A stretch of 32,388 nt of DNA from the NCBI GenBank assembly GCA_009930415.1, contig RZYG01000008.1, positions 1-32,388 on the forward strand, written 5' to 3'. A program made the position numbers and the translations under genes. This document shows, in pieces, positions 1 to 32,388 of this stretch. Numbering within the stretch: position 1 is the first letter of the stretch; each line of letters opens with the position of its first letter. The notes under the pieces are model-generated. The model saw only the letters and a program-made list of their open reading frames with translations, was not told the origin of the DNA and searched no databases. This DNA is from Spartobacteria bacterium (GTDB taxonomy: Bacteria; Verrucomicrobiota; Kiritimatiellia; CAIQIC01; Lenti-01).

Positions 1-51
1 ACCGGCCCGACCTGCCGGTTCGACATTTGCATCCCGCTGAAGAAAAAATAA
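1..51 (+). CDS. C-terminal fragment of an upstream ORF (TGPTCRFDICIPLKKK*), truncated by the window edge; possibly a histidine-kinase tail
   Basis: Frame 1 is open to TAA at 49-51 and is followed by a hairpin terminator; the tail loosely resembles kinase ends (GxxxxFxIxLPL). Confidence 0.35.
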   Translation, partial: TGPTCRFDICIPLKKK

Positions 52-75
52 CCGGAACGCGCATCGGCGCAAAAA

Positions 76-99
76 GAGGCCCGCCGGCAGGCGGGCCTC
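76..99. terminator. Bidirectional intrinsic terminator between convergent genes
   Basis: GAGGCCCGCC-GGCA-GGCGGGCCTC perfect 10-bp stem; AAAAA on the left gives a U-tract for the minus strand, GTTTC on the right. Confidence 0.75.
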
Positions 100-127
100 G
101 TTTCATTCTCCATCATCAACGGGAGGA

Positions 128-754
128 TCACTCCACAACAAAAAGGCCGGGGGGACGCGTGGGTTCGTTGATCAGGCTGCTGATGCTGTCGAAAACGTTG
201 AGCGGGGTGAACGATTCGTCGAATTTGAACGTCGTCACGTGGCCATCGACGAAAAGGACGTTGCGGAAGCGGGCGCCGTGGTTGTCCAGGTCGGAGAGGG
301 TAGAATCGATGGTATCGCCGCCGTTGACTTCATCGAATAGAAGAGGGGACGCCGAAGGTGCGACCGGTGTGCCGATAAAATAGCCGTCGACATAGGCATA
401 GCTGCAATTCGCGTCCGAATTGAAACTTTCGATGGACTCGGCCAGCGTAACGTCTTTGTCGCTCGGACAGATCCATGTCCGCAGTTCGGTAACGTAGTTG
501 CGGACATTGTTGGCGACGGCTGCAACGGTGTCGTCGTTGCCGGTGCCGTCTTCCGAAGGCGGCATTGCGCCTTTGTGGTCGGCGGCATAGCTGGTGAAGG
601 CAACGCCCAGTGCTTTAAGGTTGTTGGCGCAACTGGAGCGGCGGGCGGTTTCCAGCGCTTTGGAAACGGCCGGGATGAGAATGGCGGTTAATAATCCGAT
701 GATGGCGATGACGACCAAGAGTTCGATGAGGGTGAATGCGTTTTTCTGTTGCAT
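128..754 (-). CDS. Prepilin-type N-terminal cleavage/methylation domain protein (DUF1559/H-X9-DG-like)
   Basis: [30 protein letters not shown] class III signal; C-terminal [14 protein letters not shown]. Confidence 0.88.
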
Positions 755-895
755 GGGTCTTCCTTATTGCCGCCCTGACATTGGATTGAATCTACACCGG
801 ATGGGGCGCGGACAAAAGAGGAAAAATGGCGCCTGAATGGGGATTGATTCCGCCGAGAGGAAGGGGCAAAATGCCAGCCACATAGGAGAGTTGCC

Positions 896-1282
896 ATGAA
901 GCGAGCGATGCGTTCCGGATTCACGCTGGTCGAGTTGTTGACGGTGATCGCGATCATCGCGCTGCTGGCGGCGCTGATCCTGGGGTTGGCCGGCAACGCT
1001 CAGAAATCGGCCGCCCGCAACAAGGCGGAAGCGGAGATCGAGCAGCTGTCGGTCTTCATCACCGACTACCAGATGAAATACGGCCAGGTGCCGCCCTCTT
1101 TTGCGACGCTGTCGAACGCGCTGGTGGAGTCCAAGCACGCGTTGACCAATCTGCTGGATCCGTGGGGAATGTCCTACGTCTATTCGAACAGTTCGAAGGC
1201 CACGTTCTACCTGTGGTCGCATGGCGGCGATCTGGAGCCCTTCACGAACAAGGCGGTCTGGATCGGCAATCCGGCGCCCTGA
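896..1282 (+). CDS. Type II secretion/type IV pilin-like pseudopilin (GspG-like)
   Basis: MKRAMRSGFTLVELLTVIAIIALLAALILGLAG; C-terminal LLDPWGMSYVY typical of GspG-like proteins. Confidence 0.88.
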   Translation: MKRAMRSGFTLVELLTVIAIIALLAALILGLAGNAQKSAARNKAEAEIEQLSVFITDYQMKYGQVPPSFATLSNALVESKHALTNLLDPWGMSYVYSNSSKATFYLWSHGGDLEPFTNKAVWIGNPAP

Positions 1283-1285
1283 CGG

Positions 1286-1320
1286 GTCAGGGGACAGGGG
1301 ACAGGAAACAGGAGACCGGG
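1286..1320. repeat. Degenerate heptamer tandem array (GTCAGGG GACAGGG GACAGGA AACAGGA GACCGGG)
   Basis: Five 7-nt units with core NNCAGGN, filling the gap between two convergent genes. Confidence 0.75.
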
Positions 1321-1329
1321 GCGGGGCGG

Positions 1330-2355
1330 TCAGTTTCCGGGCTTCGGGCCGGGGAAGACGGGGTCGAGTTCCTGCAGGAATTGCTGGAACTCGGCGCTTT
1401 CGCGGATGGGGGCCAGGTCGGGATCGTTGAGATAGGCGCGGAACTGGGCTTGGGGGATCTGTTCCATCGCGCGGCGCAGCCACGGCACGGCGGCGGGGGC
1501 GTTGGTTTCCTGGGCGAAGAGGGCGCCGACGTTGAACAGCGCGGAGAAGTTGCGGGGATCCATCTCGAGGAGCTTTTCGAGCTGTTCGCGGGCGCCGGCG
1601 CGGTCGCCGACGCGGGCCAGGGCCACGGCCAGGTTGTTGCGGGGGCCGGGCAGATTGGGGAACGTTTCGACGGCTTCGCGCAGGACGTCGACGGCGACTT
1701 CGGAACCGGGCTGGCCGAGGCGCATGACGCCTTCCTGCAGCAGGGCGGGCTTGTAGTCGGGGTGCAGCCGCCGGCAGGTCTCGATGAGTTCCATGGCGAG
1801 GCCCATGTTCTGGGCTTGGAAATAGGCGAAGGCGAGGTTGGTGAGGGCTTCGGGATGGAACGGCTCGTTGCGCAGGGAGGCTTCGAGCACGGCGATGGCG
1901 CGGTCGATATTGCCCTGCTGGAGATAGATCAGGCCGAGGATGCGCTGGGCGCCGGCCAGCTTGGGATAGGCCTTGAGCGCGGCCAGCGCGCGGTCTTCGG
2001 CCTGCTCGAACCGCTTGGCGACGAGATGCGCGCCCGCTTCCCGGTAGGCGACGAGGGCTTCTTCCATCTGCGCGGATTGTTCGAGGGCGGGGACGACGGC
2101 GGGGCGCGCCGGGGCGGCGGGAGCCGCCGCCGGTTCGGCGGGACGCGCCGGGATGGCGGGGGCCGCGGGCGCGGTCGGCTCGGTCGGAACCACCAGGGTG
2201 CCGCGGCGCTTTTCTTCCCGCAGCACGAGTCCCAGCGCGCCGACAAGCAACAGGGTGAAGATCGCCACGAACGTGAAGATGCGCCGGTTGGCCGCCGTGC
2301 GCAGGGCCTCGGCTTCGGGCAGGAGATCGGGGTGCGGCGGCGGTTTCGCGGTCAT
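1330..2355 (-). CDS. Membrane-anchored tetratricopeptide repeat protein
   Basis: One N-terminal TM segment (FTFVAIFTLLLVGALGLVL), Ala/Pro linker, then TPR-like repeats (AGAQRILGLIYLQQGNIDRAIAVLEASL...). Confidence 0.85.
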   Translation of the reverse strand: MTAKPPPHPDLLPEAEALRTAANRRIFTFVAIFTLLLVGALGLVLREEKRRGTLVVPTEPTAPAAPAIPARPAEPAAAPAAPARPAVVPALEQSAQMEEALVAYREAGAHLVAKRFEQAEDRALAALKAYPKLAGAQRILGLIYLQQGNIDRAIAVLEASLRNEPFHPEALTNLAFAYFQAQNMGLAMELIETCRRLHPDYKPALLQEGVMRLGQPGSEVAVDVLREAVETFPNLPGPRNNLAVALARVGDRAGAREQLEKLLEMDPRNFSALFNVGALFAQETNAPAAVPWLRRAMEQIPQAQFRAYLNDPDLAPIRESAEFQQFLQELDPVFPGPKPGN

Positions 2356-2358
2356 GGC

Positions 2359-2769
2359 CTAGGGGTCAAGATTGACGAGCTGCCCGGTGTCGAAATCGAG
2401 CCGGCGATAGTAGCAGTTGCGGGGCTGGCCGGCCTGGTTCTTGGTGTGGCAGATGCCGCCGCGGCGCGGGCGGACGATGAACACGAGCGAGTTCTGCTCG
2501 CAGTTGACCCGGACTTCGAGCAGCTCGAAGGTCTCGCCGGAAGTTTTGCCCTTTTCCCACAGCTCGTTGCGGGACGTGCTCCAGAAGATGGCCGTGCGCT
2601 CGGCGAGGGCCTTCTTCAGGGCGGTTTCGTTGGCATAGGCGACGAGGATGATTTCGCGGGTGTCGGCGTGCTGGACGGCGACGGGGATGACGCCGGGGCA
2701 GGCGGCGACGGCTTTGGTCAGCTTGTCGAAATCGAGGGTCAGGGCGGTGCCTTCTTCGAGCTCTTTCAT
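2359..2769 (-). CDS. hisI: Phosphoribosyl-AMP cyclohydrolase
   Basis: [17 protein letters not shown]...[17 protein letters not shown]...[19 protein letters not shown]; start re-assigned internally to the long ORF 2359-3204; ATGA overlap with hisF stop. Confidence 0.93.
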
Positions 2770-3572
2770 GCGGGGACTCCTTGGGGGGCCGGGGCGTCCG
2801 CGGCGAAGGGCGCGCGGACTTCGATGCCGTGGGCGGCGAGATAGGCCTTGGCCTGGGGCACGGTGAACTCGCCGAAGTGGAAGATCGAGGCGGCGAGGAC
2901 GGCGTCGGCATGGCCGTCCACGATGCCGGCGCGCAGATGGTCGAGCGTGCCGACGCCGCCGGAGGCGATGACGGGGACGGGCACGGCGTCGGCGATGGCG
3001 CGCGTCAGCGCCAGGTCGTAGCCGTTCTTGGTGCCGTCGCAGTCCATGCTGGTGAGGAGGATTTCGCCGGCGCCGCGGCGGACGCCTTCGCGGGCCCAGG
3101 CGACGGCGTCGAGCGCGGTGGGCTTGCGGCCGCCGTGGGTATGGACCGTCCAGCCGGGGCGGCCGTCGGCGTTGCGGCGGGCGTCGATGGCCAGCACGAT
3201 GCATTGCGCGCCGAACTGGCGAGACGCTTCGTCGATGAGGTCGGGGTTGAGGATGGCGGCGGTGTTGAGGGAGACCTTGTCGGCGCCGGCCTGGAGCATG
3301 CGGCGGACGTCGCCCGGCGTGCGGATTCCGCCGCCGACGGTCAGGGGCATGAACACCTGCCGGGCCACGGCGCGGACGACGTCGACCAAGGTGTCGCGGT
3401 CGTCGCTGGAAGCGGTGATGTCGAGGAAGGCCAGCTCGTCGGCGCCTTGGGCTTCGTAGGCCTGGGCGACGGCCACCGGATCGCCCGCGTCGCGCAGTTC
3501 GACGAAGCGGACGCCTTTGACGACGCGCCCGCCGGAGACGTCGAGGCAGGGGATGATGCGCTTGGCGGGCAC
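2766..3572 (-). CDS. hisF: Imidazole glycerol phosphate synthase subunit HisF
   Basis: [19 protein letters not shown]...[37 protein letters not shown]...; GTG start. Confidence 0.96.
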
Positions 3573-3585
3573 GGCGCGGGCCTCT

Positions 3586-4095
3586 CTAAGGCCAGTATTG
3601 GACGATCTGGCTGACGATGCGCCGGCCGAGGTCTTCCGCGGCGGGCCGCAAGGCGACGGCCTTGGACGAGGTCATGTCGCCGGCGAAATCGAAGTCGTGC
3701 CAGCCGGTCACGGACGGCGACTCGGCGACCACGGAGCGGTCGGCGTGCCGGTACAGGACGAAAGAGGCCTTGATGCTCATGCGGTATTGGTTGGCGGTCG
3801 AGGCGCTGCCCGATTCGTAGGCGACGGGATCCAGCCAGAACCGGTTCAGGGTGATTTCGAGGACGACGTCGGCGGCGTCTTCGGCCGCGACGCGCAGCGA
3901 GCCGTCCATCTGGATCTGCGAAAGGATCGCGCGGGTGACGTCCTGTTCGATCAGCGGTTCGGGGGTTTGGTTGCGGCAGGTGGGGACGTAGACGGTGCGG
4001 ACGTCGTCCGGCAGCATGGAGCCGAGGCGATAGTTGGCGCAGCCGGCGGCGAACAGGAGCAGCAGGGCGGCGGCGGCGGCGGGGATTCGCTTCAT
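3586..4095 (-). CDS. lptE: LptE-like LPS-assembly lipoprotein
   Basis: Lipobox ([15 protein letters not shown]) plus [38 protein letters not shown], typical of the LptE/RlpB family. Confidence 0.75.
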
Positions 4096-4096
4096 C

Positions 4097-5086
4097 TTAT
4101 TTCTCCTCGGGCGTGAGCTGGGCGATGCGGTCGCGGGCTTCGGCGGCCTGCGGCGCGTCGGGAAACAGGGCCAGGAAGCGGCGGTATTCGATCCGGGCGG
4201 ACTCGGGTTTGTGCAGGATGCGGTCGTAGTAGCGCGCCCGCGCGAAGGCGGCGGCGGCCTGCCGGTCGCGCAGCCGCGCGAGGCTGGACTCGATTTCGCC
4301 GCGCGGCTCGGTCTCGGGGTGGCGCTGGAGGAAGAGGGTGCAGGCGGCGATCGCTTCGGCCAAGGCGCGGCCGTCGTTGGGCGCGTCCTCGGAGAGCTCG
4401 ACGTGGCAGCGGGCCTGCGCGAAGGCGGCCTGGGCGGCGAAGGGGCTGTCGGGATAGCGGTTCAGGGCGGTGAAATAGGCGTCGATGGCTTCGTCGTAGG
4501 CGTAGGCCCGCTCGTGGGCGGCGCCGATCAGGACGTAGGCCTCGGCCGCGAAGGCCCCTTCGGGCGCGCTGGCGACGATCTTTTCGAAGAGCGGGATGGC
4601 GCGCTCGGGCGCGGCGAAGCCCGGCAGGAAAAGGAACCGTCCCTTTCTGCGGTCCATGAGAGTCTTGGCGAGGCGCATCTGGCGTTCGAGCACCTCGTTG
4701 AACTCGAAACGGCCCGGATAGCGGTCCACCAAGTGCTGATAGGCATCGAAGGCGGCCTGCAGCTTGCCGCGTTCGTCGAGGCGCCGGGCGTAATAGAGCT
4801 GGGCCGCCGGCGCTTCTTCCGCGTTCGGCCACCAGATGCGCAGAGCCAGCGCCTGCTTGGCGGCGGCGCGCGTCCGGCCGGCGGCGTCGAGGGCCTGCAC
4901 GTGCGCCCACTGGGCCGCCGGCGCCTTTTCGCGCGGGCGGATAAGCAGGTGGAATCCCCGGCCGGGGGTCTCTTCCATGTAAGGTTTCGCGGCGGCCTCG
5001 GCGGCGCCCGGCGCAACGATGGCGAGGCCCAGGCAAATGGCCAATCCGGCGCGGCGCCAAGGGCCGATGGATGGGGATGTCGACAT
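4097..5086 (-). CDS. bamD: BamD-like tetratricopeptide outer-membrane assembly protein
   Basis: Secretory N-terminus; YQHLVDRYPGRFEFNEV and AIDAYFTALNRYPDSPFAAQAAFAQARCHVEL repeats; start chosen at MSTSPSIGPWRR; adjacent to lptE. Confidence 0.72.
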   Translation of the reverse strand: MSTSPSIGPWRRAGLAICLGLAIVAPGAAEAAAKPYMEETPGRGFHLLIRPREKAPAAQWAHVQALDAAGRTRAAAKQALALRIWWPNAEEAPAAQLYYARRLDERGKLQAAFDAYQHLVDRYPGRFEFNEVLERQMRLAKTLMDRRKGRFLFLPGFAAPERAIPLFEKIVASAPEGAFAAEAYVLIGAAHERAYAYDEAIDAYFTALNRYPDSPFAAQAAFAQARCHVELSEDAPNDGRALAEAIAACTLFLQRHPETEPRGEIESSLARLRDRQAAAAFARARYYDRILHKPESARIEYRRFLALFPDAPQAAEARDRIAQLTPEEK

Positions 5087-5194
5087 GGCCGGAACATTAC
5101 GCAACGCGCCGGGGCCGGTCAAGGCCCGAGGCGCGGCCCGGATGGGCTTGCCTGCGCGCGGACAAAAGCATACGGTGCGACGGTTCATCTGCCC

Positions 5195-5992
5195 ATGCTG
5201 GATCTTGCGACAAACTGGATGGCCGCCCTGATGGGGGTGGTGGAAGGGATCACGGAATATCTGCCGATCTCCTCCACCGGTCACCTCGTCTTGGCCGAAA
5301 AATGCCTGGGAACTTCTTTCCACGAGAGTTTTGCGGTGGTGATCCAGTCCGGCGCCATGCTGGCGGTGCTGGTGGAATACCGCCGGCGCTTCCGGCGGCT
5401 GGCGGATTTCCGTCCCGCGGCGGGGTTTGCCGGGTTCCGCGGGTTGTGGTGGCTGTTCCTGACCACGCTGCCGGCGATGGTGTTCGGCCTGCTGTTCCAC
5501 GACGCGATCAAGGCGAAGCTGTTCTCGCCGGCGACGATCGCCGTCGCCCTCGGCGTCGGCGGCGTTGCGATGATCGCGCTGGAGCGGACGTTGCCGTCGC
5601 ACGACGAGGGCGGGGTGGACGGCATCGGCTGGCGGCGCGCCCTCGGCGTCGGCCTGTTCCAGTGCATGGCCATGATTCCGGGCACGTCGCGTTCGATGGC
5701 CACGATCCTGGGCGGGCGGCTGATGGGGCTGGGCCGCAAGACCGCGGCGGAATACTCGTTCTTCGCGGCGGTGCCCGTCCTGCTGCTCGCGGGCGCCTAC
5801 GATTTCTACAAAGGCTGGGATTCGCTCCAGCGTTCGGATCTGGCGCCCTATGCCGTCGGGCTCGTCGTTTCCTTCGTCGTCGCGTGGGCATCCATCCGCT
5901 GGCTCATGCGGATCATATCGCACCACACGTTCGAGGGCTTCGGCTGGTACCGCGTCGCGCTGAGCCTCGTGGTGTGGTGGACGTTGGTTTGA
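5195..5992 (+). CDS. uppP: Undecaprenyl-diphosphatase
   Basis: GVVEGITEYLPISSTGHLVLAEK and MIPGTSRSMATILGGRLMGLGRKTAAEYSFFAAVPVL signature motifs. Confidence 0.95.
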   Translation: MLDLATNWMAALMGVVEGITEYLPISSTGHLVLAEKCLGTSFHESFAVVIQSGAMLAVLVEYRRRFRRLADFRPAAGFAGFRGLWWLFLTTLPAMVFGLLFHDAIKAKLFSPATIAVALGVGGVAMIALERTLPSHDEGGVDGIGWRRALGVGLFQCMAMIPGTSRSMATILGGRLMGLGRKTAAEYSFFAAVPVLLLAGAYDFYKGWDSLQRSDLAPYAVGLVVSFVVAWASIRWLMRIISHHTFEGFGWYRVALSLVVWWTLV

Positions 5993-6005
5993 GCCGGGGG
6001 CTCCA

Positions 6006-6088
6006 GTATTCAGGAGTCAGTATTCAGGAGTCAGAATGGCGGGTCGGAAGCTGTCCATTCTGGATTCTGAATCCTGAATTCTGAATAC
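6006..6088. repeat. Heptamer-built imperfect inverted repeat (34-nt arms, 15-nt centre)
   Basis: Left arm GTATTCAGGAGTCAGTATTCAGGAGTCAGAATGG and reverse complement of right arm GTATTCAGAATTCAGGATTCAGAATCCAGAATGG match at 28/34 positions. Confidence 0.85.
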
Positions 6089-6867
6089 CCCAAGCCAAAG
6101 AGCATTCCGCACAGCAAATCCGCGCCCGAGCTGTGGCCGAAAGCGCAGACGGTCCGCACGTGGGCCGGGGACGGGGCTTGCAGCAGCTTTTTCATCGCGG
6201 CGTGGACGCGGCCCGCGGCCGACAATTCCAGAAAGGCGTTGGAGACCGGATTTTTTCCGCGGGCGTGTTTCAGGATTTCCCGCGCCAAAGCGCCGCGGCG
6301 GTGCAGGCGCAGCGCCAGCATCCAGCCGCAAAGGAAATCGTCGCCGGCCGGCGTCAGGCCCGCGCCGCAGCCGCGAATCAGCCGCACGCCGGCCGCGAGC
6401 CGGCCCGCGGCGATCTGCGCGAAAGCCGTCCGGAACAGCGCGTCGCGATTTTCCTGGAGGCGCGGGAGTTTCCCGGATGGAAAAAACAGCGAAACGAGGC
6501 TGTCCGGCGGCGCGTGGCGCGGCAGGGCCGTTTTCAAAACGCGCGCGAGCTTCGCGCGGTCGGTGCGTGGCAGGGCCGAGTCGAAACGGGGAACCAAAGC
6601 GACCGGCACGGGGTCGTGCCGGCTCCATCCCGATCCTTGTTGGAGCCCCCGACGACCTCGTCGGGGGGGCGCCATCGCGAGCGTTTCGCCGGCAACGAAA
6701 GCGTTGGGATCGGCCACGACGAGATTCAGCGGCCCCGCGCCGATGGATGTGTCCACGACGAACAGGGCGCGATTCGCCATGTCCAGCAGCAGAACGCTGC
6801 GCGCAAACCGCGCTTTCACCGCGTAGGCGCCCGGCCGGATGCGGTCGCCGCTGGACAGGATCCGCAC
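6031..6867 (-). CDS. DUF2877-like protein
   Basis: GCGAGLTPAGDDFLCGWMLAL motif, FGHSSGADLLCGMLFGL near C-terminus; frame intact through two repeat elements. Confidence 0.75.
   Translation of the reverse strand: MRILSSGDRIRPGAYAVKARFARSVLLLDMANRALFVVDTSIGAGPLNLVVADPNAFVAGETLAMAPPRRGRRGLQQGSGWSRHDPVPVALVPRFDSALPRTDRAKLARVLKTALPRHAPPDSLVSLFFPSGKLPRLQENRDALFRTAFAQIAAGRLAAGVRLIRGCGAGLTPAGDDFLCGWMLALRLHRRGALAREILKHARGKNPVSNAFLELSAAGRVHAAMKKLLQAPSPAHVRTVCAFGHSSGADLLCGMLFGLGYSEFRIQNPEWTASDPPF
6603..6667. repeat. Twin-hairpin REP-like element inside the DUF2877-like gene (copy A)
   Basis: CCGGCACG-GGGT-CGTGCCGG then CCCCCGACGA-CC-TCGTCGGGGG; the 28-nt TTGGAGCCCCCGACGACCTCGTCGGGGG recurs inverted at 24057-24084. 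Confidence 0.8.
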
Positions 6868-6870
6868 GGC

Positions 6871-7521
6871 TCAGATTTCCGTGAAGACCGTTTCGGCGGA
6901 CAGGCGCGACTTGGGCAGCGCGGCGTTCCAGTCGTCCGGCCCGCGTCTACCCAGCGCCACCAGCGCGGTCGCGGCCAGACCGCGCTCCCGCAGGCCCAGC
7001 TCGGCGTCGAGGATGTCCGCGTCGAAGCCTTCCATGGGGCAGGCGTCGAGCCCGAGCGCCGCGGCGCCGAAAAGCAGCCCGCCGACCGCGAGATAGACCT
7101 GCTTTTCCATCCAGGCGCGGACGTCGCCGCGCTGGCGGTGCAGATCGACGTAGACTCGGCGAGATTTCGCCTGATTGGCTTCCGCGGCATCGTCGGGGAA
7201 GCGCCCGTCGCGGCGTTCCTGCGCGAGCAGGGCGTCGAGCTGGGCGTCGTCCATTTCGGCGCGGACGCAGAAGACCACGGCGAGCGAGGCGTTGCGCACC
7301 TTGGGCGCGTTGTAGGCGTAGGGCGGCGGCATGGCCCGCGCGAGGCGCTCCTTGGCGTTCGCGCTCGTTGCCAGCACGAAATGCCACGGTTGGGAATTGA
7401 CGGACGACGGACTGTGGCGCAACAGGACGCGGATCTGTTCGAGCAAGCCCGGCGGCAAGGGCCGGTCGGGCGCGAAAGCTTTGGCCGTGCGGCGGGTCGT
7501 GGCGAGTTGGGCGACGTTCAT
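6871..7521 (-). CDS. Nitroreductase family protein (NfsB-like)
   Basis: TTRRTAKAFAPDRPLPPGLLEQIRVLLRHSPSSVNSQPWHFVLA and AVGGLLFGAAALGLDACPMEGFD. Confidence 0.92.
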   Translation of the reverse strand: MNVAQLATTRRTAKAFAPDRPLPPGLLEQIRVLLRHSPSSVNSQPWHFVLATSANAKERLARAMPPPYAYNAPKVRNASLAVVFCVRAEMDDAQLDALLAQERRDGRFPDDAAEANQAKSRRVYVDLHRQRGDVRAWMEKQVYLAVGGLLFGAAALGLDACPMEGFDADILDAELGLRERGLAATALVALGRRGPDDWNAALPKSRLSAETVFTEI

Positions 7522-7592
7522 GGCGGGACCTCCGGAAGAGATCTCCCACTCTACCTCAGGACTCCGCGGCACGGAACAAGATTTACGCCGGG

Positions 7593-8750
7593 CTAGAAGC
7601 TCCAACTGGCGCCGAGGGTGGCGCTGTTCTGGACCATGCGGACGACGGTGCCGCCGCCGGCCTCGGGCGGGCCGCTGGCTTCGAGCTCCTCTTCCAGGGC
7701 GTGGATATAGGCGAAGTGCAGCGCGAAGCGGTTGAAGCGATACGACGCGCCGGCAGTCAGATGGGTCTCCATGATGGCGGGGAAGAGCGCGTTGGCGAAG
7801 ACGTCCTCGCGGCCGATGGGGGAGTTGCCGTGCGAGACGCCGCCGCGCAGCGTCAGACGGTCGGTGGCCTCCCACGTCGCGCCGGCCTTGGCGATATGCT
7901 GGTCCTCCCAGCCGAACTGGTCGCCGAAGGTCTCCAGCTGGCCCCAGCCGATCCAGCGGTAGTCGAGGGCGACTTCGAGGCCCGGGCGGATTTCGTAGGC
8001 GAGGCCGGCCGTGAGCTGCTGGGGCAGGTTGAGGGAATCGGCGAACAGGCCGTCGTAGTCGCCGTATTCCTCCATGAACTGTTCGCTGACGTAGGCGACG
8101 CCGATTCGCAGGCGCTCGGTAAGGCGCTGATTGGCGCCGAGGCTGAGGCCGATGCCGGTCGCCTCGTCCCAGTCGTCCGGGGAGGCGGCGGAAGGCGGAC
8201 CGGTGCGGCTGGTCTCCATGTCGGTGCGGAAGCGGCCGAGAACGAGGACGGGGCCGGCGCCGAAGCTGAAGCCGTTGGCGAATCCGCGGGCGTAGGCCGC
8301 GACGAATTTGGCGATGGCCAGTTCCGTGCGGGTGTCGCCGGCGGAGAAGCCGACGCGCGGCGCGTCGTAGTCCACGCCCATGCCGCTGGATCCGTAGAGG
8401 CCGACGCCGAGGTGGTGGCGGCCGTCGGGGCCGGCCGTCCACGCGGCGCTGAGGGCCGGGATGTAGAAGACCGAGTCGTCCTTCTGCTTGCCGGCGGCGG
8501 GATTGGCCGTGGATTCGATCGTGCGCGCCGGCGCGAAGACTTGGAACGAGGCTTCCGCGCCGGAATCGACGTCGGTCAGGCCGGCGGGATTGAGGACGAC
8601 CCAGGTGGAGTCCCGGGCGGCGGCGACGCCGGCGCCGCCAGCCCCTTGCTGTCGCGGACCGATGCCGATGAGGTTGACGCCTTCCGTGGCGGAGGCGGCG
8701 AGGGCGGCCGCGAGCCAGCCGGCAGCGGCGAGGAACAACGTGCGTTTCAT
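7593..8750 (-). CDS. Outer-membrane transport protein, OmpP1/FadL/TodX family
   Basis: Signal peptide, then GIGPRQQGAGGAGVAAARDSTWVVLNPAGL, beta-barrel-like alternation, C-terminal aromatic (ATLGASWSF). Confidence 0.87.
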   Translation of the reverse strand: MKRTLFLAAAGWLAAALAASATEGVNLIGIGPRQQGAGGAGVAAARDSTWVVLNPAGLTDVDSGAEASFQVFAPARTIESTANPAAGKQKDDSVFYIPALSAAWTAGPDGRHHLGVGLYGSSGMGVDYDAPRVGFSAGDTRTELAIAKFVAAYARGFANGFSFGAGPVLVLGRFRTDMETSRTGPPSAASPDDWDEATGIGLSLGANQRLTERLRIGVAYVSEQFMEEYGDYDGLFADSLNLPQQLTAGLAYEIRPGLEVALDYRWIGWGQLETFGDQFGWEDQHIAKAGATWEATDRLTLRGGVSHGNSPIGREDVFANALFPAIMETHLTAGASYRFNRFALHFAYIHALEEELEASGPPEAGGGTVVRMVQNSATLGASWSF

Positions 8751-8792
8751 GGGGTTTTCTCCTTGGGTTGATTTCGCAAATCGACCATTCCC

Positions 8793-8820
8793 AAGATAGC
8801 GCAGGAAGACGATATGTCAA
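8793..8820 (-). promoter_or_regulatory. Sigma70-like promoter for the FadL-family gene
   Basis: Minus strand TTGACA-16 bp-TATCTT, preceded by an AT-rich UP-element-like tract (8821-8875); AAGGAG lies just before the ATG. Confidence 0.6.
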
Positions 8821-8889
8821 CAATGTCTATAAATAAACTATAATATAATTATAATCCATTGGAATGCAAGAGGATGAAAATTTCAAAGT

Positions 8890-9708
8890 CTATTGCTTTT
8901 CGGCGGTGAAATCGCCGAGGCCGACTTTGGTTCCGTTGGCCGTGCTCCAGTAATAGTCGCCGAACAGGGCGCCATCGCCGACGAGGGCCTGGCCGGAAGC
9001 CAAGCTGATCGTTTTGTTCGTGGTACCGGCCAACATGGAAAAGACGAAGAAGTCGTTGGTGACTTCGCCGGTCAAGGCGTAGCGGACGGAATCGACGAGG
9101 CCAGTGCCGGCCACGTCGGTGTCGGTTTGGGACAGCGTGAGGGTGATGCTGAACGTAACGGGGCTGAAGTTGGTGGTGCGACCGAACTCGGTTCCCGTGT
9201 AGGTGCGCGCGTAGTGTTCGTTGAAGTTGAAGCGCCAGGTGCCGGCCACGTCGGCCAGGGCCGGCGCCAGCGAGTTGGTGACGACGACGTTGGTCGAGAT
9301 GGTCACGTTCGTCGTGACGTTCACGTTGGTGGTGACGACGACGTTCGTCGTGACGAAGACGTTGGTGCCGTCGTTCGTCGTCGTGAGGGTGACGAAATTG
9401 GTGAAGATCACGAAGTTGCTGACCGTGACGACGTTGGTGACGTAGCTGGTGACGAGGTTGGTGGCGGTTCCGCCCGTCGCCGGGACGGCGTTCGCGAGGC
9501 CGTAGAGCTTGAAGTTCCAGCCGGCGCTCTTCTCGAAATAGGCGGCGTAGCTGGCGACGACGTCGCCCTCGGCATCCAGCATCTTCATGTGCGGGACGTA
9601 GAGCTTGCCGTCGGGAGAATACTCGGCCTCGTTTCCGGCGGCGGCGGGCCCGGCCGCGGCCAAGGCCAATCCGGCGAACAGACTCCGAAAAATCCAGCGC
9701 GATTTCAT
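8890..9708 (-). CDS. Exported protein with VTTN-type short repeats
   Basis: Signal peptide AGLALAAAGPAAAG; TNVFVTTNVVVTTNVNVTTNVTISTNVVVTN repeat block followed by a globular beta-rich part. Confidence 0.8.
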   Translation of the reverse strand: MKSRWIFRSLFAGLALAAAGPAAAGNEAEYSPDGKLYVPHMKMLDAEGDVVASYAAYFEKSAGWNFKLYGLANAVPATGGTATNLVTSYVTNVVTVSNFVIFTNFVTLTTTNDGTNVFVTTNVVVTTNVNVTTNVTISTNVVVTNSLAPALADVAGTWRFNFNEHYARTYTGTEFGRTTNFSPVTFSITLTLSQTDTDVAGTGLVDSVRYALTGEVTNDFFVFSMLAGTTNKTISLASGQALVGDGALFGDYYWSTANGTKVGLGDFTAEKQ

Positions 9709-9739
9709 GGGGCCATGCTACCTCCGCAGGGGGCCGGGG

Positions 9740-10753
9740 TCAAGCAGGGGGCGGGGGCGGGGCGGAATCGGGCGGCGGCGACAGTTCGTCGGCGTCGGCG
9801 AATTCGGGATAGAGCTTCTGGACGCAGTCCGGGCACAGGCCGTGGGAGAACAAGGCGTCGGAATTCTTCTGGATGTAGAGTTCCAGCTGGTTCCAGTAGC
9901 CTTTGTCGTCGCGGATTTTCTTGCAGGAGGCGCAAATGGGGATCAGGCCGCTCAGCGTGCGGACGTTGGCGAGGGCTTCCTGCAGTCGTTTGGTTTCCTG
10001 GCGGAGATCGGCCGTGCGCTCCTGGACCTGGACTTCGAGGTTGTCCTTGTGGGCGCGCAGTTCGGCGTTGTGTTCTTTCAGGGCGGACAGGTGCGCGCGA
10101 TAAACGATCGTCAGCATGAACAAAAACGGCAGGCTGGCCAGCAGGAAATACAGGGTCACCCCCGCGGATTGCAGCAGATTCCGGCGCACCAGGCGGCGGA
10201 CTTCGCTGATGTCGCGGTCGGCGGAGGCGAGGTAGCGCCGGCCGCCGGGCGACGTCTCGGGCACGGCCACGGAGCGGTACGTGCCCCATTGGTCGGTGAA
10301 CTCGAGATAGACGGTTTGGTTTGCCTCGAAGCCCTGGACGAATTCCGCGGGGACGTCTTCGTAGGGATAGAAGTACCACGATTCCCGTTCGCGCGCTTCT
10401 TCCTCCGAAACCGAAGGCGCCGAAAAGTAGAACCGGCCGTCTTTTTCGACGATGGTTTGGACCCATTTGAAGCCGGACTCGACGCCGAATTCCGTCACCC
10501 GCTTCCGATTGCGGAGCTCTTCGTCGCGGCCGATGGAATCGGGCGCGAGCGCGCGGTCGTGGAAATCGGGCGCGAGCAGATATTTCAGGCTGCGGGCGGC
10601 TTGGAGCAGGTCGTGGTCGATTTGGGCCATCAGCGCGGCCTTGTGTTCGCGGTACGACCAGACCGCATAGCCCGCCACCGCCATGACGTAGACCGCCATG
10701 CAAGTCGTCCCCAGCAACAGAGCCGCGGCGATGCGCGATTTTCCAATGGTCAT
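9740..10753 (-). CDS. Membrane sensor-like protein: extracytoplasmic DUF3365-like region, coiled coil, C-terminal CxxC...CxxC module
   Basis: Two TM segments flanking a soluble region; coiled coil ELRAHKDNLEVQVQERTADLRQETKRLQEAL; C-terminal LSGLIPICASCKKIRDDKGYWNQLELYI...FSHGLCPDCVQKLYPE. Confidence 0.82.
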   Translation of the reverse strand: MTIGKSRIAAALLLGTTCMAVYVMAVAGYAVWSYREHKAALMAQIDHDLLQAARSLKYLLAPDFHDRALAPDSIGRDEELRNRKRVTEFGVESGFKWVQTIVEKDGRFYFSAPSVSEEEARERESWYFYPYEDVPAEFVQGFEANQTVYLEFTDQWGTYRSVAVPETSPGGRRYLASADRDISEVRRLVRRNLLQSAGVTLYFLLASLPFLFMLTIVYRAHLSALKEHNAELRAHKDNLEVQVQERTADLRQETKRLQEALANVRTLSGLIPICASCKKIRDDKGYWNQLELYIQKNSDALFSHGLCPDCVQKLYPEFADADELSPPPDSAPPPPPA

Positions 10754-10869
10754 GTTCCGGCTTCCTTCTCTTGATGCCCGTTCGGACGTCGGGCGGTTTG
10801 GCCACCCGAATCCCTAACATGAATATAACAATTTGGCTGAATAGCAAGGAAATATCCGAAATGATGGGA

Positions 10870-11032
10870 AGGGCGCATCTGCGATTCGGTGTCGTCCGCA
10901 TTGGCTTTTGTAGCGTGGGGCTCCCGCCCCGCGCGGATTCTTCCAGACGCACGCGGCAGGAGCCGCGTGCCACGAAGGCCAGCGTATATTTCCCGATGAC
11001 GCCAAGAATGCACCGAATCGCAGATGCGCCCT
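10870..11032. repeat. 163-bp nested inverted-repeat element (BIME-like)
   Basis: 22-bp perfect outer arms AGGGCGCATCTGCGATTCGGTG (10870-10891 and 11011-11032) around two inner hairpins (GCGTGGGGC-TCCC-GCCCCGCGC; GCACGCGGC-AGGA-GCCGCGTGC). Confidence 0.88.
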
Positions 11033-11060
11033 GGGAACAAGGCAAGGGGGCGGGGGTGTT

Positions 11061-11423
11061 TTACGGCGTCCGGGGCGAGTCCGGGGCGCCGGTTTCGGTC
11101 TTGGGCGCGGACTCGCGATAGCGGGCCAGCGCGCCGACGACGGTGGCGACGGGGATCATTTCCGTGCCGGGAATCATGCAATAGATGCCGGCCAGGAAAG
11201 CGCAGAGGAGGGACGGCTTGCGCTCGAGTCCGAGGGCCCGGCCCATCCAATAACCGGCAAAGGCCCCGATGGGCAGACCGAGATACTGGCCGATCGGCCC
11301 GAACGTGGCCAGATCCACGAAATCGATGACGAGCCCCGCCACGACCGGCCCGAACGCCCGGTTCAGGCGCTGGGCTTGGGAGGGTTTCGGTTGGGCGGGC
11401 GCGGAATTATCCATGGCGTTCAT
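11061..11423 (-). CDS. Small integral membrane protein (DUF4112-like?)
   Basis: RAFGPVVAGLVIDFVDLATFGPIGQYLGLPIGAFAGYWMG... hydrophobic segments; ATGA overlap with the upstream GH20 stop. Confidence 0.7.
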   Translation of the reverse strand: MNAMDNSAPAQPKPSQAQRLNRAFGPVVAGLVIDFVDLATFGPIGQYLGLPIGAFAGYWMGRALGLERKPSLLCAFLAGIYCMIPGTEMIPVATVVGALARYRESAPKTETGAPDSPRTP

Positions 11424-13201
11424 CCGAGGAGTTTTCTCATGGGCTCGAAGCCGCGGGCGTGAATATCCAGCAGGCCGCGGGGGAGGCTTTCGGCGAACCA
11501 GAGCGGGGCATAGGCTTTTTCGAGTTCGTCGAGGAGGGAGCGGGTCTGCGCCGCGGGCGCACCGGAAGCGACAAGGGCGCCGAACTGAAGAAAGCGGCAG
11601 GCGAGCGCGAGCTGCGCGTGATCGGTTTCGTCCGCCCACTCGGTGGCCGCGAGCTTGGAAAAGCCGTCGGCCCAGGCCGGAGCTTGAGCTGCGATTTCGC
11701 GCAACGGGGCGGGATCGGCCGGCGGTGCGATGTTTTTCAGCGGCGCGAAGGGCCACGCGGCGACGGCTTCGGGTACGGAGCCGGCCAGAGAAAACAGTTC
11801 GGCGGGGCGCGCGTCGTCTGCGCCGAACAGGATCTTGGAAAATGCGCGGTCGAAGTCGGCGCCTTCGTCGTTGGCGGGGTTCCACGCCAGTTGCGCGCCG
11901 AGGGCCAGGCCGTGGAGGGCGGCGGGGGGCATGTTGAAGTGGCCGTAGTCGCCCCAATCGGTGTTGAGCAGGCCGCGCGCGCCGAGTTCTTTTCCGGTGC
12001 GGGCGTATTTCGCCAAAACGACGCGCGCGTCCTCGACGGCGTTGAAGAGCCGTCCGAATCCGCGCACGGACGGGCAGACGGTCGTGGGCAGGCCGCGCGC
12101 GATGAACTCGCCGCATTTGTCGAAGGTGTTCGTCGGGAAGTAGGCCCAGTCGAGGATTTCGCAGCCGGGGGGCAGGTCGGAGATGGCCTCGGGATGCTTG
12201 AGCAGCATGTCGCCCCAGAGCATGAGCGATTTGCCGTGGCGGGCGGCTGCGCCTTGGAGGAAGCGGACGTGGTCGACGTACTGGCGGGCGACGTCGGCGG
12301 GCGCGGCGTCCGGGGTGCGCCGGCCCAGGTCGTAGGTTTCGTCGCCGCAGAGATTGAAGCGGGACGACGTGAAGCACGGCAGGAATTCGTCGAGGATGTC
12401 GCGGAGAAGTTGCTGCGCGTCGGGGTCGCGGGAGTACAGCGTGGCCCCGCGCAGGCGCTGGAGCCAGGTGGCGGCTTCCCACGAAGGGGCGGGAAATTCG
12501 ACTTCGGCGAGTTCGCGGTATTGCGGCAGCGACAAGATGCGGCCCATGTGGCCGAAGCAAGTGAACGAGGGCACGAGTTCGATGAAGTGCTCGCGGCAGA
12601 AGGCGTCGAGGGCTTTGAGGTCGTCGGCGTCGTAGGCGTCGCCGTCGCCGGCGATGGCGGGATCGAAGCGGAAGCGGAAGGGGTGTTCGAAGTAGAGCTG
12701 GAGGTGGTTGATCTTGAGGGACGCGAGCAGGCGCACGCGGCGCTGGAGCATCTCGAGGCGCGGGACGCGGCCGCGGCTGACGTCGAGATAACAGCCGCGC
12801 AGCGGCCAGGCCGGGGCGTCTTCGATTTCGCAGCAAGGGAGAGTCGCGCCGCTCTGCGCGCGGATCTGGCGGAACGTCTGGAGCGCATAGAAGAAACCGG
12901 CGGCGTCGGGCGCGGCGATGGCGATGCCGGCGGGCGCGATGCGCAGCCGGTAGGATTCGGCCGGGCCGCCGGCGATTTGGAGGCGGATCGCGGCGTGGGC
13001 CTGCCGGCAGGCGACGTGGTGCAGGCCGGGGAAGAGTTCGTGCAACGCGCTGGCGACGCGCGGATCGAGATGGTCCGGAACGCAAGCCGTGGGCGGCGCG
13101 GGCACGGCGCACGCGCCGTCAAGCAGGCGGACGACGGCCGGGGTTGGAATCAGGCGGAGCATGCTGGGGAGCCGCCGCATGGGTGGACCTGGTTCACCCA
13201 C
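11420..13201 (-). CDS. Glycoside hydrolase family 20-like beta-N-acetylhexosaminidase
   Basis: AAGFFYALQTFRQIRAQ...PAWPLRGCYLDVSRGRVPRLEMLQRRVRLLASLKINHLQLYFEHPF; catalytic-type RFNLCGDETYDLG; no obvious signal peptide; MLRLIPTP is an alternative start. Confidence 0.85.
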   Translation of the reverse strand: MGEPGPPMRRLPSMLRLIPTPAVVRLLDGACAVPAPPTACVPDHLDPRVASALHELFPGLHHVACRQAHAAIRLQIAGGPAESYRLRIAPAGIAIAAPDAAGFFYALQTFRQIRAQSGATLPCCEIEDAPAWPLRGCYLDVSRGRVPRLEMLQRRVRLLASLKINHLQLYFEHPFRFRFDPAIAGDGDAYDADDLKALDAFCREHFIELVPSFTCFGHMGRILSLPQYRELAEVEFPAPSWEAATWLQRLRGATLYSRDPDAQQLLRDILDEFLPCFTSSRFNLCGDETYDLGRRTPDAAPADVARQYVDHVRFLQGAAARHGKSLMLWGDMLLKHPEAISDLPPGCEILDWAYFPTNTFDKCGEFIARGLPTTVCPSVRGFGRLFNAVEDARVVLAKYARTGKELGARGLLNTDWGDYGHFNMPPAALHGLALGAQLAWNPANDEGADFDRAFSKILFGADDARPAELFSLAGSVPEAVAAWPFAPLKNIAPPADPAPLREIAAQAPAWADGFSKLAATEWADETDHAQLALACRFLQFGALVASGAPAAQTRSLLDELEKAYAPLWFAESLPRGLLDIHARGFEPMRKLLG

Positions 13202-13235
13202 GCCGCAAGGGCGTGGGGGTCTGGCGCGCGAAGAG

Positions 13236-13318
13236 TTTTACGTAGAACGTAAAAACTTTGGGCGGTTTTTACGTAGAACGTAAAAACTTTGCGCCCGGTT
13301 TTACGTCGTACGTAAAAA
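13236..13318. promoter_or_regulatory. Array of three 19-bp palindromes, candidate operators of the GH20 gene
   Basis: TTTTACGT-NNN-ACGTAAAA at 13236, 13267 and 13299 (period 31-32 bp), arms identical, centres AGA/AGA/CGT. Confidence 0.75.
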
Positions 13319-13322
13319 GGGT

Positions 13323-14168
13323 TCATTTGGGGGCATGGACGACGAGCTGGGGGTAGGGGATGGCGAGGTTCTTTTCGCGGAAGGCGGCGAGGATGGCGTG
13401 GCGGACGTCGCTGGCGGTGGCGGCGACGCTGGCGCGGGTGGTGTCGACCCAGAAGAAGAGCTTGAACTTGAGGCCGCTGTCGCCGAAGTCGTCGAAGAGG
13501 GTCCAGGGCGCCTTGCCGGGAGTCTGGATGACGGCGGGGTGGGCGGCGGCGGCGGCGCGGAGGGTTTCGTCGACGAGGCGCGAATCGGTGCCGTAGGCGG
13601 CGGTGATCGTGACGAGGCCGCGCAGGGAGCGGTCGAAGTTGGTGCGGTTGACGATGGTGTTGGAAAGGAAGTTGGAATTGGGGACGAGGAGATTGACGCC
13701 GTCGTAGGTGAGGACTTCGGTGGCGCGCAGGCCGATGGACAGGACCGTGCCGGCCTGGCCGTCGACTTCGACGATGTCGCCGAGCTTGTAGGGGCGGGCA
13801 ACGAGGATGATGGCGCCGCTGATGAGGTTGCTGCAGAGGTTTTGCGCGCCGAAGCCGAAGCCGAGGGCGATGGCCCCGCCGAGGAAGTTGAAGACGGTCA
13901 GCGGCACGCCGAGGACGCGCAGCGCGGCAAGGAGGAAGAGGATCCAAAGGCCGAAGAAAATCCAGCGCGGGGCGAGTTCGCGGGTCTGGCGGGAGGCCGC
14001 CATGCGCGGGGCGATGCGCCGGGCGAACAGCGCGGCGACGAGGCGGCTGGCGAGGCCGCCGCCGAGCACGAGCGCCAGCGCGAGGAGGAGATTGCCGAGA
14101 GTGAGATCCAGCCCGGCGCCGGACCAGACGACGCGCGCGAGGGATTCCTGGACGAGCTGCGGATTCAT
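13323..14168 (-). CDS. MscS-family mechanosensitive channel
   Basis: FLGGAIALGFGFGAQNLCSNLISGAIILVARPYKLGDIVEVDGQAGTVLSIGLRATEVLTYDGVNLLVPNS. Confidence 0.95.
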   Translation of the reverse strand: MNPQLVQESLARVVWSGAGLDLTLGNLLLALALVLGGGLASRLVAALFARRIAPRMAASRQTRELAPRWIFFGLWILFLLAALRVLGVPLTVFNFLGGAIALGFGFGAQNLCSNLISGAIILVARPYKLGDIVEVDGQAGTVLSIGLRATEVLTYDGVNLLVPNSNFLSNTIVNRTNFDRSLRGLVTITAAYGTDSRLVDETLRAAAAAHPAVIQTPGKAPWTLFDDFGDSGLKFKLFFWVDTTRASVAATASDVRHAILAAFREKNLAIPYPQLVVHAPK

Positions 14169-14218
14169 GCGGACAGGGTAGCGTCCGCGCGCGCGGATGG
14201 CAAGGTCGGGCCGGACGC

Positions 14219-14602
14219 CTAGACGGCGGCGGGGGGCGTTCCGGGGCCGGTGGCGCGGGCCAGCAGGCCTTTGATGAACGCCAGCTCGAAGGGCTTGGAC
14301 AGAAACGCCATGACTTCGCCGCGCTGCGCCTTGGCGGCGAGCGCCTCGGAGGGTTCGCCGGTGATCAGGATGATCGGCCGGCCCGCCGCCGCTCGCTTGA
14401 GCTGGTCGACCCAGTCGTTGAGGGGCGGGCTGTCGGGCAGATAGATGTCGGCGATGACGACCTGGACGGCCGGATCGGCGAGCCCGGCGAGGCCTTCCGC
14501 GCAGGTGGACGCCTTGCAGGCTTCGTGGTGCAGGCGCGTGACGAGGGTGGCGAGATAGTCGCGCACCGCTTCGTCGTCGTCGATGATCAGGATCTTGGCC
14601 AT
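14219..14602 (-). CDS. Response regulator receiver-domain protein
   Basis: MAKILIIDDDEAVRDYLATLV...VVIADIYLPDSPP...IILITGEPS...FLSKPFEL; no output domain. Confidence 0.93.
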   Translation of the reverse strand: MAKILIIDDDEAVRDYLATLVTRLHHEACKASTCAEGLAGLADPAVQVVIADIYLPDSPPLNDWVDQLKRAAAGRPIILITGEPSEALAAKAQRGEVMAFLSKPFELAFIKGLLARATGPGTPPAAV

Positions 14603-14715
14603 GGCTTTTCGCAATACGGGGTTAACTGCGACGACCGTAGCGCACGGACGGAACCGTGTCAACGGAACTCCTTGTTCCGAATCGGTTAAGACGCAAGGGG
14701 CGGCGGCGGAATTGG

Positions 14716-14744
14716 TTTACAAGGCGAGGGGGGAAGACTATGCT
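14716..14744 (+). promoter_or_regulatory. Sigma70-like promoter for the glutamate dehydrogenase gene
   Basis: TTTACA-17 bp-TATGCT, 36 bp upstream of ATG 14780 with GGAGGAG Shine-Dalgarno. Confidence 0.55.
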
Positions 14745-14779
14745 TTCCCGTTAAAAGCCGCAAACCCGGAGGAGTCCCC

Positions 14780-16051
14780 ATGAGCGCGTCGTTCAGTTTT
14801 TGGAACATGGCCTGCCAGCAGTTGGACCGCGTAGCCCAGCGGATGAACCTCGACCCGAGCATCCATGCCAAGATGCGCCATTGCGAACGGGCCTTGATCG
14901 TGTCGGTGCCCATCCGCATGGACGACGGCCGCGTGCAGGTGTTCGAGGGCTACCGCGTGCAGCACAATTCCGAGCTCGGGCCCACCAAGGGCGGCATCCG
15001 CTACCATCCCGGCGTGACGCTCGACGAGGTCAAGGCGCTGGCGATGCTGATGACCTGGAAGTGCGCCGTGATCGGGCTGCCCTACGGCGGCGCCAAGGGC
15101 GGCGTCGTCTGCGATCCCGCCGCGATGAGTCTCGGCGAGATCGAACGCATGACGCGCCGGTTCACCAGCGAGATCTCCATCGTCATCGGCCCGGCCAAGG
15201 ACATCCCGGCGCCGGACGTGAACACGAATCCGCAGACGATGGCGTGGATGATGGACACGTATTCGATGACGGTGGGCTACTCGGTGCCGGGGGTGGTGAC
15301 GGGCAAGCCGGTGGAGATCGGCGGCAGCCAGGGGCGCGCCGACGCGACGGGCCGGGGCGTGGCGACGGTGATGATCGCGGCGGCGGAGCGGCTGGGGCTG
15401 CATCCCGCGCAGAGCACCGTGGCGATCCAGGGGTTCGGCAACGTGGGCAGCTCGGCGGCGAAGTTCCTATATGGAAAAGGGTTCAAGATCGTCGGCACGA
15501 CGGACGACGGCGGCGGCCTGTTCAATCCGCGCGGGCTGGACGTGCCGGCGCTGCTGGCCCACGCGAGGCAGAGTCCGCACCACCAGATCAAGGGCTTCGG
15601 CGGGGGCGAATACGTGGAAGGCCCCGCCGCCGCCAACGCGCGGTTGCTGGCGCTGCCGGCGGACATCCTGGCGCCGTGCGCGCTGGAAAACCAGATCACC
15701 GCCGAGAACGCCGCGGACGTGAAGGCGAAGATCGTCGTGGAAGGCGCCAACGGCCCGACGACGCCGGAGGCCGACGAGATTCTCGCGCGGGCCGGCACGA
15801 CGGTCGTGCCGGACATCTTGGCGAACGCGGGCGGCGTGACGGTGTCCTATTTCGAGTGGGTCCAGGACTTGCAGGCGAGCTTCTGGGACGAGGAGGACGT
15901 GAACCGCAGCCTGGACCGGCTGATGATGCGCAGCTACCAGGACGTCGCCGACGTGGCCGCGCGCGAATCGTGCGACCTGCGCACGGCGGCGCAGATCCTG
16001 GCCGTCAGCCGCGTCGCCAAGGCCGCGACCTTGCGCGGCATCTATCCGTAG
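14780..16051 (+). CDS. gdhA: Glu/Leu/Phe/Val dehydrogenase (glutamate dehydrogenase)
   Basis: GPTKGGIRYHPGVTLDEVKALAMLMTWKCAVIGLPYGGAKGGVVCDP; TVAIQGFGNVGSSAAKFL; VVEGANGPTTPEAD. Confidence 0.96.
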   Translation: MSASFSFWNMACQQLDRVAQRMNLDPSIHAKMRHCERALIVSVPIRMDDGRVQVFEGYRVQHNSELGPTKGGIRYHPGVTLDEVKALAMLMTWKCAVIGLPYGGAKGGVVCDPAAMSLGEIERMTRRFTSEISIVIGPAKDIPAPDVNTNPQTMAWMMDTYSMTVGYSVPGVVTGKPVEIGGSQGRADATGRGVATVMIAAAERLGLHPAQSTVAIQGFGNVGSSAAKFLYGKGFKIVGTTDDGGGLFNPRGLDVPALLAHARQSPHHQIKGFGGGEYVEGPAAANARLLALPADILAPCALENQITAENAADVKAKIVVEGANGPTTPEADEILARAGTTVVPDILANAGGVTVSYFEWVQDLQASFWDEEDVNRSLDRLMMRSYQDVADVAARESCDLRTAAQILAVSRVAKAATLRGIYP

Positions 16052-16115
16052 GCGGGACGGCGGGCGCGGCCGCCGCCGGAACGCCGGGCGAACTCTCCGC
16101 GCGTCAAAATGACGA

Positions 16116-16145
16116 TTGACGGAAAACGGCCGGTGCGCCTATACT
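16116..16145 (+). promoter_or_regulatory. Sigma70-like promoter driving the PilM/secretin operon
   Basis: TTGACG-18 bp-TATACT; preceded by a small palindrome CGTCA-AAA-TGACG (16102-16114). Confidence 0.55.
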
Positions 16146-16209
16146 TCCGAAAATTGTGCAGGCAGGCCATGGCGGTTTTGCGGCTCGGAATTGACGTGCA
16201 GGAGGCAGG

Positions 16210-16821
16210 ATGATGAATCGATCCGTTCGGTCCAAGGTGGGGTTCGGGATGGCGCTGTTCGCCGCGGTGGGTCTGCTGGCCGGAACGGCATTGGCGCAAA
16301 TGGCTTCCGCCGCCGCAGGCGGCTCCGACGTCCTGCGCATCCGCAAAATGGCGCCGGTGCCGAACACCAAGACGCCGGTGTTCCGGACGGCGACGGCCAG
16401 CCAGGCTTCGGCGAAGCAGCCGGACTGGTGGCGCGTGATGGTGGAATTCGAAACCGCGCCGGACTGGGTCGACGAACTGGAATTCACCTACTACGTCTAC
16501 ATGAAGGACCAGAGCAACAAGGGCGCGGAAATGATGTTCCGCGGCGCGGTCACCTACGTGAACGTCGCCAAGGGCCGCCACTACAGCGACATGTTCCTGC
16601 ATCCGAGCACGCTGGCGCGGATGGGCCGGGTGGAGCAGGTGGCCGTGGTCGTCAAGGCCAAGGGCGCGGTGGTCGCGACGGAATCCACCGCCCAGACGGC
16701 CAACTGGTGGGACCGGTTCGCCCCGATCGACGGCGTGCTGCTGAACCGCGCGCAGACCCCGTTCGCGTTCGTGGACTACGATTTGTACGAGCAGATCAAG
16801 CCGGCCGCCGCCGCGCGGTAA
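16210..16821 (+). CDS. Exported Amuc_1102-like protein (first gene of the PilM/secretin operon)
   Basis: Signal peptide GMALFAAVGLLAGTALAQ; WWRVMVEFETAPDWVDELEFTYYVYMKD; position directly upstream of pilM. Confidence 0.7.
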   Translation: MMNRSVRSKVGFGMALFAAVGLLAGTALAQMASAAAGGSDVLRIRKMAPVPNTKTPVFRTATASQASAKQPDWWRVMVEFETAPDWVDELEFTYYVYMKDQSNKGAEMMFRGAVTYVNVAKGRHYSDMFLHPSTLARMGRVEQVAVVVKAKGAVVATESTAQTANWWDRFAPIDGVLLNRAQTPFAFVDYDLYEQIKPAAAAR

Positions 16822-16846
16822 CATTCGCAGCGAAGGACTTCCTTCC

Positions 16847-18541
16847 ATGGCCAAAAAGCCCATCCTGACGTTGGACATCGGTTCGCACAGCCTCAAGCTG
16901 GCGGAGTTCGTCGAGGTGAAGGGCGGGTTGGAAATGACCCGCTACGCCGTCAGCGACCTGGGGGTCGATCCCCAGAGCGATGCCGACCGCTCGCAGTACA
17001 TCATCACGACCATCCACGACCTGATCCGCGAGTCGGGCTGCAAGCCCGGTCCGGTGCAGGTGGCCATTTCCGGCCACGCGGTGTTCTCGCGGTTCGTCAA
17101 GCTGCCGCCGGTGGAGCCCGAGAAGGTCTACCAGATCATCCAGTACGAAGCGCAGCAGAACGTGCCGTTCCCGATCAACGAAGTGGTCTGGGACTACCAG
17201 CTGATCAGCGGCGCGACGGGCGACGTGGACGTGATGCTCGCGGCGATCAAGTCGGACATCATCGAAGGCATCAGCGACTGCGTGCGGTTCACCGGGCTGG
17301 AACCCAGCCTCGTGGACGTGGCGCCGATGGCGCTCTACAACGCGGTGCGCTACAACTACGACAACCTGCCGCCCTGCACGCTGGTGGTGGACATCGGCGC
17401 GCGCTCGACGGACCTGGTCTTCCTCGAGGCGGGCCGCGTGTTCAGCCGCAGCGTGCCCGTGGCCGGCAACCAGATCACCCAGGCGATCATGAACGAGTTC
17501 GGCATCTCGTTCGACGACGCCGAGGCGATGAAGAAGGCCCACGCCTACGTGGCCTTCGGCGGCGCCTACGAAGGCCCCCAGAGCGAGACGGTCGACAAGG
17601 TGTCCAAGAGCGTGCGCATCATGATGACGCGCCTGCACCAGGAGCTCAACCGCTCGATCAATTTCTACCGCAGCCAGCAGGGCGGCCAGCAGCCGGCGCT
17701 GCTGCTGCTGACCGGCGGCAGTTCGGTGATTCCCTACACCGACACGTTCCTCAAGGAAAAGCTGGGCGTGGAGACGGATTACTTCAATCCGTTCAACAAC
17801 GTCGCGGTCTCGGAGCAGATCCCCGCCGACCAGGTCGGCGCGCACGCGTGCGAAATGGGCCAGCTGGTGGGCTTGGCCCTGCGCCGGATGCACACCTGCC
17901 CCATCGAGGTCAACCTGCTGCCGCCCAAGGCGGAGGAAGAGAAGAAATTCAAGCGCAAACAGCCGCTGTTCGCGCTGGCGGCGGCGGGCCTGCTGGCGAC
18001 GCTGCTGGTGTGGGCGGCGTTCTACGTCCGCATGTCCGGAGCGGCGGAGCGCGTCCGCGCCCGCATTGAAAACCGCGTCGGCGAACTCTCCGGCGTGGAA
18101 CGGCAATTGCAGGGCGTCGAAGCGTCCGTGGCGGAAGTGGAGAACCAGATCGCCGCGCTGGCCGCGCTCGAATCGCACCGCGGGGTCTGGCGCGGCCTGC
18201 TGGGCGCCATCAGCGCGCCGCTGCCGGAAGGCATGTGGCTGACCCGGATCCGGCCGCTGGCGCAGTTGCCCGGCGCCGTCGCTCCGGCCGCCGAAACGGC
18301 CGCGGAACCGGCTCCGGCCGCCGCCGGCACGGCCCGCTCCGTGGTCGGCATCGAAATCGAAGGCATGGGCTACCAGGATCGGATCAAGAGCGAAGCGGTC
18401 GGCAAATACCGCGACCAGCTGCGCGAAGCGAAATGGTTTTCCGAGCAGACGGAAATCATCTGGCAGCCGCCGGCGCGCTCGGATGCCGCCACGCTCGAAT
18501 TCAAGATCCTGGCCGTTTTGAAGGAGCCGCAGGCACTATGA
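16847..18541 (+). CDS. pilM: PilM-type ATPase fused to a C-terminal PilN/GspL-like membrane segment
   Basis: ILTLDIGSHSLKLAEF...VQVAISGHAVFSRFVKLPPVEPEKVYQIIQYEAQQNVPFPINEVVWDYQ...LVVDIGARSTDLVFL; CPIEVNLLPPKAEEEKKFKRKQPLFALAAAGLLATLLVWAAFYV. Confidence 0.93.
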   Translation: MAKKPILTLDIGSHSLKLAEFVEVKGGLEMTRYAVSDLGVDPQSDADRSQYIITTIHDLIRESGCKPGPVQVAISGHAVFSRFVKLPPVEPEKVYQIIQYEAQQNVPFPINEVVWDYQLISGATGDVDVMLAAIKSDIIEGISDCVRFTGLEPSLVDVAPMALYNAVRYNYDNLPPCTLVVDIGARSTDLVFLEAGRVFSRSVPVAGNQITQAIMNEFGISFDDAEAMKKAHAYVAFGGAYEGPQSETVDKVSKSVRIMMTRLHQELNRSINFYRSQQGGQQPALLLLTGGSSVIPYTDTFLKEKLGVETDYFNPFNNVAVSEQIPADQVGAHACEMGQLVGLALRRMHTCPIEVNLLPPKAEEEKKFKRKQPLFALAAAGLLATLLVWAAFYVRMSGAAERVRARIENRVGELSGVERQLQGVEASVAEVENQIAALAALESHRGVWRGLLGAISAPLPEGMWLTRIRPLAQLPGAVAPAAETAAEPAPAAAGTARSVVGIEIEGMGYQDRIKSEAVGKYRDQLREAKWFSEQTEIIWQPPARSDAATLEFKILAVLKEPQAL

Positions 18542-19557
18542 ACCGCAAACACATGCCCTTGCTGGCGGGGGGCGTCGTCGCCTTGCTGCTGGCCGTGGGC
18601 CTTTTCTTCTGGTTGTTCAGCGCACGGGGCCGCTACGCCGAGGGCTTCTCGAAGCTGTCGTCGTCCCAAAGCCAACTGCAGCGCCTGACCAACCGGACCA
18701 CGTTCCCGTCGCCCGGCAACGTGCAGGCCATGGAGAAGCAGCTCGGCATCTACCGGGAATATCTGGAAGGCTTGAAGGCGGCGATGAAGAAAGGGCAGCG
18801 GGCCGCCGAGACCATCACGCGCGACCGCTTCCGCCAGTTGCTCGAAGACACCCTCCGCCAGCTGGCCAACGACGCCCGCCAGAAGGGCGTGGTCCTGCCC
18901 GCCAATTTCGCGTTCGGGTTCCAGCGCTACGCGGAAGGCGTGCTGCCGGCCGAGGAGGAAATGAACCGGCTCGTGGACCAGCTCTACTCGGTGAAAAGCC
19001 TGTGCGAGATCCTCTACGAAGCGGGCATCGGCGAATTGGTCGCGGTCGAGCGCACGACCTTCGAGAAGGACGCCCAGACCGCGCCGGTCGAGGAAGAATA
19101 CGGCCGGCGCAGCGCCCGCGCCCGGACCGAACAAGCCGTCGCCGCGCCCGGCGTCGAGTTGGAGGCGGACCCGCTGGGCCTGCATACCCGGGAACATTAC
19201 GTGCTGTCCTACAAAGCCCAGGACGAGGCCACCTGGCGCGTGCTCGACCGCCTCGCCCAAGGCGCCCCGTTCGTCGTGGTGACGAAGGTGGAAATCGTCA
19301 ATTCCGCCCGCCCCGCGGTGCTCGTGCCGGCCGCGGCGCCGAAGCCGGCGGCCGCGGCGCCGAAGCCGACGTCCGTCGCCGGCTGGCAGGCGCCCGGAGC
19401 CGCGACGCCCCTGGCCGCCGAAGCGCCGGAAATCCTGCCGCGCGAATTGCGCATCGTCGCCGGCCAGGAATGGCCCAACGTCCGCCTTGAAGTGGACTTC
19501 TACCGCTTCGTCGAACCCGCCGCCGAGGAGGTTGCGCAAGGGGAGGAACATCCGTGA
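18538..19557 (+). CDS. Amuc_1100-like inner-membrane protein (PilO-like position)
   Basis: One N-terminal TM; RFRQLLEDTLRQLANDARQKGVVLPANFAFGFQRY...LYSVKSLCEILYEAGIGELVAVER...GQEWPNVRLEVDFYRF; 4-bp ATGA overlap with pilM. Confidence 0.75.
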   Translation: MNRKHMPLLAGGVVALLLAVGLFFWLFSARGRYAEGFSKLSSSQSQLQRLTNRTTFPSPGNVQAMEKQLGIYREYLEGLKAAMKKGQRAAETITRDRFRQLLEDTLRQLANDARQKGVVLPANFAFGFQRYAEGVLPAEEEMNRLVDQLYSVKSLCEILYEAGIGELVAVERTTFEKDAQTAPVEEEYGRRSARARTEQAVAAPGVELEADPLGLHTREHYVLSYKAQDEATWRVLDRLAQGAPFVVVTKVEIVNSARPAVLVPAAAPKPAAAAPKPTSVAGWQAPGAATPLAAEAPEILPRELRIVAGQEWPNVRLEVDFYRFVEPAAEEVAQGEEHP

Positions 19558-20654
19558 GCCAGGCACCCCGTGGGAAAAACGATTGGATCCGGAACCATTA
19601 CGAGAAAATGATTCTGCTGGCCGCGCTCGTGGCGCTGCTGGTCTCCTGCATCCTGCTCACCCAGCGGATCCAGGCGGACAAGGACGCCGCCAAGCCGGCC
19701 TTGGCGCGCATCGACTGGAAGGGGTCGTCCGTCGCGCCCAAGGACACGCTGGCGCTCGACGGCGTTCTGGTGGCGGCCCGCGCGGAAGCCACCAATGCCC
19801 TCGCCGTGGCGGCGCGCACCACCGTCAGCGAACGGCGCGTGGCCTGCGTCAAGTGCGGCAAGCCCATCCGCTTCGAAGCGGCCGAATGTCCGTTCTGCCT
19901 CGCGGCCCAGCCCGCCATCGTGGACATTGAAAAGCTGGACACCGACGGCGACGGGATTCCCGACAAGGTCGAACTGGCCTTGGGACTCGATCCGCAGAAT
20001 CCGTCCGATGCCGCCGGCGATTTGGACAACGACGGGTTCACCAACCACGAAGAACTCAATGCCAAGACGGATCCCAAGGATCCCGCGGACTTCCCGGATC
20101 CCATCGTCAAGCTGCGCGTGGCCGGCATCCGCCCCGTGCCGTTCTATCTGCGGTTCGTCACCACGTCCACCTTGGGCGACGGCTCGATCCGCTTCCAATT
20201 GAACCTGCAGACGCTGGAGCGCACCTACTTCGTGAAGCCCGGCGACGTGGTGCTGGGCTACAAGGTCGAGAACTACAACCCGGCGGGGCCGGCGGGCGAG
20301 ACCATCACCATGGTCCGCCAGTCCGACAAGCGGCCCGTCGCGCTCGTCAAGGGCAAGCCCGTCACCGAGCAGGAACTGGCCATCTTGTTCGTTTCCCTGA
20401 TCGACAAGCAACGCCTGCCCGTCCAGCGGCTTAACGACGTCTTCGCGTACCGCGGCGCGGATTACAAGGTCGTTGACATCCGCCGCGATAACGTAGTAAT
20501 TCAAAGCGCGAAAACCGGCGAAAAAGTGACGGTTCCCCTGTGGACTCCCGAAGAGCGGGCGACGATGCTGGGCCAGCCGAGCGCACCGGCGCCCGCGGCG
20601 GGTGCCGCTCCCCAGGCGCCGGCGGCGGCCGCCGCGGCCTCATCGGTGTGGTGA
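19554..20654 (+). CDS. Membrane-anchored protein with zinc-ribbon-like motif and thrombospondin-type-3-like Ca repeats (Amuc_1099 position)
   Basis: TM LLAALVALLVSCILL; CVKCGKPIRFEAAECPFC; DTDGDGIPDKVELALGLDPQNPSDAAGDLDNDGFTNHEEL; GTG start in a 4-bp GTGA overlap. Confidence 0.8.
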   Translation: MSQAPRGKNDWIRNHYEKMILLAALVALLVSCILLTQRIQADKDAAKPALARIDWKGSSVAPKDTLALDGVLVAARAEATNALAVAARTTVSERRVACVKCGKPIRFEAAECPFCLAAQPAIVDIEKLDTDGDGIPDKVELALGLDPQNPSDAAGDLDNDGFTNHEELNAKTDPKDPADFPDPIVKLRVAGIRPVPFYLRFVTTSTLGDGSIRFQLNLQTLERTYFVKPGDVVLGYKVENYNPAGPAGETITMVRQSDKRPVALVKGKPVTEQELAILFVSLIDKQRLPVQRLNDVFAYRGADYKVVDIRRDNVVIQSAKTGEKVTVPLWTPEERATMLGQPSAPAPAAGAAPQAPAAAAAASSVW

Positions 20655-20743
20655 TTTAGCAAATGACGGTTAGCGACAACAAGACGTTGGATCGGACGAG
20701 GAAATCCCTTCGTCCTCGTTTCAGTTCCAAGGAGGAATCCCAG

Positions 20744-23700
20744 ATGAAATGGTGCATGGTTGCGGCGATGGCGGTGTCTTTCTTGTGCGGTGGCATGGCG
20801 TTCGCCCAGGACGACGATTTCGATCTGGATGCCCTGCTGGGCGACGTGGGGACGGCCGCCGAAGCGCCCGCCGAAGCCGCCGCGCCGGCCGCGGAAGAAG
20901 CGGCCGCGGAAGCGGTCGCCGCCGTTGAACCGGCCGCGGAAGAAGCGGTCGCGGAAGCGGCGGAAGTCGCCGAAGCCGCCGCCGATCCGTTCTCCGATTT
21001 CGCCGCCGAAGAAGCCGCGCCGGCCGCCGAAGAAGCCGCCGCCGACCCGTTTGCCGGCCTCGAAGCCGAGGAAGCCGCGCCCGCCGCCGAGGAGCCCGTC
21101 GCCGAAGCCGCCGCCGATCCTTTCGCCGAAGAAATGGCGCCCGCCGCCGAAGAAACCGCCGCCGTCGCCGAAGAAGCCGCTGCCGATCCGTTCGCCGAAG
21201 CCGCCGCCGAAGAAGCCGCGCCGCTGGCCGAGGAGAGCGCGGCCGATCCGTTCGCCGAGCTTGAGGCCGCCCCGGCCGCCGAAGAAGCCGTGCCCGCCGC
21301 CGAGGAAACCGCTCCGGCGGCCACGGACGATCTCCTGGGCGATCTGTTCGCCGAAGAACCCGCCGTCGAAGAAGCCGCTGCGGAAGCCGATCCTTTCGAG
21401 GAAGCCGCACCCGTCGCCGAAGAAGGCGCCGGAGAAGCGCTGGAAGCCGATTTCACCGATCTCGGCGGCGAACTGGATGCGGCCCCGGCCGCCAAGAAGG
21501 CCGGCAAAGAGGCCGAAAAGATGGACCCGGCGGAACTCAAGAAAATCGCCAAGGAAACCGCCCGCCAGGAAGAAATCCGCCGCCAGGCCGCCGAAGTGGA
21601 TGCGCTGAAGGCTTCCGATGCCGGCTTCGCCGCCCTGAGCCAGGGCGACTACGTGGCGGCCGAAAAGTCGCTGGCCGACGCCCTGAACGGTCTGCCGGAC
21701 CGTCCCCAGAACGTCCCCGTGCGCGACCAGATCGCCAAAGGCCTGGCCGAAGTCCAGTATCTGCGCGCCTACGGCATGGTGAAGAAGAACGAGCGCCTCG
21801 AAGAAGCCCGCAAGCTCGTCGATGCCGCGTTGAAGAACGACTCCGGCCATCGCGGCGCCAAGGCTCTCGACAAGCGGCTGTCCAAGCTCGAAATCCTGGC
21901 CGGCAAGCCCAAAGCGCCCGCCGACCAGCCCGCCACCCTCGAAAAGGCCAAGAGCATCGAGCAGATGTACGACGAGGCCCGCGAGTGGTACATGCTCAAG
22001 GACTACGACCGCGCCAAAGCCCTGTTCGAGCAAATCCTGATCCGCGATCCCTACCACAAGAGCGCCATGCGCTACATCCGCAAGCTCGAAGCCGACAAGT
22101 TCAAGCTGGCTTCCGTCGAGCGCGAAGCCCGCGTCCAGGGCATGATGACCGAAGTCCGCCGCAGCTGGAGCCCGCCGATCCGCGCCGCGATCGCCATGCC
22201 CGAAGACGCCGGCCAGCCCGGCGGCGTCGACAGCAAGCCGTCCTCGCAGCGCCTGCAGGACAAGATGAAGACCATCGTCATCCCGGCGGTCGAATTCCGC
22301 CAGGCCAACATCAACGACGTCGTCAACTTCCTGGTCGAAGCCAGCATGGCCGCCGACCCCGAGAAGGAAGGCGTCAACATCATCCTGAACCTCGGGCAGG
22401 GCGGCGGCGGCGCGGCTCCCGCGCCGGGGCCGGCGGCGGCGCCGGTCGTGGACGAGTGGGGCTTCGGCGGCGAAGACCTTGGCGGCGGCATGGCCATGGT
22501 CTCTGCTGCGCCTGCCGGCGTGCGCGACATCACCCTCAACCTGCGCCGCATCAGCATGCTCGACGCCATCAAGTACATCACCGAAGTCGCCGGCCTGAAG
22601 TACCGCATCGAAGACAGCGCCGTCATCATCACCCCGATCGACGCGCCGACCGGCAACATCATCACCCGCATGTATCCCGTCCAGCCGTCCTTCATCGACG
22701 TCGTCGTCGAGCGCCAGGGCCCGACGGCCGAAGAGCGTTCGGGCGCCGAGTTCACCTCCATGAGCGACCGCGTCTCCGTCACCAAGGGCGACGTGAAGGA
22801 ATTCTTCGAGAAGACCGGCGTGAAGTTCCCCGTCGGTGCCTCCATCACCTACAATTCCAGCATCAGCCAGCTGATCGTCGCCAACACGGCCGACAACCTC
22901 GAGACCTTCGAGCGCATCCTCCAGCAGCTGAACGTCGTGCCCAACCAGGTCGAAATCGAAGCCCGCTTCATCGAAGTGGACCAGGGCGATCTCGAGGAAC
23001 TCGGCCTGCAGTGGATCCTGAACGACAACTACGAGTTCGCCACCAAGAACGACGGCTCCGGCGAACGCCTCCAGGTCAACGCCAACCGCAACGGCGTGAC
23101 GCAAGGCAACCGGTTCTTCAACTACAACTCCGGCAACCTGAACATCCAGCCGGCGTCCATGATCACCCAGACCGCGAACCAGACCATGCTCGGCGGGCTC
23201 CTCAGCGCCTCGAGCGTGCTGACGAATCCGGAAGTGACGGTGGTTTTGCAGGCGCTCTCGCAGCACGGCGGAACCGACTTGCTCTCCGCCCCGCGCGTCA
23301 CCACCCGCAGCGGCGTCAACGCCCAGATCCAGGTCGTCAAGGAAATCATCTATCCCACCGAGTTCGACGTGACCCAGCCCACCATGAATTCGGACGGCAA
23401 CGTGACGATGTCGCCCGTCGTGACCCCCGGCACCTTCGAAACCCGCGAGACCGGCGTGATCCTCAACGTCACCCCGACCGTCGGCCCCGACGGCTACACG
23501 ATCGACCTCGTGATGGCCCCCGAAGTCGCCGAGCTCGTCGATTGGATCCAGTACGGATCCCAGATCACCGTGGAGACCGGCATCATCGGCGCCAAGCAGC
23601 AGAACACCTATCTGTTCAACATGCCGCAGCCCATCTTCACCAGCCGCAACGTCACGACGTCGATCGTGATCTGGGACGGCCAGACCGTCGTCATGGGCGG

Positions 23701-23944
23701 CCTGATCCGCGAAGAGCTGACCACGATCAAGGACAAGATTCCGATCCTCGGCGACATCCCGCTGCTGGGCTGGCTGTTCCGGTCGGAAGGGCAGTATAGC
23801 CAGAAGAAGAACCTGCTGATCTTCGTGACCGCCCGCCTGGTCGATCCCGCCGGCCGCCCGATCCACAGCGAGGGCAGCCTGGCGATGCCGGGCACCGGCA
23901 TCGAAACCGAGCCGGCGGATGCCGCCGCGCCGGTGACGATGTAG
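20744..23944 (+). CDS. Secretin (type II/III secretion / type IV pilus family) with acidic Ala/Glu-rich N-terminal extension
   Basis: MKWCMVAAMAVSFLCGGMAFA signal; QVEIEARFIEVDQGDLEELGLQW; LSAPRVTTRSGVNAQIQVVKEIIYPTEF; PILGDIPLLGWLFRSEGQYSQKKNLLIFVTARLVDPAGRPI; AAGGAGG RBS at 20729. Confidence 0.95.
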   Translation: MKWCMVAAMAVSFLCGGMAFAQDDDFDLDALLGDVGTAAEAPAEAAAPAAEEAAAEAVAAVEPAAEEAVAEAAEVAEAAADPFSDFAAEEAAPAAEEAAADPFAGLEAEEAAPAAEEPVAEAAADPFAEEMAPAAEETAAVAEEAAADPFAEAAAEEAAPLAEESAADPFAELEAAPAAEEAVPAAEETAPAATDDLLGDLFAEEPAVEEAAAEADPFEEAAPVAEEGAGEALEADFTDLGGELDAAPAAKKAGKEAEKMDPAELKKIAKETARQEEIRRQAAEVDALKASDAGFAALSQGDYVAAEKSLADALNGLPDRPQNVPVRDQIAKGLAEVQYLRAYGMVKKNERLEEARKLVDAALKNDSGHRGAKALDKRLSKLEILAGKPKAPADQPATLEKAKSIEQMYDEAREWYMLKDYDRAKALFEQILIRDPYHKSAMRYIRKLEADKFKLASVEREARVQGMMTEVRRSWSPPIRAAIAMPEDAGQPGGVDSKPSSQRLQDKMKTIVIPAVEFRQANINDVVNFLVEASMAADPEKEGVNIILNLGQGGGGAAPAPGPAAAPVVDEWGFGGEDLGGGMAMVSAAPAGVRDITLNLRRISMLDAIKYITEVAGLKYRIEDSAVIITPIDAPTGNIITRMYPVQPSFIDVVVERQGPTAEERSGAEFTSMSDRVSVTKGDVKEFFEKTGVKFPVGASITYNSSISQLIVANTADNLETFERILQQLNVVPNQVEIEARFIEVDQGDLEELGLQWILNDNYEFATKNDGSGERLQVNANRNGVTQGNRFFNYNSGNLNIQPASMITQTANQTMLGGLLSASSVLTNPEVTVVLQALSQHGGTDLLSAPRVTTRSGVNAQIQVVKEIIYPTEFDVTQPTMNSDGNVTMSPVVTPGTFETRETGVILNVTPTVGPDGYTIDLVMAPEVAELVDWIQYGSQITVETGIIGAKQQNTYLFNMPQPIFTSRNVTTSIVIWDGQTVVMGGLIREELTTIKDKIPILGDIPLLGWLFRSEGQYSQKKNLLIFVTARLVDPAGRPIHSEGSLAMPGTGIETEPADAAAPVTM
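20855..21500 (+). repeat. Low-complexity Ala/Glu repeat region with recurring ADPF motifs in the secretin
   Basis: Repeated EEAAPAAEEAAADPFA units; GCCGAAGAAGCCGC-type DNA repeats. Confidence 0.85.
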
Positions 23945-23959
23945 GCCGGATCGGACCAC

Positions 23960-23981
23960 GGGCGGGGCGCGAGCCCCGCCC
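23960..23981 (+). terminator. Hairpin after the secretin gene
   Basis: GGGCGGGGC-GCGA-GCCCCGCCC perfect 9-bp stem with a GNRA-type loop, 16 nt past the stop; weak T-tract. Confidence 0.5.
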
Positions 23982-24056
23982 GCACCGTTTGAAGGTGGCC
24001 GATTCGCCGGGTTCCGGGCGGTTCGGAACGTTTTCCGGGTCCTGCGGGTCTCGGAT

Positions 24057-24160
24057 CCCCCGACGAGGTCGTCGGGGGCTCCAAAGACGGGAATCGGCCA
24101 GCGGGTTGGAGCCGCACCGTCCGTCCGCCCGGGAAGGAACCCCGTGCCGGCCGGTTTGGC
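24057..24160. repeat. REP-like repeat element, copy B (inverted relative to 6603-6667)
   Basis: CCCCCGACGAGGTCGTCGGGGGCTCCAA (24057-24084) is the exact reverse complement of 6640-6667; flanking GGCTCCAACCCG and CCGGCACGGGGT words also shared. Confidence 0.78.
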
Positions 24161-24218
24161 GGACACGTGAACGAACTGGGATCCATTCTGCGCATCAAAC
24201 CGTGAAATCCGGGAATCC

Positions 24219-25138
<920 letters not shown>

Positions 25139-25142
<4 letters not shown>

Positions 25143-27268
25143 CGACGAAAGTCTCCAGATGGATCGGGATCGCCCTCCAGCTCTTGCTGGTGGCGGGGTT
25201 GACGTTCCTGGCCGGCGCCACGCGCCGGCACGTGCTCGACGCCCAGCGGCAGTTGACGGCGGACGGTTCGATTCCCTTCACGCTGGAGAGCGCGCTGGCC
25301 TTCCGCCGCATCCAGCTGGTCTATCGCGACGGCGATTTGCCGAAGATCGACCAGGGGATCCAGTATCCGCACGGCGTCGTGACGCGCGAAACGGATACGC
25401 TGGGCGTCGAGCGGATCTATGCGCGCGTGGCCAAGCTCTGGCCCGGCACGCTCCCGCTGGCCGAAAAGATCCGCGGACTGCATCTGGCGTGGTTCTGCCT
25501 GGCGATTCCGGGGATGTTTTTCTGGGTCAAATGGATGGGCGGGGGCGCCGCGGGCGGGTTCTGGGCGGCGGCGTTCTACGCGGTGGCGATTTCGGCCGTG
25601 GCGCGCGCGACGGGCCAGGAGCTGTCGCACGAGAACAACGCGTTGCCGCTGCTGCTCGGCCATCTGGCGGCGGCGGCCTGGGCGCGCAACCGCGCCCAAC
25701 GCTTCCGCGCGAAAGCGGTCGCCGGCTGGATTTCCGCCGGCTTGGCGGCTCTGGCCTTGTGTGCCTGGGACATGGTCCAATTTTACTTGCTGCTGTTGCT
25801 GGGCTGGGAACTGGCCGTCGCGATCCGCGGCGAACTGTCCAAAGAAGATCTCTGGGCGCGCGCCGTGCCGTTGATGGCCGCGCTGGTGGCGGCGGGCCTG
25901 CGCAATCCGTATCTGCGGGCGCACGGGTTCCTGGTTGCGCCGACGCTGGCGCTGGGGTGGGGGATGCTGCTGGCGGGCGCGCCCGCCGCGCAGCGGCAGC
26001 GCGTCGCCACGCGGGTCGTGCTGGGCTTGCTGCCGCTCGCCGGGTGTCTGGCGCTGGCCCATTTCTATCTGCCGGCTTACGGCCATTTCGGATCGCTCCT
26101 CTGGGCCAAGCTGCGGTTTTTCAATGTCCGGCCCGAAAATCCCGCGCTCTTGACGTTCGAACAGCGGATCCTGTGGGCGCCGGCGCTCAATTCCACCTCG
26201 TGGGCCCTCCTCTGGGAGTGGTTTCCGTTCCTTTTGGTGTTGACGGCCGCCGCGGTTTGGGGTTTGATGCGCGGCACGGTTCGCAACCGCACCGAGTTCG
26301 CCGATTTTCCCCCTCTGCTTTTCTACCTGCTGGCGTCTCTGGCCGCTTTCATCCTGTTTTTCCGGTTCCACGTGTGGCTGGCGATCTTCGCCTGCGGAAT
26401 CGTCGGCCTGTGGGCCGGGCAGTGGAAGGCGAGCGGCGGCCGCTGGACCCGCGGGGCGCTCGCGGCCCTGCTGGTCTTCGGGTGGCTCGCGGAAGCGCGC
26501 CAGCCGTGGTTCGGGCCTTTCCGCTGGGAGGAATCGCCCGTGGAAACCCCCGGCGCGCCGAAGTGGGACGGTCCCCTGTACTGGGGCCGTCCGAACGTGT
26601 ACGCGGCGGAAACGGAAGCGTTGATGGACCATTTGCGGAATTTCGTCGCCCCGGAACCCGTGCTGGCGAATTTCGGGATCAGCGCCGGGATCGCGGCCTA
26701 CGGCGGCTGCCCCGTGGTGCTGCATCCGAAGTTCGAGTCGGCGGACATCCGCCTCCGGGTGCGGGAATACGGCGAGGCGCTGTTCACGGGCGGCGAAGCG
26801 GAGTTCCGCGACTGGATGGAGGCGCACGGCGCCACCGTCTACGTGCATTCGATGGGCGAGTTTTCGGAGATCCAGCCGGGCCTCCAGATGCGCTACATGG
26901 TGGATGCGCTGGACCCGGCGACGAACGCCGCGGCGCGGCTGTTCGAGCAGCGGCCCGAAGAGTTGAAGCACTTCGCGCCGCAGTTCGCCAACCGGAAGTA
27001 CCGCGTGTTCCGGCTGAAGCGCAGCCCCGTGGCCGCGCGCCTGGCGGAAGCGCTGGCCGAGCAGGCCCGCGCGGCCTTGGAAGCCGGCGAACTGGCGGCG
27101 GCGGAGACGAAAGGCGCCCATGCCTTGCGCATGGACGCCGACAACGAGGAGGCGCAGGCGATCCTGCGCCACGCGACGGCCCTGCGGGATGCGGGTTTCC
27201 GCGCGGAGGAAGACGAAGACTGGACCGGAGAAGCGTCGTCGCTGGCGCCGACCCGCCCCTGGCCCTGA
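25139..27268 (+). CDS. Multi-pass membrane protein, probable GT-C-type (STT3/DPY19-like) glycosyltransferase
   Basis: Many TM segments; ESALAFRRIQLVYRDGDLPKIDQGIQYPHGVVTRETDTLGVERIYA; long soluble C-terminus; proposed TTG start overlapping the exonuclease stop (TTGA). Confidence 0.6.
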
Positions 27269-27270
27269 GA

Positions 27271-27876
27271 ATGAAAAAAGGATTTTGCGCAGCCTTGACC
27301 GGCGGAATCGCCTGCGGGAAAAGCACCGTGGCCGAATTCTGGCGGCAATGGGGCGCCGCGGTGCTGGACGCCGACCACGTGGCCCACGCGCTCATCGCCC
27401 CGGGCGGCGAGTGCGTGGAGGCCGTCGCGCGCGAGTTCGGCGACCGCGTGCGCGCCGTCCAGGGCGGCATCGACCGGCGGGCGCTCGGCGCGATCGTGTT
27501 CGCGGACACGAGCGCTTTGGAGCGCCTGAACCGGTTGCTGCATCCGGCCGTGATCCGCCGGATGCGCGCCTGGGCGGACGGTATCCGCCGCGCCGGCCAA
27601 GTCGGCGTGGCGGTGGTTCCGCTGCTGTACGAGGCCGGCATGGAAAAAGCCTGGGATGCCGTGGTCTGCGTGGCCGCCCGGGAAGAGACGATGCTGGCCC
27701 GGTTGGCCGCCCGCGGCCTATCGCCCGCCGCGGCGCGGGCGCGGATCGCCAGCCAATGGCCGGTGCGCGAAAAAATGGCGCGCGCCGACCGCGTGATCGA
27801 CAACGACGGCGACCGGACCGAACTGGAAAAACAGTGCCGGGCGATTTGGAACGATTTGTTTGAACAAGGAGAATGA
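27271..27876 (+). CDS. coaE: Dephospho-CoA kinase
   Basis: [79 protein letters not shown]. Confidence 0.95.
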
Positions 27877-27877
27877 C

Positions 27878-29806
27878 ATGGCCCCGAACCCCAAGAACCC
27901 CCGCCAACCCCGCCCCCCCCGCAAGCCCAATTCCGGCGGCGGCGGCCGCTCCCGCGGCCGGCCCCGCAAGATTGCGGACGATGAGACGCCGAAGCGGTCG
28001 AACATGCCGCTGCCGGCTTCGCTGCTGGACACCACCATTTCCGACGGCGAAGAGTATCGTCCGGGCACGTATGGCGGTCCCGCCGCCGAAGAACCGCGCG
28101 GCGATGCGCCCGAGCGCGGCAACGAAGCCGTGCCGCCGCCGCGAGCCTTCGTGCCGCAGGAAAGCCGCGAAAGCGAACCGCCGCCGCCACGCCCGCCGCA
28201 ACAAGACCAAAACCAAGGCCCGGACCAAGGCTCAGACCCAGGCTCGGACCAAGGCCAGCCCCAGGGGCAGGGGCAGGGGCAGGGGCAAGGGCAGGGACAG
28301 GGACACAACGGCTATGCCGGGCACAACCGTCCGAACTATCCCCAGCACCAGGGGCAGGGCGGTGGCCGCCACGACCGCTATTTCGACCGCAACCGCGACC
28401 GTCGTCCCGGCGGCGGCGGACAACCCTTCCGCGACAACCGCCCGCCGCGCGTGCCGCTGACGCCTGAAGAACAGGCCGCGCGCGACGCCCAGCTCGCCGC
28501 GCAACGCGCCGCCGCCGAGGCCGCCGCCGCCGAACGCGCCAAGATGGCCCGCGTCCTCAAGCTCAACGAGCTCCAGCTGCTCACCGTGCCGCAGCTCAAG
28601 GAACTGGCCGACAGCTACCAGCTCGTCGATCTCGGCGCCCTCAAGAAGCACGAGCTGATCTTCGAGATCCTCAAGGCCAACGCCCGCTGCAACGGCACCA
28701 TGTTCGTCCGCGGCGTCCTCGAAATCCTCCCCGACAACTTCGGGTTCCTGCGCTCGCCCAACAACAACTACCTGCCGTGCCCGGACGACATCTACGTCTC
28801 GCCTTCGCAGGTCCGCCGCTTCGCGCTGCGCACCGGCGACATCGTGGACGGCGAAATCCGCTCGCCCAAGGACAAGGAGCGTTTCTTCGCGCTCCTGAAG
28901 GTCAACAGCATCAACGACGGTCCGCCCGAGGGCCAGCGCGGCATCATTCCCTTCGAAAACCTCACGCCGCTGTTCCCCGACAAGCGCCTCGTGCTCGAAA
29001 CCAAGAGCGCCAACAACGTCAACATGCGCGTCATGGACCTGCTGACGCCCATCGGCAAGGGCCAGCGCGGGCTGATCGTGGCCCCGCCGCGCACCGGCAA
29101 GACCGTCCTGATGCAGATGATGGCCAACAGCATCTCCGAGAACAATCCCGAGGTGAAGCTGATCATCCTGCTGATCGACGAACGTCCCGAGGAAGTCACC
29201 GACATGGAGCGCAACACGCAGGCCGAGGTCATCGCCTCCACCTTCGACGAGCCCCCGGAGCGCCACGTGCAGATCGCCGATCTCGTCATCGAGATGGCCA
29301 AGCGCCAGGTCGAAGCCGGCAAGCACGTCGTGATCCTGCTCGACTCCATCACGCGCCTGGCCCGGGCCTACAACACCCTCCAGCCGCACAGCGGCAAGAT
29401 CCTCTCCGGCGGCGTGGACGCCAACGCGCTGCACAAGCCCAAGCGCTTCTTCGGCGCCGCCCGCAACATCGAGAAGGGCGGCAGCCTCACCATCATCGCC
29501 ACCGCGCTGGTGGACACCGGCAGCCGCATGGACGAAGTGATCTTCGAGGAGTTCAAGGGCACCGGCAACATGGAGATCTGCCTGGACCGCTTTCTCGTGG
29601 ACAAGCGCATCTTCCCGGCCATCAACATCGAGAAGTCCGGCACCCGCAAGGAAGAGCTGCTGATGCATCCCGACGAGCTCAGCCGCGTCTGGATCCTGCG
29701 CAAGGCCCTCAACGGCGTGCCCGCCGTCGAAGCGATGGAACTGCTGATCGGCCGTCTGAAGAAAACGAAGACGAATCTTGAATTCCTGATGACCTTGCAG
29801 GGATAA
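27878..29806 (+). CDS. rho: Transcription termination factor Rho with a long disordered N-terminal extension
   Basis: [79 protein letters not shown] upstream of ATG 27878. Confidence 0.96.
28263..28308 (+). repeat. Short tandem hexamer repeat (CAGGGG)n coding for poly-GQ in Rho
   Basis: caggggcaggggcaggggcaggggcaagggcagggacaggga encodes [14 protein letters not shown]. Confidence 0.85.
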
Positions 29807-29813
29807 TGGCTCC

Positions 29814-31577
29814 ATGACCTCGCTGGGCATGCACGTTCCGATGGGCCGCGAGGCGCGCCAGCCCTGGGTGCGCGCCGCGCTCTTCGCGGCCGCGCTGGCG
29901 CTGTCCGCGCTGCTGCACGGCGCGCTGCTCGTCGGGCTGCCGCCGCTGCCCGCCTGGCGCCCGCCGGAGGCCGCCCTGCGGCGGCCGGTGCGCCCGCTCG
30001 TGCTGGCCGAGGTCCGCGCTGCGCCCGACCTGCCGGGTTTCGCCCAGCCGGAAAAATTCCGGCCGGAGAATCCCGAGGCCTTCGCCGACGTCGAGCCCCT
30101 GCAGAAAAACCTGCTCGAAGACCTGCGCGCGGAAGCCGAGGCGCTGGAATTCGTGCCGCCGGCGCCCGCCGAGGCCGCCGCGCCCTTGCCGGCGCCGCCT
30201 GCCGATCTGGCCGGCATGGATTTCCGCCAGGACATCCTCGAGATCGAGAACCAGGTCGTCGCCGCCGAGTTGGCGGCCCTGCCGCGCCGGCTGTCGCCGG
30301 CGCTCGACCGCGTGGCCGGCGCGCCGGACGTGACCTTGCCGGCCACGGCCGACGCCATCGCGGCGGCGGCCGCCGCCGCGGACGGCCGCGGCGACGGCTC
30401 CCTGCGGCCGCTGTCCGTCCTGTCCCAGGCCGTGCCGTCCGCCAAGGACATGATCGCCGCCGCCAACCAGGGCGAGCTCTCCGCCGCCGACCGCCTGCGC
30501 GAACAGGGGGCCATGCTCGACGAGGCCCCGGCCGACGTCACCGACGTCCAGCCCATCGAGCAGCTGCTGGCCGTCGAGGTTTCGACCTATCGCGCGGCGG
30601 ACGAAGAGGCCCTCTATTTCGAACTGGCGATCGCGCGCGCGGGGGTCGAGGCTTTGCCGGTGATTCCCAAGGACGTCCTGCTCGTTCAGGACTGCTCCGA
30701 AAGCATCACCCGCACCAAGTTGGACTACTTCAAGAACGGCCTGATCGACTATCTGCGCACGCTGACGACCGTGGACCGCGTCAATCTGATGCGTTACAGC
30801 GATTCGCCCACGCTGTGCTTCCCCGACTGGCAGCCGGTCACCGCCGACTCGCTGGAACAAGCCGCGGACTTCGTCGACGACATGCGCGCGCGCGGCCAAA
30901 CCGATCTGTTCGCGCCCCTCCAGCAAGTGCTCAAGCTGCCGCGCGCCGCCGGCCGGCCGATGGTCGTCGTGCTGCTGACCGACGGCCGTCCGACGATGGG
31001 CACGGTGGACAGCTCCGACATCATCGCGCGCTTCAGCAAGCTCAACGCCGGCGAAGTGTCCGTTTTCACGGTCGGGGCGGGGGACCGGGTGAACACGTTC
31101 TTGCTGGACCTGTTGGGCCACAACAACCGCGGCGGATCCTGGATCATGCCCCTGCGCGAGCAGATTCCCGACGCGGTCAAGCGCGCCGCCCGCGAACTGT
31201 CGCGGCCCGTGCTGGCGAACCTGGAATACCGGTTCTCCGGCGACTCCGCGGCCGAGGTGTATCCCGGCACGCTGACGCACCTCTTCCTCGACCGGCCGTT
31301 GCGGTTGGTGGGGCGCTGCCCGCTGGGCCAGCAGACGGCGGTTCTGCAGATCATCGGCGAATCGGGCGCGCAGAAACGCGACATGGTTTTCGCGCTCGAT
31401 TTGTCCGAGGCCGAAGACGGCGGCGAGGGCCTGCGCCGCGAGTGGGTGGCCCAGAAGATCTACAAGCTGATCAACGACCATCTCGCCAGCGGCCGTGCCG
31501 GGACCATCCAGCAAATCCGCGACCTGTCTATCCGGCACAACGTGCCCTTGCCCTACGGCGCCGACTTCCCGTTGTGA
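29814..31577 (+). CDS. VWA-domain protein with N-terminal TM and Ala/Pro-rich linker
   Basis: MIDAS-like VQDCSESIT (DxSxS), [24 protein letters not shown]-terminal [26 protein letters not shown] resembling TonB-type anchors. Confidence 0.87.
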
Positions 31578-31650
31578 TTCCCGATCAGCCGGTTCGCACC
31601 CCGGATCGTTCCAATTCCATCGCAACTCTTTCACCTGATTCGTGATGCTG

Positions 31651-31680
31651 AAACCAAACGTTTTATAAAACGTTTGGTTT
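31651..31680. promoter_or_regulatory. Perfect 30-bp palindrome AAACCAAACGTTTTATAAAACGTTTGGTTT (operator or bidirectional terminator)
   Basis: Sequence equals its own reverse complement over 30 bp; lies 73 bp past the VWA stop. Confidence 0.7.
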
Positions 31681-31778
31681 TGCGGGCGGGGTGGGCTGAA
31701 TCTGCCGCCGGAATTCCCATTCGCTTGCCCCGGTGCTGTCTGGAAGACCAACGGACACCGGCGAAACCGCGCAAGCGC

Positions 31779-31808
31779 TTGACCCGTGGCGCGCGCGAAA
31801 GGTAAAGT
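31779..31808 (+). promoter_or_regulatory. Sigma70-like promoter very close to the inositol-monophosphatase start
   Basis: TTGACC-18 bp-TAAAGT; ATG at 31817 is only 8 nt after the -10 box. Confidence 0.45.
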
Positions 31809-31816
31809 GTCCACAC

Positions 31817-32388
31817 ATGGAAAAAAATGCTCCATTGGACCGCTTTACGGCGCTCGACGTGGCCGGCTCGGCCGTCGCCGAAGCCGGGCGCTTGCTGCTT
31901 GAACTCAGCCGCAAGCCCATCGAGGTCCTGTGCGAGCCCGGGCACGACATCAAGCTGCGGGCCGACCAGCTGGCCGAGGAGCGCATCTTGGCCGTGCTCA
32001 ATGAACGCCTGCGGTTGCCGGTTCTGACGGAGGAAAGCGGCGAGCACGGCGCGGTGACGGAAACGTCGCGCATGTGGATCGTGGATCCGCTGGACGGCAC
32101 GTTCAACTTCTCGCGCGGCATGCCGATGTGCTGTTCGTCCGTGGGCTTGTGGGAAAACGGGCGGCCGGTGCTGGGCGCGGTCTACAATTTCTTCAACGAC
32201 GAGCTGTTCGCGGGCATCGTGGGACAGGGCGCATGGCTCAACGGCAAGCCCATCGCGGTCTCGGGTGTGAAGACGGCGGCAAAGGCTTCGCTGGCGACGG
32301 GTTTTCCGCACCATCAGGATTACGACGCCGCCCCGCTGCGGGAGTTCGTCCGCCAGGTGCAGGACTTCAAGAAGATCCGCATGCTGGG
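31817..32388 (+). CDS. Inositol monophosphatase family protein (partial, runs off the window)
   Basis: Translated by hand: MEKNAPLDRFTALDVAGSAVAEAGRLLLELSR...LTEESGEHG...MWIVDPLDGTFNFSRGMPMCCSSVGLW. Confidence 0.92.
   Translation, partial: MEKNAPLDRFTALDVAGSAVAEAGRLLLELSRKPIEVLCEPGHDIKLRADQLAEERILAVLNERLRLPVLTEESGEHGAVTETSRMWIVDPLDGTFNFSRGMPMCCSSVGLWENGRPVLGAVYNFFNDELFAGIVGQGAWLNGKPIAVSGVKTAAKASLATGFPHHQDYDAAPLREFVRQVQDFKKIRML

Follow-up and report, generated by a model that had tools for sequence, protein, structure and literature searches.

A counterpart, by sequence, of the Amuc_1100-encoding cluster in an uncultured Akkermansia relative that most likely encodes a type IV pilus scaffold and its outer-membrane gate

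INTRODUCTION

Amuc_1100 of Akkermansia muciniphila has drawn study as a probiotic surface protein that is active on TLR2. In A. muciniphila (locus L103), the Amuc_1098-1102 (MUL2) cluster that encodes it lies on one strand in the order 1102-1101-1100-1099-1098, with 4-bp overlaps at two inner junctions and coaE and rho downstream. The system is already known, and the labels PilQ and PilO exist for its products in the literature. The other described systems closest to it are the pilMNOPQ genes of type IVa pili (Pseudomonas, Myxococcus and Thermus), arranged in the order M-N-O-P-Q, and the GspL-GspM-GspC-GspD proteins of type II secretion. Here, we describe an operon found at positions 16210-23944 of the window, which is the whole stretch of 32,388 nucleotides that was analyzed. 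What is new relative to the searchable literature is the spread of the system throughout the Kiritimatiellia and its linkage to the pilus motor.

RESULTS

Organization of the operon

Five co-directional open reading frames on the + strand were found in the operon, encoding in a row an exported small protein, a PilM-PilN fusion, two proteins with one transmembrane segment (TM) each and a secretin, with the single TMs placed as in a preliminary description made from the sequence alone. The three middle genes were joined by the short overlaps also reported there: an ATGA stop/start overlap of 4 bp between pilMN and the Amuc_1100-like gene (18538..18541, + strand; A. muciniphila, L103 9398-9401) and a GTGA stop/start overlap between the Amuc_1100-like and Amuc_1099-like genes (19554..19557, + strand; also 4 bp in A. 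muciniphila, L103 8415-8418). An ATGA or GTGA overlap at the junction of PilMN and the 1100-like gene was kept in 23 of the 25 scored relatives and, because of this, the overlaps are not attributable to chance. The codon-position GC bias agreed with real genes on the + strand, and chance reading frames were ruled out by the homology of the products. A fusion of the 1100-like and PilM genes was considered for L036-type loci and rejected: the DNA there is GC-rich, the long open frame overlaps pilMN in another frame, and the ATGA overlap at pilMN is unbroken. A promoter-like site, TTGACG-18-TATACT, was located 65 bp 5' of the first gene (16116..16145, + strand); one such site was found versus 0.7 expected by chance, and it is only suggestive of a promoter.

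The best NCBIfam matches of the five products were the Amuc_1098, 1099, 1100, 1101 and 1102 families. The A. muciniphila locus, fetched directly, had the identical order and overlaps, which bears out the proposed likeness to the Amuc_1098-1102 locus, and the order 1102-1101-1100-1099-1098 on one strand was also present in named relatives. However, identity to the MUL2 proteins was low, three of the five NCBIfam cut-offs were unreached, and an exonuclease gene and a Dpy19-like gene stand between the secretin gene and coaE in the operon locus. The 5'-3' exonuclease (24219..25142, + strand; Pfam 1.1e-45), which is a conserved neighbor and not a part of the machine, was encoded immediately 3' of the secretin gene at 19 of 29 named loci. 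The dephospho-CoA kinase gene coaE (27250..27876, + strand, start approximate; PF01121 2.6e-46) is also downstream of the secretin gene in A. muciniphila (L103 3871-4533), and in both it is followed by the conserved neighbor rho (here 27878..29806, + strand; Pfam Rho_RNA_bind 5.3e-32). Judged by sequence, the operon is a counterpart of the Amuc_1100-encoding cluster in an uncultured relative of Akkermansia. In a survey of genomes within the Verrucomicrobiota, the operon marker was present in 115 of 131 sampled genomes that record titles place in the Kiritimatiellia and, in a more diverged form, in 72 of 257 other Verrucomicrobiota genomes. Lineages outside the gut mucin degraders thus carry the operon, as had been anticipated in the preliminary description.

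The PilM-PilN fusion

The second gene (16847..18541, + strand) encodes a 564-aa PilM-PilN fusion of the Amuc_1101 family, its best NCBIfam match (2.3e-154; 515.5 bits compared to a cut-off of 650). An N-terminal actin-like PilM domain is followed by an INLLP-type motif, VNLLPP, at about residue 356, a TM at about residues 374-392, a coiled coil and a PilN-like periplasmic domain. The PilM part matched Pfam PilM_2 (2.2e-45, 155 bits) and TIGR01175 pilM (162.9 bits, above the cut-off of 133), and its nucleotide-site residues were conserved. Profile searches matched PilM 3jc8_Ma (2.4e-52), the PilM-PilN construct 5eou (7e-33, with the match spanning the PilM-PilN junction) and PilN 3jc8_Na (8.2e-7 over columns 354-477). 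No hhalign signal was obtained for the PilN half against PilN of a split-type locus of the sister clade (L107). The PilM of this operon was the sole PilM_2 match in each of six genomes with a completeness of 94% or more.

The Amuc_1100-like protein

The third gene (18538..19557, + strand) encodes a 339-aa protein with a single N-terminal TM, a long coiled coil and an alpha/beta periplasmic domain. It matched the solved Amuc_1100 structure (6lad, 4.7e-6) and the NCBIfam Amuc_1100 family (3.8e-35; 121.8 bits compared to a cut-off of 180). In Foldseek, the top matches of its AF2 model, which was of moderate quality (pLDDT 74.8, pTM 0.57), were all Amuc_1100 (1e-9), so that the resemblance proposed in the preliminary description holds for both sequence and fold. 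The first matches other than Amuc_1100 were PilO structures, namely 3jc8_Oa (probability 0.96, with a weak E of 5.7e-3) and 2rjz (probability 0.90, E 5.1e-2). The family profile gave no hhalign signal against one split-type PilO-like protein of the sister clade (L107); the local split-type PilO-like protein has 198 aa compared to the 339 aa found here.

In A. muciniphila, immunofluorescence placed Amuc_1100 on the outside of the cells, and the purified protein was TLR2-active (PMC5332112). The labeling does not agree with an inner-membrane PilO and, together with the TLR2 activity, it favors a surface-exposed pilus or host-signaling component over a PilO-like scaffold. We consider that reading quite improbable, since the N-terminal TM leads into a coiled coil, the fold neighbors are PilO, the gene lies between those for PilN and PilP, and the protein occurs throughout another class of bacteria, most of them uncultured; the labeling could be accounted for by exposure in damaged cells or vesicles. 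Because the operon most likely encodes a pilus scaffold and an outer-membrane gate, the most likely place of Amuc_1100 is inside the pilus machine, as part of its scaffold.

The Amuc_1099-like and Amuc_1102-like proteins

The fourth gene (19554..20654, + strand, GTG start) encodes a 366-aa PilP/GspC-like protein with a single N-terminal TM, a Zn-ribbon, two TSP3 Ca repeats (Pfam TSP3_bac, 8e-12) and a C-terminal beta domain. It scored 73.8 bits with the NCBIfam Amuc_1099_fam, above the cut-off of 50. The Zn-ribbon and the two full TSP3 repeats set it apart from Amuc_1099, which lacks a CxxC pair and has a single Ca motif. Its AF2 model (pLDDT 84.8) was matched by Foldseek to PilP 2y4y with probability 1.00, rmsd 2.4 and TMt 0.66 over 71 columns, but with a weak E of 0.19, and the modeled protein most likely ends in a PilP-like domain. 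No hhalign signal was found between the family profile and one PilP-sized protein of the sister clade (L107). Ordinary PilO and PilP had been named as the alternative that would speak against the Akkermansia likeness; this is only half an alternative, as the Amuc_1100 and Amuc_1099 families appear, by fold and position, to correspond to PilO and PilP.

The first gene (16210..16821, + strand) encodes a 203-aa protein with a signal peptide and no prepilin motif. Its predicted relationship to Amuc_1102 was upheld by matches to the solved structure (7dsz; 1.6e-7 by phmmer and 8.7e-18 by profile) and to NCBIfam Amuc_1102_rel (76.1 bits, above the cut-off of 55).

The secretin and the relationship to type II secretion

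The last gene (20744..23944, + strand) encodes a secretin with a signal peptide, an Ala/Glu-rich stretch, a weak TPR and the secretin domain (PF00263, 2.5e-37). The predicted start at 20744 is better placed than that at 20663 because of an upstream AAGGAGG and the signal peptide. The protein probably belongs to the Amuc_1098 (PilQ) family; Amuc_1098_fam was its best NCBIfam match (2.7e-159; 531.8 bits, under the cut-off of 750), and its closest solved relatives were PilQ 6w6m (5.5e-21) and GspD 5wln (2e-20). In NCBIfam it was slightly nearer GspD (168 bits) than PilQ (139 bits).

That score, weak GspM and GspC matches among the operon products, the GspL layout seen in the PilM-PilN fusion, and a GspC-like TM anchor in the 1099-like protein all speak for a type II secretion system (GspL-M-C-D), which would export enzymes without a surface pilus. 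However, the cytoplasmic half of the fusion scored as PilM, both with PilM_2 (155 bits) and above the TIGR01175 cut-off, and no GspL family was reported for this product. Moreover, contigs C460 and C76 of the source genome carry secretin clusters of their own that include GspE/GspF-like genes, and pilT lies next to the operon in two relatives. The operon is therefore unlikely to encode a type II secretion system.

Linkage to pilus motor genes

PilT is the retraction ATPase and a hallmark of type IVa pili. It was above its cut-off in 373 of 388 genomes and, being near-universal, its co-occurrence with the operon is uninformative. Gene linkage was seen in two genomes of one genus. In G181 (L111), the genes gatB-pilB-pilT-pilB-pilC-1102-pilMN-1100-1099-secretin run on one strand; the same run occurs in G050 (L110) with three genes intervening, two of which encode proteins with prepilin N-methylation motifs. 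In the source genome, pilB-pilT-pilB-pilC were found on other contigs (C269/C319), without an alignment module there. That genome has no other full PilM; its sole other PilM-like gene is weak, GspL-like and inside a T2SS-type cluster.

The adjoining motor and prepilin genes in relatives, together with the conserved nucleotide-site residues of PilM, also argue against a channel dedicated to the uptake of polysaccharides or glycans, built from borrowed pilus parts and working without a pilus. Such a channel would agree with the A. muciniphila MUL genes being necessary for internal accumulation of mucin products, as is reported in two papers that cite Davey 2023 (PMC12418764, PMC13174399). Uptake could also be pilus-driven, making the two readings partly compatible, and a channel acting without a pilus seems very improbable.

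DISCUSSION

These findings indicate that the operon is, very probably, the form taken in the Kiritimatiellia by the Amuc_1102-1098 (MUL2) cluster of Akkermansia, encoding a type IVa-like pilus alignment module and its secretin. The envelope machine of the preliminary description thus stands, and what was called poorly characterized is sharpened to this module. The operon is most likely a remodeled pilM-N-O-P-Q operon, with PilM and PilN recognizable by sequence and putative PilO and PilP by fold. It differs from the type IVa arrangement in that PilM and PilN are fused, an extra Amuc_1102-like gene is in front, and a TM-anchored Ca/Zn protein takes the place of PilP. With type II secretion it shares the fusion layout, a TM-anchored PilP/GspC-like protein and a secretin, but it has PilM as the cytoplasmic domain and is pilT-linked in relatives, and separate T2SS-like clusters are present in the genome.

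In the proposed machine, the products, in the canonical order pilM-N-O-P-Q, would form the inner-membrane alignment module of a type IVa-like pilus and its secretin in the outer membrane. Cytoplasmic nucleotide-binding PilM would be fused to PilN through the retained INLLP-type motif, the Amuc_1100-like protein would act as PilO, and the Amuc_1099-like protein would act as PilP/GspC, the link between the inner-membrane complex and the secretin gate. The Amuc_1102-like Ig-fold protein may be an exported accessory, and the PilB-PilT-PilB-PilC motor, encoded elsewhere in the genome, would power extension and retraction through the machine. From the homology, gene order, overlaps, fold matches and motor linkage in two relatives, the operon most likely supplies a retractable type IV pilus with its scaffold across the envelope and its gate in the outer membrane; for this pilus, we infer assembly, production and use. 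The pilus would probably be used to attach to glycan-rich particles or to capture them. It is a speculative and rather unlikely extension that this is an ancestral Verrucomicrobiota glycan-harvesting pilus, whose retraction would pull the polysaccharide bound to it into the periplasm by way of the secretin; the Ca/Zn PilP-like and Amuc_1102-like proteins would then be substrate-handling adaptations. If it were true, 'selfish' glycan uptake in the Verrucomicrobiota would be pilus-driven.

For Amuc_1100, the locus, the folds and the pilB-pilT-pilB-pilC linkage in relatives suggest that it is a PilO-like scaffold of an inner-membrane pilus platform. This reading predicts the native location of Amuc_1100 and which mutants would share its phenotype. 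Since an entire class of bacteria other than Akkermansia, most of them uncultured, has the cluster, its original role is unlikely to have been host signaling.

Organization of the operon and its correspondence to the Akkermansia locus

Five genes were confirmed on the forward strand from 16210 to 23944. They encode an exported protein of 203 aa (16210-16821), a PilM-PilN fusion of 564 aa (16847-18541), a one-TM protein of 339 aa (18538-19557), a one-TM protein of 366 aa with a Zn-ribbon and TSP3 calcium repeats (19554-20654), and a secretin (20744-23944), for which 20744 is the better start, with AAGGAGG in front and a signal peptide. The overlaps previously described across the middle three genes were found as ATGA at 18538-18541 and GTGA at 19554-19557, the first being kept in 23 of 25 scored relatives. 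A long Ala/Glu-rich stretch of about 230 aa is present in the secretin N-terminus (20810-21520); it lies antisense to a portion of an open frame of 1249 aa.

In NCBIfam, the five products matched the Amuc_1098, 1099, 1100, 1101 and 1102 families best; the 1099 and 1102 matches exceeded the cut-off, whereas those to 1098, 1100 and 1101 fell short of it. The 16210 product matched solved Amuc_1102 (7dsz) at 1.6e-7, and at 8.7e-18 by profile. The likeness of the 18538 product to Amuc_1100 held against the solved structure (6lad, 4.7e-6), and when its AlphaFold2 model (pLDDT 74.8) was searched with Foldseek, ten Amuc_1100 chains ranked first (best E about 1e-9). The A. muciniphila region was located through its Amuc_1100 (100% identity) and compared directly. 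Its genes run 1102-1101-1100-1099-1098 on a single strand, the two corresponding junctions each have a 4-bp overlap, and coaE and then rho come next. In the window, coaE and rho likewise lie downstream but, unlike in A. muciniphila, an exonuclease and a Dpy19-like gene precede coaE. These direct comparisons identify the operon as the counterpart of the Akkermansia Amuc_1098-1102 locus, to which the preliminary description likened it, and the common coaE-rho flank suggests that it has been inherited vertically since before the two classes diverged. The membrane protein between exonuclease and coaE (25145-27265, +; Dpy19-like match 2e-10) is possibly a glycosyltransferase, and a von Willebrand factor A-domain protein (29814-31574, +) directly follows rho.

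Distribution among Verrucomicrobiota

When 388 sampled Verrucomicrobiota genomes were searched with a 1100-like profile, 187 matched. By counts from the search table, these were 115 of the 131 genomes of the window's class and 72 of the 257 outside it. The latter figure is a minimum, since the profile derives from the window's class and Akkermansia-genus genomes were absent from its listed matches. With Amuc_1100 as query, all eight Akkermansia-genus genomes tried were found. Metagenome bins titled 'Kiritimatiellae', 'Lentisphaerae' or 'Verrucomicrobia' made up most of the named relatives, and judging by these titles the class is probably Kiritimatiellia. Gene order was conserved in named loci of sufficient length, although a 1102-like gene went undetected in L043, L045 and L047; an exonuclease followed the secretin in 19 of 29 named loci. 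A published survey reported the cluster from Verrucomicrobiales and, to a lesser extent, from Chthoniobacterales, but not from Methylacidiphilales, Kiritimatiellia being unmentioned in its main text (PMC13174399). Two tandem Amuc_1098-type secretin genes lie behind the 1099-like gene in a distant relative (L104:8154-13535, +), and in L032:3146-4214 and genome G012 the 1100-like frame is interrupted around residue 285, through either an error or a real frameshift.

Probable assignment to a PilMNOPQ module

The genes follow the order of pilM-N-O-P-Q, and their products most likely work accordingly. By profile, the PilM half of the fusion matched solved Myxococcus PilM at 2.4e-52 and the C-terminal half matched PilN at 8e-7, and a match to the crystallised PilM-PilN construct 5eou spanned the junction. 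PilN docks on PilM by means of an INLLP-type motif. Such a motif is retained as the linker of the fusion, and the PilN part would be tied to PilM through it. Behind Amuc_1100, the closest Foldseek hits to the 1100-like model were PilO of Myxococcus (prob 0.96) and Pseudomonas (0.90), with modest E-values. The C-terminal domain of the 1099-like AlphaFold2 model (pLDDT 84.8) aligned with Pseudomonas PilP (prob 1.00, rmsd 2.4 Å, TMt 0.66 over 71 columns; E 0.19, rank 45th). Sequence profiles of both proteins gave no signal when compared with a single local PilO-like protein and a single one of PilP size, and the assignments therefore rest on fold and position: the 1100-like protein is most likely PilO-like and the 1099-like protein PilP-like, and these would take the PilO and PilP places, with the secretin in that of PilQ. 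Of 26 aligned homologues, 6 (the L041-L045 group and L047) have lost the Zn-ribbon of the 1099-like protein (19848-19899, residues 99-115), which Amuc_1099 also lacks, while one or more Ca-binding TSP3 motifs are retained.

Linkage to the pilus motor

In one relative (G181, locus L111), gatB, pilB, pilT, pilB, pilC and the five operon genes follow in order on one strand. The same block occurs in G050 (L110) of the same genus, where three genes, two with prepilin methylation motifs, separate pilC from the 1102-like gene. The GspL layout of the fusion would allow the operon to be taken for a T2SS, but the cytoplasmic domain of the fusion is a PilM and pilT adjoins the operon in these relatives. 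In the window's own genome, contig C269 carries pilB and part of pilT, and C319 carries the remainder of a pilT together with pilB and pilC, with no alignment module beside either set; a same-genus genome (L108) has pilB-pilT-pilB-pilC in one run. The only other PilM-like gene of the window's genome is weak and within a T2SS-type cluster on C460. In each of six genomes with completeness of 94% or more, PilM_2 matched the PilM of the operon and no other gene. In f15, a sister clade within the same class, no 1100-like gene was found by profile, and genome G040 has split pilM, pilN, GspM/PilO-like, PilP-sized and PilQ-like secretin genes in the same order (L107:10672-15449, +), adjoining prepilin-like genes. 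Two prepilin-like genes, DUF1559-type (131-754, -) and T2SSG-type (896-1279, +), lie ~15 kb upstream of the operon. A fourth secretin of 799 aa on own-genome contig C4 (L087:9085-11481, -) matched the operon-secretin profile at 4.9e-44, closer than the T2SS-cluster secretins; no other operon gene was detected in the stretch fetched.

Relation to published functions

The cluster itself and its link to type IV pili are already known, and the labels PilQ for Amuc_1098 (PMC4960237) and PilO for Amuc_1100 (PMC11573778) are published. Not found in the available literature were the near-universal presence of the cluster in the window's class, its motor-linked versions, and an explicit interpretation of Amuc_1101 as a PilM-PilN protein and of Amuc_1099 as PilP-like. 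The Amuc_1102-like protein has a signal peptide and is without a prepilin motif. The location on the outside of the cell that has been reported for Amuc_1100 (PMC5332112) is at odds with a PilO role. A role of the Akkermansia genes in glycan uptake, reported second-hand in PMC12418764 and PMC13174399, is compatible with a pilus.
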